Under the pieces are notes generated by a model. It was given only the letters and a program-made list of their open reading frames with translations, ran no database searches and had not been told where the DNA came from. Source: Zeaxanthinibacter enoshimensis (GTDB lineage: Bacteria; Bacteroidota; Bacteroidia; Flavobacteriales; Flavobacteriaceae). From it: DNA of 64,000 nt. The number at the start of each line of letters is the position of its first letter. Within the stretch, counting starts at the first letter, position 1. The stretch covers positions 124,001-188,000 of the forward strand of contig NZ_SNYI01000003.1 of assembly GCF_004362865.1 (NCBI RefSeq). The letters are read 5' to 3'. Below, piece by piece: positions 1-64,000 of this stretch. The translations under genes and the position numbers were made by a program.

Positions 1-342
1 GGCTTGCTCTCCGACCTCTCCCTTAAAACGGATATAGGGTTCTATTACGAACTCTATATTCCGAGCCTGCAATTTGTCGGCAAAGGCCTGGAAGCTGTCC
101 CAGGGAAGCACTACACCGTAATGGGGAACAGGAACCTGCTTCCCGTCAACGGGATTGGCATGTTGTTTTTCTTCAGATTTAGGTTTGTAGTGGATGACAA
201 GCTGGTGTCCAAAAAGATTGAAATCTACCCAGTGATCGCTGCTTCTGCCTTCCTCGCATTCCAGGACATCCCGGTAAAAGGCCCGGCATTCATCAAGGTT
301 GTGGACAGGAATCGCGACATGGAAAGGTGTAATGGTGCTCAT
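1..342 (-). CDS. VOC-superfamily (glyoxalase-like) protein, C-terminus beyond window
   Basis: The reading frame opens with ATG at 342 and runs off the left edge, so only the first 114 residues are visible. The start [19 protein letters not shown] is the usual first beta strand and helix of a vicinal-oxygen-chelate module, with His8 in a metal-ligand position, followed by [17 protein letters not shown] second half-module starts at [11 protein letters not shown]. Such proteins are metal-dependent isomerases, dioxygenases or resistance proteins; the substrate cannot be told from this part. It lies 5 nt behind the 82-residue gene on the same strand and is probably co-transcribed with it. Confidence 0.8.
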
Positions 343-347
343 AGTAA

Positions 348-596
348 TCAGTTATTTCTTAATGCTTTTATCAATTCTTTTTTGGTCATCCTGGAACGGC
401 CTTCAATACCAATTTCTTTAGCTTTCTGGTAAAGTTCCTCCTTGGTTCGCTCTTCGTATTTAGAGGCATGGCCTCCTTTTTCTCCAGAGTTTTCTGTGTT
501 GGCGATCCGGGCTGCTTTTTCCTTGCTGTACCCTTTGTCCCTGAGGGCTTCGTATTGCTCCTCGTTCTTTACTGATGGAATATTATCTTTTGGCAT
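348..596 (-). CDS. Small SAP/Rho-N-like domain protein (DUF7218-like)
   Basis: An 82-residue, highly charged protein. The first half contains [15 protein letters not shown] and a Gly/Lys stretch ([14 protein letters not shown]). The second half, [30 protein letters not shown] in two pieces, has the helix-extended loop-helix look of SAP/HeH or Rho-N modules, which bind nucleic acid. Small proteins of this build are common in Bacteroidota; I assign no function beyond likely DNA or RNA binding. ATG at 596 is the only plausible start. The VOC gene follows after 5 nt. Confidence 0.75.
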
Positions 597-668
597 CTCG
601 TTTTTATTTTAAATATAATAATTGCCAAGAGGTCATATTCTAAAACTACTGTTAAAGGGACAGGCACT

Positions 669-1508
669 TCACTCTTGCAGGAATGATATGATCTTCTGGT
701 TCACTTCTTCCTGGTGCATGGAATGACCCAGGCCTTCTGTGGTAACCAGAATACTGTTTTTCCAGTGCCTGTGAACTCTTTCCGAAGCGTGGTAAGGGGT
801 AATGGTATCAAACCGATCGTGGAACAACAATCCTGGAACCTGGCTTTCCCTGATAAACTTTGAGGAGGAGAATTCTTCTATCCTCACCCCAAACCTGCGT
901 CTCACATAAGATTCCAGCGATTCCATAACCTTTTCATTCAAGGTCAGGAGTGACTTAAAGTGTTCCATGATCTCGTGGAATTCAGAAGGGGATCCGATAG
1001 TCACTATCTTTTGTATCGGGAGCTGTGGAGCGCGGTAATGGGTATACAGGGTGGTCATTCCGCCCACAGAATGCCCTATGATGTATTCCGGCTGGTATTT
1101 CCCGGCCATATACCCCAGGCATTCGGAATAAAGCGGAACATGCAGGTACTGCCCGCTCGAATTTCCATGCCCGGGGGCATCAAATGCCAGGATGTTGAAA
1201 CCGGCGTCCCCCAGGTAGTGGATAAGGTTTTTCCATCGAGAGCTGTTGCTTTCCCATCCGTGTACCAGGAGGACAGTGTTACCGGGCCCAGGCCAATGAT
1301 ACACCTGGATCTTGTGGCCGGAGACAATTTCGGTAGTTGTTTTGGATTGTTCTAGGAATTCCTGTTGTTCCCGGGTAGGCCTGCCTTTCCTGACCTTGGA
1401 AAAGGTTTTAAATGCCTGCCGGGCGGCGAGGCCGGGATGCAGGTGCGATACGGTATTGAAAAAAATACCATAGGCGCGGGGGACATATTTCCGGATGTGT
1501 TTTTTCAT
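669..1508 (-). CDS. Alpha/beta-fold hydrolase
   Basis: A 279-residue serine hydrolase of the alpha/beta fold. VHGWESN at 82-88 supplies the oxyanion strand-loop, GHSVGG at 145-150 is the nucleophile elbow (Ser147), Asp231 or Asp234 in LLFHDRFD is the likely acid, and His262 in GLGHS is the catalytic base. The first 60 residues are basic and amphipathic, without a clear signal peptide, so the protein is probably cytoplasmic or membrane-associated. Esterase, lipase or lactonase activity would all fit; the substrate is unknown. It stands alone, separated from YitT by about 190 nt. Confidence 0.85.
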   Translation of the reverse strand: MKKHIRKYVPRAYGIFFNTVSHLHPGLAARQAFKTFSKVRKGRPTREQQEFLEQSKTTTEIVSGHKIQVYHWPGPGNTVLLVHGWESNSSRWKNLIHYLGDAGFNILAFDAPGHGNSSGQYLHVPLYSECLGYMAGKYQPEYIIGHSVGGMTTLYTHYRAPQLPIQKIVTIGSPSEFHEIMEHFKSLLTLNEKVMESLESYVRRRFGVRIEEFSSSKFIRESQVPGLLFHDRFDTITPYHASERVHRHWKNSILVTTEGLGHSMHQEEVNQKIISFLQE

Positions 1509-1695
1509 GAGACCTTCTGAACGGTCAAAAATACGAAATGCCGCCCATTCTCAGTCGGATCCGGCTGCATGTTTGCTGCAGCCAAAAACCGTAAATTTCC
1601 GGCAGGGGAGGGGGCTTGTCCCCAGGCCCGTTCAACAAGTGGCACGTATAAGTAACCACTGCACCACACCTTCCAACGTGCATTCCCGGAAGGGA

Positions 1696-2670
1696 TCAGA
1701 TATTCAAAGGTCTTTTCTTGATCATCCCGCCTTTCAGGTCTTTTACGAGGTCCATGACAATAAAAGCTTTCTTGTCGATCTTATCGATCTCAGTACTTAG
1801 TCTTGCTAATTCCAGCCTGGTTACTACGGTATAGATAATTTCAGTTTCTTTCCGGCTTCCCCCGTATTTACTGTAGCCTTGTTTCCCCATGTAGATGGTA
1901 CACGCCCTGCCCATTTTTTCGGTCAGCATCAACCGGATGGCCTCGTGTTGGTCAGAGATAATGGTAACTCCAATATATTCTTCTACCCCGTCTACTACGT
2001 AATTAACCGTTTTGGCCGCCACAAGGTAGGTGAGAATAGCGTATAAAGCAGTTTCCACACCCAGTAAATAGGCTCCCGCGGAGAAAATCAGCAGGTTGAT
2101 CAGCAGCAGCGCATCCCCGACGGTAATATGCCATTTCCTGCTCAGGTAGATCGCCAGTACTTCCGTACCGTCAATGACACCGCCACCCCGCATAGCCATC
2201 CCGATCCCGAGACCCAGGAAGAATCCACCAAAGACGGAGATCAGTAATTTGTCATCGGTAACTACAGGGTAGGGTATAAAATGAACTACAATTGCCAGGG
2301 CAAGGATAGCTACGATACTTTTGATTGCAAATTTCCGACCTATGGTCCTGGCGCCTAAAAAGAGAAACGGCAGGTTGATAAGTAGCAGGAGGAGACCCAG
2401 CGGCCAGCCCGAAAGCACCCGGATCAGGAGCGAGAGACCGGTAGCGCCTCCATCGATGAAATCGTTCGGTAATAAAAAACCCTTTAACCCAAAACCTGCA
2501 GCCGCGACCCCGATCATCAGGTAAAGTAATTCCTTTAAAAAATGGACCAATTCTACCTGTTCCAACCGAATTTCACTGACCAGGTCTTTCTGTGTATAGA
2601 CACCCTGATGTTTTTTACCGAGTTTGCGTTTGGCTCTTTCAAGCAGGAAATAATGTAAGAATGGGTTCAT
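1696..2670 (-). CDS. YitT-family membrane protein
   Basis: A 324-residue integral membrane protein. After a charged N-terminal helix (1-45) come five or so hydrophobic segments between about 45 and 215, with the family's glycine-rich GFLLPNDFIDGGATGLSLL and a GGGVIDGTEVLA loop. The C-terminal soluble part, about 230-320, contains the DUF2179-like sequence IIYTVVTRLELARLSTEIDK. Length and domain order match the YitT/DUF161 family, whose transport role is not settled. The gene for the lipoprotein lies just upstream on the same strand (23-nt gap). Confidence 0.88.
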   Translation of the reverse strand: MNPFLHYFLLERAKRKLGKKHQGVYTQKDLVSEIRLEQVELVHFLKELLYLMIGVAAAGFGLKGFLLPNDFIDGGATGLSLLIRVLSGWPLGLLLLLINLPFLFLGARTIGRKFAIKSIVAILALAIVVHFIPYPVVTDDKLLISVFGGFFLGLGIGMAMRGGGVIDGTEVLAIYLSRKWHITVGDALLLINLLIFSAGAYLLGVETALYAILTYLVAAKTVNYVVDGVEEYIGVTIISDQHEAIRLMLTEKMGRACTIYMGKQGYSKYGGSRKETEIIYTVVTRLELARLSTEIDKIDKKAFIVMDLVKDLKGGMIKKRPLNI

Positions 2671-2693
2671 ACAGTGTGTCTTTTATAGGGGGA

Positions 2694-3248
2694 TTATTCC
2701 CAGCCTACCATCATATATTTGATTCTGGCAGCATCGGGGATCTGTACCGCTTCTATCTGGATATTGGGATTATAGCGCAGGTTTTCCGGGAGCTCTTTCC
2801 TGTCTATCGTAAAATAAACGTCGCTTTCTTTAATGAAGACTACCACGTTATTTCTGAAAGTCACCAGTTTTTTAATGGTGTAATTGTCCCTGATATCCTT
2901 AAATGTACTATTCAGGCTGATGCCCTTTTTTGTCCTGAACCGGGGGTCATGGATATTGATATTTTCAATGGTTTTAAGGCTGTCAGATCCCGGGGTCAGG
3001 GTCAGCAGGTGTTTCCCGCCTTTTTCATAGACCTTAACCCGCGGATCTGTGGATCCAAAACCTGGAGTTGCCGAATCCCTCACTAGTGAGTCTCCCGAAT
3101 AGACGGCATCCAATTCTCCCAAGGGAGTAGTATGTTGTAATAACCCAACATGATCAACGCCGATCTCAAATTTATTTTCTTTTTCGTTTTGGCACGCTGA
3201 AAGCGCAAACAGGGCAGCTACAGCTGCCGTCATGGTTTTTTTGTTCAT
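2694..3248 (-). CDS. Lipoprotein of unknown function
   Basis: A 184-residue protein with a lipoprotein signal: a basic MNKK start, hydrophobic stretch and lipobox LSAC with Cys19. The mature part is beta-rich and begins with FEIGVDHVGLLQHTTPLGEL, which weakly recalls the DUF1131/YfeY type of envelope lipoprotein; I cannot confirm that by eye. It sits between the HerA-like ATPase (6 nt upstream) and the YitT gene (23 nt downstream) on one strand, so the three probably form an operon. Lipoproteins of this kind are expected to face the periplasm. Confidence 0.75.
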   Translation of the reverse strand: MNKKTMTAAVAALFALSACQNEKENKFEIGVDHVGLLQHTTPLGELDAVYSGDSLVRDSATPGFGSTDPRVKVYEKGGKHLLTLTPGSDSLKTIENINIHDPRFRTKKGISLNSTFKDIRDNYTIKKLVTFRNNVVVFIKESDVYFTIDRKELPENLRYNPNIQIEAVQIPDAARIKYMMVGWE

Positions 3249-3254
3249 TGGTAA

Positions 3255-4781
3255 TTAACGGATAACTTTTTTTAATACACCCAGTACTCCACGGATAAAT
3301 GTGGCACTGGTCAAAACTTTAACAATCGGATCCTGGCGGGTACTCCTTCGCCGGGAGGTGCCGGAACGTGATTGTCGTTTCTTTTCACTGGCTTCTTGTT
3401 CGGCTTCTTTCTCTGCCTCTTTTTCAGCTAGCTCAATCTTTTCATTGAGAAGTTCATAGGCACTTTCCCTGTCTATGGTCTCATTATATTTTTTAACCAG
3501 TTTGGAGTTGTCGATAACTTCGGCCAGCTCCGATGAGGTCAGGATGTCCATCCGGCTCATTGGTGCCCTGAGCAGGGTTGCTGCCAGGGGTGTGGGCCGG
3601 CCTTTTTCATCCAGGGCAGAGATCAGTGCCTCTCCTATTCCAAGCGAGGTGAGAACCTCCTTGGTATCGTAATATTCAGAATCAGGGTAATTCTCGGCAG
3701 TAAGTTTAATGGCTTTCCTATCCCGTGCGGTAAAAGCACGGAGTGCGTGTTGTACTTTAAGACCCAGTTGCGCCAGCACTTCGTTGGGAACATCAGTTGG
3801 GTTCTGGGTGACAAAATACAAGCCTATACCTTTGGATCGTATTAACTTAACGATGCTTTCTATCTGCTCCAGTAAGGCTTTGGAGGCTTCCTTGAAAATG
3901 AGGTGCGCCTCGTCGATAAAGAGGATCAGTTCCGGCCTGTCGCTATCGCCCTGTTCCGGGAAACGGTCGTAGACCTCTGCCAGCAGGCTGAGCATAAAAG
4001 TGGAAAACAGCTTTGGTTTGTCCTGTATGTCGGTCAGCCGGATGATATTAATATATCCCCTCCCGTTTTCATCGATCCGGGTAAGATCGTCAACTTCGAA
4101 GGATTTTTCCCCGAAGAAAAGATCTGCGCCCTGCTGCTCTAATTCGATCACTTTCCTCAGGATAGTCCCCGTAGAGCTTGTGGAAATTCTCCCGTAATCT
4201 TTGGCAAATTCTTTCTTCCCTTCCCCGGTAGCGTATTGCAGTACCTTTTTAAAATCCTTCAGGTCTAATAAAGGCAGCTTATTATCATCACAATATTTAA
4301 AGATCACTGCAACGATACCTTCCTGGGTAACGGACAGGTCCAGGATCCTGGACAATAATACCGGCCCGAATTCGGACACGGTGGCCCTTAATTTCACCCC
4401 GTCCTGGTCAGAAAGTGAAAGGATCTCAACAGGAAAGGAGCTGGCGGTAAAAGGCAGGCCTATCTTTTCATGGCGCTCGTCGATCTTAGGATGTCCCGGG
4501 CTGGGCTGGGCAAGTCCGCTGAGGTCTCCCTTGAGATCCATCAGCAGTACGGGAATCCCTTTATTGGAGAGGTTTTCTGCAAGTACCTGTAAGGTCTTTG
4601 TTTTACCGGTCCCGGTGGCCCCGGCGATCAAACCATGCCTGTTCAGGGTTTTTAGAGGAATTCGGACATGCGCACCGGTAACAGCTTCACCATCCAACAT
4701 GGCCGCCCCCATAATAATGGCATCACCCTTAGTGGAATAACCCTTTTCAATATGGGTTTTGAATTCTTCTTTGGTGGTCAT
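3255..4781 (-). CDS. HerA-like ATPase, DUF853 family
   Basis: A P-loop ATPase of the HerA/FtsK group, DUF853 (YjgR-like) family. Walker A GATGTGKT lies about 54 residues after the chosen ATG, Walker B is LILFIDEAHLIF in the middle, and the sensor-like FVTQNPTDVP follows. The C-terminal 60 residues are strongly charged, with Glu/Lys then Arg/Ser-rich stretches. I take the ATG at 4781 (MTTKEEFKTHIE) because family homology seems to begin there; an in-frame ATG at 4829 adds 16 polar residues. HerA relatives remodel or translocate DNA or protein complexes; the role of this branch is not known. Divergent from queE. Confidence 0.88.
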   Translation of the reverse strand: MTTKEEFKTHIEKGYSTKGDAIIMGAAMLDGEAVTGAHVRIPLKTLNRHGLIAGATGTGKTKTLQVLAENLSNKGIPVLLMDLKGDLSGLAQPSPGHPKIDERHEKIGLPFTASSFPVEILSLSDQDGVKLRATVSEFGPVLLSRILDLSVTQEGIVAVIFKYCDDNKLPLLDLKDFKKVLQYATGEGKKEFAKDYGRISTSSTGTILRKVIELEQQGADLFFGEKSFEVDDLTRIDENGRGYINIIRLTDIQDKPKLFSTFMLSLLAEVYDRFPEQGDSDRPELILFIDEAHLIFKEASKALLEQIESIVKLIRSKGIGLYFVTQNPTDVPNEVLAQLGLKVQHALRAFTARDRKAIKLTAENYPDSEYYDTKEVLTSLGIGEALISALDEKGRPTPLAATLLRAPMSRMDILTSSELAEVIDNSKLVKKYNETIDRESAYELLNEKIELAEKEAEKEAEQEASEKKRQSRSGTSRRRSTRQDPIVKVLTSATFIRGVLGVLKKVIR

Positions 4782-4881
4782 TTGGTTATTTTTGATAAAA
4801 ATAGGGTAATTTTTGTTTGTAGCGTCCATGAACCGGGCCGAAAATTAGGCTTAATTGACCTGTAAACTATAGCTGAAACCT

Positions 4882-4889
4882 TATCTTTG
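4882..4889 (+). promoter_or_regulatory. Bacteroidota-type -7 box before queE
   Basis: TATCTTTG, matching the TAnnTTTG -7 consensus of Bacteroidota sigma factor, followed by CGCC and the queE ATG at 4894. This leaves almost no 5' leader. A TTGACC at 4855 could be the -33 element, although the spacing is longer than usual. Confidence 0.6.
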
Positions 4890-4893
4890 CGCC

Positions 4894-5526
4894 ATGGTTA
4901 CAACAACGATTTTAGAGCAGGTAGACAAGGGGCTTATGCTCCCGCTGATGGAGGAATTCTATACCATACAGGGCGAGGGGTTCCACAAGGGTACGGCTGC
5001 TTATTTTATACGGGTAGGAGGATGCGATGTGGGATGTCACTGGTGCGATGTAAAGGAAAGCTGGAATGCCGAGACCCATCCGCCCACGGCTATTGAACAG
5101 ATCGTTGAGAATGCCGCCAAATATTCCAAGACCATCGTGGTTACCGGCGGTGAGCCATTAACCTGGGACATGGGGCCGCTTACCCGTGCGCTCAAGGATA
5201 AAGGCCTGCAAATTCACATTGAAACTTCCGGGGCATACGAGCTTACCGGCCAGTGGGACTGGATCTGTCTTTCTCCAAAGAAGAATAAACTCCCGGAAGG
5301 GCCGGTTTACGATAAGGCGAACGAACTCAAAGTTATCGTCTATAACAAACACGACCTGATCTTCGCCGAAGAACAGGCAGCCAAGGTCAATAAGGACTGT
5401 ATCCTATATCTGCAACCCGAATGGAGTGTCAGGGACAAAGTAACCCCTATGATCGTCGATTATGTAATGGCTAACCCCAAATGGAAAGTGTCTTTACAGA
5501 CGCATAAGTATCTGAATATACCGTAG
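4894..5526 (+). CDS. queE: 7-carboxy-7-deazaguanine synthase
   Basis: A 210-residue radical-SAM enzyme that ring-contracts 6-carboxytetrahydropterin to 7-carboxy-7-deazaguanine in queuosine biosynthesis. The family's FYTIQGEG substrate motif lies at 22-29, and the iron-sulfur cluster cysteines are Cys44, Cys48 and Cys51 in a CX3CX2C pattern (GGCDVGCHWCD), as in QueE proteins. TGGEP at 84-88 is the SAM-contact motif. The start at 4894 is fixed by the -7 box directly upstream. No other queuosine gene is adjacent. The TAG stop is followed without a gap by the first composite repeat block. Confidence 0.95.
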   Translation: MVTTTILEQVDKGLMLPLMEEFYTIQGEGFHKGTAAYFIRVGGCDVGCHWCDVKESWNAETHPPTAIEQIVENAAKYSKTIVVTGGEPLTWDMGPLTRALKDKGLQIHIETSGAYELTGQWDWICLSPKKNKLPEGPVYDKANELKVIVYNKHDLIFAEEQAAKVNKDCILYLQPEWSVRDKVTPMIVDYVMANPKWKVSLQTHKYLNIP

Positions 5527-5715
5527 GGGTTCGAGGTTTGAAGTTCGAGGTTTGAGGTTCGAGGCGAGCCTTCGGCTGTTCGCGGTTCGCGGTTTGTGGT
5601 TTGCAAGACTTAACTTAACTCAGGATACATAAGTTGATGTTAGTAGCATGTCTACTCTGTCCCCATTGTCACCCTATGTCACTGTGTACCTATGTAACTT
5701 TGTCCCCCGTTGAAA
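5527..5715 (+). repeat. Composite intergenic repeat, block R1 (order A-B-C-D)
   Basis: Starts at the base after the queE stop codon. Part A (5527-5565) is a run of 7-mers of the TTYGAGG/TTYGAAG type, then a small palindrome AGCCTTCGGCT, then part B (5578-5605) of GGTTCGC/GGTTTGC 7-mers, then core C (about 5609-5652) with CAGGATACAT and GTTGATGTTAGTAGCATGTC, then part D (5653-5712) of TGTCCCC/TGTCACC and TACCTATG units. This is the reference copy to which the other blocks are compared. Confidence 0.85.
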
Positions 5716-5720
5716 AAAGA

Positions 5721-5803
5721 GAGGTCGCGTTCCCGGCATAAGCCAGGGAAACAGCAATAATTTCTTAACCTTTAAACTTTATGAAAAAATGCCTCGCGAC
5801 CTC
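5721..5803. other. Long inverted repeat enclosing a hairpin, possible structured RNA or terminator
   Basis: GAGGTCGCG at 5721-5729 is the exact reverse complement of CGCGACCTC at 5795-5803, 65 nt apart. Just inside the left arm, TTCCCGGC-ATAA-GCCAGGGAA (5730-5750) forms a second hairpin with one bulged A. Read on the minus strand the outer arm is followed by CTTTTTT, as in an intrinsic terminator, so it may end transcripts of the metalloprotease gene; the loop is far longer than usual for that. Confidence 0.45.
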
Positions 5804-5977
5804 AGATCTTTATGAAGGATGTTATTATTATCTGAGTCGGTTTTCTTAGTTCGACTTTACAAATTGTAAGAAGAAAAAGAAAGCTAAGATATAAAATCCG
5901 TATTATTTGTAGATAAATTCTTTCTTAAAATAGGGGGTTGTGGCAGGAAATATATATTTGCCGTCTCGGGCTATAAC

Positions 5978-6820
5978 CTATCTGCCCCCGTTGGCCTGCA
6001 GGTCCAGCAGGCACTCATTGTCCAGTTCAGGAACTGCGGCGAGGCCTTTACTGGCGCGGGATTGCAGCATTTTAGCCATCGCGTTCCCAAATTGTAATTC
6101 GGCCCGCATAAGGCATCCATCGGTAACACAGTGACTCCCCGCATCCGGGTCCTCGTGATCATTGACCATTTCTGTCCCCAGGTTTACGAGGCCAAAGAGA
6201 TGGCCAAATTCGTGGTGCAGGGTGGCTGTTTCCAGGTCGGCATTCGAGATAAATGCACTCCTGGCGGCCAGGTTCCTGATGGTCTGCTCAAAAATGACCA
6301 TAGAGGTATTGCGATATACCGCTCCCAGGGTGACACGCCCTTCTTCCTCTTCATCACCTTCAGAAGGAACGTCTGCAAAGTAGATGTAAATGGCAAGGGT
6401 GTTGCCCGAGTTGTATGCCGTACGGTTCTCAGACTCCAGGTCAGCGATCTCCTGGGTGGTGAGGTTTTCTTCCCCGGGCGAAGGAAGTGAAAGGTATTCT
6501 ACAGTGATGTTCTGCTTAAAGGTTCTTTCCTGCAAAAAGCTTACAAAATTAGCCATAGCTTCGTCTGTTGGCTTAAATCCTTCCACGTAAGCGACTTCTA
6601 TTAACAGGTTGTCAAATTCCGCGTTGGAAAGTATATCATTGGCAGACGCCCCGGTGGCTTTCAGGTTTGCGGTCTTGTCTATTACCGGTTCAGGGTCCAC
6701 GGTCTGCATGGGTACACCGTCCTGGTTGCTCGACTTTGAGCACGCCATCACCAGGATAAGGATCACCCATGCCAGCTTATTAAAGTTCTTCAATGATCTA
6801 AACATAATTTTCTTTTTCAA
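5978..6820 (-). CDS. Lipoprotein zinc metalloprotease
   Basis: A 280-residue protein with a basic N-terminus, hydrophobic segment and lipobox MAC (Cys27), so it is expected to be an envelope lipoprotein. The motif HHEFGHLFGLVN begins at about residue 202 and gives the HEXXH zinc site (203-207) in a metzincin-like HEXXHXXG context with Asn rather than His at the end, as in Bacteroidota proteins annotated membrane metalloprotease. Cysteines in SHCVTDGCLM after it may form a disulfide. An alternative start (MFRSL) lies 5 codons in. Substrate unknown. Confidence 0.85.
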   Translation of the reverse strand: MKKKIMFRSLKNFNKLAWVILILVMACSKSSNQDGVPMQTVDPEPVIDKTANLKATGASANDILSNAEFDNLLIEVAYVEGFKPTDEAMANFVSFLQERTFKQNITVEYLSLPSPGEENLTTQEIADLESENRTAYNSGNTLAIYIYFADVPSEGDEEEEGRVTLGAVYRNTSMVIFEQTIRNLAARSAFISNADLETATLHHEFGHLFGLVNLGTEMVNDHEDPDAGSHCVTDGCLMRAELQFGNAMAKMLQSRASKGLAAVPELDNECLLDLQANGGR

Positions 6821-6858
6821 AGACCCCCTTAAAATAGGATAACGGGGATAATAGCAAT

Positions 6859-7590
6859 TTAGTCTTCAGCCGGAATTAACCTGGCTAAATAGTCGTAGTG
6901 TTCGCCATAACTTACAAGTTCACAGATAAATCTGTTTGCCTTTGCCGCTTTTTCAAGCGATCTGAAATCGAGATAAAGCCAATGGAAAGGAGCCGACTCC
7001 TGCCCTTTGTATTCCATCTTAAAGATAACCTCTCCGTAATAAATATCGTTATCCGGCACCAGGAATCCTCCATCGACATCCTCCTCGTACATATAAATGA
7101 TGTCGCTGGAATCGATCAGGATCTGACCGCCAGGGGCTAACAAAGATTTCAATTTCTGCAGGAATGCGTCAACCTCCTCCATGCGACCCGCCAGGCCAAT
7201 GCCATTCATCAATAGTAACAAGGTATCAAAATTTGTACCATTATAATCTTTGAGTTCTGCTAAGGCTCTTTTTTTCAAACCCCGAAGCCGGCTTACAGCA
7301 ATGGCACCCCTGGATTGGTCGAGACCTGTTACATCCATTCCTTTCTCCTGCAGGTACAGCGCATGGCTGCCTGCACCCGAACCTATATCCAGGACCTTTC
7401 CGCGGCATAATTCCAGTGCCCGTTGTTCTATGACAGGCATACCATTAAAGTCACGAAAGAGGTATTCCAATGGCATCTCGTCTTCTATCCACTCCTCGTA
7501 ACCGTTGAGTTTCATGTAAGTGATCAATGGGTCACCGCTATTTCCTTTAAAATGGTCTCTAAGGGCTGTGCCCAGGACATCCTTGTTCAT
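6859..7590 (-). CDS. Class I SAM-dependent methyltransferase
   Basis: A 243-residue protein. Motif I, KVLDIGSGAGSHALYL at about 65-80, binds S-adenosylmethionine; VTGLDQS gives the acidic residue after strand 2, and FDTLLLLMNGIGLAG is motif IV, followed by LLAPGGQILIDSSDI, the strand 5 to 6 segment. The substrate cannot be told. It is on the same strand as the metalloprotease (38-nt gap) and divergent from the cysteine-cluster gene. The start at 7590 gives MNKDVLGTAL and no better start is seen. Confidence 0.88.
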   Translation of the reverse strand: MNKDVLGTALRDHFKGNSGDPLITYMKLNGYEEWIEDEMPLEYLFRDFNGMPVIEQRALELCRGKVLDIGSGAGSHALYLQEKGMDVTGLDQSRGAIAVSRLRGLKKRALAELKDYNGTNFDTLLLLMNGIGLAGRMEEVDAFLQKLKSLLAPGGQILIDSSDIIYMYEEDVDGGFLVPDNDIYYGEVIFKMEYKGQESAPFHWLYLDFRSLEKAAKANRFICELVSYGEHYDYLARLIPAED

Positions 7591-7726
7591 GAATAGGTTT
7601 TATGGTTCAAAACTACCTATTTATTTCTTTCGCTTAGCCGTTGTTCAGTAGTAAAGTGGTTACTTTGCAGTCGCAAAACGGTCGTGTTCCCTGGAGGGAT
7701 ATACCTGGAATTCAACGAACAGCGCT

Positions 7727-8221
7727 ATGGAAGAGGAGCTACGGCAATTACCTGCAAAAGCTAAGGAAAAGAGGAAAGAGAATGCGAAATACCTCGCAAA
7801 ACTCAAGAAAAAACCGCCAAAAGATTTGGATAAGGTGATGGTGGAGCTGCATTCGGAAGAATTCAGTCGCACAGATTGCCTGGATTGTGCTAATTGTTGT
7901 AAGACCACCGGGCCGCTGTTCACCAATACGGATATTGAGCGCATTGCCAAGCACCTGCGAATGAAACCGGGAGCTTTCGTGGAAACATATCTCCGGATAG
8001 ATGAAGATGGGGACCATGTACTGCAGCAAGTGCCCTGTACCTTCCTGGGGCCGGATAACAAATGTTTTATTTACGATGTACGGCCAAAAGCCTGCCGGGA
8101 ATATCCCCATACGGATCGCAAGAAGTTTCACCAGATCGGGAAACTGACCCTGCAAAATGTAGCAATCTGCCCGGCCGCCTATAATATCGTGGAAAAAATG
8201 AAGGCCAGCGTTAAAGTCTGA
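7727..8221 (+). CDS. YkgJ-family cysteine-cluster protein
   Basis: A 164-residue protein whose core has CLDCANCC (Cys51, 54, 57, 58), VPCTFLGPDNKC and KACREYP, the cysteine pattern of the YkgJ/UPF0153 family that probably binds zinc or an iron-sulfur cluster. The first 45 residues form a very basic, probably coiled or helical segment. A last cysteine is in AICPAAY near the C-terminus. Function unknown in the family. It is followed after 44 nt by the sterol-desaturase-like gene on the same strand. Confidence 0.88.
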   Translation: MEEELRQLPAKAKEKRKENAKYLAKLKKKPPKDLDKVMVELHSEEFSRTDCLDCANCCKTTGPLFTNTDIERIAKHLRMKPGAFVETYLRIDEDGDHVLQQVPCTFLGPDNKCFIYDVRPKACREYPHTDRKKFHQIGKLTLQNVAICPAAYNIVEKMKASVKV

Positions 8222-8265
8222 GTCCCCATTTGGAAAATTATGACCGCAGACACTATCTTTAGGGA

Positions 8266-9141
8266 ATGGAAGTAATTCTCCGGTATTTTGAAACAATACC
8301 TTCTTCTCACCGCAGCCTGATCCTGGTTCTTGGGATCACTTTTTTCTGGGTGCTGGAAGGTGCAGTCCCTCTGGTCAGGTTTGGTTACAAAAAATGGCGT
8401 CATGCCCTGCCCAATTTCTTCTTTACGCTCACTACGGTCATTATCAATTTTGCCCTGGCGTTCTTGTTATTAAAAACGAGCGACTGGGTGGCGAATAACC
8501 AGTTTGGCGTTATTAACTGGTTACCTGGCATGCCCCTCTGGCTTTACGTCATCATCGGGGTAATGTTACTGGACCTGGTAGGCGCTTACCTGCCTCATTA
8601 CCTGGAACACAAGGTCCGGCCATTATGGATGATCCACCTCGTGCACCATACCGATCACGAAGTGGATACCACCACTGCCAACCGGCACCATCCCCTGGAG
8701 AGCATGATCAGGTTTGTCTTTACCTTGGCAGGAGTGTTCTTAATAGGAACCCCTATCGGTATCATCATGTTATATCAATCCCTTTCGCTGGTTGCGACCC
8801 AGTTTGGTCATGCCAACATACGGTTGCCGAGAAAGGTGGATGAAGCCTTGAGTTGGATCATTGTATCTCCGGATATGCACAAGGTGCACCATCATTTCCA
8901 GTTGCCGTACACAGATTCTAATTACGGGAATATCTTTTCTGTCTGGGACAGGATTTTTGGCACCTTCATGGTGCTGCATCCTGAGGACATCACTTACGGG
9001 GTGGATACTTTCCCGGACCGAAAACAGAACGAGAGTATCTGGGGGCTGTTAAAACAGCCATTTCACAAGTACCGCAGGCCTACAACAGAGGCCAATGGTC
9101 CGGTTAATCGTAGAGAAGATATTTCTCCCGGGTCTGTTTAA
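8266..9141 (+). CDS. Sterol desaturase / fatty acid hydroxylase family membrane protein
   Basis: A 291-residue di-iron membrane oxidase. Hydrophobic segments at about 17-37, 48-70, 88-108 and 148-175 surround the histidine boxes HYLEH (111-115), HLVHH (124-128), NRHHP (140-142) and HKVHHH near residue 205. These are the ligand clusters of the fatty-acid-hydroxylase superfamily, which hydroxylates or desaturates lipids. Which lipid is used here is not visible. Its 3' end overlaps the 3' end of the convergent NamZ gene by 38 nt. Confidence 0.9.
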   Translation: MEVILRYFETIPSSHRSLILVLGITFFWVLEGAVPLVRFGYKKWRHALPNFFFTLTTVIINFALAFLLLKTSDWVANNQFGVINWLPGMPLWLYVIIGVMLLDLVGAYLPHYLEHKVRPLWMIHLVHHTDHEVDTTTANRHHPLESMIRFVFTLAGVFLIGTPIGIIMLYQSLSLVATQFGHANIRLPRKVDEALSWIIVSPDMHKVHHHFQLPYTDSNYGNIFSVWDRIFGTFMVLHPEDITYGVDTFPDRKQNESIWGLLKQPFHKYRRPTTEANGPVNRREDISPGSV

Positions 9142-10354
9142 ACTTTTCCAGGTCTTGCTTCCAGCTTTCCCTTATTTCTGCCTCTGTAGCTCCAGAGGTG
9201 ATCTGTTCCTGCAGAAGCGCTGTCCCGGCGTGCCGGGTAAACCCATCAGTCAGGAACACCTTTGATTTATCCGTAGCATTCGCATAGGCGTCGATCAGCC
9301 ATTGCAGGTTGACCCGGTCCGGCCTGGGTTCGGAAGAAAGGTCTTTTCCATAACAGGTCTTCCCGCTGTGCTTCGGATATTTGGACCCGAAATTTGGCTT
9401 GGGGGTATACTTAAAGTCATACTTCGTACTATCCAGGAAAGGGGCGCCATAGCGCTGGAACTGGAATTCCGTTCCTCTTCCTGCATTGATATCTGTACCC
9501 TCGAACAAGCCAAGACTCGGGTAAAGGGCTATGGACTGATCGTTGGGCAAATTCGGGGAAGGTCGGATGGGAATGTGATAGGTAGTTTGATGGGTGTAAT
9601 TATCCAGCGGGATCACTGTAAGATCCGCCTTCTGTCCGTCTTCCAGCCAGCCTTCTTCATTGATCATCGTCGCGTATTCACCTATGGTCATTCCGTATAC
9701 CAGGGGGATGGTGGTCATGCCCAGGAAACCGGTATGTTCCTTTTCCATTGTTGGTCCGTCAATATAATGTGCATTTGGGTTAGGCCTGTCCAGAACAAGA
9801 ACCGGGATCCCGGCCTCAGCTGCGGCTTCCATAACCAGTTGCAGCGTCGCTATATACGTGTAGAAGCGCACCCCAACATCCTGTATATCAAAAAGTACGA
9901 TATCTATCCCCTGCAGCTGTTCCGGGGTCGGCTTCCTGTTCTTACCATACAGGGAGATAATGGGTAAGCCCGTAGTCTTATCTACGCCATCTTTCACTTT
10001 TTCCCCGGCATCGGCATCTCCCCGGAAACCGTGTTCGGGTGCAAACACCTTTTTCACGGGAACCCCAAGGGATAGTAAAGAATCAACCAGGTGGGTGTGG
10101 GAGAGCAAACTGTCTTTCCCGGCGGAGTCCTTAAAAATGACCGAGGTCTGGTTAGCGACTACGGCAGTATTTTTGTCTTTCAGCAGGGGGATATAGCTCC
10201 CGGTTTTGTTTGCGGCAACCACTACAGCAGGAGGGAGAGGATTACCGGGGTCAGAAACCTCGCTGTCGGCAACAGCCTTCCCGCGGTTTCCGCAGGATAA
10301 GATGATAAAAAGCCATAAGAAAACCGTATTTTTGAAACCTGAAAAAAGACCCAT
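9104..10354 (-). CDS. namZ: NamZ-like exo-beta-N-acetylmuramidase (DUF1343), lipoprotein
   Basis: A 416-residue protein with a lipoprotein signal (FLWLFIILSC, Cys21). The DUF1343 core is clear: an N-terminal Rossmann-like half with LLKDKNTAVVANQTS, KKVFAPEHGFRGDADAG and DIVLFDIQDVGVRFYTYIATL, then VLDRPNPN and a C-terminal half with the conserved LGLFEGTDINAGRGTEFQFQ in pieces. The family (GH171) removes MurNAc from peptidoglycan fragments, so a cell-wall recycling role in the envelope is likely. Its start codon is only 3 nt from that of the divergent permease gene. Confidence 0.88.
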   Translation of the reverse strand: MGLFSGFKNTVFLWLFIILSCGNRGKAVADSEVSDPGNPLPPAVVVAANKTGSYIPLLKDKNTAVVANQTSVIFKDSAGKDSLLSHTHLVDSLLSLGVPVKKVFAPEHGFRGDADAGEKVKDGVDKTTGLPIISLYGKNRKPTPEQLQGIDIVLFDIQDVGVRFYTYIATLQLVMEAAAEAGIPVLVLDRPNPNAHYIDGPTMEKEHTGFLGMTTIPLVYGMTIGEYATMINEEGWLEDGQKADLTVIPLDNYTHQTTYHIPIRPSPNLPNDQSIALYPSLGLFEGTDINAGRGTEFQFQRYGAPFLDSTKYDFKYTPKPNFGSKYPKHSGKTCYGKDLSSEPRPDRVNLQWLIDAYANATDKSKVFLTDGFTRHAGTALLQEQITSGATEAEIRESWKQDLEKFKQTREKYLLYD

Positions 10355-10357
10355 CTG

Positions 10358-11599
10358 TTGAATTTAGAATATTTTATTGCCAAGCGCCTCATCAAGGGCA
10401 CGGCGCATAAAATTAGTATATCGGCCCCGATAATAAAAATAGCAATTACAGCTATTGCCCTGGGGTTGATCATGATGTTGGTTGCAATAGCCACTGGGGT
10501 CGGGCTTAAGTATAAGATCAGGGAAAAAGTAGCCGCCTTTAATGGGCATATCCAGATCTATAATTACGATAACAACCTTAGCGATGTATCGGTTACCCCG
10601 GTGAGTACCCGGCAGGACTTTTACCCCGAATTCAGGATCGTCGACGGGGTTTCTCATGTACAGGCCGTTGCGACCAAAGGCGGGATCATCCGGACCGAGG
10701 AAACGTTTGAAGGGATCATCGCAAAGGGGGTGGGGGATGATTATGACTGGACCGCTTTCAGGGAATACCTGGTTTCCGGCAGGCTGCCGCAATACGATGG
10801 CAAACTGAATAACGAGGTGCTGATGTCCCGGTTGATGGCTAATAAGTTACAGTTGGAAACGGGGGATACATTTTTCGCCTTCTTTCTTAAAGAGGACGAC
10901 CCTTCCAAAACCCCCAACCAGCGGAAATTCGAGATAGTGGGGTTGTATGACAGTGGGTTCGAGGAATTTGATGCTACTTACCTGATGACAGATCTCCGGC
11001 ATATACAGCGGATGAATGGCTGGGAGGCAGACCAGGTAGGGAATTTCGAGGTGTTCCTGGATGATTTTGACACTATAGACGAGAAGAGTGCCGAGATCTA
11101 CGGAAAGACACATTCTGACCTGGATACACAGACGATAAAGACGAAATATTATAAGATATTCGAATGGATCGGGTTGTTCGATTTCAACATCGGGGTGATT
11201 ATCGGGATCATGATCATTGTAGCCGGTTTTAATATGATCACCGCGTTATTGGTCCTCATCCTGGAGCGCACGCAGATGATAGGGATCCTCAAAGCTTTGG
11301 GGAGCAGTAACTGGAGTATCAGGAAGGTATTTCTCTACAATGCTGCATACCTGATCCTGGTAGGGTTATTCTGGGGTAACCTGGTAGGTCTTGGCTTCCT
11401 TTGGCTGCAGGACCGGTTCCGGTTCCTGAAATTTCCAAACCCGCAGGAATACTATATTGAATATATTCCTGTACACCTGGATGTGCTCACGGTCGTAGTA
11501 TTAAATATCGGGGTGCTCCTCCTCTGCCTGGTCATGTTGCTGGTACCCTCTTATATCATTACAAGGATACAGCCGGTAAAGGCAATAAAATTCGAATAA
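10358..11599 (+). CDS. LolC/LolE-type FtsX-domain ABC transporter permease
   Basis: A 413-residue inner-membrane protein: one N-terminal helix (about 22-45), a large periplasmic MacB-core-like domain (46-265), then three helices near 275-300, 320-345 and 375-400 with the FtsX signature around ERTQMIGILKALGSSNWSIR. This fits the lipoprotein-release permease family. The start appears to be TTG (10358), because MNLEYFIAKRL is the usual beginning of Bacteroidota members and no ATG lies upstream in frame. No matching ATPase gene is adjacent; it probably uses a LolD-like ATPase encoded elsewhere. Confidence 0.88.
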   Translation: MNLEYFIAKRLIKGTAHKISISAPIIKIAITAIALGLIMMLVAIATGVGLKYKIREKVAAFNGHIQIYNYDNNLSDVSVTPVSTRQDFYPEFRIVDGVSHVQAVATKGGIIRTEETFEGIIAKGVGDDYDWTAFREYLVSGRLPQYDGKLNNEVLMSRLMANKLQLETGDTFFAFFLKEDDPSKTPNQRKFEIVGLYDSGFEEFDATYLMTDLRHIQRMNGWEADQVGNFEVFLDDFDTIDEKSAEIYGKTHSDLDTQTIKTKYYKIFEWIGLFDFNIGVIIGIMIIVAGFNMITALLVLILERTQMIGILKALGSSNWSIRKVFLYNAAYLILVGLFWGNLVGLGFLWLQDRFRFLKFPNPQEYYIEYIPVHLDVLTVVVLNIGVLLLCLVMLLVPSYIITRIQPVKAIKFE

Positions 11600-11649
11600 A
11601 CGAATCGCGAAAACTCAATTTTAAATAAATATCATTACTGAATTCTTTT

Positions 11650-12627
11650 ATGCAATACGCTGAAAACATACTTGGGACTATCGGGAATACGCCAATGGTG
11701 AAAATAAACAAACTGACGGCAGAACTTCCGTGCCTGGTCCTCGCTAAATATGAAACCTTTAACCCCGGCAACTCGGTTAAGGACCGGATGGCGCTGCAGA
11801 TGATCGAAGATGCGGAAAAATCCGGATTGTTGAAACCGGGGGGAACCATTATTGAGGGTACTTCGGGAAACACCGGGATGGGGCTTGCGCTGGCGGCCAT
11901 AATGAAAGGGTACAAGATGATCTGCGTGATCAGCGATAAACAGTCCAAAGAAAAGATAGATATCCTCAAAGCCATGGGCAGCGAGGTTCATGTATGCCCT
12001 ACAGATGTAGAGCCGGACGACCCCCGCAGTTATTATTCCACTGCACGGAGATTGGGAGAGGAAATTCCCAATGCATGGTATGTGAACCAGTACGATAACC
12101 TTTCCAATACCAAGGCACACTATAAAAGCACCGGCCCCGAGATCTGGGAACAGACAGAGGGAAAAGTTACCCACTTCGTCGTCGGGGTAGGTACGGGAGG
12201 TACCATCTCCGGGGTTGGAAGGTACCTGAAGGAACAGAACCCGGATGTAAAGGTCTGGGGAGTGGATGCGTATGGTTCGGTATTTAAGAAGTACAAGGAG
12301 ACAGGCATCTTTGACAAGAACGAGATCTATCCTTACCAGGTAGAAGGCATAGGGGAGGACATCCTTCCCAAGAACGTAGATTTTGATGTGATCGATGGGT
12401 TTACCAAGGTAACGGATAAGGATGCCGCAGTCTATACCCGCAGGCTGGCGAAGGAAGAAGGAATGTTCTTAGGTAATTCTGCCGGTGCTGCCATCAAAGG
12501 GGTATTGCAGTTGAAAGAGCATTTTGGTCCCGACGATGTGGTGGTGGTATTATTCCATGACCATGGAAGCCGATACGTTGGCAAGATCTTTAACGACGAG
12601 TGGATGAAACAGCAGGGGTGGCTGTAA
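11650..12627 (+). CDS. cysM: PLP-dependent cysteine synthase / cystathionine beta-synthase family enzyme
   Basis: A 325-residue fold-type II PLP enzyme. NPGNSVKDR places the Schiff-base lysine at Lys44; GTSGNTG at 70-76 contacts the substrate carboxylate and VGVGTGGTISG binds the PLP phosphate. The sequence lacks CBS domains. The family makes cysteine from O-acetylserine (or O-phosphoserine) and sulfide, or cystathionine; the exact donor is uncertain, so the symbol is provisional. It lies 50 nt after the permease. A strong hairpin begins at the base after its stop codon. Confidence 0.88.
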   Translation: MQYAENILGTIGNTPMVKINKLTAELPCLVLAKYETFNPGNSVKDRMALQMIEDAEKSGLLKPGGTIIEGTSGNTGMGLALAAIMKGYKMICVISDKQSKEKIDILKAMGSEVHVCPTDVEPDDPRSYYSTARRLGEEIPNAWYVNQYDNLSNTKAHYKSTGPEIWEQTEGKVTHFVVGVGTGGTISGVGRYLKEQNPDVKVWGVDAYGSVFKKYKETGIFDKNEIYPYQVEGIGEDILPKNVDFDVIDGFTKVTDKDAAVYTRRLAKEEGMFLGNSAGAAIKGVLQLKEHFGPDDVVVVLFHDHGSRYVGKIFNDEWMKQQGWL

Positions 12628-12656
12628 TCAATAAATCCTGCGTGCAGGATTATTGA
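12628..12656 (+). terminator. Hairpin after cysteine synthase, probable terminator
   Basis: TCAATAAATCCTGC pairs with GCAGGATTATTGA across a GT turn, one unpaired A in the left arm. The arms are long (13 bp) but there is no strong T run, so it is a probable terminator or mRNA 3'-end stabiliser rather than a textbook case. It begins right after the stop codon, and the composite repeats follow it. Confidence 0.6.
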
Positions 12657-13009
12657 TGGTTTGAGGCCTGCCTTCGGCAGGTAAATTTGAGGTTTGAAGT
12701 TCGAGGTTCGAGGGAAACCTTCGGTTGTTCACGGTTCGCAGTTCGCGGTTTGCAGAGCTCAATTAGAAGGATACATAAGTTAATGTTAGTAGCATGTCCC
12801 CATTGTCACCCCTGTCACCCTATGTCACTATGTACCTATGTACCTATGTAACTGGATAGTTCGAAGTTCGAGGTTTGAAGTTCGAGGGAAACCTACAGTT
12901 GTTCAAGGTTCGCGGTTCGCGGTTCGCATTTCTTAATTATACTAAGGATGCCTGTGTTGCTGTTAGCAGCATGTCCATCTTGTCCCCCATGTCCCCTTTG
13001 TCACCCCTA
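12657..13009 (+). repeat. Composite intergenic repeat, block R2 (two tandem A-B-C-D copies)
   Basis: Two successive copies in the same orientation as R1. Copy 1: part A with an embedded CTGCCTTCGGCAG palindrome, part B, core C at about 12757-12798 (with TTAGTAGCATGTC), part D to about 12853. Copy 2: part A from about 12859, part B, core C at about 12931-12975 (a diverged GTTGCTGTTAGCAGCATGTC), part D ending 1-2 nt before the stop codon of the convergent 70-residue gene. Confidence 0.85.
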
Positions 13010-13222
13010 TTAAGCCAATTTAGCTTTGTTCCTCTTAGTAGAGAAAGCCAATTCTTTTTTGATCCTGGAATTCTTGAACTTGTGAAGACGTGCAACGCTG
13101 TTCTCGTTTTTAACGGCCATTTCTATCTGAGCGGCAGGAATTTCAACAGCTACTTTAGCGTCTTTAGCCTGGGCAGTGAATCCGATAAAAAGAACGAAGA
13201 TGATGGTTACAATTGCTTTCAT
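13010..13222 (-). CDS. Small secreted protein of unknown function
   Basis: A 70-residue protein starting at ATG 13222 (MKAIVTIIFVLFIGFTAQAKD), a clear signal peptide with an AQA-type cleavage site near residue 19. The mature peptide of about 50 residues is basic and ends KELAFSTKRNKAKLA. A longer frame to 13264 exists but would put a signal peptide behind 14 extra residues and across a hairpin, so it is rejected. A 13-bp hairpin lies 5 nt upstream of the start. Its stop codon abuts part D of repeat block R2. No family recognised. Confidence 0.65.
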   Translation of the reverse strand: MKAIVTIIFVLFIGFTAQAKDAKVAVEIPAAQIEMAVKNENSVARLHKFKNSRIKKELAFSTKRNKAKLA

Positions 13223-13227
13223 GACTT

Positions 13228-13257
13228 GGGGTCGTTTTATATAAATAAAACGGCCCC
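13228..13257. promoter_or_regulatory. 13-bp inverted repeat in the leader of the small secreted protein
   Basis: GGGGTCGTTTTAT and ATAAAACGGCCCC are inverted copies separated by a few bases. On the minus strand the hairpin ends five bases before the start codon at 13222, so it could occlude or expose ribosome entry; in that strand one C-A mismatch interrupts the stem, while the plus-strand RNA would have a G-U pair. It may instead be a terminator without a T tract. Confidence 0.5.
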
Positions 13258-13484
13258 AGGGCATTTGAGCCGGGTTTCGAATCGCTGAAAAACCCTTATT
13301 TTTCGGTATCTGGCCGATTATCGGTTCAACGGCAAAAAATCATCGGTGAATGAAACCACCTGCAAAAACCACTCCCCGGAAAAGAGTGCATTTAACCGAT
13401 ATGAATGAGGGGTGAAATGTGCAGATGAACCTATCCTGTTGGAATTCAGGGTGCACTTAATCGCAATAACAATTCATTTTAACG

Positions 13485-13695
13485 GTGATGCAGTGATGCG
13501 GTGATGCGGCCCGCCCGCCCGCCTGCATGTACGCAGTACGGGCAGTTACCGAACGGCACGTTCGGGCGGGTGATGCAGTGATACGGTTATGCGGTGAAGC
13601 AGTCATGCAGTGAGCGGTCAAAAAGCAAACAGCGTACCGCAAACAGCGAACCGCAAACTTCAAACCTCGAACCTCAAACTTCGAACCTCGCAACC
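13485..13695 (-). repeat. Composite intergenic repeat, block R3 (8-mers, then B and A, reversed)
   Basis: Begins with 8-mers of GTGATGCA/GTGATGCG type, interrupted by CGCCCGCC and an approximately 60-nt stretch with ACGTTCGGGCGGG, then more 8-mers, then AACAGCG/AACCGCA 7-mers and finally AACCTCG/AACTTCG 7-mers. Orientation is opposite to R1 and R2. Unlike most blocks it is not next to a stop codon: it lies between two gene starts (13222 minus, 13777 plus). About 200 nt between 13258 and 13484 hold nothing recognisable. Confidence 0.8.
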
Positions 13696-13776
13696 CATCC
13701 TTTTTCTTATATTCGAATATGTAAATTGCAATCAGCGATCATACACCATATCGAACACTTCAAATAGTAACATCAT

Positions 13777-15084
13777 ATGAATAAATTACGCTTTACCCTT
13801 CCTTTGCTGTGCTTTCTGTTAGCCGGTGCACTTTTAAATGCCCAGAAACTTTCCCGGGCAGAAAAGAAGATCGTGAAAACGGTCAGTGAAAATAACGACG
13901 AGGCGATTGCCTTCCTGGAAAAGGTTGTGAATATCAACAGCGGTACTTTTAATACAGCCGGTGTAAAAGAGGTGGGGATGGAGTTTAAATCGGCCTTCGA
14001 CGAGATCGGTTTCCAGACCAGCTGGATTCCCATGCCGGCCGAAATGAAAAGAGCCGGGCACCTCTTTGCCGAAACATCCGGTTCCAAAGGGAAAAAGCTT
14101 TTACTGATCGGGCACCTGGATACGGTATTCGAAGAGGACAGCCCCTTCCAGGAGTTCAAGCGCATCAATGACAGCCTGGCCCACGCTCCCGGGGGCAACG
14201 ATATGAAAGGAGGGAACGTGATCATCCTGTACGCCCTGAAAGCCTTGCAGGAAAACGGCCTTTTAGACGATGCCCAGATCATCGCGGCCTTTACCGGCGA
14301 TGAGGAAGATACCGGCGATCCCCTTGAACTGAGTCGCAAAGATCTTATAGATGCTGCCAAACGCAGTGATGTGGCCCTGGGTTTCGAGACCTCCACGGGC
14401 TTTAACTATGCCACGGTAGCCCGGAGGGGCTCCTCGGGCTGGGAAGTGACAACCACGGGGAAACGCGCCCATTCATCAGGGGTGTTTAGTGAGAGGACCG
14501 GGGCCGGGGCTATTTTTGAAATGGGCAGGATCCTTAATGATTTTTACGAAGAGGTGAGGGGAGAAGAATTCCTGACCTTTAACCCGGGCATCATCGTCGG
14601 GGGTACCTTTACCGACTACGACCCTACCACAGGAAAAGGTGAGGCATTCGGGAAGACCAATGTCGTGGCCCAGACTGCCATGGTAAATGGAGGGCTGAGG
14701 TTTATTTCTGAAGAACAGAAAGAATCGGCCAGGGAAAAAATGAGGGAAATAGTATCACAGAACCTGCCCCAGACGAGTGCGACCATCAGTTTTACGGACA
14801 GTTACCCTGCAATGGGTCCGACCGATGAGAACTACGAATTACTGGAGGTACTTAACGAGGTGAGCCGTGACCTGGGGCAAGGAGAAGTGCTGGCCTATGA
14901 CCCGGGCAGAAGAGGTGCCGCCGATGTATCCTTCGTTGCAGAATATGTGGCATGCCTGGATGGGCTGGGAACTATGGGCTCCGGCGCCCACACCCCGGAA
15001 GAGACCGTAAACCTGAAGACCATGGAAGCGCTTACCCAACGAACCGCCCTGTTAATTTACAGGCTGATAAACCAGAAACAATGA
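13777..15084 (+). CDS. Secreted M20-family metallopeptidase
   Basis: A 435-residue protein with an N-terminal signal peptide (LPLLCFLLAGALLNAQ, cleavage near residue 22). GHLDTVFEE gives His113 and Asp115, GGNDMKGG gives the bridging Asp142, TGDEEDTG the catalytic Glu pair near 176, and GAHTPEETV near the C-terminus a last His. These are the co-catalytic di-zinc residues of M20 peptidases (carboxypeptidase G2-like). A periplasmic or outer-membrane-facing exopeptidase is likely. The stop overlaps the next start (ATGA), so translation of the epimerase is probably coupled. Confidence 0.9.
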   Translation: MNKLRFTLPLLCFLLAGALLNAQKLSRAEKKIVKTVSENNDEAIAFLEKVVNINSGTFNTAGVKEVGMEFKSAFDEIGFQTSWIPMPAEMKRAGHLFAETSGSKGKKLLLIGHLDTVFEEDSPFQEFKRINDSLAHAPGGNDMKGGNVIILYALKALQENGLLDDAQIIAAFTGDEEDTGDPLELSRKDLIDAAKRSDVALGFETSTGFNYATVARRGSSGWEVTTTGKRAHSSGVFSERTGAGAIFEMGRILNDFYEEVRGEEFLTFNPGIIVGGTFTDYDPTTGKGEAFGKTNVVAQTAMVNGGLRFISEEQKESAREKMREIVSQNLPQTSATISFTDSYPAMGPTDENYELLEVLNEVSRDLGQGEVLAYDPGRRGAADVSFVAEYVACLDGLGTMGSGAHTPEETVNLKTMEALTQRTALLIYRLINQKQ

Positions 15085-15887
15085 TCGAGTTAAAAGCAGG
15101 TGCGCAACGAGTCCGAGTCGACCAGGGAGAATTAGTAGGATACGAGGTAGAAGGACACGAATATATACACCAGAAGGGGAGTCCCGGCTGGCGGCAGTCC
15201 GATACAGAAATGTTCCCCATAATCGGCCCTACGGATGAGGCCGGTTTTAAAGTGGCAACCCCAAGGGGGGAAGCGGTACAGGATCAGCATGGGTTGCTGA
15301 GAGAGCTTCCGTATACCTTAGAAGAACAGGAGGAACAGCTGCTCGTTTTCACCAAAACCTACGATGCCGGGGACTGGGTGCGGAATTCTAAATTCCCGCT
15401 GAAGTCGACCGCCGAATGGCTGCGGTGGCCGTACGAGTTCCGTTTCACTAAACGATTCCGGTTGTTACGGGAAGGACTCGAGATCAAATTTATTGTAGAA
15501 GGCGAAGAGGGAATGCCCTTTATGTTGGGTTATCATCCTGCCTTTAAATTATATACGGATAACCCTACTGTGCTGGCAGGGGACAAGGAGATCCCGTTGA
15601 AAGCGATCCTGGATGCCGGCAGTAGGGCCCTGGAAGTACCCGATTGCCAGGCGGTGACCTTGCAGGATATAGAACACATCACTATCCGTACCCAGGACTT
15701 TGGACATTTTATGTGCTGGACCGAAGTAGATAATATGGTGTGCCTGGAACCTATCACGTTCTATCCCTACGCTGTTTCCCAGGAGAACCTGACAGATGGA
15801 ATGATGAAACTCGGAGATAAAGCCCGGGAGTTTTCAGTTAGATTATTACCACGAATCCTTCAAAGCTCGCCCGATGCTCCCAGATGA
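15081..15887 (+). CDS. Aldose 1-epimerase family protein
   Basis: A 268-residue galactose-mutarotase-like protein starting at the ATG that overlaps the M20 stop codon (15081). The fold's markers are visible: NxxMFPIIGPTDE near the N-terminus (the substrate Arg is replaced by a more divergent context), QDQHGLLRELPYT with the conserved His-Gly, LGYHPAFKLY with the catalytic-type His-Pro, and CLEPITFYPYA. Members of this branch often act on unknown sugars. An upstream in-frame start at 14952 lies inside the M20 gene and is rejected. Its end overlaps the Crp gene by 14 nt. Confidence 0.85.
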   Translation: MIELKAGAQRVRVDQGELVGYEVEGHEYIHQKGSPGWRQSDTEMFPIIGPTDEAGFKVATPRGEAVQDQHGLLRELPYTLEEQEEQLLVFTKTYDAGDWVRNSKFPLKSTAEWLRWPYEFRFTKRFRLLREGLEIKFIVEGEEGMPFMLGYHPAFKLYTDNPTVLAGDKEIPLKAILDAGSRALEVPDCQAVTLQDIEHITIRTQDFGHFMCWTEVDNMVCLEPITFYPYAVSQENLTDGMMKLGDKAREFSVRLLPRILQSSPDAPR

Positions 15888-16509
15888 TTTTAAAAATAAA
15901 TACGAGGGCATATTTGAGCCCGAACTGATAGCCGCCATTGCCGCGGTGGCTGTAGAAAAACAGGTGAAAGAAGGAGAGATCCTTATGGATATAGGCCAGC
16001 CCCTGCTGCATATCCCCCTGGTGTTGAACGGAGCCATAAAGATCCTGCGGGAGGATAAGGAAGGGGAGGAACTGCTGCTCTACTTCATAGAACACGGGGA
16101 TACTTGTGCGATGACCCTGAGCTGCTGTATGGGACAAAAGAAAAGCGAGATCAGGGCGGTGGCCGAAACCGATGCCCGGCTCCTCATGCTCCCGGTCTCG
16201 CAGATGGAAGTATGGATGGCCGAATACCCAAGCTGGAGACGCTTCATCCTGGACAGTTACCACTCCCGGATGATGGAATTGCTGGATGCCGTGGATACCG
16301 TGGCTTTTATGAACATGGAAGAACGACTGCTGAAATACCTGCAGGATAAGGCCATGGTGACCCATGATGCCTCCGTCAAAACTACCCACCAGCAGATCGC
16401 CAACGACATGCACACCTCCCGGGTAGTGGTTTCCAGGATGCTTAAACAATTAGAAAGAGCGGGAAAGATTCAGTTAGGACGTAACCAGGTGACCGTTCTT
16501 AGTCTTTAA
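15874..16509 (+). CDS. Crp/Fnr-family transcription regulator
   Basis: A 211-residue regulator: cyclic-nucleotide-binding fold at about 20-130 and a winged helix at about 150-210 (HQQIANDMHTSRVVVSRMLK). CAMTLSCCMGQKKSE, seen in many Bacteroidota members, replaces the cAMP-binding arginine motif, and there is no N-terminal Fnr cysteine cluster, so the ligand is unknown. It overlaps the epimerase by 14 nt and precedes a sulfate-permease gene by 52 nt, suggesting that it controls the sulfur genes downstream; this is inference from position. Confidence 0.88.
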   Translation: MLPDDFKNKYEGIFEPELIAAIAAVAVEKQVKEGEILMDIGQPLLHIPLVLNGAIKILREDKEGEELLLYFIEHGDTCAMTLSCCMGQKKSEIRAVAETDARLLMLPVSQMEVWMAEYPSWRRFILDSYHSRMMELLDAVDTVAFMNMEERLLKYLQDKAMVTHDASVKTTHQQIANDMHTSRVVVSRMLKQLERAGKIQLGRNQVTVLSL

Positions 16510-16561
16510 GGATTGCAATCATCACCGCAAGGGGTTGTAGATTAAATACTAACTTTAGCAT

Positions 16562-18292
16562 ATGCAAAGAGTTTTTCCTATCCTGGATTGGCTGGGTTCC
16601 TATAAGCGGAAAGACCTGCCCAAGGACCTTCTTGCCGGCCTGACCATCGGGATCGTGCTGATCCCCCAGGGGATGGCCTATGCCATGATCGCGGGACTGC
16701 CCCCGGTCTATGGTCTGTATGCCGCAGTATTCCCCATAATTGTCTACACCCTGCTGGGTACCTCCCGGCAGCTCGGGGTAGGGCCGGTGGCCATGGATTC
16801 CATTTTACTTGCCTCAGGTCTCGGCGCATTATCCATTAACGGCATCGAGAACTATATCGCCCTGGCCATCCTGCTTACCTTCATGGTGGGCGCCCTGCAA
16901 TTTATCCTGGGAATATCCCGGATGGGATTCCTGGTCAACTTCCTCTCCAGGCCGGTGATCAGCGGGTTCACATCTGCTGCAGCGATCATCATCATCTTCA
17001 GCCAGTTAAAGCACCTGCTTGGAACGGAAGTTGCAGCACGGGCGGATTTTGTAAACACCTTCATCCAGAGTATCCAAAGTATCCCGGATACGCATGTTTT
17101 CACTTTGGTGATTGGTTTGGCAGCTATTGTTGCAATCATCCTGTTACGCAGGTTCGTTCCGAGGATCCCGGGAATTCTCATTGTAGTGGTGCTGGCGATC
17201 ATTGGCGCCTCGGCCTTTGACTGGATCGGGTACGGAGTCGAAGTTGTAGGTGCCATCCCTGAAGGCCTGCCTACTTTTAATGTTCCATCCTTCAGCCTCA
17301 AGTACATGCAGCAACTGTTCCCGACAGCGATCACCCTGGCGGTGATCGGATTTACCCAGGCCATCTCCATCGCGCAGTCCCTGGAGGAGAAGAATAACAG
17401 GGATGCCGTAGACCCGAACAAGGAACTTATCGCCCTGGGCTCGGCAAATATCATAGGATCATTCTTCCAGTCCTATACGGTCACTGCAAGCTTCTCGCGC
17501 ACGGCTATCAATTACAAATCCGGCGCACAAACCCTGCTTTCGCTCTTAGTTGGATCCATACTGGTGATCCTGACCCTGCTGTTCCTGACGCCCATCTTTT
17601 ACTTCTTGCCCAATGCCATCCTTGCGGCCATCATCATGGTATCTGTTGTGGGACTGATAGAGATCAACTACCCCAGGGAACTCTGGAAGCACCAGCGAGA
17701 CGAATTTTACCTTCTGCTGGCCACCTTCCTGGCCACCCTGATCATGGGAATATTACAGGGGATCGTCCTTGGTGTACTGTTTTCACTTATCCTGATGCTT
17801 TACCGCACTTCCAAGCCGCATTTCGCCGTGCTTGGGAAGATCCGTGACTCGGAATATTACAAGAATGTCGATAGGTTTTCCGCGGACGTTGAATTGCGGC
17901 CCGACCTGTTGATCGTTCGCTTTGATGGGCAATTGTTCTTTGGGAACAAGAACTATTTTAAAAAGGAACTGAGCCGTTTTGTGAGGGATAAGGGGAAAGA
18001 ACTGAAATGCGTGATACTGAATTCCGAGGCGATCAATTACATCGATTCTTCTGCCACTTCAATGCTGATACAGCTGATAGATGAACTGCACCGGCAGAAC
18101 ATTTCCTTCTACATGTCCGGTGCCATTGGCCCCACCCGGGATATCATCTTTAACAGCGGTATCATTGATAAATTGCCAAAGGAACACCTCTTTCTCCGTA
18201 TACAGGAGGCGGTAGACTACTACGATAAGAAACATACAGCGACAGAACTGCAGGAGCGCATTGCTTACCAGAGAAAGGGAAAGGGTAACTAA
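16562..18292 (+). CDS. SulP-family anion transporter with STAS domain
   Basis: A 576-residue permease. Residues 1-435 hold ten or more hydrophobic segments, with the SulP signature PQGMAYAMIAGLPPVYGLYA near 35-55, GFTSAAAIIIIFSQ and LIALGSANIIGSFFQSY. Residues 450-560 form a cytoplasmic STAS domain (VILNSEAINYIDSSATSML). Sulfate, bicarbonate or other oxyanions are possible substrates; the neighbouring Crp regulator and the rhodanese fusion favour sulfate or sulfite. A TAACTTTA box just before the ATG may be the -7 element. Confidence 0.92.
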   Translation: MQRVFPILDWLGSYKRKDLPKDLLAGLTIGIVLIPQGMAYAMIAGLPPVYGLYAAVFPIIVYTLLGTSRQLGVGPVAMDSILLASGLGALSINGIENYIALAILLTFMVGALQFILGISRMGFLVNFLSRPVISGFTSAAAIIIIFSQLKHLLGTEVAARADFVNTFIQSIQSIPDTHVFTLVIGLAAIVAIILLRRFVPRIPGILIVVVLAIIGASAFDWIGYGVEVVGAIPEGLPTFNVPSFSLKYMQQLFPTAITLAVIGFTQAISIAQSLEEKNNRDAVDPNKELIALGSANIIGSFFQSYTVTASFSRTAINYKSGAQTLLSLLVGSILVILTLLFLTPIFYFLPNAILAAIIMVSVVGLIEINYPRELWKHQRDEFYLLLATFLATLIMGILQGIVLGVLFSLILMLYRTSKPHFAVLGKIRDSEYYKNVDRFSADVELRPDLLIVRFDGQLFFGNKNYFKKELSRFVRDKGKELKCVILNSEAINYIDSSATSMLIQLIDELHRQNISFYMSGAIGPTRDIIFNSGIIDKLPKEHLFLRIQEAVDYYDKKHTATELQERIAYQRKGKGN

Positions 18293-18320
18293 GGTTACAG
18301 GAAGGCTGCTTTAATTAATG

Positions 18321-18328
18321 TATTTTTG
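18321..18328 (+). promoter_or_regulatory. Bacteroidota-type -7 box before the MBL-rhodanese gene
   Basis: TATTTTTG fits TAnnTTTG. It lies 24 nt before the ATG at 18352 and supports that start over the in-frame GTG at 18328, which overlaps the box. Confidence 0.5.
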
Positions 18329-18351
18329 TGGGTAAGAAAACAACAATCATC

Positions 18352-19761
18352 ATGCATATAGAACAGATATACACCGGATGCCTTGCCCAGGGCGCTTATT
18401 ATATAGAAAGCGAAGGGGAAGCGGCCATTATTGACCCGCTGAGAGAGGTAGAGCCCTACCTGAAACGTGCCAGGAAGAATGGAGCCGAGATCAAATATAT
18501 TTTCGAGACGCATTTTCATGCCGACTTTGTCAGCGGGCACGTGACCCTGGCGAAGGAGAGTGGGGCACCCATCGTTTACGGACCAAAGGCCAACCCGAGT
18601 TTTGATGCCATTATTGCTGAAGACGGACAGGTATTTAAACTGGGAGCAGTTACTATTACTGCCCTGCATACTCCCGGTCACACCATGGAAAGTACCACCT
18701 ACCTGCTGAAGGATGAGAATGGGAAAGACCACGCTATCTTTTCAGGAGACACCCTTTTCCTGGGGGATGTAGGAAGACCGGATCTTGCACAGAAATCCGC
18801 CACGATGACAAAAGAGGATCTTGCCGGACTTTTATATGACAGCCTGCGGAACAAGATCATGCCCCTGGCCGATGACGTGATCGTATACCCTGCTCATGGT
18901 GCCGGTTCTGCCTGTGGTAAGAATATGATGAAGGAGACCGTGGATACCCTGGGGAACCAGAAAAAGATGAATTACGCCCTGCGTGCCGATATGAGCAAGG
19001 AGGAATTTATTGCCGAGGTGACAGACGGACTGCTGCCTCCGCCAAAATATTTCCCGCTCAACGTGAAGATGAATAAAGAGGGGTATGAAGATATAGGGGA
19101 AGTGCTGGAACGTGGGAACACCGCTTTCAGCCCCGACGAATTTGAAGAAGCGGTGAACGAGACCGGGGCGATCGTCCTCGATGTACGCCACCAGGAAGAA
19201 TTTGTGAAAGGACACATTCCGCGCTCGCTTTTCATCGGGCTTAACGGGGATTTTGCGCCCTGGGTAGGAGCCCTTATCGCCGACGTAAAGCAACCCATTT
19301 TACTGGTTGTCCCGGAAGGAAAAGAAGAAGAAACGGTGACCCGGCTTAGTCGGGTTGGTTTTGACCATACCCTGGGATACCTCAAAGGGGGCATCGAAGC
19401 CTGGAAAGCCGCCGGGAAGGAATTGGATGCTATCACCTCCCTTTCCGTGGATGAGGTCAGGAAAGACCTGCAGGCAGCTGCTAAACCGGTCTATGATGTC
19501 CGTAAGGAGAGCGAATACGAGAACAGCCACCTGCCGGGAGCTCATAATACCCCGCTGTCTGAGCTGAACAGTTATATGAAAGAATTTCCTTCGGAGGAGC
19601 CGTTCTACGTGCATTGTGCAGGGGGTTACCGCTCCGTGATCGCAGCTTCGATCTTAAAGAGCCGTGGCATACACAACCTGGTGGATATCGCAGGTGGATT
19701 CGGGGCTATGAAGAAAGGTGGAATAGAGGTGACGGATGCCCAGTGCAGCTCTTCTGTTTAA
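18352..19761 (+). CDS. MBL-fold hydrolase with two rhodanese domains (persulfide dioxygenase-like)
   Basis: A 470-residue three-domain protein. Residues 1-240 are a metallo-beta-lactamase fold with THFHADFVSGH, HTPGHTMEST, FSGDTLF and YPAHG, the iron-site pattern of ETHE1-type persulfide dioxygenases. Two rhodanese domains follow at about 255-350 and 365-460. The first lacks the active-site cysteine (LLVVPEGKEEE), the second has HCAGGYRS with the Cys. It probably oxidises persulfide sulfur and passes it through the C-terminal rhodanese. It follows SulP by 59 nt. Confidence 0.9.
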   Translation: MHIEQIYTGCLAQGAYYIESEGEAAIIDPLREVEPYLKRARKNGAEIKYIFETHFHADFVSGHVTLAKESGAPIVYGPKANPSFDAIIAEDGQVFKLGAVTITALHTPGHTMESTTYLLKDENGKDHAIFSGDTLFLGDVGRPDLAQKSATMTKEDLAGLLYDSLRNKIMPLADDVIVYPAHGAGSACGKNMMKETVDTLGNQKKMNYALRADMSKEEFIAEVTDGLLPPPKYFPLNVKMNKEGYEDIGEVLERGNTAFSPDEFEEAVNETGAIVLDVRHQEEFVKGHIPRSLFIGLNGDFAPWVGALIADVKQPILLVVPEGKEEETVTRLSRVGFDHTLGYLKGGIEAWKAAGKELDAITSLSVDEVRKDLQAAAKPVYDVRKESEYENSHLPGAHNTPLSELNSYMKEFPSEEPFYVHCAGGYRSVIAASILKSRGIHNLVDIAGGFGAMKKGGIEVTDAQCSSSV

Positions 19762-19782
19762 ACCTTGAAAAGGAAGATATAA

Positions 19783-19808
19783 CAGCGCCCCTTTAGGGGC
19801 GTTTTTTT
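19783..19808 (+). terminator. Rho-independent terminator after the MBL-rhodanese gene
   Basis: GCGCCCC-TTTA-GGGGCG followed by seven T; it lies 22 nt after the stop codon at 19761. Confidence 0.9.
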
Positions 19809-19955
19809 ATCGTATAACGTTAAATTTTTTAACAGCTACCTGCCTCATTATCTGCGCCTTTTGATTAATTTGCAATTGTTAAATAAATCATAATTCATAA
19901 AAGGATTCTGTGTAAATATGGGATTGCTTTCTAATTTTCCCGCTAAAACCATTGC

Positions 19956-20135
19956 ATGCGCGATTTTATTAAGGGTATTGGCGGATTAAACTTCGTGATG
20001 TTGTTGCTGGTGATCTCCATCATCATCGTCTCGGAAATCATGTTTTTCCAAGGGAATAAGCTTGATGCCATTTTTATTGGTCTCTGGGCTCCCACCATTT
20101 TAGGATTTATGATCTACCTTAAAAAACACCGGTGA
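19956..20135 (+). CDS. 59-residue membrane protein, unknown
   Basis: A short gene starting at ATG 19956 (MRDFIKGIGGLNF) with two hydrophobic segments, VMLLLVISIIIVSEIMFF and AIFIGLWAPTILGFMIYL, then a basic end KKHR. The spacing suggests a two-helix hairpin in the inner membrane. Its TGA shares one base with the ATG of the next small gene (TGATG), so the two are translationally coupled, and a terminator closes the pair. Family not recognised; some Bacteroidota proteins of this size are misnamed potassium transporter subunits. Confidence 0.65.
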   Translation: MRDFIKGIGGLNFVMLLLVISIIIVSEIMFFQGNKLDAIFIGLWAPTILGFMIYLKKHR

Positions 20136-20227
20136 TGGACTTTATATTAGGATATTCCATTGTAGTGACCGTGGTCTTCATGGTCTGGCTGGTGTTTGTT
20201 ATACAGATGTACAGGAAATTAAAATGA
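20135..20227 (+). CDS. 30-residue single-pass membrane protein, unknown
   Basis: MDFILGYSIVVTVVFMVWLV is followed by FVIQMYRKLK: one transmembrane helix with a basic C-terminus. The start codon overlaps the preceding stop by one base and the stop codon touches the stem of a terminator. This compact, coupled arrangement argues that it is a real gene in spite of its size. Function unknown; possibly a subunit partner of the 59-residue protein. Confidence 0.6.
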   Translation: MDFILGYSIVVTVVFMVWLVFVIQMYRKLK

Positions 20228-20249
20228 GCCGCTTTCAGCGGCTTTTTAA
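20227..20249 (+). terminator. Rho-independent terminator after the small membrane gene pair
   Basis: AGCCGC-TTTCA-GCGGCT followed by a T-rich run (TTTTAATTT). The first stem base is the last base of the TGA stop codon. Confidence 0.85.
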
Positions 20250-20255
20250 TTTCCT

Positions 20256-20280
20256 GGTTCGCAGTTCGCGGTTCACGGTT
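20256..20280 (+). repeat. Short B-type repeat left of the first S23 gene (block R4)
   Basis: Four 7-mers of type GGTTCGC/AGTTCGC/GGTTCAC. It is inverted relative to the CGCAAAC repeats that follow the S23 gene at 20740, so the gene sits between oppositely oriented repeats. Confidence 0.7.
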
Positions 20281-20340
20281 AATTTTTCCCTGCTTTTTCA
20301 TTGCACTGTAAATCTATATTCTTCATGAAATTTGAATGAT

Positions 20341-20730
20341 ATGGGGACAGTACAGCGCTTTGAAAAATTGGCAATATGGACGTTGGCACGAAAACTCAAT
20401 CACCGTACCTATCTCTTGATCAGGACCACCTCCCTCGGTAGTGATTTTGTTCTCCGGAATCAAATTGATAAGAGTGCCGGTTCTGTAATGGATAATATAG
20501 CTGAAGGATTTGAAAGAGAAGGAAACAAGGAGTTTATTTATTTCCTGAGTGTTGCGAAAGGGTCATGTGGGGAATGGAGATCACAATTGATGCGTGCTTA
20601 CGATCGTGATCACGTGAATGAAAATGAATTCCAAGAGTTGGACGAGAGTGCGCTGACCCTTATTAAAAAGATAAAGACCTTGATAAATTACCTGAATAGA
20701 TCAAGATTTAAGGGCAGTAAGTTTAAATGA
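20341..20730 (+). CDS. Four-helix-bundle protein (S23/23S rRNA IVP, bAvd-like)
   Basis: A 129-residue protein of the family that includes the 23S rRNA intervening-sequence protein and, structurally, the bAvd accessory protein of diversity-generating retroelements. Markers: FEKLAIWTLARKLNHRTYLLI, LRNQIDKSAGSVMDNIAEGFE and EFIYFLSVAKGSCGEWRSQL in four helices. ATG at 20341 is chosen; a TTG start at 20332 is less likely. No reverse transcriptase or rRNA gene is nearby. Inverted simple repeats flank it, and its C-terminus RFKGSKFK resembles translated repeat. The function of free-standing copies is unknown. Confidence 0.85.
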   Translation: MGTVQRFEKLAIWTLARKLNHRTYLLIRTTSLGSDFVLRNQIDKSAGSVMDNIAEGFEREGNKEFIYFLSVAKGSCGEWRSQLMRAYDRDHVNENEFQELDESALTLIKKIKTLINYLNRSRFKGSKFK

Positions 20731-20734
20731 TTTA

Positions 20735-21118
20735 GTTTTAAACCGCAAACCGCAAACCGCAAACCGCAAACCGCAAACCGCAAACCGCAAACCGCAAACC
20801 TCGAACCATCCTGTGACATAGGTACATAGGTACAGAGTGACATATGGTGACAATGGGGACAATAGTGACATGCTACTAACATCAATCCATACATCCTGAG
20901 TTTAATTAAGCAAACCGCGAACGGCGAACCGCAAACTTGCCTGCCCCTGGCAGGCTGCGAACAGCCGCAGGCGCCCTTCGCCCCTCAAACCTCGAACCTC
21001 AAACCTCGTACTTCCTGCCTCTGGCAGGCCTCAAACTTCAAACCTCAAACCTCGAACCTCAAACCTCGAACTTCCTGCCTCTGGCAGGCCTCAAACCTCA
21101 AACTTCAAACCTCGAACT
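20735..21118 (-). repeat. Composite intergenic repeat, block R5 (reverse orientation)
   Basis: Starts with about eight nearly perfect CGCAAAC 7-mers (20740-20800), then a short A' run, then D' (20815-20866, ACATAGGT and GACAATGGGG units), core C' (20867-20910), B' and a long A' array with two CCTGCCTCTGGCAGG palindromes and one GCCTGCCCCTGGCAGGC. The A' end runs into the coding frame of the exonuclease gene, where it supplies the last seven codons and stop. Confidence 0.85.
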
Positions 21119-22470
21119 ATCCTCCCCGGATTCTTCACCAGGTAACTCTTCACCAGCCGCTCGGTTTCGATCGTGTTCTTTTGCGGGGTATGGAAGGCCA
21201 TCAGGTCGTCCAGGTTCTGGATAGGGCTGTCTTTGGGGACAAAACCATAACCGCTGTAACGACCGCCCTGGACCAGGATAAAGGCATCTTCTTCCGGGGT
21301 GCGTCCTTTTTCGCGGATGACCAGGTCTTCGTGGCTGTCCTGCATGTCTTGAATAGCGGCAGCGACTTTAGTGTTGTAGTCTTCCACGGATTCCTGTTCC
21401 CGGCAGATACCATCGCACTGGGGGATGCGGAAGTGGGAGCAGTGGGTAACTTTATCCTGCAGGTGGCAGTACTTGGCGCAGAGGCGGTATTCCTTGCAGA
21501 CCTGTTCCAGGAAGAGCCGGCAATCCGTGGTGCTGTAAAAGGTGGCCAGGGGTACGGGTACCAGTTTGGTCTTGTTAAAGGCCAGGTGTTTAATTCCCAA
21601 CCGGTCTTCATAGCTGAAGATACTGTAGGGCACCACGTTCCGTTTCTGTGCCCGGTTAAAGGGTGGGTAATGCTTTTTGATCGCAGCCGATTCCATCAGC
21701 AGGGCCAGCAGCTCGTTCCCCGAGCATTCAAAATCGATATGGGCCGTCTCGCGGCAGAGCCGGACTTCGTTATCGGACTTGTCGTAGAAATGGGAGAGAA
21801 CTCTTTTTTTGATATTGATTGCTTTCCCAACATAAAGGATAGAACCCTTGGCATCCTTAAAAATATAGATGCCTGTTTTGGAGGGCAGTTCATCATACGT
21901 CTGTTTGGATAAACCGGGGGGCATTGTGGCCTCCTGCGACCTGGAATTCAGGAAATTATGCAGCACCGACTCGGAATCCGGGGCGCGTAGTATTTTTTCG
22001 AACAAAAGAACGGTGGCATGGGCGTCACCTTCAGCCCTGTGCCTGTCTTTCAGGGGGATACCCATGGCGGCACATAATTTTCCCAGGCTGTAGGAGTGAT
22101 AGCCGGGAAACAATTTCCGGGAGAGGCGGACAGTACAAAGTCTTTTCCGACTAAAATCTATACCCAGGTCCTTGAATTCGTTTTTGATAACGTAATAGTC
22201 AAAGTTCACGCTGTGGGCCACGAAGATGGAATCCTTGGTAATCTCCTGGATCCGGGGTACGATCTCTTCCAGGGTAGGGGCATTGCGCACCATATCATCA
22301 TCAATGCCGGTAAGCCCGGTGATAAAGGCGGGGATGGGGCATTGGGGGTTCACCAGGGAGGTAAAACGATCGGTGATCTCCTGCCCGTTATGGCGGAAAA
22401 CAGCGATCTCGGTGATGCGGTTTCCCCGTATCCCGTTCCCGGTGGTTTCTATGTCTATGATGGTGTACAC
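21091..22470 (-). CDS. DEDDh exonuclease fused to UvrC-type GIY-YIG nuclease (DnaQ-Cho-like)
   Basis: A 459-residue fusion. Residues 1-165 are a DnaQ-type 3'-5' exonuclease (Asp6 and Glu8 in IDIETTG, Asp91 in NFDYYV, His144 and Asp149 in HRAEGDAH). Residues 195-285 are a GIY-YIG endonuclease as in UvrC/Cho (GIYIF, ILYVGKAINIKKR), then a cysteine-containing C-terminal region (CKEYRLCAKYCHL). It likely acts in DNA repair or trimming. The last residues, RGLKFEV, are translated from the A' repeat, so the original C-terminus has been replaced or extended. Confidence 0.88.
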   Translation of the reverse strand: MYTIIDIETTGNGIRGNRITEIAVFRHNGQEITDRFTSLVNPQCPIPAFITGLTGIDDDMVRNAPTLEEIVPRIQEITKDSIFVAHSVNFDYYVIKNEFKDLGIDFSRKRLCTVRLSRKLFPGYHSYSLGKLCAAMGIPLKDRHRAEGDAHATVLLFEKILRAPDSESVLHNFLNSRSQEATMPPGLSKQTYDELPSKTGIYIFKDAKGSILYVGKAINIKKRVLSHFYDKSDNEVRLCRETAHIDFECSGNELLALLMESAAIKKHYPPFNRAQKRNVVPYSIFSYEDRLGIKHLAFNKTKLVPVPLATFYSTTDCRLFLEQVCKEYRLCAKYCHLQDKVTHCSHFRIPQCDGICREQESVEDYNTKVAAAIQDMQDSHEDLVIREKGRTPEEDAFILVQGGRYSGYGFVPKDSPIQNLDDLMAFHTPQKNTIETERLVKSYLVKNPGRIVRGLKFEV

Positions 22471-22715
22471 TGATGAAGGCTGCTGAGCCTTGCAAAGGTA
22501 GGTCTTTTTGCAGTTGGAAGAAAAAGTCTTCTTACAACACGAAGTTTTGTCTTACAGCTTTTTTGCGAAAAAACTAACGATTTAGGGAAATCACTAATTT
22601 TTATGTGCTGATTATGAGGTTATACCTATAATTTTTTTATTTTCGGCAGCGTTTAACGAAAACCCTTTCGTGCCTGACCAGCATGATTCCCCCAGGGGCG
22701 AACCAACCAAGTACA

Positions 22716-22862
22716 ATGTTGACCCTTCAAGAATACATCGGTGTTTTCCTGGCATTGCTGTGCCTTATCCTGATCATCATGATGCTCGCTCCCTATATGT
22801 GGAGGGGGGCTAAAGTGATCCTGCGGAAAATAGCGAGAAACCGGGAGTCGGGGGAGCGGTAA
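22716..22862 (+). CDS. 48-residue single-pass membrane protein, unknown
   Basis: MLTLQEYIGVFLALLCLILI starts a hydrophobic helix that runs to MMLAPYMWRG, followed by a basic tail (KVILRKIARNRESGER). One transmembrane helix with a positive cytoplasmic tail. ATG at 22716; the upstream 245 nt contain no other gene. The stop codon TAA is followed at once by the tandem repeat array. Coding status rests on the sensible membrane-protein composition only. Confidence 0.5.
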   Translation: MLTLQEYIGVFLALLCLILIIMMLAPYMWRGAKVILRKIARNRESGER

Positions 22863-22865
22863 TAT

Positions 22866-23735
22866 TCCGTCATACCGTCACACAGTCACACCGTCAAACA
22901 GATTATTACCAGCTCAAATTCCGAACTGCGAACAGCGAACCGCAAACTGCAAACTACATCCTCGAACCTCAAACTTCGAACCTCAAACTATGACGTCATA
23001 CCGAGACACGGTCACGCCGTCAAACAGGTTATTACCAGCTCAAATTCCGAATTGCGAACTGCGGACCGCAAACCGCAAACTACTTCCTCAAACCTCAAAC
23101 TTCGAACCTCAAACTATGACGTCATACCGGGACACGGTCACGCCGTCAAACAGATTATTACCAGCTCAAATTCCGAATTGCGAACTGCGGACCGCAAACC
23201 GCAAACTACTTCCTCAAACTTCAAACTTCGAACCTCAAACTATGACGTCATACCGAGACACGGTCATTCCGTCAAACAATTTTATACCCCAGGCCTCCAT
23301 ACTCCAGTCTGCGAACAGCGAACCTCAAACTGCAAACTACATCCTCAAACCTCAAACTTCGAACCTCAAACTATGACGTCATACCGGGACACGGTCATGC
23401 CGGCAAACAGATTATTACCAGCATTCAAATTCCGAACTGCGAACCGCGAACTGCGAATAGCCGGTGTCGCCCCTCGAACCTCAAGTTATCTAGTTACAAA
23501 GGTACATAGGTACACAGTGACATAGGGTGACAATGGGGACAGAAGGGACAAAGAAATACTTCCAACTGCATACTGCCGACAGGCCATTGGAGGCAAGCTG
23601 CAAACTGCAAACAGCGAACTGCGAACAGCCGAAGGCTCCCCTCGAACCTCAAACTACACCCTCAAACCTCAAATTTACCTGCCGAAGGCAGGCCTCGAAC
23701 CCCCTTCCCTTTCATCGATATTCCATAGCTAATTT
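22866..23735 (+). repeat. Tandem array of about 126-bp units built from 7- and 8-mers (block R6)
   Basis: A unit starting ATGACGTCATACCGRGACAC occurs at 22990, 23116, 23242 and 23373, with a more diverged copy before it (from about 22866). Each unit has 8-mers (ACGGTCACGCCGTCAAAC), a TTATTACCAGCTCAAATTCC spacer, B' 7-mers and A' 7-mers. Unit length is exactly 126 twice, then 131. Copies 2 and 3 are nearly identical. From about 23484 the array changes to D' units and degenerate A'/B' runs, with an ACCTGCCGAAGGCAGGC palindrome near 23680. Confidence 0.9.
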
Positions 23736-24237
23736 TCGAAAGAATAATCTTACAACTGAAGAATAGTCTGACAAACCGATCTGCTCAGGTAGTAAAAAAT
23801 GTTAAAAAAGGGCTATCAAATTCATAATCAAAACATGGCGTAAATGAGATTATGGAATTTTACTATCGGAAAAGTACTACAAAAGGACCGTTTAACTGTT
23901 AAAATGAACCGTTGAGAAGAAAATATGTGCTCGATTAAATGAATATATTCTATGTTCGCAAAAAATTCTGGTACGGATATTTGCAATTAAGTTAGTGATG
24001 TTCCGGCCAATATTATTAAATAAAATTTAAGACCGATATCCGTATATAAGGTCGTGAATCTGTTGGGGGAATGGGTTCGCACCTTTGAGGGTGTCGGTCT
24101 CTTTTGTATTACCTATTCACTCTTTCTCGAGTATGTGCGAATTCCTCTAAAAAATTCCCTTCTTCACTCTAATTAATTTAATTTTATTGTCTAATCCTTT
24201 TTATAAAAGGAAATCTTCTTTATTTAAGCAATAATCT
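23736..24237. other. AT-rich intergenic stretch without recognised content
   Basis: About 500 nt of much lower GC than the flanking repeats. I see no ORF with sensible composition, no tRNA and no repeat units. A GGGTTCGCACCTTTGAGGG stretch near 24071 is not a recognised RNA. Confidence 0.5.
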
Positions 24238-24594
24238 ATGAGCAGAATAATAACAGTATTAAGTCTTTTTATCTTTTTAAATTTTACCAACTCATATGCT
24301 CAATTAGAAAAAGACAAAGTATTGCATTTTACAGCCGGTGCGGTGGCGGGCGCAGGAGGGGCCTTTATAGCCTCTGAGCTATCAGGCCATAATAGATTTT
24401 GGACTTTTACCGGCTCAGTCGCTGCGAGTCTGCTTGTTGGTGTGGCTAAAGAAGCTATTGACCAGAAAAATTATAATGGATGGGATAATGCTGATTTAGG
24501 GGCCACGGTTCTAGGTGGTGTTACTACTGGTGTAGTAATTGATATTTTTACCGGGGTTTCCAGGAGGAAGAATAAGCAGACATTGAATTATTGA
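24238..24594 (+). CDS. YfiM-like secreted or membrane protein
   Basis: A 118-residue protein with a signal peptide (VLSLFIFLNFTNSYAQ, cleavage near residue 21). The core, KDKVLHFTAGAVAGAGGAF, GSVAASLLVGVAKEAIDQK and NADLGATVLGGVTTG, has the pattern of the YfiM (DUF2279-like) family: a conserved Asp-Lys-x-x-His start, a Lys-Glu-x-x-Asp motif and an Asp-x-x-x-Asn end. Two hydrophobic helices may span a membrane. Function unknown. Base composition is lower in GC than the nearby housekeeping genes. It stands alone between repeat regions. Confidence 0.7.
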   Translation: MSRIITVLSLFIFLNFTNSYAQLEKDKVLHFTAGAVAGAGGAFIASELSGHNRFWTFTGSVAASLLVGVAKEAIDQKNYNGWDNADLGATVLGGVTTGVVIDIFTGVSRRKNKQTLNY

Positions 24595-24694
24595 TAGCGT
24601 AATAGTACGCTCTGGGGTGACATGATTTCTATATGTCGACTGCTAATTTACCTACTTGGCCAACTTTCAGGCGAGCAGGTAGGCCTCTAACTAC

Positions 24695-24839
24695 CACATG
24701 AAGTAGTGAGACGGTTACGCGGTGACACGGGCCGCCCAACTGAACGTCGTTTTGGAGGGTGATACGAGCACGGCAGGCTTTGAACCGTGAACCGCAAACC
24801 GCAAACTACTTCCTCGAACCTCGAACTTCAAACTTCAAA
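24695..24839 (-). repeat. Composite intergenic repeat, block R7
   Basis: 8-mers (CGGTTACG, CGGTGACA) followed by a GGGTGATACGAGCACGGCAGG stretch in two pieces, then B' and A' 7-mers that end exactly at the stop codon of the DUF1338 pseudogene fragment (24840). The order GCACGGCAGGCTTTGAACC-B'-A' is the same as at 28289-28340 in block R8, so block and gene fragment were duplicated together. Confidence 0.8.
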
Positions 24840-25055
24840 CTACCGGCCTGTCTGCTCCCTATACGTACTCTCAAAGATCTTATCGGCGTTGGCCGATTCA
24901 AACCCGTCCCGGCGGTGTTCCCTCCTGATCTCCGATTCCGGCAGGTGACGGTATTCGGGTAGCACGAGTCGCTCTGCGAACACCCCGGGATTTGAATGGT
25001 CTGAACCCTAGTAAATTCCGCTACTATCATATTCGCCATTGTCTGCTCTGCTCTA
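24840..25055 (-). pseudogene. Duplicated 3' end of the DUF1338 gene, decayed
   Basis: On the minus strand this stretch ends with the same codons as the intact DUF1338 gene (ESANADKIFEST region through the TAG at 24842-24840) and is about 90 percent identical to 28453-28590 over its first 140 nt. Further upstream identity falls, an approximately 10-nt deletion after ATCCCGGG breaks the frame, and similarity ends near 25055. It is therefore a broken copy of the last 70 or so codons. The repeats next to it are duplicated as well. Confidence 0.85.
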
Positions 25056-25381
25056 AAAGTCTCACGGTATTCAATTTTGTGAATATGCCTTCAGAAAAGG
25101 ATGCTGTTAGGATTGCCCTCTTTAAAGACTTATAAAATTAACTGCTAAGAGAATGTTTATTTCTCTCTTTCATGTTTTCCATATCTCATTCAAACTTAAA
25201 GCCCTGTTCAATGCTGTAATAGGGTAAAATAAATTTAATATTTATTTGAGTTAAAATTGGCCTGCAGAAACTCTTGAATTTTCCATATTTTTGCCCGTCA
25301 AAAAAAATCTCCATATCGTCCAACTCAAAAAATTATTTGCAATTATTTTGTTGGATCTCTTAACTTTAATGCTAGAATTCT
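25056..25381. other. AT-rich leader of the MBOAT gene
   Basis: About 325 nt between the pseudogene fragment and the MBOAT start, with very low GC. No gene, repeat or RNA is recognised. It presumably carries the promoter of the acetylation pair. Confidence 0.4.
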
Positions 25382-26830
25382 GTGCTTTTTAATTCTCTAG
25401 ATTTTGCCATTTTTTTACCGGTAGTATTCGTATTATATTGGTTCTTGTTCAGGACCAAATTACAAGCTCAGAATTTATTAATAGTAGCTGCAAGTTACCT
25501 CTTTTATGGTTGGTGGGATTACAGGTTCTTATCTCTCATATTATTCAGCACCATAGTGGATTACGGTGTAGGTTTAGCTTTAAATAATGCCAATAATGCG
25601 ATTAAGAAAAAGATCCTATTATGGATAAGTATAAGTGTTAATCTCGGATTTCTTGGATTCTTCAAATATTATAATTTTTTCCTCGATAATTTTCATAATG
25701 CATTCTCCTTTTTTGGCTATCAGTTAAATGCCAATTCTCTGAATATTATTTTACCGGTAGGGATCAGTTTTTATACTTTTCAAACTCTCAGTTATACCAT
25801 TGATGTTTATCGCGGCAACCTAAAACCTACACGTAATTTCATATCATTTGCAGCCTTTGTCAGCTTCTTTCCACAATTAGTGGCTGGGCCGATTGAAAGG
25901 GCAACACATCTATTACCTCAATTCTATAAAATTCGAAAATTCGATTACACTCTGGCAGTCTTGGGCTCCAGGCAAATTTTGTGGGGTTTGTTTAAGAAAA
26001 TTGTTATTGCAGATAATTCAGCGGAAATTGCCAATCAAATATTCAATAATTCAGACGTCTATTCCGGACCTACTTTATTGATAGGTGCATTTTTCTTTAC
26101 TTTTCAGATTTACGGTGATTTTTCAGGTTACTCGGATATTGCAATTGGAACCTCAAGGTTGTTTGGCTTCGACCTTATGAAGAATTTTGCATATCCCTAT
26201 TTTTCTAGGGATATAGCAGAATTTTGGCGGAGATGGCACATTTCGTTGTCGACATGGTTTAGGGATTACCTTTATATTCCACTCGGTGGGAGTCGAGGGG
26301 GTACATGGCTCAAGGTAAGAAATACCTTCATTATTTTTCTAGTTAGCGGTTTTTGGCATGGGGCCAACTGGACTTTTATCGTTTGGGGGGGATTAAATGC
26401 AATTTATTTTCTTCCTCTTTTGTTACTAAAGAGAAATCGCGTACACACTGATGTAGTGGCTGAAGGAAAAATATTTCCCTCACCCCGTGAAATATTGGCT
26501 ATGGGTTCTACTTTCCTTCTTACAGTTTTGGCATGGATTTTTTTCAGGGCAGAAAACGTCACACATGCATTGAGCTATATTGGAGGGATTTTCGAATTCA
26601 GTAATTGGACAGTGCCCGACTTTACAGAGATTAATCATGCAGTAATAATTTTTTATTTAATCATCTTTCTTGTCTTTATCGAATGGTTGGGGAGAGAAAA
26701 TGAATTCGCTTTGGAGAAGATACATTTTGCACCTTATCGTTCGCTGAGATGGGGCTTTTACATGGCGGTAATTCTACTGATGTTTATTTATACCGGTAAT
26801 CAGCAACAATTCATTTATTTTCAATTCTAA
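25382..26830 (+). CDS. MBOAT-family O-acyltransferase (AlgI/DltB-like)
   Basis: A 482-residue polytopic membrane protein. About eleven hydrophobic segments; the family's signature is WRRWHISLSTWFRDYLYIPLGG, with the catalytic-type His in SGFWHGANWTF. LPVGISFYTFQTLSYTIDVYRG and FFPQLVAGPIERA are also typical of AlgI. It would move acyl groups across the inner membrane to an exported polysaccharide. Start is GTG at 25382, since MLFNSLDFAIFLPVVF is the standard opening. GC is clearly lower than in surrounding genes. Followed after 7 nt by the SGNH partner. Confidence 0.93.
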   Translation: MLFNSLDFAIFLPVVFVLYWFLFRTKLQAQNLLIVAASYLFYGWWDYRFLSLILFSTIVDYGVGLALNNANNAIKKKILLWISISVNLGFLGFFKYYNFFLDNFHNAFSFFGYQLNANSLNIILPVGISFYTFQTLSYTIDVYRGNLKPTRNFISFAAFVSFFPQLVAGPIERATHLLPQFYKIRKFDYTLAVLGSRQILWGLFKKIVIADNSAEIANQIFNNSDVYSGPTLLIGAFFFTFQIYGDFSGYSDIAIGTSRLFGFDLMKNFAYPYFSRDIAEFWRRWHISLSTWFRDYLYIPLGGSRGGTWLKVRNTFIIFLVSGFWHGANWTFIVWGGLNAIYFLPLLLLKRNRVHTDVVAEGKIFPSPREILAMGSTFLLTVLAWIFFRAENVTHALSYIGGIFEFSNWTVPDFTEINHAVIIFYLIIFLVFIEWLGRENEFALEKIHFAPYRSLRWGFYMAVILLMFIYTGNQQQFIYFQF

Positions 26831-26837
26831 CAGTAAT

Positions 26838-27764
26838 ATGAGAAAATATTTGTTGAATATTTTAATATTTTTTTTCTGCGCGTGGATTCTGGGTGAGATA
26901 ATTATCCGCGTGTTTCACCTAGTTCCAGATATTCCTAAAAGAATTATTGAACCGGAAATGGGACTGCAGATTTATGAACCCGGACAGAGTGGTTACTATA
27001 CAATGGCTGAGGAAAAATGGAAGGTTAACCAGCATGGATGGGTAGGGGTCGCCAATTCAGGAAAAAAGGCTCAGATTTCTGTAATTGGCGATTCTTATAT
27101 TGAGAATCTTATGAATCCCCTACGATGTCACCAGGGGTATCTCCTGGAAAATTTACTGAAAGATTATTCTGTCTTTGAAGCAGGTAGATCAGGGGTCACT
27201 TTTATAGAAGCATTACAGATTTCAAAATTGCTAGACCCTAAGATAAACCCTAAATACCACCTGATATATGTGAATGAAGGGGATTTCAAGGAAAGTATAG
27301 CAGGAATACGTAGGTATAAAGACAGGGTACAAATAGATTTGGAACAGAAAAGAATATTACAAGCGGAACTTAAATCACCTGTTGCGAAACAAATTCTATA
27401 TTCGAATAAGTTCCTGTATTATCTCTATTTAAGGTTTCCCTTATTCGTGAGTGATCAGGACAAGAATAAAGTGGTCATAAATAAAACAGATAATAAAAAG
27501 TTCCACCAGGCTTTGATAGATCTTTTTGAGTTTTGTGAGGATGAATTTGATACTAATCGTATAATTTTAGTTTTTCATCCTAACACAGATCCGAATATTC
27601 AATCACTCGCGAAAAACGCTGGATTTAATACTATTAGTCTATATAAATCGGAAGAGGACAATTGGTCAATAAGCAGTGAAGATCCTCATTGGTCTTGTTA
27701 TGGGCATCAACAGGCAGCGGAACAAATAGCCTCTGAATTCCCAAAACTTCAGGAGGATATCTGA
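26838..27764 (+). CDS. SGNH-hydrolase-like protein, probable acetylation partner
   Basis: A 308-residue protein with an N-terminal membrane anchor (about 5-25) and an extracytoplasmic domain. ISVIGDSYIEN gives the GDS nucleophile block, and SEDPHWSCYGHQQAAEQIA near the C-terminus gives the Asp-x-His pair seen in AlgJ/AlgX-like SGNH enzymes. It probably receives acyl groups from the MBOAT protein and puts them on a glycan. It is translated with the MBOAT gene (7-nt gap) and shares its low GC. The polysaccharide is not identified in this window. Confidence 0.82.
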   Translation: MRKYLLNILIFFFCAWILGEIIIRVFHLVPDIPKRIIEPEMGLQIYEPGQSGYYTMAEEKWKVNQHGWVGVANSGKKAQISVIGDSYIENLMNPLRCHQGYLLENLLKDYSVFEAGRSGVTFIEALQISKLLDPKINPKYHLIYVNEGDFKESIAGIRRYKDRVQIDLEQKRILQAELKSPVAKQILYSNKFLYYLYLRFPLFVSDQDKNKVVINKTDNKKFHQALIDLFEFCEDEFDTNRIILVFHPNTDPNIQSLAKNAGFNTISLYKSEEDNWSISSEDPHWSCYGHQQAAEQIASEFPKLQEDI

Positions 27765-27894
27765 TCCATTATTAATATTAAGTGTTCTTATAGGCGTTGA
27801 GGCAAATATTCTGGGAATGTTATGTAGGCAAAAAGGGGAATATCTCCCAAACCCCAATCTCCACATTTTTCCTGCCCAGCTAGCCTTTTTTGGA

Positions 27895-28452
27895 CAGAAA
27901 GGTAGGCTGCGAACAGCCGAAGGCTCGCCTAGAACTTCAAACCTCGAACCTCAAACTTCAAACTTCAAACTTCCAGGTCACACCGGGATACCGTCACGAA
28001 GTAGTGACGCGGTGATGCGGTGGTGCGGTGATACGGTGATGCGGTGACACAGTGACGCAGAAAGGGTACACCTGGGACACAGTTATGCCGTTGAGAATTG
28101 ATGCGGTGATGTGGGCACGGCAGGCTTCGAATTTACCTACCGTAGGTAGGCTTCGAACCTCAAACTTCAAACTTCAAACTTCCAGGTCATACTGGGACGC
28201 ACGAATAAGTGACGCGGTGATACGGTGACACGGTGACGCAGAAAGGGTACACCTGGGACATAGTTAAGCCGTGGAGAATTGATGCGGTGATGTGGGCACG
28301 GCAGGCTTTGAACCGCAAACCGCAAACCACTTCCTCAAACCTCAAACCTCAAACTTCGAATTTACCTACCGTAGGTAGGCTTCGAACCTCAAATTTACCT
28401 GCCGTAGGCAGGCCTCAAACCTCGAATTTACCTGCCGAAGGCAGGCCTCAAA
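27895..28452 (-). repeat. Composite intergenic repeat, block R8 with an internal tandem duplication
   Basis: A' arrays alternate with 8-mer arrays (GTGATGCG/GTGATACG/GTGACACG). A segment beginning TCCAGGTCA at 27972 and 28181 is repeated with a period of about 209 nt and includes GGGTACACCTGGGACA and GAATTGATGCGGTGATGTGG. Palindromes ACCTACCGTAGGTAGG (twice), CCTGCCGTAGGCAGG and CCTGCCGAAGGCAGG are embedded in the 7-mers. The last A' unit touches the DUF1338 stop codon (28455-28453). Confidence 0.88.
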
Positions 28453-29358
28453 CTACCGTCCCGTCTGCTCCCTATACGTACTCTCAAAGATCTTATCGGC
28501 GTTGGCCGATTCAAAACCATCGCGGCGGTGTTCCCTCCTGATCTCAGTTGCCGGCAGGTGACGGTATTCGGGTAGCACGAGTCGCTCTGCAAATTCCACG
28601 TAACTTCCCGGGATCTCCATGGTCTCACCCCCGGCGAATTCGGCTTCTATCATCTTCGCCACCGTACTGCTCTGTTTCAGGAGTCCGTCTTTACTTACTT
28701 TTACTTTCCCGCCGGCCGTATTTAATTTTATTCCTATGCCTTCCAGGAAACGGTTGAACTTCTCTACCGTATTGTATTTATCGCCGAACTCGTGCACGCT
28801 CAGGGTATAGTGGTTCAGGTAATAGCGGTTATAGATCACCCAGGCGGCGTATTCACTTTCGGCAGCGAGGGTATTATACTCTTCTACGGTAGGCAGTTCC
28901 CATAACGTTTTGTGAAAGAATGCGCCCACCTCTTCGGGGTTGTCCAGGTTTAACTGGTCTACCGGGTCAGCAGTGATGTCCCTGGTATATTTATTAATGA
29001 TCTTCCTGGATTCTTCGGATAGTTCTTCTACCCGTAATTCGCTCATAAAGATGCGGGGGTATTCCGCCGAGGGCGGGGCATACCAGTAGGCATCCAGCTT
29101 CTTGCCGGGGAAATTATGGTAATCCTTCCGGGAGTAGCCGTAGTGCAGGAAGATCTTTTCTAACGATGAAATCCCTAGGTTAGGTACTCCCAGGGTGCGG
29201 AAGGCGATATGGTCATTGACGATCTCGGTTTCATCCATAATGATGCCTTCAGCGATCATGGCATTGCTGATCTTCTTTACATCGGGTACCCGTTCTTTGT
29301 AGGGTGCAAAAAGCACATCAAAAACGGAATCTAAGGGGGTATTATCTATGGTGATCAT
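28453..29358 (-). CDS. DUF1338 / 2-oxoadipate dioxygenase-decarboxylase-like (HglS family)
   Basis: A 301-residue VOC-like iron enzyme of the DUF1338 family. NDHIAFRTLG gives the first metal His, LSVHEFGDKYNT the second, and a Glu in the C-terminal part probably the third. Characterised relatives convert 2-oxoadipate to 2-hydroxyglutarate in bacterial lysine breakdown. FPGKKLDAYWYAPPSAEYPRIFMSEL matches the family around residue 85-110. Divergent from a LysR gene with a 70-nt gap, which probably regulates it. Its last 70 codons occur again as a fragment at 24840-25055. Confidence 0.85.
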   Translation of the reverse strand: MITIDNTPLDSVFDVLFAPYKERVPDVKKISNAMIAEGIIMDETEIVNDHIAFRTLGVPNLGISSLEKIFLHYGYSRKDYHNFPGKKLDAYWYAPPSAEYPRIFMSELRVEELSEESRKIINKYTRDITADPVDQLNLDNPEEVGAFFHKTLWELPTVEEYNTLAAESEYAAWVIYNRYYLNHYTLSVHEFGDKYNTVEKFNRFLEGIGIKLNTAGGKVKVSKDGLLKQSSTVAKMIEAEFAGGETMEIPGSYVEFAERLVLPEYRHLPATEIRREHRRDGFESANADKIFESTYREQTGR

Positions 29359-29428
29359 GTCATTATCTTTTGTGTTACTCCAAAATTAAACGTAGTTTTA
29401 ATCGGAACCAATTCTTATTATTGATTGA

Positions 29429-30331
29429 ATGATAAGTAAATCAAATCAATTAGAGCTGCGCGAACTGCGTTCTTTTGTCGTCCTGGCGGGGACATTACAT
29501 TATGGCAGGGCAGCAGAAGAACTGCACCTGAGCCAGAGTGCCCTCAGTCAGCAGATCATGCAGCTGGAGCGTATGCTTGGTCACAAATTATTTGACCGCA
29601 CCAACAGGCGGGTAGCCCTTAGCAAGGCCGGGGAACTCTTGTTGCCGGAAGCAGGGCGAATCCTGCAGCAGGTGGAAAGTTCTGTCAGTTCCTGGGAGCG
29701 TACCATGGCCGGGCAGGCCGGGCAGCTGAATATCGGGTTCGTGGGCTCTGCCATGCAATCATATCTTCCTCCCCTATTAAAATCCTTTTCGGCCAGCCAC
29801 CCGGAGATCCGGTTTACGCTGGAGGAACTGACCAATGCCGAGCAACTGGAGGGACTGGAACACGGGTTGATCGATATCGCTTTCATGCGCTCTAACCGGG
29901 TTCCGGAGGATGTACAACTGCAGTCGGTTTTCACCGAGAACCTCTGCCTGGTGCTCCCGCAGGACCACCCTTTAGATGCTTCCAGTTTCAGGGATATGAG
30001 CCAGGTTGCCGAGGAATCTTTCGTGCTCTTCCCGAACGAGAACAGCCCCCGTTACTACCAGCAGATCCAGAACCTCTGCGCCGATCATGGCTTTAGCCCC
30101 AGGATCGCCCACCGTTCCATTCACGGGCCTACTATTTTCAGCCTGGTGGAAAACGGGATGGGTATCTCTATTATTCCGAATTCGTTACGGGATAAACAAC
30201 AATACAAGGTCAAGTTTATTGAGCTTACCGATATTCCCCAAAAGACCGAACTTTTCGCCGCCTGGAAAAAGGGGAATGAAAATCCTGCACTGCCACGATT
30301 CAAACGCGCCATAGATTTAGAAACGAGATAA
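29429..30331 (+). CDS. LysR-family transcription regulator
   Basis: A 300-residue regulator: winged helix at about 8-66 (FVVLAGTLHYGRAAEELHLSQSALSQQI) and a periplasmic-binding-protein-like effector domain at 92-295 (LNIGFVGSAMQSYLPPLLKSF). As usual for the family it is divergent from a likely target, the DUF1338 gene, with 70 nt between starts. A T-rich segment there could hold both promoters. The effector is unknown; a lysine-degradation acid would fit the neighbour but is only inference. Confidence 0.92.
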   Translation: MISKSNQLELRELRSFVVLAGTLHYGRAAEELHLSQSALSQQIMQLERMLGHKLFDRTNRRVALSKAGELLLPEAGRILQQVESSVSSWERTMAGQAGQLNIGFVGSAMQSYLPPLLKSFSASHPEIRFTLEELTNAEQLEGLEHGLIDIAFMRSNRVPEDVQLQSVFTENLCLVLPQDHPLDASSFRDMSQVAEESFVLFPNENSPRYYQQIQNLCADHGFSPRIAHRSIHGPTIFSLVENGMGISIIPNSLRDKQQYKVKFIELTDIPQKTELFAAWKKGNENPALPRFKRAIDLETR

Positions 30332-30566
30332 TTAAAAGATAGCTATAGAATATAATATCCGTATGAAGATTATATTTTCCAATTGATACCTGGAAATGTT
30401 AATATTTCAAGTTTCCGGGGCATTAAGTTGCTTTATTACAACAGGTTAACTTTCTTTGCGCCCTTTTATGTTCATTTTAACGATAATTTTTTGAAAAATA
30501 AATTGTTATAATAGGGTAAAGTAGAAGATTATTTCATTCTGACGTTCCCCACATCCCCCCAAACGA

Positions 30567-31001
30567 ATGGAAAATATGAAGATCTTATTGGTTGAAGACA
30601 ATGAAGGTGATATCCTGCTCACCCAGGAGGCTTTGTTTGAGAATGATTCTGAAATAGACCTAAAAATTGTCAGGGATGGGCAGTCAGCTCTGGACTATGT
30701 TTTTAAAAGAAATCGATATGCGGAAGCAGAGAGTCCGGACCTGATCCTTCTTGATATTAATATTCCGCGAATGAACGGGCACGAAGTGCTTAAGGCTATT
30801 AAAACATCGGAATACAGGGCAATTCCCGTGGTCATACTAACCACCTCTACAGCTGAGAACGATATTGTACAGGCCTATACCAATGGCGTTAATGCCTATG
30901 TGGTCAAGGATTTTATATTTGAGGATCTCAATCATGTCGTAACCCAGATCCAGTATTTCTGGAATTCTGTAGCTACCTTACCCGTAAAGAAATATGCTTA
31001 A
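30567..31001 (+). CDS. Single-domain response regulator (Rcp1-like)
   Basis: A 144-residue receiver domain without an output part. Acidic pocket VEDNEGD, phospho-acceptor Asp63 in LILLDINIPRMNG, Thr in VILTTST and Lys in VVKDF. The N- and C-terminal extensions match the Rcp1 type that partners phytochrome-like or multi-PAS kinases. A second start (MKILLVED) lies three codons in. The stop region overlaps the next gene by 8 nt, so this is the first gene of a three-gene phosphorelay operon. Confidence 0.9.
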   Translation: MENMKILLVEDNEGDILLTQEALFENDSEIDLKIVRDGQSALDYVFKRNRYAEAESPDLILLDINIPRMNGHEVLKAIKTSEYRAIPVVILTTSTAENDIVQAYTNGVNAYVVKDFIFEDLNHVVTQIQYFWNSVATLPVKKYA

Positions 31002-32016
31002 GGATAAGAACAGCTACCGTTTACTGATCATTGAAGATAACCTGGGGGATGCAGTTCTTATAGAAGATTACCTGGAAGAATGTTTTAGCCACGTACTTCT
31101 TCACAAAGTAGAGACATACCAGCAGGCACGTACTGTTCTCCAATCCTCCAAGACCTTTGACCTTATCTTACTGGATCTTACCTTACCTGACCTCCAGGGG
31201 GAAGAGCTTGTAGTCAGAATTCTCGAACTTGCACCCCAAATACCTGTTGTAGCATTAACAGGAGTGAATAACATTGCATTCAGTGTAAAGGCATTGCAGC
31301 TGGGAGTGTCTGATTATATCCTGAAAGACGAACTTTCCGCCTTGTCTCTTTACAAGAATATCATCCATAATATTGAGCGAAAAAAATATTACCTGGACCT
31401 TAAATCTTCTGAGAAACGCTACAATGATCTTTTTCATTTGAGTCCCCAGCCTATGTGGGTATATGAGCTGGACAGCCTGCGTATACTGGATGTGAATGAA
31501 GCTGCGGTACGTCATTATGGGTATACCGAAGAGGAATTCCTGGGCCTGGACTTGTTTGGGTTGCGCCCCCCGGAAGAGCGAATGACCTTACAGGAGAATA
31601 TCGAGATCATTAAGAATACACGACGCACCTACGGATATGGGGTTTATACTCATATGAAGAAAGATGGTTCCCTCATTACCGTAGAAGTACACGGTAATGA
31701 AATGGAATATGATGGACTATATGCCCGGATTGTTACCGTGAATGATATCACCAAATCCCTCAAACATACCGAGGCCATCCAAAATCAGAACGAATTATTG
31801 CGCGAGATAGCATGGATCCAGTCACACAAATTGCGTGCACCCTTATCCCGTATGATGGGGTTGTTGGATGTGCTGAAGGACGTACAAAATGCGGATGATC
31901 CTGAGGAACTGAAATTTTGCCACGAACAAATAGAAAATTCCGCCAGGGAATTGGATGATATTATCCGCACAATTGTAAATAAGGCAGAAATGTCGCAGGA
32001 AATTACGAGCAGATGA
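30994..32016 (+). CDS. Receiver-PAS-HisKA protein without an ATPase domain
   Basis: A 340-residue protein: receiver domain at 1-125 (acceptor Asp61 in LILLDLTLPDLQG), PAS domain at about 138-255 and a final helical hairpin with WIQSHKLRAPLSRM, where His278 corresponds to the H-box histidine. The chain stops about 60 residues later, so the HATPase domain expected of a kinase is absent. Hence it probably acts as a phosphotransfer or dimerisation protein. It overlaps the receiver gene before it by 8 nt and the one after by 4 nt. Confidence 0.85.
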   Translation: MLKDKNSYRLLIIEDNLGDAVLIEDYLEECFSHVLLHKVETYQQARTVLQSSKTFDLILLDLTLPDLQGEELVVRILELAPQIPVVALTGVNNIAFSVKALQLGVSDYILKDELSALSLYKNIIHNIERKKYYLDLKSSEKRYNDLFHLSPQPMWVYELDSLRILDVNEAAVRHYGYTEEEFLGLDLFGLRPPEERMTLQENIEIIKNTRRTYGYGVYTHMKKDGSLITVEVHGNEMEYDGLYARIVTVNDITKSLKHTEAIQNQNELLREIAWIQSHKLRAPLSRMMGLLDVLKDVQNADDPEELKFCHEQIENSARELDDIIRTIVNKAEMSQEITSR

Positions 32017-32414
32017 CCGCGGAAACACTCATCATAGATGATGATAAGGTTATATGTTACCTGCATAAAAGGATCTGTGGCAAAGCCAGCCTGCCTAATC
32101 CTACAACATTTTCAGAGCCCTGTGTTGCTCTCGATTACATTTCTCAGCGCAATTCAGAAGATTTTTTCTTCCTGGTCTTTCTGGATATCAATATGCCTGG
32201 AAAATCGGGCTGGGATGTTTTGCAGGAACTGGAAGCGCTCTCCCTTACCTCAAAAACTTACATTGTTCTTGTGACGTCCTCTATTGATAAACTGGATAAG
32301 GATAAGGCGAAAAATTATCCCCTGGTCCAGGAGTTTGTATCCAAACCCCTGACAGAAACCAAAGCTGCAGAGCTTCTCGAAGCTGCTACTGAATACTGGG
32401 AGCCCGGAATCTAG
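32013..32414 (+). CDS. Single-domain response regulator
   Basis: A 133-residue receiver: acidic IIDDDKV, acceptor Asp58 in FLVFLDINMPGKSG, Thr/Ser in VLVTSS and Lys in FVSKPL. There is no output domain. Its ATG overlaps the preceding stop (ATGA), so it is coupled to the receiver-PAS-HisKA gene. It ends 5 nt from the stop of the convergent kinase gene. Together the four genes look like one signalling unit; the output is not encoded here. Confidence 0.88.
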   Translation: MTAETLIIDDDKVICYLHKRICGKASLPNPTTFSEPCVALDYISQRNSEDFFFLVFLDINMPGKSGWDVLQELEALSLTSKTYIVLVTSSIDKLDKDKAKNYPLVQEFVSKPLTETKAAELLEAATEYWEPGI

Positions 32415-32419
32415 TGTAT

Positions 32420-35400
32420 TTATTTCTTACGAATACTAAACAGGAACGTACTTCCCTGCCCAACTTCGCTCTCTACCATTATAGTGCCTCCTAATTTTTC
32501 CACAATTTTTTTCGTGATTGCCAATCCCATCCCTGAACCCTGGATCTTTTTGGTCTGAAGGCGTTGGAAGATAATAAAGATCTTTTCACGAAATTCCTGT
32601 TCTATCCCGATCCCATTATCGGTTACTTCAAAGATCCAATGTGTATCTGAGTCCTTCCAGCGAAGTGTTATCACAGGCGGCACTTCTTCCTTACTGTATT
32701 TTAAACTGTTATCAATAAGGTTCTGGATTACCTGTGACAATAACACTCGGACTGTATAAACCGTGGGCAGAGGTTCCGGGATAACCAGGGTTGCCTCCTT
32801 TTCTTCCAGTAAATTCTTGTACAGGATCTGGATCTCGTCAATGACTTCCTGAACCGGGAATTCCTCCTTGGCCTCCTCGAACTGCCCGACTCTGGAATAA
32901 TCAAGCAGGTCTTGTATAATGGTTCGCATCCGCTTAGCTCCATCCACCGCGAAATTGATATAGGTCTGGGCTCGTTCGTCCAGCTGGGGTTTATATTTTT
33001 TATCTAATTGGGTTAGAAAACTTCCGATCATTCTCAACGGTTCCTGGAGATCATGAGATGCCACATAAGCAAAGTGTTCTAATTCCGTGTTAGATGCTGC
33101 TAATTGGCTGTTTTTTTCATACAATTCCTTGTTCAGCAGCAATAATTCTTTCTCGATGGATTTTTTATCCGTAATGTCCTTAGCCACACAGAAAATATCA
33201 CCTCCTTTGTCAGGAACATTAATACTCCAGGCAAGCCAACGAGGCTCACCGGCCTTGGTCATATACCGAATTTCAAAATAAGGTGTGGCATCCCCGACAA
33301 CTACCCGTTTAAATTCTTCCACTGATTTTTCAAGGTCTTCCGGGTATACAAATTCCGTAAAATGCCTGCCTATGACCTCAGAGATCTCGTATCCGAAATT
33401 CTCAGTAACAGACTGGTTGATTTTTTTAATATAACCCGAAGAATCAGCGGTGCAGATCAGATCGGGCACCGAGGCAAAAATAAGTTCCAACTGGTCCAGC
33501 AGCTTTTTGCGACGGATTTCCGATCCCAGGTAATAGGGCATATCCTGTAGACGGCGATCCATCAGATCTTCAGATGAACTGTTTGCTTTGATATTAAATA
33601 CTACCAGTACACCAATAATTTTCTTTTCAGCAAGCAAAGGAATTCCGTATGCTACATCAAGTCCTAGTTCTTTAGCCTGGCGGTACCTTGTAAAGCCCGA
33701 ATCTTCAGCTCCGATACCCCTAACATAAATATTTGAAACCTGTTGGTAGATACTGGCATATAGTGCATCATCTTTAGCCAGGTCTACAGTTGATACGTCT
33801 TTATAAAAGGAGCTGAATTTGTCATTAATTGCATAACCCGATACAAGCTCCAATTGCTGGTTGTAGTCTCCAAAGAGCCACATTTCGGTAACTTCAGCAT
33901 TTACGGTCCTGCCAACGGCTTCGGTCACTAAATCCAAGGTGTCCCCAACACTCAGAGAACGAGAAAAGATATGAGAGACCTGCTGAACCAGATCCCGGTT
34001 TACCTGTTCCGCTTTCCGAAAGCTTATCTCGCGCTGTATGGAAATATAATGAGTAATATGATTATCATCGTCAACCACAGGGGAAATTGAGAGATTCACA
34101 TAATAAGGCTCGCCATCTTTACTGTAGTTGACGATATCTACGTCCATTGGCTTATCATTCTCCAATACTTTTAAGGCCTCCCGGATGACTGAAGTGTCCG
34201 TTCGGGGGCCATGTAAAATGCGCGGGGTTTGTCCCTTGAGTTCTTTCAACTTGTACCCACTGAGCTTTTCATATGCTGTATTCGCAAAAACAATAGGGTA
34301 GTCCGCAGGTGAGATCTCTGGCTTAACTTCAGTGATCAGGATGGCGTCTTTAGTGTTCTTGATGGCCGAAGCATAAAGTTCAAGCCGCCTTTCCTTCTCG
34401 TATTCCTCGGTTACATCCTGCATGGCTCCAACCATCCTCACCGCTTTCCCGGACGGGTCCCGGATAATAAAACCACGGTCCTGCAATCTCAGGTAATGTC
34501 CATCTGCATGTTTAAACCGGTAGTAACTATTCCAATTCAATGCTTTTCCCTGCAAGGCTTGCTCTAAGCTTTCCTGCACCCTGTCATTATCTTCGGGATG
34601 TAATCGGGAGGACCATTCAGAGAAATTAATATTTGGGTCTACATGATCGGTATACCCAAGGTTTTCAGCGAAATTATCACTCCAGTACAGGGCATTATTT
34701 TCAATGTCCCAATCATATATGGTATCCCATGTTGCCTGTGAAACATAATCATATCGTTCGTTGATATCACGAAGGGCTGCTTTGTTATTATAGGCTTCAG
34801 ACTCGTCAACCACCGTAGAGATTACGAGGTCCTGATCAAATAATGGGATTGTATTAATGTTAACTACAAGTCGTTCATTTGTCTTGGTGTATGCCTCTAT
34901 CTCTTTCCATGCCAGTATACCGTCGCGACCGCTCCCGAGGTACTCTTCAATTTTTTGATAATATTTCTTCCTCAGTTCCGGGTCCGGTACGCACTTCTTT
35001 ATGACATCGCCGATATCACCCACCTCCTCTAATTTCCATCCTAGGATGGTTGTGAAGTTAGGATTCAAATAAGTTACCCTGCCATCACTTATCCTGTTTA
35101 CGATGATCCCGAGAGGAATATTGTTAAGAGTAGTCTCGATGAAATCCAGATGATGCTTTATGCTCTGCTCTCTTAATTCCGTATCGGTTATATCCTGGGT
35201 AGTTCCGCGGAAAACTAAGGCCTTATTATCTTTGCTCTTTACAAGATGACCCCGCTGGTGCAGCCATTTAATGTTTCCGTTCGGGAGTTTAACCTGGTGC
35301 TTCAGATCAAGTGTATCTTTTTCCCCATTTAAAATTAAGGCTATTTCTTTCTCAAAAACGGCTCGATCACCTGGTACAACTAAACGGGCAAAATCTTCAT

Positions 35401-36022
35401 AACCTGCAAGATCAGGTGCAGCCGTCAATTCCATCATTTGACTGATCTCCGCAGACCATTCCAGATGATAGGTATCCAGGTCTAATTCCCAATACCCAAG
35501 ATGTCCCAAACTGGTAGCCACATCTAACCGCTCCTGTATCTTTTGAAAATTGCGTTTCAGGCGGGTATGTTCAATTATACGGGTACACTGATCTCCTAGC
35601 ATTCTGAAAGCACTCTCTTCAGATTTGTTTAAACTCCTGGGCTGGGTATTGATCAGGCAAAGAATACCTTTAAGATTTGGAAATTCGGTAGCGAAGGGTA
35701 AAGCTGCCAGGTAACCGATTTCTCCTGGTATTTCATATTTATCTCCAAAAATTTCTTTCAGGATATCCCTTTCGTTGGTTTGATAGAATTCGCCTTCCAT
35801 ACGGGAAAGCAAGAATTGGAAGACCGGTTGTCCATAACTCTCACTTTGGTCTTGGGAGTTTCCGCATTCGCAGAAATTATTGACCTCCGAGTCTGCCAGA
35901 AAGATCCTCGCGCTAGATACCTGGCAATTATTGGCGGCCAGGAATGCGATGTTCTCAAAATCGGATTTAGGCAAAGCTTGTATAATATCAAAACCTACTT
36001 GCCTTTCAGGGGTCCTGCTCAT
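32420..36022 (-). CDS. Multi-PAS/GAF sensor histidine kinase
   Basis: A 1200-residue cytoplasmic kinase without clear transmembrane segments. Order: GAF-like domain (about 20-155), PAS domains around 175-290, 293-400, 425-560 and 565-685, a second GAF (about 695-860), a PAS (865-985), HisKA with His990 in SHDLQEPLRM, and HATPase_c (N box NLIDNSLKYSK, DNGIGI, GSGMGLAI). It has no receiver of its own; the three receiver proteins encoded convergently are obvious candidates for the phosphate. The signal is unknown, possibly redox or a small ligand. Confidence 0.9.
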   Translation of the reverse strand: MSRTPERQVGFDIIQALPKSDFENIAFLAANNCQVSSARIFLADSEVNNFCECGNSQDQSESYGQPVFQFLLSRMEGEFYQTNERDILKEIFGDKYEIPGEIGYLAALPFATEFPNLKGILCLINTQPRSLNKSEESAFRMLGDQCTRIIEHTRLKRNFQKIQERLDVATSLGHLGYWELDLDTYHLEWSAEISQMMELTAAPDLAGYEDFARLVVPGDRAVFEKEIALILNGEKDTLDLKHQVKLPNGNIKWLHQRGHLVKSKDNKALVFRGTTQDITDTELREQSIKHHLDFIETTLNNIPLGIIVNRISDGRVTYLNPNFTTILGWKLEEVGDIGDVIKKCVPDPELRKKYYQKIEEYLGSGRDGILAWKEIEAYTKTNERLVVNINTIPLFDQDLVISTVVDESEAYNNKAALRDINERYDYVSQATWDTIYDWDIENNALYWSDNFAENLGYTDHVDPNINFSEWSSRLHPEDNDRVQESLEQALQGKALNWNSYYRFKHADGHYLRLQDRGFIIRDPSGKAVRMVGAMQDVTEEYEKERRLELYASAIKNTKDAILITEVKPEISPADYPIVFANTAYEKLSGYKLKELKGQTPRILHGPRTDTSVIREALKVLENDKPMDVDIVNYSKDGEPYYVNLSISPVVDDDNHITHYISIQREISFRKAEQVNRDLVQQVSHIFSRSLSVGDTLDLVTEAVGRTVNAEVTEMWLFGDYNQQLELVSGYAINDKFSSFYKDVSTVDLAKDDALYASIYQQVSNIYVRGIGAEDSGFTRYRQAKELGLDVAYGIPLLAEKKIIGVLVVFNIKANSSSEDLMDRRLQDMPYYLGSEIRRKKLLDQLELIFASVPDLICTADSSGYIKKINQSVTENFGYEISEVIGRHFTEFVYPEDLEKSVEEFKRVVVGDATPYFEIRYMTKAGEPRWLAWSINVPDKGGDIFCVAKDITDKKSIEKELLLLNKELYEKNSQLAASNTELEHFAYVASHDLQEPLRMIGSFLTQLDKKYKPQLDERAQTYINFAVDGAKRMRTIIQDLLDYSRVGQFEEAKEEFPVQEVIDEIQILYKNLLEEKEATLVIPEPLPTVYTVRVLLSQVIQNLIDNSLKYSKEEVPPVITLRWKDSDTHWIFEVTDNGIGIEQEFREKIFIIFQRLQTKKIQGSGMGLAITKKIVEKLGGTIMVESEVGQGSTFLFSIRKK

Positions 36023-36282
36023 AAGTGAAACATTATGGGGGAATCGGTCAGCCGTAAAAATAACTTTTTATTATAAAAGGAAGTGCATGCTTCTTTCCTC
36101 GAAGTCAAATAGCCATAGGTGTGACCGGCAGTCTTCTTAGTACCGGATATCCATAATTTCGGACTGATTGTTTTTTGGCAGACCATCACCTGTTCCAGCA
36201 AAATGAAAGCAGGGGGATTTTACCTTTTATGCTTCAGATTAATAATCTTATTTTGGTAGCTGAACAACCCTGGTATAGCCAC

Positions 36283-39200
36283 ATGAAAACCCAATACGAA
36301 CAGATCAGGATCTCTCCTGCGGAAGCTGCCAAAATTGCCTCCGACCTCTTTAATATCAACGGTACGGCTCAACCAATGCCGGGAGAGATCGATTTCAATT
36401 TCAGGATCGCAACCCCCGGAGGAGATAAATACCTTTTAAAGATCTCCCGCCCCGGGGAGAACCCGGAATACCTGGATTTTCAACAGCAAATACTTCTCTA
36501 CCTCGAAGAGAATGAACCTGACCTTAATGCTCCCAGGATCCTGCGGGACCGGGAGGGGAATACACTTTCCCATATCAGGGACGCCCAGGGAAAGGAGAGA
36601 AAGGTCCGACTGCTAAGCTGGATCCCGGGACGGTTATGGAGTAAAGTGAATCCGCACCCTGGAACACTTCTGCATAGTCTCGGGAATCAAGTCGGCCTTC
36701 TGACCAATGCACTACAGCACTTTGATCACCCCAGGGCTCACCGGGACCTGCACTGGGATATTGCCCAGGGGGAATGGACCCTGGAATACCGGGCATTGTT
36801 TCCAGGGAAGCAATTGGAGATCATAACTTATTTCCAGGACAGGTTCCTCCATCATAAAGAATCTTATGATCATCTAGAAAAAGGGGTGATCCACAACGAT
36901 GCCAACGACAATAACATCCTGGTTTCCGGGGACCTGCTGCAGCCCGAGGTGGTTGCCATCATCGATTTCGGGGATGCCGTTTATACCCAGCTGATCAATA
37001 ACCTGGCAGTGGCCTGTGCCTATGCCATCATGCACCACCCTGATCCGCTGGATGCAGCGCTTCCCCTGGTCCGGGGTTATCACGAATCTTCTCCCTTACA
37101 GGAAAAAGAATTAGAACACCTTTATACCGCCATTGCAATGCGACTGGTCATTTCGGTGACCAAGAGCGCTATCAATAAAAAAGAGGAACCCGCTAATGAA
37201 TACCTGCAGGTGAGCGAGGCCCCCGCCTGGGACCTCTTGGAAAAGTGGCGGGACATTAATCCTGATTTTGCACTGTATTCTTTCAGGGAAGCCTGCGGCT
37301 ATTCCCCTCATCCTTTGGAAGAACAGTTTAAATCCTGGGCAGAGCGGCAGGATATAGACCTTAATCAACTTTTTCCAACTGTGAAGGCCAGCCGGGTGCA
37401 TAGACTGGATCTGAGCGTGTCCAGTTCCTGGATCGGGCATCAGCAAGATTTTAATAACCTGGACTGGTTCCAGTTTAAAATAGAACAACTACAAAAGGAA
37501 TACCCCGGCACCATCCCTGCGGGGGGCTACCTGGAACCCAGGCCACTGTATACATCCGGGGCTTATGATAAACTGGGCAACTACGGGAGGGAGAACAGGA
37601 CCATCCACCTGGGGATCGACTTCTGGTTGCCGGCCGGTACTCCTGTCCATACCCTCTGGGATGGCGAAGTGGTTACAGCCGTGAACGATGCGGGGGAAAA
37701 GGAATACGGCGGACTCGTGATCCTTAAGCACCATGAAGCAGGAATGATCTTTTATACCCTTCATGGCCACCTGACGGTTGCGGGGGCTACCCGTCACAAA
37801 CCGGGCGATAAGATCCGGGCGGGGGAGGAGATCGCTCCGCTGGGCAATTACCCGGAGAATGGCAACTGGGCACCCCACCTGCATTTCCAGCTGATGTTGT
37901 CTATGCTTCACTATGAAACCGACTTCCCGGGGGTAACCTATTACCGGCAGCTCCCGGTCTGGAGCAGTATCTGCCCGGATCCTAATTTATTGTTCAAGGC
38001 AAAGGAGCTGGAACCTCTGGAGGTTGTCTCGGACCAGGAACTCCGCCTGCAACGGCAGCAATACCTGGGGAAAGGGATGAGCCTGCAATACAAGGAACCC
38101 ATACGGATGGTTCGTGGAGCCGGTGTTTTTATGCTGGACCAGTTCGGGAGAAAATACCTGGATACCGTGAATAACGTAGCCCATGTAGGGCACGAGCACC
38201 CTGATGTTGTCCGGGCCGGCCAGGCGCAGATGGCTTTGCTGAATACTAATTCGCGCTACCTGCACAAGAATATAACCGCATACGCGGAAGCCTTGCTGGC
38301 TACCTTACCTCCCGAACTCAGCGTGCTCCATTTTGTGAACTCGGGCAGCGAGGCCAATGAACTGGCATTACGGATGGTCAAGACTGCCACGGGGCATAAA
38401 GACATCATTGCCTCCGAGGTGGGATACCACGGGAACACCAATGCCTGCGCGGAGATCAGCTCGTATAAGTTTGACGGGAAAGGTGGATCCGGGGCCCCTG
38501 AACACACCCATATCTTTCCTATTCCCGATGCCTTCCGTGGAAAATACCGGGGTGCAGACAGTGGAACTGCTTATGCGGAGGAGGTGAAACAAATTATTGG
38601 GAAGCTGGAAAAAGAGGGTCGCAGGCCTGCAGCATTTATCATAGAACCTATCATCAGTTGCGGGGGACAGGTAGAGCTGCCGGAGGGATTTTTAAAGCAG
38701 GCTTACGGTCATGTTAGACAGGCAGGCGGACTCTGCATTTCTGACGAGGTGCAGGTAGGCCTTGGCCGGATGGGGAAAACGTTTTGGGGCTTCCAGCTGC
38801 ACGATGTGGTTCCGGATATCGTCACCATGGGAAAACCCCTTGGGAATGGTCACCCGCTGGCGGTGGTAGCCTGTACCCGCGAAGTGGCCGAGGCCTTTGC
38901 GAATGGGATGGAATTCTTCAATACTTTCGGGGGGAACCCGGTTTCCTGTGCAATAGGCGCTGAGGTACTGCGAATAGTTAAGGATGAAGGATTACAGCAG
39001 AACGCCCTGCAGGTAGGAGAGTACCTGAAAACCGAATTAAAGAAGCTTGCCGCCAATCACCCGGTGATCGGGGATGTACGGGGACAAGGACTTTTCTTGG
39101 GAATAGAATTGGTAACCACAGATCTTCAGCCATTACCGGAACAGGCCACTTACCTGGTAAACAGGATGAAAGAACACGGGATCCTGATGAGCATAGATGG

Positions 39201-39315
39201 CCCGGATCATAATGTGCTAAAGATCAAACCTCCATTGGTTTTCAGTAAGGAGAATGCAGATGAACTGCTATTCTATCTCGGGAAGATTTTGAAGGAGGAT
39301 TTTATGCTTGTTTAA
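36283..39315 (+). CDS. Fusion of aminoglycoside-phosphotransferase-like kinase, M23 domain and class III aminotransferase
   Basis: A 1010-residue three-domain protein from ATG 36283. Residues 1-330: an APH/hydroxylysine-kinase-like domain (HNDANDNN with His204 and Asp206, DFGD with Asp228). Residues 400-560: an M23/LytM fold with His442, Asp446 and the HLH pair at 532-534. Residues 595-1010: a class III PLP aminotransferase or phospholyase with Lys851 in MGKPLGNGHP. The combination recalls hydroxylysine kinase plus AGXT2L-type phospholyase, kinase and lyase acting in sequence. No signal peptide is seen, which is odd for an M23 domain. Confidence 0.9.
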   Translation: MKTQYEQIRISPAEAAKIASDLFNINGTAQPMPGEIDFNFRIATPGGDKYLLKISRPGENPEYLDFQQQILLYLEENEPDLNAPRILRDREGNTLSHIRDAQGKERKVRLLSWIPGRLWSKVNPHPGTLLHSLGNQVGLLTNALQHFDHPRAHRDLHWDIAQGEWTLEYRALFPGKQLEIITYFQDRFLHHKESYDHLEKGVIHNDANDNNILVSGDLLQPEVVAIIDFGDAVYTQLINNLAVACAYAIMHHPDPLDAALPLVRGYHESSPLQEKELEHLYTAIAMRLVISVTKSAINKKEEPANEYLQVSEAPAWDLLEKWRDINPDFALYSFREACGYSPHPLEEQFKSWAERQDIDLNQLFPTVKASRVHRLDLSVSSSWIGHQQDFNNLDWFQFKIEQLQKEYPGTIPAGGYLEPRPLYTSGAYDKLGNYGRENRTIHLGIDFWLPAGTPVHTLWDGEVVTAVNDAGEKEYGGLVILKHHEAGMIFYTLHGHLTVAGATRHKPGDKIRAGEEIAPLGNYPENGNWAPHLHFQLMLSMLHYETDFPGVTYYRQLPVWSSICPDPNLLFKAKELEPLEVVSDQELRLQRQQYLGKGMSLQYKEPIRMVRGAGVFMLDQFGRKYLDTVNNVAHVGHEHPDVVRAGQAQMALLNTNSRYLHKNITAYAEALLATLPPELSVLHFVNSGSEANELALRMVKTATGHKDIIASEVGYHGNTNACAEISSYKFDGKGGSGAPEHTHIFPIPDAFRGKYRGADSGTAYAEEVKQIIGKLEKEGRRPAAFIIEPIISCGGQVELPEGFLKQAYGHVRQAGGLCISDEVQVGLGRMGKTFWGFQLHDVVPDIVTMGKPLGNGHPLAVVACTREVAEAFANGMEFFNTFGGNPVSCAIGAEVLRIVKDEGLQQNALQVGEYLKTELKKLAANHPVIGDVRGQGLFLGIELVTTDLQPLPEQATYLVNRMKEHGILMSIDGPDHNVLKIKPPLVFSKENADELLFYLGKILKEDFMLV

Positions 39316-39655
39316 AGGTACATAGGTACATAGCCCACCCGCCTGCCTGCCAGACCGGACAAAGTCCAGGATGGAATGATGTAGTCGGGCAGGAACGTAC
39401 CGTCCGGTACGGGCGGGTTACAAAGTGACAAAAGGGGTGACAAAGGGGACAAGCTGTTACAAAGTGACAAAGCGGATGACAATGGGGACAATGGGGACAA
39501 GCTGCGAACAAAGTGACAAAGGGGGTGACAAAGGGGACAAGCTGCGAACGACAACACAGGCATCCTGAGTTTAGGTAAACCTTGCAAACTGCGAACAGCA
39601 AACAGCGAACAGCCGAAGGCAGGCCTCAAACTTCAAACCTCGAACCTCGAACTGC
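39316..39655 (-). repeat. Composite intergenic repeat, block R9 (reverse orientation)
   Basis: Begins directly after the fusion-gene stop with GGTACATA units, an approximately 70-nt stretch with ACGTACCGTCCGGTACGGGCGGG in pieces, a long D' array (GTGACAAA, GGGGACAA, GGATGACAATGGGGACAA type), core C' at about 39539-39592 with AGGCATCCTGAGTTTA, then B' and A'. The 125 nt after it carry the promoter of the metalloprotease gene. Confidence 0.85.
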
Positions 39656-39779
39656 CCCCCCTGTTATTCATCGAATATTTCTGCCATAAATCGATTCCAC
39701 AGCCCCACGGACCTCTCTTTCCCGGAAAATTTTCATTTCCTTCTTATCTTATTCTCTGAACCTAATAAACCACCATCGT

Positions 39780-41255
39780 ATGAATTTGAAAATTACGCTC
39801 GGAATCCCCCTTACCAGAAATTTTTTTACCCTCTCACTTATTTTATTTACTGCTACCCTCAGTGCGCAACTGGTCCAGGAAATGGATGGCCCAGTTAGCC
39901 AGCTGACCCTGGATAGTAAAGGTGATATTTTCTGCGAGATCCATGCAGATGACCAGGCTTCCTTCCAACACTATAATGCAGGTGTGAAAAAGAGCGGCAT
40001 GAAAGTAAACGGGAAGACCCTTAAACCGGGGAAATCCCATAAATCCCGCGGAGGGGCAGAGATCTTTGTGGATTTTTATTTATTTGATCCGGCTTTTCCT
40101 TTTAACCAGTTTATCCAGGCGGCTACGGCTTTTCAATCAGCCGTCGATATCTGGGCACAGAATATTGATTCGGATGTCCCTATCTATGTGGCTGCCGTAT
40201 TCCGGCAACTGGGTCCCGGAGTTTTGGGCTCTGCAGGTCCTACCCGTATCTACGCGAATGCGGAGGGTTTGGAACGGGACAGTTGGTATGGAAATGCCCT
40301 GGCGGATAAACTTGTAGGAGCAGATCTGGATCCATCAGCATACGATATCGTAGCCAATTTCAGTACCGTCTTCCCAAACTGGTACTACGGAACCGACGGG
40401 CAGACTCCTGCCGGTGATTTTGATTTCAGGACCGTAGTTCTACACGAACTGGGTCATGGATTAGGATTCTTTGGATCTATGACGGTAGACAATAATACTG
40501 GTGTCGGGAGTTATGGATTCGGAATTCCGAACCCGGTGTATCCCGCTATCTATGACCGCCTGGCTAATTCCCCGGATGGAAAATCCATCCTGAAAGAGAA
40601 TCGCTACGGAAATAACACTACAGCTTTGGGGGATGTACTCCTTGGTGGTCCCCTCACCGCCAAAGGGCCCCGGATTAAGATAGCGACCAATGGCAAGGGG
40701 GCTAAGATGTTTACTGTATTAGACTCTGATATTTTTGGAGATATCCCGGGGTTTACGGATACCTGGCTTCCGGGATCCAGTTATTCCCACCTGGATTTTG
40801 TAACCTACGCCCGGGGAACCGAGGGTTTAATGGTTCCATTTCTGTCCAGGGGATTAGCTTACGATCATCCCGGGTCTGTTGTATTGTCCATATTTGATGA
40901 TATCGGGTGGAATGGAAAAGTGAACCGGGAATTCCAGGATAACCCATCGGGCAGCGGACCAGGTGATGACCCCTCGGTGGTCAGCGGGGACGAAGCTACC
41001 GTTGTTTCTGTCTATCCTAATCCCTTTGTGGACCAGGTGGAGGTTGAACTGGCATCCGGTAAATCCACGGTGAAATCTGTTACAGTGACTGATGTATATG
41101 GGCAGGTGACCCAGTTGTCCAGGAAACAGTGGCAAGGAAAAGGAACGGTGAGGATAGACCTTTCTTCGGTCCAGACTTCCGCAAATCTGGTATTTCTGCA
41201 ACTGACCCTGAACACAGGAGAAGTGGTAATGCTCAAATTATCGAAACAGAGCTAG
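39780..41255 (+). CDS. Secreted metalloprotease-like protein with type IX sorting tail
   Basis: A 491-residue protein. Residues 1-29 are a signal peptide (ILFTATLSAQ). HELGHGLGFF at about 222 is an HEXXH zinc motif in a region matching the Bacteroidota HELGHGLGF proteases (GGAEIFVDFYLFDPAF ahead of it). The last 80 residues, starting VSVYPNPFVDQVEVEL, are a type A C-terminal signal for the type IX secretion system. It should be exported and released or attached to the cell surface. Substrate unknown. Confidence 0.87.
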   Translation: MNLKITLGIPLTRNFFTLSLILFTATLSAQLVQEMDGPVSQLTLDSKGDIFCEIHADDQASFQHYNAGVKKSGMKVNGKTLKPGKSHKSRGGAEIFVDFYLFDPAFPFNQFIQAATAFQSAVDIWAQNIDSDVPIYVAAVFRQLGPGVLGSAGPTRIYANAEGLERDSWYGNALADKLVGADLDPSAYDIVANFSTVFPNWYYGTDGQTPAGDFDFRTVVLHELGHGLGFFGSMTVDNNTGVGSYGFGIPNPVYPAIYDRLANSPDGKSILKENRYGNNTTALGDVLLGGPLTAKGPRIKIATNGKGAKMFTVLDSDIFGDIPGFTDTWLPGSSYSHLDFVTYARGTEGLMVPFLSRGLAYDHPGSVVLSIFDDIGWNGKVNREFQDNPSGSGPGDDPSVVSGDEATVVSVYPNPFVDQVEVELASGKSTVKSVTVTDVYGQVTQLSRKQWQGKGTVRIDLSSVQTSANLVFLQLTLNTGEVVMLKLSKQS

Positions 41256-41289
41256 TATAGGAGAGTAACTTCCTTAAGTATCAATAAAA

Positions 41290-41313
41290 AACCCCGCTTT
41301 AAGGCGGGGTTTA
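41290..41313. terminator. Bidirectional terminator
   Basis: AACCCCGC-TTTAA-GGCGGGGTTT hairpin between convergent transcription of the protease gene (end 41255) and the 54-residue gene (end 41318). A run on one side and T run on the other let it work both ways. Confidence 0.85.
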
Positions 41314-41317
41314 TATT

Positions 41318-41482
41318 TCATTTGGATTTACTGACAGAGCGATCTGCAGCCGTTCTTTTCTTCCTGCGTTTCTTCAAGACCTGGTAACCCAGGTACGCGA
41401 ATTGAAGTCCGACAAGTGCTAATTTATATTTTCTCCCTTTTACAAGGGTCGATGCTATAGATAGTGGTAACGATTTTCCCAT
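41318..41482 (-). CDS. 54-residue basic protein, unknown
   Basis: MGKSLPLSIASTLVKGRKYK begins a short protein with a hydrophobic middle (LALVGLQFAYLGYQVL) and a very basic end (KKRRKKRTAADRSVSKSK). It could lie across the membrane with the tail inside. ATG at 41482, stop at 41318 beside a terminator. The low-complexity tail and spacing to the terminator support a real gene; the family is unknown. Confidence 0.55.
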   Translation of the reverse strand: MGKSLPLSIASTLVKGRKYKLALVGLQFAYLGYQVLKKRRKKRTAADRSVSKSK

Positions 41483-41593
41483 TGTTTCTTTATGTTTTAA
41501 TACTGGGGAAAATATAAAGCATCAGCTGTAGAAACAGGGATGGGATACATAAAAAAACGAATGGATATCATACAATAACTGTAATTTTCCTGG

Positions 41594-41713
41594 TTATCCG
41601 TTACTCATAGACATCAGCAGGAACATCGTGATTGAAAGGATCAGACATGTAATGCCCGCGACCAGGTTCTCTTTAGTAAATTCTTTCCGGATAAATGTAA
41701 GTAACATCTTCAT
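41594..41713 (-). CDS. 39-residue membrane peptide, unknown
   Basis: MKMLLTFIRKEFTKENLVAG then a hydrophobic helix ITCLILSITMFLLMSM and SNG. It has a basic, amphipathic N-terminal half and one membrane helix. It runs on the same strand and 111 nt upstream of the 54-residue gene. Coding is inferred from composition only. Confidence 0.4.
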   Translation of the reverse strand: MKMLLTFIRKEFTKENLVAGITCLILSITMFLLMSMSNG

Positions 41714-41921
41714 ACAGGTTTCTTTTCCTTTAAATTGGTAAGAAAACTCTGTAAAATGTAAACTTATCGTTCTGGGTTTAAAAAGCCCGATGTATAGAGG
41801 CTGAGTCTCTTTATATCAGAAAAATAGACCCTTCACCGAAAAAATATTGCGTTAAATACCCGGCAATGTATCAGTTACATTTTAAGTGTCCCAGGTTTAA
41901 CCAATTACCTTTAAAGTGAAA

Positions 41922-42332
41922 TCAGACAGTAGCCAGCTCCTTTTCCTGGGGCGACTTGTAAACCACTCTGATGAGATACTGTAAATTGTCCAGGTTGGAG
42001 CAGTGGTATTCCATCAGCCGGTTAAGCGACATCAGGTAACTCAGTTCTTTCACTTCATCGCTCTCGTAGTCTTCCCTGCTGATCTCGGTTAAATTCTCCG
42101 TTATTTCATTCACGATGCTGTCGACAGTATTCCCGGGATTAACTTCAATTTTCCTTAGCATGGCCGAAGCCTGCTCCTCGTTGGTACAGCTGAAGCGGAC
42201 GTAGTCCATCAGGGTCTGCTGGAATTTCTCCGACAGGAAACTGATATCACTATCGTTAAAATAGTTATTTACCTGTTTGGCTATGGCGTATAAGTTGCTC
42301 AGTTCTTTTCCTAATAAATCTTCTTTTTTCAT
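41922..42332 (-). CDS. Helical protein, possibly DUF892/YciE-like
   Basis: A 136-residue, almost entirely helical, acidic protein. The opening LLGKELSNLYAIAKQVNNYF resembles the first helix of DUF892 (YciE-like, ferritin-like) stress proteins, but no metal-site pattern is certain. ATG at 42332 is chosen (MKKEDLLGKE); an upstream in-frame ATG at 42416 would add 28 polar residues and is less likely. It stands alone between two AT-rich gaps. Function unknown. Confidence 0.6.
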   Translation of the reverse strand: MKKEDLLGKELSNLYAIAKQVNNYFNDSDISFLSEKFQQTLMDYVRFSCTNEEQASAMLRKIEVNPGNTVDSIVNEITENLTEISREDYESDEVKELSYLMSLNRLMEYHCSNLDNLQYLIRVVYKSPQEKELATV

Positions 42333-42981
42333 TTTCTCTCTCTTGGGGTTAAATGGATGTTTTTCTCTTTGAGAGTAATGTATAGGAAAGAGCTGTTTTT
42401 CAGTGGCACATTCCAAGAAAATATTAGCGCGGATAGAAGCAAAATTATTCGGTTTGTATTGAAAGATTTCGAAGTTGATAAGAAGAAAGAGTTATGAGAC
42501 AGTCTTTGTGGAATAAATCGAAATGCGAACGCTCTTAAGGCATTCATTGACCTCGCCATAAAATCCGGCGATAAAATGAACATAGTTAATAACTATATTC
42601 GGATAAATAATATTCGTGTCTCCCAACAGGAAATACAAAAGTTACCTACTGAAATAATAGAGAGTATAGAGAAGTTCTTGCTGGCTAATAAATAGCTTGA
42701 GTTACAGTCTGGTGAATAAGGTTTCTCGGATTCTATAAGCCAAGAAGGTCAAGTCTATTAACTTTCAATGAAATACACAGCATTTTCCTATAATGGATAT
42801 ACTTTCACCTATCATGCATGCAATTGGTCTAGGAATGTAGGCCAGAATATACTATGATTAGTGTTTTTTTTGAGTATCATCTATGTCAATACTTTAGGGA
42901 AATTATCTAAAAACCAAACCATATGATGCCAGCACAATGGAATTTATGGGTTTTCAATGTTGTTTTTACATGGAAATAAGT
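42333..42981. other. Gap with a possible broken small ORF
   Basis: On the plus strand, 42423-42695 reads as one protein-like frame (SADRSKIIRFVLKDF... then NANALKAFIDLAIKSGDK and ESIEKFLLANK) with one internal TGA. From the ATG at 42576 to 42695 this leaves a 39-residue ORF. It could be a decayed gene or chance. The rest, 42700-42981, is AT-rich with nothing recognised. Confidence 0.3.
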
Positions 42982-45438
42982 TTATGGACAATCTAAAGCA
43001 TAAGTCACCCCTCCGTCTACTTGCCAACCCGAAGGTATACCGTCGAGTTGATCTTGATTAACTTTAACACACGAAAATAAATTTGATCGAGCATCCAATG
43101 TGATGAGCTTAGTATTATTTGAGACATCTAATGAATTAAGTTGATTACTGTTAATATATAGTGCTTGCAGATTTGGTATATCAGATAGATCGAGTGATGT
43201 CAATGAATTATTACCCAAGTATATTGATGTGAGTAAGGGATTTCCTTGTAGTTCTATTTCCTGGATCTGCATACCCAAATCCGTGCTTAGAACTTCAAGA
43301 ATGTCATTATCCCTTACCTCCATCGTAGAACTCCGGGAGGTGTTAAATTGAATAGCTCTCATCGCGTCATTATTATTCGAGATAAATCGTAATAGAGAAC
43401 TATCTTCAATATATAAATCGCCCAAAATTGGATTGTCGGAAATTGTTAATATTTCATAATTGGCATCCTCCTGAGAAAAATTGGTTAAAGACGGATTATT
43501 AGTTATACTGACACTTTCATTGCCTCCAATATTCCAAAATCTCACAGTCTCTAAATTTGGCATACTTGATAATAGTATAGTCGTAGATATATCTACAAAT
43601 TCGAATGTTACAGTTCTTAAATCAATATTGTTACTTAAATCTAAGTTTGTAATATCATAATCACTGACTACAAAATTCTGTAAAGATTCAAAATCTTCAA
43701 TGCCAGTAAAATCGATTGGGTTTCTTGCCAAATTAATATCTGTAATTTCCAATGTATTTAGCGAGCTTATATTTGATCTTATGACATAGTCATCGAGGAC
43801 ATCATCGTATCCTAATTCGATTAATTTAGCTTCGAAAACGTCATCAGGTACGAAGGTTTTTTGAGATGTTGAACATCCATTTGTGTCCACAGATTCTCCG
43901 CTAGGTGTCTCAGGACATTTATCATTAATATCCAATATTCCATCTGAATCCGTATCTCTTTGATTGTCTGAGCATCCTTGATTATCCACTGCTTCTCCAG
44001 GAACTGTATCTGGACAGATATCCATCTCATCATTAACTCCGTCTTGATCAGAATCTTTCTGACTATCTGCGCATCCATCAGTATCCACGTTTGAATTAGA
44101 AGGGGTTCCAGGACATAAATCGCTGTCGTTAGACACTCCATCTCCATCAGTATCAAGTTGAGCCGGTGAACATCCATTACTATCAATAGATTGCCCAGAA
44201 GTTGTGTTTGGGCAGAGATCCTGGTCATTTGTGACACCGTCCCCATCAGAGTCTTTCTGACTGTCGGAGCAACCGTTTTGATCTACTGTTTCTCCTTGCG
44301 GTGTGTTATTACAATTGTCATTACTATCCACTACACCATCCATATCTGAATCTGATTGAGATGCTGAACAACCAACAGAGTTTACGGTCTCTCCACCAGG
44401 TGTACCGGGACATTCATCAGTATTATCCATAACTCCATCTTGGTCTGAATCTAACTGACTTGAACTACAACCATTTTCATTGACCTCTTCAGCACTTGGG
44501 GTATTTGGACAATCGTCGATGCCATCATTAACACCATCCCCATCTGTATCGAGTTGTGATTCTGAACATCCACTGCTATTTACGAATGCTCCTTCTTCTG
44601 TATTTGGGCATAGATCTTTATCATCGGTGATACCATCACTGTCAGTGTCTTTCTGACTAGGAGAACAACCATTCTCATCTATTGATTCATCTGATGGGGT
44701 ATTAGGACATTGATCAAGGTCGTCTGTTAATGTGTCGCCATCTGAATCCACTTGACTTTCCGAACATCCGCTTTCATCAACTTCTTCTCCTTCTGGGGTA
44801 TTTTGACATTGATCATTTGCGTCATCAATACCATCACCATCTGAATCTTTTTGAGAAGAAGAACAGCCATTGTCATCAACATTTTCTCCAGACGGAGTTC
44901 CTGGACACTGATCTAATAAATCTTTAACTCCGTCTTCATCGCTATCCAACTGACTAATTGAACATCCATTATCATCAACCATTTCATCGAATGGAGTTTC
45001 CGGACATAGATCTTGGTTATCTGTAACACCATCATTGTCTGAATCTTTTTGTTCAACTGAACAGCCATATCCATCCACTCCCTGGCCGGTTGGAGTGTCA
45101 GGACATTGATCGTTATCATCGGGAACCCCGTCCTGGTCTGAATCACTCCTTTCAAATACAGCTTCTACGTTAAGGTCAGTGGATATTTTAAATGAATACG
45201 GGTTCACATTTCCGCTTAGGTCACCCTGCCACTTCTTAAACTCAAATCCTTTATTGGGAATAGCGGTGATTGTTATAGTTTCCCCTGAGTCATAAGTTCC
45301 ACTCTGCGGATCTATTTTTCCTGAAGTTTCAGGATTAACAGAAGATGTGAATTCGTACTGAATTGGGGAGTCAGATGTACATGCATTAATGGTAACTAGG
45401 AGTGTCAGAAGTATGAAAACAGGCCGTATCCTTCTCAT
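42982..45438 (-). CDS. Secreted lipoprotein with 13 TSP3-like Ca-binding repeats and LRR-like C-terminus
   Basis: An 818-residue protein. A lipoprotein signal ends at Cys20 (TINAC). Residues 25-97 are an InlB-type beta repeat. Residues 99-527 are thirteen tandem repeats of exactly 33 residues of type DSDGDGVxDxxDxCPxTPxGExVDxxGCSxSQ, thrombospondin type 3-like, each with the calcium-binding Asp ladder and two cysteines. From 528 a FVPDDVFEAKLIELGYDDVLDD segment leads into about eight leucine-rich-like repeats. It is probably a surface-exposed adhesive or structural protein. AT-rich compared with its neighbours. Confidence 0.88.
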   Translation of the reverse strand: MRRIRPVFILLTLLVTINACTSDSPIQYEFTSSVNPETSGKIDPQSGTYDSGETITITAIPNKGFEFKKWQGDLSGNVNPYSFKISTDLNVEAVFERSDSDQDGVPDDNDQCPDTPTGQGVDGYGCSVEQKDSDNDGVTDNQDLCPETPFDEMVDDNGCSISQLDSDEDGVKDLLDQCPGTPSGENVDDNGCSSSQKDSDGDGIDDANDQCQNTPEGEEVDESGCSESQVDSDGDTLTDDLDQCPNTPSDESIDENGCSPSQKDTDSDGITDDKDLCPNTEEGAFVNSSGCSESQLDTDGDGVNDGIDDCPNTPSAEEVNENGCSSSQLDSDQDGVMDNTDECPGTPGGETVNSVGCSASQSDSDMDGVVDSNDNCNNTPQGETVDQNGCSDSQKDSDGDGVTNDQDLCPNTTSGQSIDSNGCSPAQLDTDGDGVSNDSDLCPGTPSNSNVDTDGCADSQKDSDQDGVNDEMDICPDTVPGEAVDNQGCSDNQRDTDSDGILDINDKCPETPSGESVDTNGCSTSQKTFVPDDVFEAKLIELGYDDVLDDYVIRSNISSLNTLEITDINLARNPIDFTGIEDFESLQNFVVSDYDITNLDLSNNIDLRTVTFEFVDISTTILLSSMPNLETVRFWNIGGNESVSITNNPSLTNFSQEDANYEILTISDNPILGDLYIEDSSLLRFISNNNDAMRAIQFNTSRSSTMEVRDNDILEVLSTDLGMQIQEIELQGNPLLTSIYLGNNSLTSLDLSDIPNLQALYINSNQLNSLDVSNNTKLITLDARSNLFSCVKVNQDQLDGIPSGWQVDGGVTYALDCP
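43858..45144 (-). repeat. 13 x 99-bp tandem repeats encoding TSP3 modules
   Basis: Thirteen in-frame 99-bp units inside the surface lipoprotein gene. DNA copies are diverged at the third codon position but keep the same length, so protein-level selection is likely. Confidence 0.85.
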
Positions 45439-45759
45439 AGAAGTAGTGTTTTAATTGATCACTTAAAAGAAATTGATGAGGATGAGGGGATTACCAGATT
45501 TACTTAGAAAGTAGTGATCATGGTTCAGTCGCTCAGTTCTCTTGGGGGAGATAAAAAGAGAGTATGAAAGTTAGTGAAATACTTATTTTTTTCTACTAGT
45601 TTAGAAAATAATTTTATCGTGATCCAATAATCGTTTGAGAACTACTAACAGATATTCAGATTAATACTGCAAGTTTTCTGCAGAACCACTTATTCACCTT
45701 CATGTTAATTCTTGATCTAAACGATAGAATGACGAAAAAAGCGCTGCTACATATTTGGT
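45439..45759. other. AT-rich intergenic region, nothing recognised
   Basis: 321 nt between two minus-strand genes. It presumably holds the promoter of the repeat lipoprotein gene. No repeat, RNA or ORF is seen. Confidence 0.4.
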
Positions 45760-46557
45760 TTACAGGGAAGTTATTCGAACATTGAACAGTCTGTAATTGT
45801 CATTTTCCGCATCATACATAAACACAAGGTAATCATTTAGCACTTCAAACGCACTGGTGGCATCTTTATAAGGTGGTAAGCTTTGATCCTTTTGTCTATC
45901 TTGCAACCAACACATGAGATTTACAGGCTCCTTATTTAAGTTGATTGCCTCTTCTGTGGGAATAAAACTTAATTGACCATTATTTCCATAGTTCCGAAGA
46001 AATAATTCACCAAGCGAAGCATGATCAGAATCTTCTAAACTGTCATCATGAAGGGAAAGGACCAAGGTGTCTCTATGAATAGGCTTCTTTGAAAATAGAT
46101 TACCATTACCTGAAGATTTAAATTGTTTGTATCTAACTTCTTTGGGTATAATTAATTGGTTGTCCCTTATAAATACTAACTGGTACTTCTCTGTTAATTT
46201 TCTTCGCAACTTTCCAATGCTGATTATGGAATTATATTCTCCTACAAGATACATACTGTCTTGTTCAATCAATGTACTAGGATCTATACCCTCAATTTTC
46301 GAATCTATTAAAAGGAATACTGTAGCTTTTTTTATTTCTAGAAATCCATTAAATGGATTGTGCTTTGATATACTATCATAGAATACAGTCAAATATTTAT
46401 CGGAATTAATTGCAGTCTGATCCCCATCCACTACGTAGTTAGGTTCATAATTTAAAAACAAGGTATCCTTGGTGTGGGGCCCATTTATCTGCCCAACACC
46501 TATCATCCCATTCAAACACATTATCAACAGAATGATATTAAATAGAAGTTTATTCAT
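45760..46557 (-). CDS. Secreted protein of unknown function
   Basis: A 265-residue protein with a signal peptide (LLFNIILLIMCLNGMIGVG). The mature part has mixed alpha/beta character with LFLNYEPNYVVDGDQTAI, TVFYDSISKHNPFNGFLEIK and a C-terminal YKDATSAFEVLNDYLVFMYD. No catalytic motif is recognised. It is AT-rich like the surface lipoprotein gene next to it, and the two may be from the same acquired stretch. Confidence 0.65.
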   Translation of the reverse strand: MNKLLFNIILLIMCLNGMIGVGQINGPHTKDTLFLNYEPNYVVDGDQTAINSDKYLTVFYDSISKHNPFNGFLEIKKATVFLLIDSKIEGIDPSTLIEQDSMYLVGEYNSIISIGKLRRKLTEKYQLVFIRDNQLIIPKEVRYKQFKSSGNGNLFSKKPIHRDTLVLSLHDDSLEDSDHASLGELFLRNYGNNGQLSFIPTEEAINLNKEPVNLMCWLQDRQKDQSLPPYKDATSAFEVLNDYLVFMYDAENDNYRLFNVRITSL

Positions 46558-46664
46558 CCATTGTCTAAATTAGGGGATTGCATTCCTTTGAAGTGGTACG
46601 TACTCCTATACTCAAAATACAAAATTCTCGATGCTAGGTCATAAAATTCCAGCTAACTTTCAGA

Positions 46665-46907
46665 TCAGATGTTTGTTTCTGAATGCTTTCCCGGACCCTG
46701 ATTTAAATACCGCTCAAAGTTGTATGCTGTAAGTGGGTTGTTAAATTTTGAAACATGAATGAGCTGAACCGGTAATTTGTTCTTCGTAAAATGCACTTCT
46801 CCAGACTGGTGTGCTTTTAATCTCTTCTTCAGGTATCTTGTAAATCCTGTATAAAGTTTCCCGTCAATACATTTTAAGATATAAACACAAAAGGGTAGGT
46901 CATTCAT
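46665..46907 (-). CDS. GIY-YIG nuclease superfamily protein, frame-shifted at the C-terminus
   Basis: An 80-residue protein from ATG 46907: FCVYILKCIDGKLYTGFTRYLKKRLKAHQSG is the GIY-YIG core (catalytic Tyr pair, Arg) and AYNFERYL the C-terminal motif with the conserved Glu. Homologues normally end GKAFRNKHL-like, whereas here the frame reads GPGKHSETNI. Adding one A to the AAA run at 46687-46689 (on the coding strand) restores AFRNKHLI and a stop. So it is a recent frameshift or a sequencing error. The standard role is unknown. Confidence 0.8.
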   Translation of the reverse strand: MNDLPFCVYILKCIDGKLYTGFTRYLKKRLKAHQSGEVHFTKNKLPVQLIHVSKFNNPLTAYNFERYLNQGPGKHSETNI

Positions 46908-47067
46908 TTTTTTGGAAATCAAAAGAAAATTTTTTCAATGTAATTTCCTTGCAGTAATACATTTAAGCGAGTAAGTTTTAAGTACAAAGGAAATACATCC
47001 ACCGAAAGCCTTGAGAAAGAAGTTGATTAAGGCTGTTAATAATTACGCCCTGCGTCGTTAATAGTAG

Positions 47068-47209
47068 GGTGGATCCTTATCCACCGTAGCCCTCGGGAGA
47101 GATTTAAAATAAGGCATAAAATAAAAAACCCTCCTGCGCATAAATGGGGATGCGGGTTTGGCTCGGAGTATGGTGGATCGGCATCCACCGTAGCCCTCGG
47201 GAGAGATTT
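47068..47209. repeat. Two copies of a hairpin plus CCGTAGCCCTCGGGAGAGAT element
   Basis: The 25-nt word starting CCACCGTAGCCCTCGGGAG occurs at 47081-47105 and 47185-47209. Each is preceded by a 7-bp hairpin, GGTGGAT-CCTT-ATCCACC (47068-47085) and GGTGGAT-CGGC-ATCCACC (47172-47189). They lie downstream of the tmRNA (minus strand). This repeat is of a different type from the 7-mer family. Confidence 0.75.
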
Positions 47210-47228
47210 TGAATAGGACTTAAAATAA

Positions 47229-47272
47229 AAAAGCCCCCCTTCGCTCTGATTAAAATCAGAGCTTCGGAGGGC
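47229..47272 (-). terminator. Terminator of tmRNA
   Basis: On the minus strand CGCCCTCCGAAGCTCTGATT pairs with the following AATCAGAGCGAAGGGGGGC, then TTTTTT. It starts 3-4 nt after the tmRNA 3' end. Confidence 0.8.
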
Positions 47273-47275
47273 GTA

Positions 47276-47672
47276 GGTGGAGCCGGAGGGATTCGAACCC
47301 TCGTCCAAACAAGCAATAACCATGCTTTCTACATGCTTAGGTCCTGATTGGTTTTCGATGCGCAGCTGACCAGAACCAGCCTACTACGCACTTAGCTTCT
47401 TTAGTTTTGAGGAATTGCCGAAGCTACAATCCCCCTATGTTGACTTTTATGGTGCCCCTGAATGGATCGCCGTCAACAAGGGCTATCCAGGGACATCTCG
47501 CTTCCCTGCCTTGCAGGGACGAGGCTAAATCCTACTATAATTCAGATTAAGCGGCAAGAGCGTAATTATCTTCGCCATTTAAAAAGTGTGAAATATGAGA
47601 TTTACGAGCTGTATCCCAGCGCTCGGCATGCTTACATAACCATTGGTCTTGCTGTCAAAACCAGTCGGCCCC
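47276..47672 (-). ncRNA. ssrA: tmRNA
   Basis: The 5' end GGGGCCGACTGGTTTTGACA (47672 down) and the 3' end with the T-loop GGTTCGAATCCC and CGGCTCCA (47278) fold into the tRNA-like domain; GGGGCCG pairs with CGGCTCC. The resume codon and tag are GGC GAA GAT AAT TAC GCT CTT GCC GCT TAA, giving tag GEDNYALAA after the charged alanine. Length is about 395 nt. CCA is not fully encoded (ACCT), so the last base must be added. Confidence 0.95.
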
Positions 47673-47863
47673 ATTAAATCAAAGAACTATTTTCAAAGGT
47701 CTTCGCAAATGTGCTCATCACTTTGTCCCTGCTGTAACTTGGTTGCCACGCCGTGGGAACCCACAAAGATACATTTTTCAATGCGCTTCTGAAAACCTTC
47801 TTTCATTCGGAAATTCACTAAATTCCTCTTACATTCGTTCAAAATTTATACCAAGTTTTATTT

Positions 47864-49069
47864 ATGCGAATCGGAATCATCCGGGAGCGCAAAAATCCGC
47901 CGGATCGCCGTGTGGTATTGTCTCCCCAAGCCTGCCAGAAAGTCCTGAAAGCCTATCCCGAGGCCGAAATTATCGTAGAACCTTCTCCGATCCGGGTCTT
48001 CACAGACGAGGAATACCGGATTGCCGGGATCCCGGTAGAAGACAGAATGGAGGAATGTGATATCCTGCTGGGTGTAAAAGAAGTGCCCATCCCGGCATTG
48101 ATCCCGCATAAAAAATATTTCTTCTTTTCGCATACCATCAAAAAGCAACCCTATAACCGCGACCTGCTGCAGGCTATCCTGAATAAGGATATCGAGATGT
48201 ATGACCACGAGGTGATCACGGACGAACGGAACTCCCGCCTGGTGGCTTTCGGTCGTTATGCCGGAATCGTAGGGGCCTATAACGGTTTCAGGGCCTTTGG
48301 CCTGAAACACGAGCTCTATGATATTCCCAAGGCGGAAGCCCTGAAAGACCAGAAAGCGCTGATAGAGGTGCTGAGAGATATTTCCCTGCCCAATGTTAAG
48401 ATCCTCCTTACCGGGAAAGGAAGGGTCGGCGGAGGCGCCATGGAAATGCTGACAGGAATGGAACTGCGCCAGGTGAACGTAGAGGAATACCTGAACGAAA
48501 CCTTTGATGAGCCTGTCTTCTGCCAGTTAGAGGTCCTGGATTACAATAAGCGAAAAGATGGGAAGCATTTGGGAATGTCCGATTTTATCGACCATCCCGA
48601 TGAATACGAATCAGATTTTATGCGCTTTGCAAGGGTTTCCGACCTGTTTATAGCGGGTCATTTCTACGCAGAAGAAGCGCCCTACCTGTTTACGCGCACC
48701 GATGCAAAAAGACGCGACTTCAGGATCAGCGTGGTGGCCGATATCTCTTGTGATATAGACGGACCCGTAGCCTCTACTATCAGGCCGTCCACCATTGCTG
48801 AACCTATTTACGGGTACGATCCAAAGCTGGAGACCGAAATTGACTTCCGTAAACCGGGAGCAATTGCTGTGATGGCGGTAGATAACCTCCCGGCAGAACT
48901 TCCCCGGGATTCCAGTGAAGGCTTCGGTGCCGCCTTCGTGGAACATGTGATCCCATCCTTCTTTAATGATGATGCCAGGGGTATCCTGGACAGGGCACTT
49001 ATGACCAAAGACGGGCAACTCACCGAAAGGTTTGCGTATTTGCAGGGTTATGTTGATGGAATTGAATGA
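47864..49069 (+). CDS. Saccharopine dehydrogenase-like / alanine dehydrogenase-fold NAD(P) oxidoreductase
   Basis: A 401-residue protein. The N-terminal half (1-150) has the alanine-dehydrogenase/PNT fold opening RIGIIRERKNPPDRRVVLSP with the substrate Arg and Lys motifs (KEVPIPALI, FFFSHTIKKQPYN). KILLTGKGRVGGGAMEML near 180 is the dinucleotide-binding loop. DISCDIDGPVASTIRPSTIA and GFGAAFVEHVIP follow as in the LYS1-like saccharopine dehydrogenases. Lysine metabolism is plausible, as the DUF1338 enzyme elsewhere in the window also fits it. Upstream is a tmRNA. Confidence 0.8.
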   Translation: MRIGIIRERKNPPDRRVVLSPQACQKVLKAYPEAEIIVEPSPIRVFTDEEYRIAGIPVEDRMEECDILLGVKEVPIPALIPHKKYFFFSHTIKKQPYNRDLLQAILNKDIEMYDHEVITDERNSRLVAFGRYAGIVGAYNGFRAFGLKHELYDIPKAEALKDQKALIEVLRDISLPNVKILLTGKGRVGGGAMEMLTGMELRQVNVEEYLNETFDEPVFCQLEVLDYNKRKDGKHLGMSDFIDHPDEYESDFMRFARVSDLFIAGHFYAEEAPYLFTRTDAKRRDFRISVVADISCDIDGPVASTIRPSTIAEPIYGYDPKLETEIDFRKPGAIAVMAVDNLPAELPRDSSEGFGAAFVEHVIPSFFNDDARGILDRALMTKDGQLTERFAYLQGYVDGIE

Positions 49070-49070
49070 G

Positions 49071-49101
49071 GTGACAAGGGGGACAAAGGGGACAAGGTGA
49101 C
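49071..49101 (-). repeat. D'-type repeat left of the second S23 gene (block R10)
   Basis: GTGACAAGGGGGACAAAGGG and GACAAGGTGAC, starting one base after the TGA of the dehydrogenase gene. It is in the inverse orientation to the block at 49549-49588, and the S23 gene lies between. Confidence 0.75.
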
Positions 49102-49105
49102 GGCC

Positions 49106-49462
49106 CTATGAATTGAGTTTATTGCCCAATGAATCTTTCATTTTACGGAATAAATGATTAAGACTGCGAATCTCTTTATTGATGGTCTCTGAATGTAGTA
49201 TGTAACCTAATTCTTTCGAAATGATCAATTGGGTTTCTAATTCTGCCAAAGATCCTGTGGCAATATCCAGGAATCTCAAATATTCTCGCGTTGTACCTCT
49301 TCCGGCTCCTTCGGCAATGTTCGAGGGTATAGAAATAACCGTTTTTCTCAGGTGTTGTATTAGACCATATTTTTCCGATTCCGGAAAAGCCCTGGTTGTT
49401 TGATAAATGACCATCACCAATTCCATACTTTTCTTCCAGATCAGTAGATTTTTGTGGGTCAT
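49106..49462 (-). CDS. Four-helix-bundle protein (S23/23S rRNA IVP, bAvd-like), second copy
   Basis: A 118-residue protein from ATG 49462 (MTHKNLLIWKKSMELVMVIY). Helix markers: LIQHLRKTVISIPSNIAEGAGR and EYLRFLDIATGSLAELETQL, the most conserved parts of the S23 family. It shares the core of the copy at 20341 (IAEGFE versus IAEGAG) but is otherwise diverged. The longer frame to 49534 lacks support. It is flanked on both sides by D-type repeats in opposite orientation, as the first copy is by B-type repeats. Confidence 0.87.
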   Translation of the reverse strand: MTHKNLLIWKKSMELVMVIYQTTRAFPESEKYGLIQHLRKTVISIPSNIAEGAGRGTTREYLRFLDIATGSLAELETQLIISKELGYILHSETINKEIRSLNHLFRKMKDSLGNKLNS

Positions 49463-49548
49463 TGCTATATAACTTAGGAGTACAAATTTAGACAGCCAGG
49501 CTGCAGTTAAAAAGCAGTATCCTATACCTGCCACTGCTAATATTGATT

Positions 49549-49588
49549 TGTCCTTTTATTTGTCCCCTCTGTCCCCTTTGTCACCCCT
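49549..49588 (+). repeat. D-type repeat right of the second S23 gene (block R11)
   Basis: TGTCCTTTTATTTGTCCCCT, then CTGTCCCCTTTGTCACCCCT. It runs through the stop codon of the PHP gene (TCA, 49581-49583 on the plus strand), so the last codons of that gene (VKG, stop) are partly made from the repeat. Confidence 0.75.
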
Positions 49589-50687
49589 TAACATCCCACT
49601 CCACCACAGCATTAGTCTTAGGCGCAGTGATGGCCTTTAGTGCTTTAAGTTTAAGGGTAATGTTTGGCAGGCGTTCCATTGTTTTGATCTTAAGAGTTGT
49701 GGTGCCCATGGCCGGAACTGTGAACACCGGGGAATTGCTGTAGAAGGTATAGGGCATCATATTTTCAAACACCAGCTCTGTACTGCTTTCGTTCTTAAGA
49801 ATAACTTCCAGGATCTGGGTCTTTCCTATGTACCCCGATTTCTCTATGCTGATACAAGCTTTTAGCAGGGGTTTTAAATATTCTTCTTTCCCGACCAGGA
49901 TATTATTGTAAACTGCTACGGTGCGTCCGGCAAAAAGTGCCTCTTTCAGGGATTCCGTATTGCGTTCCTTTGCAAAGACCAGGGTAATGGGTCGGTCGTG
50001 TCCTTTCTCTTCGTAATCCCAGGTGATCAGTCCATGAATGTCACTCGTGCCCATAATGGTAAGATCTTTTTCCAGGGCCAGAGCAAGCGCTTCCTCGGAG
50101 TAGTCTTTTTCATTGATCACTTCAATCCCGTGCAGTGCGCCATTTGCAATTCTTTCTTCCTGGAAGGCACTGAGAATGGGAATTCCCATGGAACTCTGCG
50201 GGTACCAGGCAGGGTGGTTCCAGAATACGAATGCTCCCTGTTTTTTAGCTTCCCGGAAAGGTGTAAGCGAATCCTTGGCCAGTAAAGGATTGGCATCCTG
50301 TATAAATATAGCATTACTATGCCCCATTGGGGCAGCCCTGGTAATTTCTGATCCGTGTATAATGATGAGGTCATGGGAGGCAGCTTCCTGCAGGGCTAAT
50401 TGATAAGAGCGATTCCGGTCGGGGTGAGGAATATCCTCAGAATGGGGCTGGTATTCCAGGTGCTCTGTAAGGGAGATCACATCCAGTCCATCCCTCAGGG
50501 CTTCCTGTACCCGTATGTTAGGCCAGACATAACCATCAGAGAAAACGGTGTGCTGGTGCAGATCGGTCTTCAGGCTCAGGTATCCCGGGATATCGGGGAA
50601 CACTATAGGGTCATTTCCCCGGTGGTGATGTTGGGCTTCCAGGTTAACAGAAAGGATCAACACAAGAAAAAACAGGATAGGTCGCAT
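49581..50687 (-). CDS. Secreted PHP-domain phosphodiesterase (Sb-PDE-like)
   Basis: A 368-residue protein from ATG 50687 with a signal peptide (PILFFLVLILSVNLEAQ). The PHP metal motifs are present: KTDLHQHTVFSDG near residue 40, LTEHLEYQ, IHGSEIT, WNHPAWYP and GTSDIHGLI. This is the pattern of Sb-PDE-type phosphodiesterases and histidinol-phosphatase-like hydrolases with two or three metal ions. A periplasmic or surface phosphoester hydrolase is likely. The C-terminal 90 residues form a beta-rich add-on domain. Its stop codon lies in the D repeat. Confidence 0.87.
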   Translation of the reverse strand: MRPILFFLVLILSVNLEAQHHHRGNDPIVFPDIPGYLSLKTDLHQHTVFSDGYVWPNIRVQEALRDGLDVISLTEHLEYQPHSEDIPHPDRNRSYQLALQEAASHDLIIIHGSEITRAAPMGHSNAIFIQDANPLLAKDSLTPFREAKKQGAFVFWNHPAWYPQSSMGIPILSAFQEERIANGALHGIEVINEKDYSEEALALALEKDLTIMGTSDIHGLITWDYEEKGHDRPITLVFAKERNTESLKEALFAGRTVAVYNNILVGKEEYLKPLLKACISIEKSGYIGKTQILEVILKNESSTELVFENMMPYTFYSNSPVFTVPAMGTTTLKIKTMERLPNITLKLKALKAITAPKTNAVVEWDVKG

Positions 50688-50986
50688 GGATTTGGTTTTT
50701 TGTAAATATAAGACAAGGTCGAATTTCATTAATCAGAAGATTTTAACCTTAAATCTAATCATTCATGATAGAATATTTACTGTGCCCTCGCTTAAACCCT
50801 GCATAAATTACCAGCAAGCTATACCAACTAAGGCCATCAGAAATAGGTGTGGAATTGAATAGGCGATGTCTACCAAGTTTGGATGGGATGGAGGAAGTTT
50901 TCGCTATTTGATGGTATAATTTGCAGCTGTTGGGTATTTTATTGGCTGGAAAATAGTAACTTACCCTCTAGTCAAGACAATAACCC

Positions 50987-51295
50987 ATGAAATTCCAATG
51001 GATATCCGGAAAACGCATCGATGAAGAGCTCGGGAAGTTCTGTGTCGAATTGGAATATCAACTCCGTCCAAAGATCACCCGTTTCCTTATCGCCCATCCG
51101 GATTTTGATGGTCTGCCTGATTTTTCAGGTTTCTATTTCGAGATCGATATGAAATTACAGCAGGTGATCATGAACCATGTTCAGCCCGAGATCCTCAGTT
51201 CCAAGCTGAAACGCGATTTTGACCGGGATGTGAACCTGGGTTTTGCCCGCTCCCTTTTTACAAGGAGACCCTACACGCCCCGCATACACGAATAA
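50987..51295 (+). CDS. Hypothetical protein of 102 residues
   Basis: MKFQWISGKRIDEELGKFCV opens a 102-residue protein with LEYQLRPKITRFLIAHPDFDGLPD and a predicted amphipathic helix (MKLQQVIMNHVQPEI), ending in a basic RRPYTPRIHE. No family recognised and no signal peptide. It is alone on its strand and followed by a bidirectional terminator. Only composition and a good ATG support it as coding. Confidence 0.5.
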   Translation: MKFQWISGKRIDEELGKFCVELEYQLRPKITRFLIAHPDFDGLPDFSGFYFEIDMKLQQVIMNHVQPEILSSKLKRDFDRDVNLGFARSLFTRRPYTPRIHE

Positions 51296-51332
51296 CCCGT
51301 ACACTTCAACTTATCTTCAGACTTTAACGCAT

Positions 51333-51362
51333 AAAAAAACCCTCCGGGAAGGGAGGGTTTTC
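51333..51362. terminator. Bidirectional terminator
   Basis: AAAAAAACCCTCC-GGGAA-GGGAGGGTTTT between the convergent hypothetical gene (end 51295) and the MscS-like gene (end 51374). Confidence 0.9.
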
Positions 51363-51373
51363 TTAAATGCGAT

Positions 51374-52618
51374 TTATAATGTATCGCCCGGTAACCGGTC
51401 TTTAGGGGGAGTAGGGGGGAATTTCTGATCATCGTCCTGTTCAGGACCTTTTGGTTCCTTGAACTTCTGTATGATCTCCCTGTAGTGTTCCCCGGCTGCC
51501 TCTCGTCCACCAAGCCCGTAACTAAGGGCTACCGCTACCGCGATGGCACCAAGGGTCAGTCCAAATGCCAGTTCCACGATCTCGTTGGCAATACCCATGG
51601 TCCTTAGCGCAATTGCTATGAAAAGGGCAAGTGAAGCCCATCGGACCAGCCCGGCAATAAAGCGGTTGTTATTTCCTTTTCTTAACGTATCGTAAATGAT
51701 CACGGAGATGTAATTACCGATCGCGAGGATCACCAGTCCGAATAAGATCTGCCCGGTAACTTCCAGGATCTGGTTCAGGGTTTCCGTCAGCCTGTCCAGC
51801 CCAAGGATCTCTACGGCGGTAATCACCCCGAAGAATACCAGGAAGAAATAGATCAGGTTGGCAACCAGCTTGGAGAAGGATTGGCCGGCTCCTATCATGT
51901 TCTGTAATTTAAGGGTCGCGGCGAGCCTGTCCATTCCCATGCTGTTAAAGAGGTCCTCTAAGAAACGCGCCAGGTATTTTCCGCCCCAGACAAATACGAA
52001 TAAGATGGCTGCTGCTATAATGATCTGCCCGATCATTTCGGTAAATCCAGCCAGAATACTATTGGCCGGTCCGGAGATCGCCTCCATTTCCAGGGCATTG
52101 AACGCCTGTATCAGGAAGGGGATAAAAATGATAATGAAAACAACTTTTCTTAAAATAGATACCAGCTTGTCTGTATCCTTGAATCCTGTTTTATCTACCA
52201 GGCGATCAAGGAAGTTCCCGCCTATGGTAACAAGGTTGGAAACGAATTTGGCCAGCAGGTACCCCACGAACCCGATCAGAACGGCTCCCACCAGGTTGGG
52301 AATAAACATCAGGAATTCTCCTAACATGTTCTCAAGTGGTGTCAGCACTTCGTCTACTCCTAAAATTTCAAGGACAATCAGGATCACCATGATCATGATG
52401 ATATAATAGAAGATGTTCCCTATGAATTTATTGGAATCCTCTACATTACTGCCCCGGAGTAATTTTTCATCCCACGAGGTTCGTCTCAGTAATTTGACCA
52501 CCAGCATTTTGATGCCCCTGGCAATAAGCCAGCCTATTAATAATACCACAAGTGCACCCAGGAGGCCGGGTAAGAAATCTACCACCCTGTCTGCAAAATT
52601 TTCAAGTTGATTTTCCAT
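51374..52618 (-). CDS. MscS-like membrane protein with TM-helix repeats
   Basis: A 414-residue membrane protein. It has several repeated segments of the conserved TM-helix type (LPGLLGALVVLLIGWLIARG, MFIPNLVGAVLIGFVGYLLA, IIAAAILFVFVWGGKYLA and VTGQILFGLVILAIGNYI), separated by amphipathic helices. The last is near a LTLGAIAVAVALSYGLGGRE motif as found at the pore helix of mechanosensitive channels. Family members are usually annotated small-conductance mechanosensitive channel or TM-helix protein. The C-terminus is a short charged tail. Promoter not located. Confidence 0.8.
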   Translation of the reverse strand: MENQLENFADRVVDFLPGLLGALVVLLIGWLIARGIKMLVVKLLRRTSWDEKLLRGSNVEDSNKFIGNIFYYIIMIMVILIVLEILGVDEVLTPLENMLGEFLMFIPNLVGAVLIGFVGYLLAKFVSNLVTIGGNFLDRLVDKTGFKDTDKLVSILRKVVFIIIFIPFLIQAFNALEMEAISGPANSILAGFTEMIGQIIIAAAILFVFVWGGKYLARFLEDLFNSMGMDRLAATLKLQNMIGAGQSFSKLVANLIYFFLVFFGVITAVEILGLDRLTETLNQILEVTGQILFGLVILAIGNYISVIIYDTLRKGNNNRFIAGLVRWASLALFIAIALRTMGIANEIVELAFGLTLGAIAVAVALSYGLGGREAAGEHYREIIQKFKEPKGPEQDDDQKFPPTPPKDRLPGDTL

Positions 52619-52812
52619 TGGAATAATTTTAAATTTTAGGATTATCCTTCAATTTATTAATTCCAAAAGGCTTGTTAAAATGACACAGGCATTATGGTTA
52701 ACACTAATTGAGATAGCGTTAAAAATTATCGTAAAGGGTTAATTCGCTGATGATTAGCATTAAAATCCTGTTAACGCCACTATAAGTCATTCCTGGTCTG
52801 TAAGTGGGTAAA

Positions 52813-53634
52813 TCAGACCAGCGAATTCACCGTGCTGCGAAGTTTTACCAGGTTGGTGAGTAACTGTTCCATTCGGTCCAGTGCCAGCATATTGGCTCCG
52901 TCGCTCTTGGCATTGGCTGGGTCAAAATGCGTCTCGATAAATATACCGTCCACCCCCGCTGCGATTCCGGCACGTGCCATAGTATTGATGAGCTCCGGGC
53001 GGCCGCCGGTCACCCCGGATGCCTGGTTGGGTTGCTGCAGGCTGTGGGTTACATCCAGTACTACGGGGGCATATTGCTTCATCGTGGGGATTCCCCTGAA
53101 ATCCACGATCATATCCTGGTAGCCGAACATGGTACCACGATCCGTGATCCAGACCTGCTTATTACCTGATTCCTGTATCTTGTTCACTGCGTGTTTCATG
53201 CTCTCCGGGCTCATAAACTGGCCCTTCTTCAGGTTCACGACTTTCCCCGTCTCTGCTGCTGCTACCAGCAGGTCGGTCTGCCGCACCAGGAAGGCCGGGA
53301 TCTGAAGTACATCCACGTATTCTGCGGCCATAGCCGCATCTGCAGGTTCATGGATATCGGTGATCGTAGGAACTTTAAAAGTTTCTGAAACCTTTCTCAG
53401 GATCTTAAGGGCTTTTTCATCCCCGATCCCCGTAAAGGAATCCACCCGGCTGCGGTTCGCTTTTTTAAAGCTGCCCTTAAAGACATAAGGGATCTTTAAC
53501 CGGTCTGTCAGGCCCACGACCTTTTCCGCGATCCGCAGGGCCATTTCTTCACCCTCTATGGCGCAGGGGCCGGAGAGTAAAAAGAAGTTATTACTATCGG
53601 TATGTTTTATCTGGGGTATTAGGGAGAGTTCCAT
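52813..53634 (-). CDS. kdsA: 3-deoxy-8-phosphooctulonate synthase
   Basis: A 273-residue enzyme of the DAHP/KDO8P synthase barrel, making KDO-8-phosphate from arabinose-5-phosphate and PEP for lipopolysaccharide. Markers: FFLLSGPCAIEGEEMALRIA, VFKGSFKKANRSRVDSFTG, DIHEPADAAMAAEYVDVLQIPAFL and KGQFMSPESM in pieces, then a GGRPELINTMARAGIAAG motif near the C-terminus. ATG at 53634 is chosen: on the minus strand a TACCTTTG -7 box precedes it, which overlaps the upstream TTG alternative. No other LPS gene is adjacent. Confidence 0.93.
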   Translation of the reverse strand: MELSLIPQIKHTDSNNFFLLSGPCAIEGEEMALRIAEKVVGLTDRLKIPYVFKGSFKKANRSRVDSFTGIGDEKALKILRKVSETFKVPTITDIHEPADAAMAAEYVDVLQIPAFLVRQTDLLVAAAETGKVVNLKKGQFMSPESMKHAVNKIQESGNKQVWITDRGTMFGYQDMIVDFRGIPTMKQYAPVVLDVTHSLQQPNQASGVTGGRPELINTMARAGIAAGVDGIFIETHFDPANAKSDGANMLALDRMEQLLTNLVKLRSTVNSLV

Positions 53635-53720
53635 GAAATTTAATTTGGGCAAAGGTAGGAAATTGGAGGCATAATTTATTGGAAGGAATTTCGGTTAGAA
53701 TTAGGAAGTAGGCCGATATC

Positions 53721-53728
53721 TACCTTTG
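53721..53728 (+). promoter_or_regulatory. Bacteroidota-type -7 box before the DinB gene
   Basis: TACCTTTG fits TAnnTTTG. It lies 31 nt before ATG 53759 and overlaps the alternative upstream start at 53726. Confidence 0.5.
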
Positions 53729-53758
53729 AAAATAGTATCTTTAAATAAATGCTTAGTC

Positions 53759-54247
53759 ATGAAATTCAAAGAAATTTTAATACCGGAACTCGAAGAAGAG
53801 GTCGCGCTGACCGAGAAATTCCTAAAACGCATCCCTGGAGATAAACTGGATTGGAAGCCGCACACCAAATCCATGACCTTGCGGCAGTTGGGCAGCCACC
53901 TGGCAGAGATCCCCAGCTGGGTCTCCGGTACCATGGAAACAGATGAGATCTCCATGGATGATTATAAAGAACCTCTGGACGAATCCGTCGAGGTAATGGT
54001 GCAGAAACTGCGGAAAAATGAAAAGGAGGCAAAAGCTTCCCTGCAGAAAGAAGATTCAGAATACACCGAAAAGGAATGGCGAATGCTGATGGGCGGGAAA
54101 CCGATCTGGGTAGACAAGAAATACAAAGTACTTCGATCGGTGATGAACCAGCTGCCCCACCACAGGGCACAATTAGGGGTTTACCTCCGCCTGCTGGATC
54201 AATCCGTACCTGCTACCTATGGCCCCTCTGCAGACGAGCATTCGTAG
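53759..54247 (+). CDS. DinB-family protein
   Basis: A 162-residue four-helix protein from ATG 53759 (MKFKEILIPELEEEVALTEK). The metal-type histidines of the DinB fold are visible: SHLAEIP in the second helix and PHHRAQLGVYLRLL in the last one. Members are often metal-dependent transferases of unknown substrate. The upstream start at 53726 would overlap the promoter box. It precedes typA by 96 nt, on the same strand, with its own promoter likely. Confidence 0.82.
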   Translation: MKFKEILIPELEEEVALTEKFLKRIPGDKLDWKPHTKSMTLRQLGSHLAEIPSWVSGTMETDEISMDDYKEPLDESVEVMVQKLRKNEKEAKASLQKEDSEYTEKEWRMLMGGKPIWVDKKYKVLRSVMNQLPHHRAQLGVYLRLLDQSVPATYGPSADEHS

Positions 54248-54317
54248 GTATTGAAAGTCAAATAGTTAAGGCTTTTACAAATTTATGGGTTAATGCTTGT
54301 ACTCAATTGTTTTTGAC

Positions 54318-54325
54318 TATCTTTG
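54318..54325 (+). promoter_or_regulatory. Bacteroidota-type -7 box before typA
   Basis: TATCTTTG, 18 nt before the typA ATG at 54344. TTGTTTTTG upstream may contain the -33 element. Confidence 0.55.
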
Positions 54326-54343
54326 CGCGCTTAAATTAAGGCC

Positions 54344-56143
54344 ATGTCCAAAACAAAAAACATTGCAATTATTGCCCACGTTGACCACGGGAAAACTACC
54401 CTGGTTGATAAGATCTTACATTACTGCCAGCTTTTCCGCGACAACGAGAAAACCGGGGACCTGATCCTCGATAACAACGACCTGGAAAGGGAGCGCGGTA
54501 TTACTATCGTTTCCAAGAACGTTTCTGTAACCTATAAAGACACTAAGATCAACATTATTGATACCCCCGGTCACGCCGACTTTGGCGGGGAGGTAGAACG
54601 TGTACTGAACATGGCCGATGGTGTTCTTTTGCTGGTAGATGCCTTTGAGGGCCCTATGCCGCAGACCCGCTTCGTATTGCAGAAAGCGATTGACCTTGGT
54701 CTTAAGCCATGCGTGGTGGTAAACAAAGTGGATAAAGAGAACTGTACCCCTGAAGAGGTGCATGAAAAGGTATTTGACCTGATGTTTGAACTGGGTGCCG
54801 AAGAATGGCAGTTGGATTTCCCTGTAGTCTATGGTTCAGCCAAGAATAACTGGATGAGTGATGACTGGAAGAACCAAACTGACTCGATCGAGCCGCTGCT
54901 GGAAATGGTAGTGGAGCACATCCCTGAGTTCAAAACCACGGAGGGGAATACACAACTCCTGATCACTTCCCTGGATTATTCTTCCTTTACCGGCCGTATT
55001 GCTATTGGTCGTTTGCAGCGTGGTGTCCTGAAAGAAGGACAGCAGGTTTCTTTGGTAAAGAGAGATGGGAAGATCGTGAAATCACGAATTAAAGAACTAT
55101 TTACTTTTGAAGGTCTTGGCCGTATAAAAGTACAGGAAGTACAAGCCGGGGACATTTGTGCCATTACCGGTCTTGAGGGGTTTGATATCGGGGATACCGT
55201 GGCCGACCTGGAGAACCCGGAAGCTCTTAAAACAATTGCTATTGACGAGCCTACTATGAGTATGCTCTTTACGATAAACGACAGCCCTTTCTTTGGGAAG
55301 GATGGTAAATTTGTGACCTCTCGTCACATCAAGGAACGCCTGGAAAGGGAGCTGGAGAAGAACCTGGCCCTTAGGGTACAAGAGACAGACAGTGCTGATA
55401 AGTTCATGGTATTCGGACGTGGGGTATTACACCTTTCTGTACTGATCGAGACGATGAGGAGAGAAGGTTATGAACTGCAGATCGGGCAACCCCAGGTGAT
55501 CATCAAGAAGATCGATGGCGTGGCTTGTGAGCCGATAGAACACCTGACGATAGACCTGCCGGAAGAAGTATCCGGGAAGGCTGTGGAAATGGTATCTGTC
55601 CGTAAAGGAGAAATGACGAAAATGGAAGCTCGTGGAGACCGTATGGTCATCGAGTTCCAGATCCCTTCCCGCGGTATTATCGGGTTGAGGAACCAGTTGC
55701 TGACAGCCACTGCCGGTGAAGCCATCATGGCTCACAGGTTCCTGGAGTACCAGCCGATGAAAGGTGATATTCCCCAGCGTCAGAATGGCTCCCTGATCTC
55801 TATGGAGAACGGGAAAGCGATTCCTTATTCTATCGATAAGCTACAGGAGCGTGGACGCTTCTTCGTAGATCCGGGTGAAGAAATTTATGAAGGCCAGGTG
55901 ATCGGGGAAAACTCGCGCGGTGATGACATGACCGTTAACGTGACCAAGACCAAGAAACTGTCTAACGTACGTTCTTCGGGAGCTGATGATAAAGCAAAGA
56001 TTGTTCCTGCGGTTAAATTCTCTTTGGAGGAAGCCCTGGAATACATCCAGAAAGACGAATATGTAGAGGTTACACCAAAACATTTACGTCTTCGTAAAAT
56101 TCACCTGAAAGAAGTAGACAGGAAACGGAGTAAAGCCGTTTAA
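54344..56143 (+). CDS. typA: Ribosome-associated GTPase TypA/BipA
   Basis: A 599-residue translational GTPase. G1 AHVDHGKT at 11-18, G2 RERGITI near 50, G3 DTPGH at 73-77, G4 NKVD near 127. EF-G-like domains II to V follow, and the last about 120 residues (after [15 protein letters not shown]) form the TypA-specific C-terminal domain. It binds the ribosome and supports growth at low temperature or stress in other bacteria. Length matches the family (about 600). The convergent glucokinase-like gene begins 8 nt after its stop. Confidence 0.95.
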
Positions 56144-56150
56144 TCAGGAA

Positions 56151-56915
56151 TTAGATAGGGGTCCGGATACATTCTTTTTTAAACCGGAGTCCCGCTGTGG
56201 CAGCGCCGATGATACCAGCATGGTTTTGTAACCTGGCCGGTACCACCGGCGTTTCTATTTTGATCTGTTTCCTGTATTCCTCAAAGTCCTTGGAAGCGCC
56301 ACCACCCAGGAAAATAAGGTCCGGGGCCGCGATCAGTTCTACCAGCTCCAGGAAACGGTTAAAGCGTTTTCCCCACTTTTTATAGCTGAGGTTCTCCCTG
56401 TCCTTTGCGGATCCTGCTGCCCAGGTCTCTATCTTATCGTATTTTTTGTAAGGGATCTGCCCCAGTTCAAAGTTGGGGATCAGTTTACCGTTGAAGAATG
56501 CCCCGCTCCCCAGGCCGGTACCAATGGTGATGATGACCACGAAACCATTTTCGCCCTGCCCGCTGCCATAGTTCATAACCGCATAACCGGCTGCATCGGC
56601 ATCGTTGATCACCGTGAATTCATTCCCGGTTACCCGTTCAAAGAGGGCTTCCACGTTTACCCCGTCCCAGGAAGGGTGCAGGTTGCCATGAGACTTACAG
56701 ACCCCGTTCTTGATCACGGTAGGAAATCCACAGCCAACAGGTCCCTTGTAGTCAAAATGCTTAACGATCTGGCCTACAACTGCAGCCATTGCTTCGGGTT
56801 TTCTTGATTTCGGGGTTGGGATACGGTGACGCTCTGTGAGCATTTCCCCTGTTTTCATATCGATCAGGGCTCCTTTGATTCCCGAACCTCCAATATCAAT
56901 CCCTAGGACTTCCAT
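56151..56915 (-). CDS. ROK-family sugar kinase, polyphosphate-glucokinase-like
   Basis: A 254-residue kinase. [18 protein letters not shown] at 6-23 is the phosphate-binding loop, [17 protein letters not shown] gives the catalytic Asp, IIGTGLG-like [11 protein letters not shown] the second glycine-rich loop, and [12 protein letters not shown] the adenosine motif. The short length and the [14 protein letters not shown] style place it near polyphosphate/ATP glucokinase (PpgK). The usual ROK zinc Cys cluster is absent. ATP or polyphosphate use cannot be told by eye, so no symbol is given. Confidence 0.85.
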
Positions 56916-56982
56916 ACGTGTATTAATTTTTAAGCAATAAACGTAAAAATAATCAAATTCCCGGACGTTCCTGCCCGGGATA

Positions 56983-57798
56983 TTAGGTCAAAAGACCTCG
57001 GGAGACCAGGTAATCGGCAATAATTCCGCTTGATGGCACTAGTTTTCCCAGTTCCTCCCTGCCCAGCCAGGCTACCGATCGTACGGAGGGGTGGGGACGA
57101 ATGGTTCCTTTGAATTCTGCAGAATAACAGGTCTGCCGGAGTATGCCCCCGGATCTTGTTGCTGAACCCTGGTCTTCAAAAGTGTGCAGGTAAGTCAATG
57201 TGCTCATCACCGGCTGCAGCCCCAGCTCAATTTCGAGGAGGTTTTGCAGGTTGGCAGCATCCGAACGGCCGGGTATCCGTCTTCCCCCGGGAAGTTCCAT
57301 TGCTTCATGTTCCTTAAACTGCAGCGCCAGCAGTTTTCCCTCCCGGATATTAACCCATACCAGCCTGTCGACAGTACCGGGACTGGGTTCTATATAATAA
57401 TCGATAGAATTGAGGCTGTGGTTGGGATCGATCAGATCCAGCAACCGGTCAATTGCCCTGCCCAATGCGGTTAGTTGTTTTACTTCTTTATTCCTGCCCA
57501 ATGCGCTGGAAATAGTCTCGTCCCTGTTCCCGAAAGGATATCCGCCCCTTTTAATCCACAGCGTATTCAGTAAATGCTGCATCAGGACATTGCCCAGCTG
57601 GTCAATAGAAATGGCGATTTGCAAAAGGTATTCTCCCAGGCCCTTGATCCCTTCTTTGAAAAGACTCCGAAAGACACCATAAACAAACCCAAAGGGTCCT
57701 GTGATGATCATCAGGAGCACGGATATGCTGAAAAGAAGCAGCCCGATCAGGGGGTGTACTTTGCGATCAGGGCGAAAGGTCAGTTTTTTAAGGATCAT
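56983..57798 (-). CDS. Membrane protein with C-terminal NUDIX-like domain
   Basis: A 271-residue protein from ATG 57798 ([14 protein letters not shown]). Residues 15-45 form one or two membrane segments ([21 protein letters not shown]). From about 115 on, the sequence has a NUDIX fold: [18 protein letters not shown], the box-like [27 protein letters not shown] and [14 protein letters not shown]. The box is not canonical (GX5EX7REUXEEXGU is poorly kept), so catalysis is uncertain. The ftsE gene is directly upstream on this strand (53 nt). Confidence 0.7.
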
Positions 57799-57851
57799 GG
57801 CGCGGCTGGAATTCACCCATAAATGTAAGAAAATACCCCGATAACAATTGC

Positions 57852-58535
57852 TTAAACTGCTTTCTGGACCACCTCGAACACCTTGTTGCCGTCGCACTTC
57901 AGGGTTTTGGAGGGATATTTCAGTAATAAGGCGTAATCATGGGTTGCCATCAGTATGGTGCGGCCGGACTTATTAATATCCTGCAAGACTTTCATCACCT
58001 CCACGCTGGTCTGTGGATCCAGGTTTCCTGTGGGCTCATCGGCCAGGATGAGTTCCGGGTCATTCAATAAGGCCCTGGCTATAGCCACTCGCTGCTGTTC
58101 GCCGCCGGAAAGTTCATGGGGAAATTTAAACCCCTTGGTTTTCATCCCGACCTTCTCCAGCACTTCCAGGATCTTGTTATCTATTTGGGCCTGGTCTTTC
58201 CAGCCCGTGGCCCGGAGAACAAACTCCATATTCTTGTTGACGTTCCTGTCGGGTAGCAATTTAAAATCCTGGAAAACGATCCCGAGTTTGCGTCTCAGGT
58301 AGGGAATATCTTTTTCTCGCAGGGATTTAAGGTCAAATCCCACGATCTCACCTTTCCCTTCCTTAAGTGGAAGGTCGGCGTAGAGGGTTTTCATAAAGCT
58401 GCTTTTCCCACTCCCGGTCTTCCCGATAAGGTAGACGAATTCTCCTCTCCGGACCTCCAGGGTGATATCGTTCAGCACCATGTTTTCCTGCTGAAATACG
58501 GCTACATCCTCCAAACTCAGTATACTCTCGTTCAT
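57852..58535 (-). CDS. ftsE: Cell-division ABC ATPase FtsE
   Basis: A 227-residue ATPase from ATG 58535 (MNESILSLEDVAVFQQ). Walker A GKTGSGKS at 38-45, Q-loop VFQDFKLL, signature LSGGEQQR near 140, Walker B LILADEPTGNLD and the switch His in MATHD. The LLPDRNVNKNM stretch is typical of FtsE. It works with FtsX at the division site in other bacteria; no FtsX gene is adjacent, and the LolE-like permease at 10358 is a different family. In-frame upstream ATG at 58571 is rejected. Confidence 0.9.
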   Translation of the reverse strand: MNESILSLEDVAVFQQENMVLNDITLEVRRGEFVYLIGKTGSGKSSFMKTLYADLPLKEGKGEIVGFDLKSLREKDIPYLRRKLGIVFQDFKLLPDRNVNKNMEFVLRATGWKDQAQIDNKILEVLEKVGMKTKGFKFPHELSGGEQQRVAIARALLNDPELILADEPTGNLDPQTSVEVMKVLQDINKSGRTILMATHDYALLLKYPSKTLKCDGNKVFEVVQKAV

Positions 58536-58760
58536 AGTAGTATTTGTTGATATAAATGTAATAAGTTCCACAGTATAATCAGGGAGACCTCTCGCAAAAT
58601 TCTTTTCTTTGAAAGGCTTTCCCGCCTTAAGTGCTTAATTGCCAGCACCTGTTTGTTCCCCGGTGACTACTTAATTTATTGTTAGGGGGTCAACATACTG
58701 TGATGGCATTTTTCACGTTATGATGGAAAATACGGGAATTCGTACTAATCAGAGAACACT

Positions 58761-61700
58761 ATGCGAACCACAAAATCGGTCCTCTTCCTGGGAATTCTTG
58801 CCATATCTGCAAGCGGGATAGCCCAGGAATCAAAAATATATACTCACGATAATCGCCAGTACCAGGAGGCCCTGGCATTGTATAATAACGGGCAATACCA
58901 GGCTGCCCAGACCATCTTCGAGAAAGTACAGCAGCAGACCAAGGATGGCGAGACAGAAGCCAATAGTGCCTATTACGCTGCCAATGCCGCCGTACGTCTC
59001 AACCAGACCGGGGCAGACCGGATGATGGAGGATTTCGTGACCAATTACCCGACATCGACCAAGCAGAATGCCGCTTACCGCGATGTTGCCGATTACTACT
59101 TCAGGAATGGCAAGTATCCTAATGCACTGCGCTGGTATTCCAAGGTAGACCAGGGCAGCATGTCGCCCAGGGAAGAAGAAGAGTTCAACTTTAACATGGG
59201 GTATTCGCTTTTCGCGACCGGTAAACCCGGGGAAGGCGAAAAATACCTGAATAAGGTGGTCAATTCTGATAAATACGGCTCACAGGCCAAGTATTACCTG
59301 GGGTATATCGCCTACCAACAGGATGATTATGAAAAGGCAAATGCCAGGTTCAACCAGATTGAGGACCAGGAAGTACTGGATGAGAAACTTTCCTATTACC
59401 AGGCCGATATGAATTTCAAGCAGGGTAAGTTTGAAGAAGCAATTGCCCTTGCCAAAAAACAGATCCCGAGATCTGAACCCCAGGAAGTATCTGAATTAAA
59501 TAAGATCATTGGGGAGAGTTATTTTAACCTGGGTCAGTACCAGAATGCCATCCCATACCTGGAAGCTTATAAAGGGAAACGCGGCAAGTGGAGTAATACA
59601 GATTATTACCTGTTGGGATACAGCTATTACAAGCAGGGAGATTTTGCCAATGCCATACAACAGTTCAATAAGATCATCGGGGGTACCAACAGCGTTTCGC
59701 AAAACGCTTACTACCACCTGGCTGACAGTTACCTGAAACTGGGTAAGAAACAAGAGGCCCTGAATGCTTTCAGGAATGCTTCCCAGATGGAATTCAGTGC
59801 AGAAATTGCAAAAGATGCTTACCTGAATTACGCCAGGCTGAGTTACGAACTGGGTAACGCTTACGAACCCGTGCCCCAGGTGCTGACAACTTTTCTGCAG
59901 AAATACCCTGGCGATCCAAATACGCGCGAGATCCAGGCGTTACTTGTAGATTCTTATATCACTTCAAGAAACTTTAAAGGAGCTCTGGACCTGCTCGAAA
60001 AGAACAGGGACTACGCCAGCAAGGAAACTTACCAGAAGGTGGCTTTCTACCGTGGGTTGGAACTATTCCAGGATTCACAGTACGGGGAGGCGCTGGAGCA
60101 TTTCTCCAAATCCTTGCAGTACCCTGAAAACGCCTTGTTCCAGGCACGTGCCCGGTATTGGAAAGCAGAATCCGCGTACCTGCTCAACCGCTACGAGGAG
60201 GCACTTGCCGATTACAATACATTCAGACAGTTGCCGAGAGCGGCCTCTACAACAGAATACAAAGACCTGGATTACCACCAGGGGTACGCACTTTTCAAGA
60301 TGAAACAGTATGACCGTGCGAGTACCTATTTTGAGCGTTACGCGAACAACAGGGGCTCCGGGCCCATGGTCAATGATGCCAATGTCCGCCTGGGAGACAG
60401 CTATTTTGTCAGCAGTAAATACTGGCCGGCTATGGAAGCGTATAACAAGGTGTTAGCCACCGACAGTAAGGAAAAGGATTATGCCGCTTTCCAGAAAGCT
60501 CTGAGCTACGGCTTTGTGGACAGGAATGACCAGAAGATGGAGGAACTGAACGCCTTTATTTCCCGGTACCCGGATTCGCCCCTCAAAGACGATGCCCTGT
60601 TCGAACTGGGGAATTCCTATGTGCGGGCTGGTTCTGATCAACAGGCATTACAAGCCTATGACAGGCTGGTAAGGGAATACAGGATGAGCAGCCTTGTACC
60701 GCAGGCCTTACTCAGGCAGGGACTGATCCATTACAATGCTAACCGGAACGACCAGGCCCTTGAGAAATTTAAGTCGGTCGTCCGCGATTACGCTAACTCA
60801 CAGGAAGCCATACAGGCAGTAGCCACCGCAAAATTGATCTATGTGGATACCGGCCGTGTCAATGAATATGCACAGTGGGTGGAAGGACTCGATTTTGTAG
60901 AGGTGACCGATGCAGAGCTGGATAACGCTACCTACGAGTCGGCCAGCAAACAGCAACTGGAAGGCAGGAATGATGCCGCCATCAGGGGATACGAGGAGTA
61001 CCTCCGTTCTTTCCCTAACGGGCTGCACAGCCAGGAGGCTCATTTTAACCTTGCACAGTTGTACTTCGGTGCCGGGAATACCGAGAAAGCACTACCCCAT
61101 TATAAACAAGTTGCAGACGGGGGCAGGGGAGAATACAACGAACAGGCCCTTACCAGGGTGGCCTCGATCTACGTGGCGAAAAACGATTATACCAGCGCAC
61201 TTCCTTACCTGGAGAGATTGGAAAAAACTGCCGAGATCGGCCAGAATCGAACCTTTGCCCGGTCAAACCTTATGAAAGGGTATTATGAGCAAGGGGATTA
61301 TCAAAAAACAATCGCCTATGCCGAGCAGGTATTAGCTACGCCCGGGATCGATAACCGCATCCGGAGTGACGCCCAGGTGATGATCGCCAGGTCGGCCATA
61401 GCCACCGGGAACGAAAACCGGGCAGAATCGGCCTATGCCGAGGTCCTTAAGATCGCCAGTGGTGAACTTGCAGCCGAGGCCACCTTTTACGATGCGTATT
61501 TTAAGAATAAGAACGGCAAGCACGAAGCCTCCAATACGGCTGTACAGAAACTGGTGAAAGACTTCGCGGCTTACAAACGCTGGAGTGGCAAAGGATTGGT
61601 GCTGATGGCCCGTAACTACTATGCCCTCGGGGATGCTTACCAGGCAACCTACATCCTGGAGAGTGTGATCGCCAATTTCAGCCAGTTCCCGGAGATCGTC

Positions 61701-61781
61701 AGGGAAGCGAAAACCGAGTTGGCAGCTATCAAACAAAAAGAGTCTGAAAGTAATTCCTCCATAGATAACGGGGGTAACTAA
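58761..61781 (+). CDS. Large TPR-repeat protein, secreted
   Basis: A 1006-residue protein with a signal peptide (LFLGILAISASGIAQ). The remainder consists of some 20 or more tetratricopeptide-like helix pairs, e.g. YQEALALYNNGQYQAAQTIF, KYPNALRWYSKVDQ, YALFKMKQYDRASTYFERYA and QALEKFKSVVRDY. It ends with a Ser/Asn-rich tail. Located just upstream of the beta-barrel gene (8 nt to its ATG), it probably works with it in the periplasm, as in Bacteroidota pairs of TPR and TonB-receptor-like proteins. Partners unknown. Confidence 0.87.
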   Translation: MRTTKSVLFLGILAISASGIAQESKIYTHDNRQYQEALALYNNGQYQAAQTIFEKVQQQTKDGETEANSAYYAANAAVRLNQTGADRMMEDFVTNYPTSTKQNAAYRDVADYYFRNGKYPNALRWYSKVDQGSMSPREEEEFNFNMGYSLFATGKPGEGEKYLNKVVNSDKYGSQAKYYLGYIAYQQDDYEKANARFNQIEDQEVLDEKLSYYQADMNFKQGKFEEAIALAKKQIPRSEPQEVSELNKIIGESYFNLGQYQNAIPYLEAYKGKRGKWSNTDYYLLGYSYYKQGDFANAIQQFNKIIGGTNSVSQNAYYHLADSYLKLGKKQEALNAFRNASQMEFSAEIAKDAYLNYARLSYELGNAYEPVPQVLTTFLQKYPGDPNTREIQALLVDSYITSRNFKGALDLLEKNRDYASKETYQKVAFYRGLELFQDSQYGEALEHFSKSLQYPENALFQARARYWKAESAYLLNRYEEALADYNTFRQLPRAASTTEYKDLDYHQGYALFKMKQYDRASTYFERYANNRGSGPMVNDANVRLGDSYFVSSKYWPAMEAYNKVLATDSKEKDYAAFQKALSYGFVDRNDQKMEELNAFISRYPDSPLKDDALFELGNSYVRAGSDQQALQAYDRLVREYRMSSLVPQALLRQGLIHYNANRNDQALEKFKSVVRDYANSQEAIQAVATAKLIYVDTGRVNEYAQWVEGLDFVEVTDAELDNATYESASKQQLEGRNDAAIRGYEEYLRSFPNGLHSQEAHFNLAQLYFGAGNTEKALPHYKQVADGGRGEYNEQALTRVASIYVAKNDYTSALPYLERLEKTAEIGQNRTFARSNLMKGYYEQGDYQKTIAYAEQVLATPGIDNRIRSDAQVMIARSAIATGNENRAESAYAEVLKIASGELAAEATFYDAYFKNKNGKHEASNTAVQKLVKDFAAYKRWSGKGLVLMARNYYALGDAYQATYILESVIANFSQFPEIVREAKTELAAIKQKESESNSSIDNGGN

Positions 61782-61789
61782 AAGTGGAA

Positions 61790-63547
61790 ATGAAAATGAG
61801 ACCATTAAACATATTGATACTTGCCATGCTTTTCCTTGGAGGGAAAAGTGCTCTGGCACAGGAGGAACAACCCATAGGAACGGAGACGGTCACCGTGGTC
61901 AAACCATATTCGCCCACGGTTTCTGACGCCTTTAAAATCAGACCGGAGCCGGTGTTGACAGATTCGATCACCCTGCAGAAAAAACCTATAGAGTACACTA
62001 TTTTTTCTGTGCCTGTAGCCTCTACTTTCAGCCCTTCCAAAGGCCGTGCCGCCCAGGTGGAAAAGGAGGCCCCGGAATCATTATATAATTCATACCTGAC
62101 CGCTGCTGTAGGCAATTTTAATAATGCTCTGGTGGATTTTTATACCAGCCACGAAATGGACCAGGGAGATAAGCGTTTTGATGTTAGTCTCAACCATTTT
62201 TCTTCCAGGGGAGACATAGAGAACACCCCTCTGGACACCGATTTTTATAACAGCAGTCTTGGCCTGAACTATACCCAGAAAGCCAGTTCCCTGAGTTGGG
62301 GAGCCGGGATAGAAGGAGGTCACCGCCTGTATAACTGGTATGGGATCCCTTCAGATATTTTCAGTGAAGCCACAGTCCAGGGAATGGACGAATTACAGCA
62401 GTATTACCACGCCGGGGTGCAGGCCCATATTGAAACCGAATCTTCTTTCTTTAAAAGAGGAGATATCCTTTACCGTCGTTTTTGGGATGCCGCCGATTCT
62501 GGTGAGGATCGTGCAGTTTTTAAACCCCGGTTCCAGGTTCCCCTGGAAAACGATGCCCTTTACATCAGTGGGAAACTGGATTATGTGGGAGGCAGCTTTG
62601 CTAATGCAGATGTCAATAACCCGGAGAATACTACCGGGATAGATTACAGCCTTCTGCAGGTTGGTCTCAATCCCAGCCTGGAGATGAAAGGTGATAATTA
62701 TACCCTGAACCTCGGGGCCAATTTTGTCTACGGGCAGGACCTGGAAAATAATGACAGTAATTTCTATATCTATCCTTCAGTCAGGGCTTCCTACAGGCTA
62801 CTGGAGGAATCTGCCATTGTGTATGTTGGAGTTGAAGGAGAGCTGGACCAGAACTCTTATTACGATTATACGGTGCAGAACCCATACATGTCGCCAACAT
62901 TGCAAATTGTGCCAACAGACAGGCAGTACGATGCTTTCCTGGGGCTGAAAGGACAACTTTTACCTAACCTGAGTTACAATTTTAAAGGATCCTACACCGC
63001 GGAGAATCGTAAGCCGTTGTACCTCTTAAACGCTATCAATGAATTCCGGGATGATGAGAAATCTTACCATTACGGGAATTCCTTTGAAGTTTTCTATGAT
63101 GATGTTAAGACTCTCGGACTCTTCGGAGAACTGAATGTAGATGTAAACCGGAATTTCAGCCTGGGGGTGAATGCCGCTATCTATGATTACAACACCGAGA
63201 CCGGCAACCCTGCCTGGAACCTCCCGAATACAGAAGCCAGCCTCTTCCTGGATTACCAGATAGGAGACCAATGGTACGTAGGTGGAACACTGTTCTACGT
63301 AGGAGAGCGTGAGGATCTTGCCACCGAAGTAGTTACAACTACCTTTCCAAGCGAGCCGAATGCCGTCTTGCTTACCCTGGACAGCTACTTTGATGCCAAT
63401 GCCCATGTAGGCTATCGTTTCTCAGACCAGTTCTCAGTATTTGTCCGCGGAAGTAACCTCGCTGATAACCAGTACCAGCGATGGGCTAACTTCAGGGTAC
63501 AGAGTCTCCAGGTCCTGGGTGGATTGACCTATAAGTTTGATCTGTAA
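61790..63547 (+). CDS. Outer-membrane beta-barrel (TonB-receptor-like) protein
   Basis: A 585-residue protein from ATG 61790 (a GTG two codons earlier is less likely). Signal peptide LNILILAMLFLGGKSALAQ, then a short segment with TVTVVKPYSPTVSDAFKI and no plug domain, then beta strands ending in FDL, a C-terminal aromatic-type end for barrel insertion. Such plugless TonB-receptor-like barrels recur in Flavobacteriaceae next to TPR genes. It is co-transcribed with the TPR gene. Confidence 0.85.
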   Translation: MKMRPLNILILAMLFLGGKSALAQEEQPIGTETVTVVKPYSPTVSDAFKIRPEPVLTDSITLQKKPIEYTIFSVPVASTFSPSKGRAAQVEKEAPESLYNSYLTAAVGNFNNALVDFYTSHEMDQGDKRFDVSLNHFSSRGDIENTPLDTDFYNSSLGLNYTQKASSLSWGAGIEGGHRLYNWYGIPSDIFSEATVQGMDELQQYYHAGVQAHIETESSFFKRGDILYRRFWDAADSGEDRAVFKPRFQVPLENDALYISGKLDYVGGSFANADVNNPENTTGIDYSLLQVGLNPSLEMKGDNYTLNLGANFVYGQDLENNDSNFYIYPSVRASYRLLEESAIVYVGVEGELDQNSYYDYTVQNPYMSPTLQIVPTDRQYDAFLGLKGQLLPNLSYNFKGSYTAENRKPLYLLNAINEFRDDEKSYHYGNSFEVFYDDVKTLGLFGELNVDVNRNFSLGVNAAIYDYNTETGNPAWNLPNTEASLFLDYQIGDQWYVGGTLFYVGEREDLATEVVTTTFPSEPNAVLLTLDSYFDANAHVGYRFSDQFSVFVRGSNLADNQYQRWANFRVQSLQVLGGLTYKFDL

Positions 63548-63646
63548 TGGTTTAAACTGTTGGTGAAGTTTGCCCTGCTATTTAGACCCTACGTCGATGA
63601 GGTACGGCTGGCTGGCAGATAATTGACTAAATTGGTCAGTGAAAGA

Positions 63647-63658
63647 CGCTTTAAAGCG
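63647..63658. promoter_or_regulatory. 12-nt perfect palindrome directly before a start codon
   Basis: CGCTTTAAAGCG, followed at once by ATG (63659). It could be an operator half-site pair or a small hairpin that limits ribosome entry. Seen once only, so chance is possible. Confidence 0.35.
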
Positions 63659-64000
63659 ATGCAACTCAACCAAAATAAGACATTCTTATTCACCTTTTTG
63701 TGCTTTAGCTTCTGCCTGAGTGCGCAAAACCTGGTGCAGAACCCCAGTTTTGAAAAGTATCACAGCTGCCCTGAACGCTTGGGTAATTTTCATGCTGATG
63801 TGCTAGGATGGTCTGTTCCTACTGATGGTTCAACCGATTATTTTAACGGTTGCAGCGAAGTCATGGGTACGCCTGTTAACTTTAACGGGAAACAGGGGGC
63901 CGACTTCGGGAAAGGCTACGCGGGGCTTTACCTTTATGCGCCTAATGATTACCGGGAATACATACAGGCGGCTTTGACCGAAGCTCTGGTGGAGGGCGTC
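63659..64000 (+). CDS. OmpA-family-like secreted protein, C-terminus beyond window
   Basis: Only the first 114 residues are visible. Signal peptide LFTFLCFSFCLSAQ, then NLVQNPSFEKYHSCPERLGN and WSVPTDGSTDYFNGCSEVMG, which matches the N-terminal module of Bacteroidota proteins that end in an OmpA peptidoglycan-binding domain. The rest is beyond the window, so the OmpA end is inferred. It lies 111 nt after the beta-barrel gene on the same strand. Confidence 0.7.
   Translation, partial: MQLNQNKTFLFTFLCFSFCLSAQNLVQNPSFEKYHSCPERLGNFHADVLGWSVPTDGSTDYFNGCSEVMGTPVNFNGKQGADFGKGYAGLYLYAPNDYREYIQAALTEALVEGV

Follow-up and report, generated by a model that had tools for sequence, protein, structure and literature searches.

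In a 64,000-nt stretch of the Zeaxanthinibacter enoshimensis genome (hereafter the window), we found two genes for small S23 (four helix bundle) proteins, each lying between short tandem repeats in inverted orientation (Table 1). The 118-aa protein encoded near 49 kb scored 111.8 bits against the PF05635 profile (curated cut-off 33.8), which places it in the family, and 105.5 bits against TIGR02436 (cut-off 24); its relatives in the PDB are 2gsc and 2rld. The left array, GGTGACAAGGGGGACAAAGGGGACAAGGTGACGG, starts right after the stop codon of the upstream gene (end 49069), and the right array, TTTGTCCCCTCTGTCCCCTTTGTCACCCC, ends near 49588. The initial annotation had described inverted repeats of a unit D on both sides of 49106-49462, and this description is borne out by a repeat search, in which three inverted pairs (I1, I4 and I5) of 79-94% complementarity joined the two arms. 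The best inverted match covered 24 of 26 positions (score 21), and a score of at least 20 was reached by none of 166 ORFs of 90-160 aa from three other genomes and by 0.2% of mismatched S23 flanks. RNA folding of the 531-nt stretch containing the gene gave a 27-bp terminal stem (-151 kcal/mol, z -4.6); the element thus has a trait of rRNA intervening sequences (IVSs), namely complementary termini that enclose an ORF in a single stem-loop. S23 is the sole gene between the arms, and no transposase gene lies inside.

Table 1 Coordinates of S23 genes, their arms and a gene-less array in Z. enoshimensis (window positions unless a contig is given)
Feature	Position	Strand	Details
S23 / four helix bundle gene, 118 aa	49106..49462	-	PF05635 E 2.4e-32; TIGR02436 E 1.7e-30
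Arm 3' of the 118-aa S23 gene	49070..49098	.	9-nt units GTGACAAGG GGGACAAAG GGGACAAGG; C-rich on the gene strand
Arm 5' of the 118-aa S23 gene	49557..49588	.	G-rich on the gene strand; complements the 49070..49098 arm
Solo array of the 9-nt unit of the 118-aa element, without S23 gene	39417..39544	.	Tandem Repeats Finder
S23 gene of a different subfamily, 129 aa	20341..20730	+	PF05635 E 7.9e-28
Upstream arm of the 129-aa S23 gene	20258..20281	.	7-nt units GGTTCGC; 17/18 match to the downstream array
Downstream array of the 129-aa S23 gene	20740..20807	.	AAACCGC units; Tandem Repeats Finder
Third S23 gene of the genome, der site (L001)	C1:1415103		Between CCGTCAC and GGTATGAC arrays

The two S23 proteins of the window were 28% identical. 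As the initial annotation had pointed out, their genes share one geometry built from different repeat modules (7-nt units at 20256, 9-nt units at the 49-kb gene), and its count of two out of two S23 genes in the window extends to all three in the genome: three genes with three repeat units. D is a local unit; the other S23 genes carry other units. The RNA fold of the 20.3-kb element was weak (z -2.0). Elsewhere in the window, a tmRNA gene (47275-47672, reverse strand, Rfam 163 bits) is followed downstream by an imperfect 104-bp tandem duplication (47063-47285).

Four genomes of the genus were included in the comparison. In the sister genome G003, S23 orthologues are present at both window sites, with proteins 55% and 53% identical to those of Z. 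enoshimensis; both window genes have been inherited vertically with G003. The two G003 genes lie between inverted arms of the units GGGTTACA (L049, with a 38-bp terminal stem, z -5.3) and GGTTTGGAGTTT (L051). Thus, the arm unit differs between orthologues while gene, place and geometry are kept and the arms are still complementary, and five different units occur across the three S23 genes of Z. enoshimensis and the two orthologues.

To see how general this arrangement is, we examined a larger set of genomes. In the family, 89 of the 120 genomes had matches to PF05635, and in the phylum 157 of the 198, with 0 to 16 matches per genome. The survey comprised 175 S23 loci, drawn from family and phylum genomes, from the genus and from a set of 80 named loci of many phyla, and the complementarity of the 300 nt upstream to the 300 nt downstream was scored, with a threshold of at least 14. 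This threshold was reached by 51% of the 175 loci, some of which are related by descent. Among the controls it was reached by 1.2% of mismatched flank pairs (n=1740), by 8.2% of neighbouring ORFs (n=147) and by 1.8% of the 166 similar-sized ORFs, which came from 1.2 Mb of three genomes; with the flanks compared in direct orientation, the figure was 10.9%. A score of at least 20 was found for 22% of S23 loci and for none of the similar-sized ORFs. It should be noted that about half of the 175 loci fell below the threshold; since detection of this kind misses degenerate arms, the share of loci with detectable arms is at least 51%, a figure that does not measure universality. Arm-positive loci included, by record name (many of the records being metagenome bins), Clostridia, Planctomycetota, Acidobacteria, Ignavibacteria, Neomarinimicrobiota, candidate-phyla bacteria and a Methanophagales archaeon.

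The possibility that S23 genes simply lie in repeat-rich intergenic regions, with an inverted layout that is accidental, has in its favour that the genome of Z. enoshimensis is dense in such arrays. An accidental layout is ruled out by the cross-genome controls, in which inverted arms far outnumbered direct ones (51% versus 11%) and own pairs far outnumbered mismatched ones (51% versus 1.2%), and S23 arms were also present in array-poor genomes; we consider this explanation extremely improbable.

Arms were tandem 7-9-mers, with a best period of 7 in 65, 8 in 20 and 9 in three of 90 loci; the period is 9 in the 118-aa element of the window. The median distance was 34 nt from the end of the upstream arm to the start codon and 11 nt from the stop codon to the downstream arm. 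G exceeded C in the upstream arm at 83 of 89 loci, as compared with about 40% in control regions. Moreover, arm sequence is linked to the S23 subfamily: k-mer similarity of the arms increased with S23 protein identity (Mantel r 0.38; partial r 0.34 after removal of flank composition; p 0.0005), and the correlation was absent once one arm was reversed.

A closer view was obtained from one orthologous site in the genus g121 (apparently Flavobacterium, judging from named relatives), which was traced through 61 genomes. Eighteen genomes carried S23 elements of one broad type, four carried another S23 subfamily (type II) with TTTAAAC arms, and one carried a third, very diverged type. Type-II proteins were 27% identical to the type of the 18 genomes and 52% identical to the product of the window's 20.3-kb gene; in different species, the same site is thus occupied by distantly related S23 types. 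In most of the remaining genomes S23 was missing and the spacer was short, in many cases holding inverted arrays without a gene. Such short-repeat arrays at the S23-less site were seen in many species (L298, L300, L325, L327 and L335); possible identities are terminators, remnants of deleted elements and non-autonomous relatives. A decaying S23 copy was present at the site in L324; further decaying or interrupted copies were L050 (G001:C25) and L090 (G004).

Within the 18 elements, own arms matched better than re-paired arms (17.1 versus 11.3, p 5e-5); no own-pair advantage was observed in the four type-II elements. In a 36-pair helix that we chose in alignment A2 of this site, there were 69 double-changed cells, as compared with 45.9 in shuffled alignments, which leave relatedness uncorrected, and 15-23 in slid registers, which retain it. 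The covariation score of this helix was 0.211 versus 0.127, and none of 500 shuffles equalled it. In every 8-nt unit C and AG were constant, the base after C switched between U-A and A-U, doing so jointly in every unit of both arms, and the next three positions paired only about half the time. The positions that stay constant beyond the needs of pairing suggest that something reads the arm sequence.

Concerted change of this kind might also arise neutrally, if slippage made the units and replication template switching (quasi-palindrome correction) kept the arms complementary, S23 being unrelated to them. Such upkeep would account for the way in which all units of both arms change in concert and for the rapid turnover of units between orthologues, but it leaves unexplained why arms occur at S23 genes and not at neighbouring or similar-sized ORFs, and likewise the fixed G-rich polarity, the arm-protein correlation and the constant C and AG. 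We regard it as improbable. Co-variation of the arms, constant positions and correlation between protein and arms, taken together, lead us to infer that S23 probably binds the arms.

Sites without the element were also found within the genus. The der site, occupied in Z. enoshimensis by the third S23 gene, has neither S23 nor such arms in G003 and G001, and at the window site with no S23 in G001 the gap holds other repeats: at L064 (1440-1870 of G001:C78) it is filled by several copies of CCCGTCATTGCGAGGAGCGCTAGCGACGAAGCAATC. The initial annotation had implied that gene and repeats form an insertion-like unit and had suggested a search for empty sites and target duplications. This reading is partly supported: sites without S23 exist (at the der locus, at the window site in G001 and in most of the 61 g121 genomes), and one site carries distantly related S23 types in different species; the pattern named there as contrary, syntenic S23 genes without any repeat and no empty sites, was not encountered. 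Insertion in the strict sense gained no such support: neither target duplication nor precise excision was found at S23 sites, where the empty sites are too diverged for base-exact junctions, and the repeat is no fixed terminal repeat. Recent intragenomic copies, which would have indicated transposition, were sought as well and none was recent; the best paralogue identities inside genomes were 64% and 73%, so that the paralogues are old and recent transposition is not supported. The empty sites and the reuse of one site lead us to think that the elements may be mobile, although precise insertion was seen nowhere.

Copies of the arm units without an S23 gene occur in the genome itself. The 9-nt D unit, as in the array at 39 kb (Table 1), had 104 matches in Z. 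enoshimensis (control 18) in some 20-25 clusters, and did not exceed background in G003, G001 and G002. For the GGTTACA unit, there was enrichment in G003 (72 matches, control 21), a weak presence in G002 (19, control 6) and Z. enoshimensis (13, control 3), and no enrichment in G001. Solo clusters of Z. enoshimensis were mosaics of several units. For most S23 arms of genomes G010 and G187, dispersed copies were absent. We therefore rejected a match between solo arrays and S23 arms as a general rule: it holds in Z. enoshimensis and partly in G003 and fails in G010 and G187, and the link is one within the genus. We also observed intergenic blocks of 7-, 8- and 9-mer units with GC-rich palindromes in recurring order (window 22868-23451, L042, L045 and L035), some of them in duplications whose period was about 126 bp or longer.

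With inverted ends, gene-less inverted arrays at the g121 site and genome-specific solo arrays in view, one might take the arms for terminal inverted repeats on which an enzyme encoded elsewhere acts (RAYT/Y1 or that of an insertion sequence), with S23 as cargo. A Y1/RAYT transposase as mobiliser was rejected on the finding that PF01797 is absent from the near-complete genomes of Z. enoshimensis, G001 and G003; in addition, target duplications were not seen, and the end sequences vary by element and track the S23 protein. Such a passenger role for S23 is accordingly given little credence. In another genome, G187, two Y1 transposase genes (L353 and L354) have long, near-identical inverted flanks (scores 33.5 and 29), which is a RAYT-type case.

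Among known systems, the closest in build are the IVSs of 23S rRNA, which have been known for more than 25 years although neither their origin nor their function is clear (PMC4990558). The IVS of Coxiella burnetii comprises 428 nt in helix 45, with a 28-bp terminal stem cut by RNase III, a loop that holds an S23 ORF, and tandem GACAGAT heptamers just upstream of that ORF (PMC4990558). The elements described here resemble it in length (about 430-530 nt), in the sense S23 ORF in the loop, in complementary termini with a stem of about 28 bp and in upstream tandem heptamers. In contrast with rRNA IVSs, they lie outside rRNA (no S23 gene had an rRNA location in the window or among the 80 named loci), several diverged copies occur per genome, the arm unit is locus-specific and tracks the protein, and archaea and candidate phyla are included. 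By location they are not rRNA IVSs, but they are built like them.

REP/REPIN sequences with their RAYT (TnpA-REP) genes are similar in combining a small gene, inverted short repeats and mostly vertical inheritance (PMC3116915) with dispersed repeats that match the flanks in the same genome, here in Z. enoshimensis and partly in G003. They differ in that an HUH/Y1 transposase is missing from Z. enoshimensis, G001 and G003, that the S23 arms are tandem 7-9-mers rather than REP palindromes and that most S23 arms of G010 and G187 have no dispersed copies. Unlike insertion sequences, the elements have no fixed terminal repeats and no transposase inside. Avd of diversity-generating retroelements belongs to the same four-helix-bundle superfamily and was matched weakly (NF033474, E 2e-5; phrog_3206, E 2e-8), but the S23 protein reached 24.9 bits against the NF033474 cut-off of 80; assignment to a defence or phage family was rejected, with just these weak matches and a chance-level match to Csm5. 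Finally, intergenic TAACTGA heptamer arrays have been described in Beggiatoaceae, cyanobacteria and Bacteroidetes, and a repeat-binding protein of unknown identity has been raised as a possible mobile element (PMC4679880). These are likewise intergenic tandem heptamers in partly the same taxa, although in that study they were not linked to S23. Tandems like TAACTGA/TCAGTTA were seen by S23 genes at 15 loci (a raw count without a chance control), including the flanks of L122, L172, L174, L205, L213, L233 and L243, and resemble the Beggiatoaceae repeats (PMC4679880). Our search, which covered open-access literature, found no description of an arm-S23-arm layout outside rRNA.

What is best supported by the comparisons above is that S23 and its two arms would co-evolve as a single unit, gained and lost in its entirety. 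On balance, and with moderate confidence, we think that the window elements are free-standing, IVS-like stem-loops whose arms are recognised by the S23 protein that they encode. The unit would consist of an arm, the S23 gene and a complementary arm. Both arms are tandem repeats of 7-9 nt, the one before the gene rich in G and the one after it rich in C, and they can pair with the gene in the loop as in the S23-coding IVSs of 23S rRNA. The most likely ligand of the S23 protein, a small four-helix bundle distantly related to Avd, is the arm pair of the element that encodes it, in which case protein, upstream arm and downstream arm would evolve as one set. Arms and gene would come to intergenic sites jointly, through rare insertion or horizontal transfer, and would be lost jointly as well, and in Z. 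enoshimensis the arm units may also have spread as gene-less arrays. Pairing might act in RNA, for processing of the RNase III type or autoregulation, or in DNA.

The strongest alternative is a non-mobile autoregulatory stem, in which S23 is a host gene whose expression or stability is controlled by a long-range stem in its own mRNA, perhaps bound by S23 itself. Vertical inheritance of both window genes with G003, the old paralogues, the position of the arms near start and stop codons with fixed polarity and the strong terminal stems (27 bp and 38 bp) all agree with such a domesticated stem. Against it are the empty sites and the replacement by other S23 types at one site, the patchy copy number (0 to 16 per genome) and a wobble asymmetry that lacks an RNA-level signature: as an indicator of pairing in RNA rather than DNA it was rejected, because pooled counts of 71 versus 121, seemingly significant, became 23 versus 23 per independent locus. 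We therefore hold a purely regulatory stem to be unlikely.

Because the layout recurs across many groups of bacteria and some of archaea, with arms that change together, the S23 family looks like one of free-standing stem-loop elements of the rRNA type. It is possible, although we put this forward tentatively and with some doubt, that S23 proteins serve as dedicated partners to a large class of free-standing bacterial and archaeal stem-loops with a subfamily-specific arm code of 7-9 nt, and that the rRNA IVSs are only the branch that landed in rRNA. S23 proteins are common small proteins of Bacteroidota that have so far been unexplained. Should the unit prove widespread outside rRNA, with arms that co-evolve with the protein, the target of S23, the movement of the elements and the rRNA case as a by-product would become testable, and the elements may be a source of the short intergenic tandem heptamer arrays in some Bacteroidota genomes.
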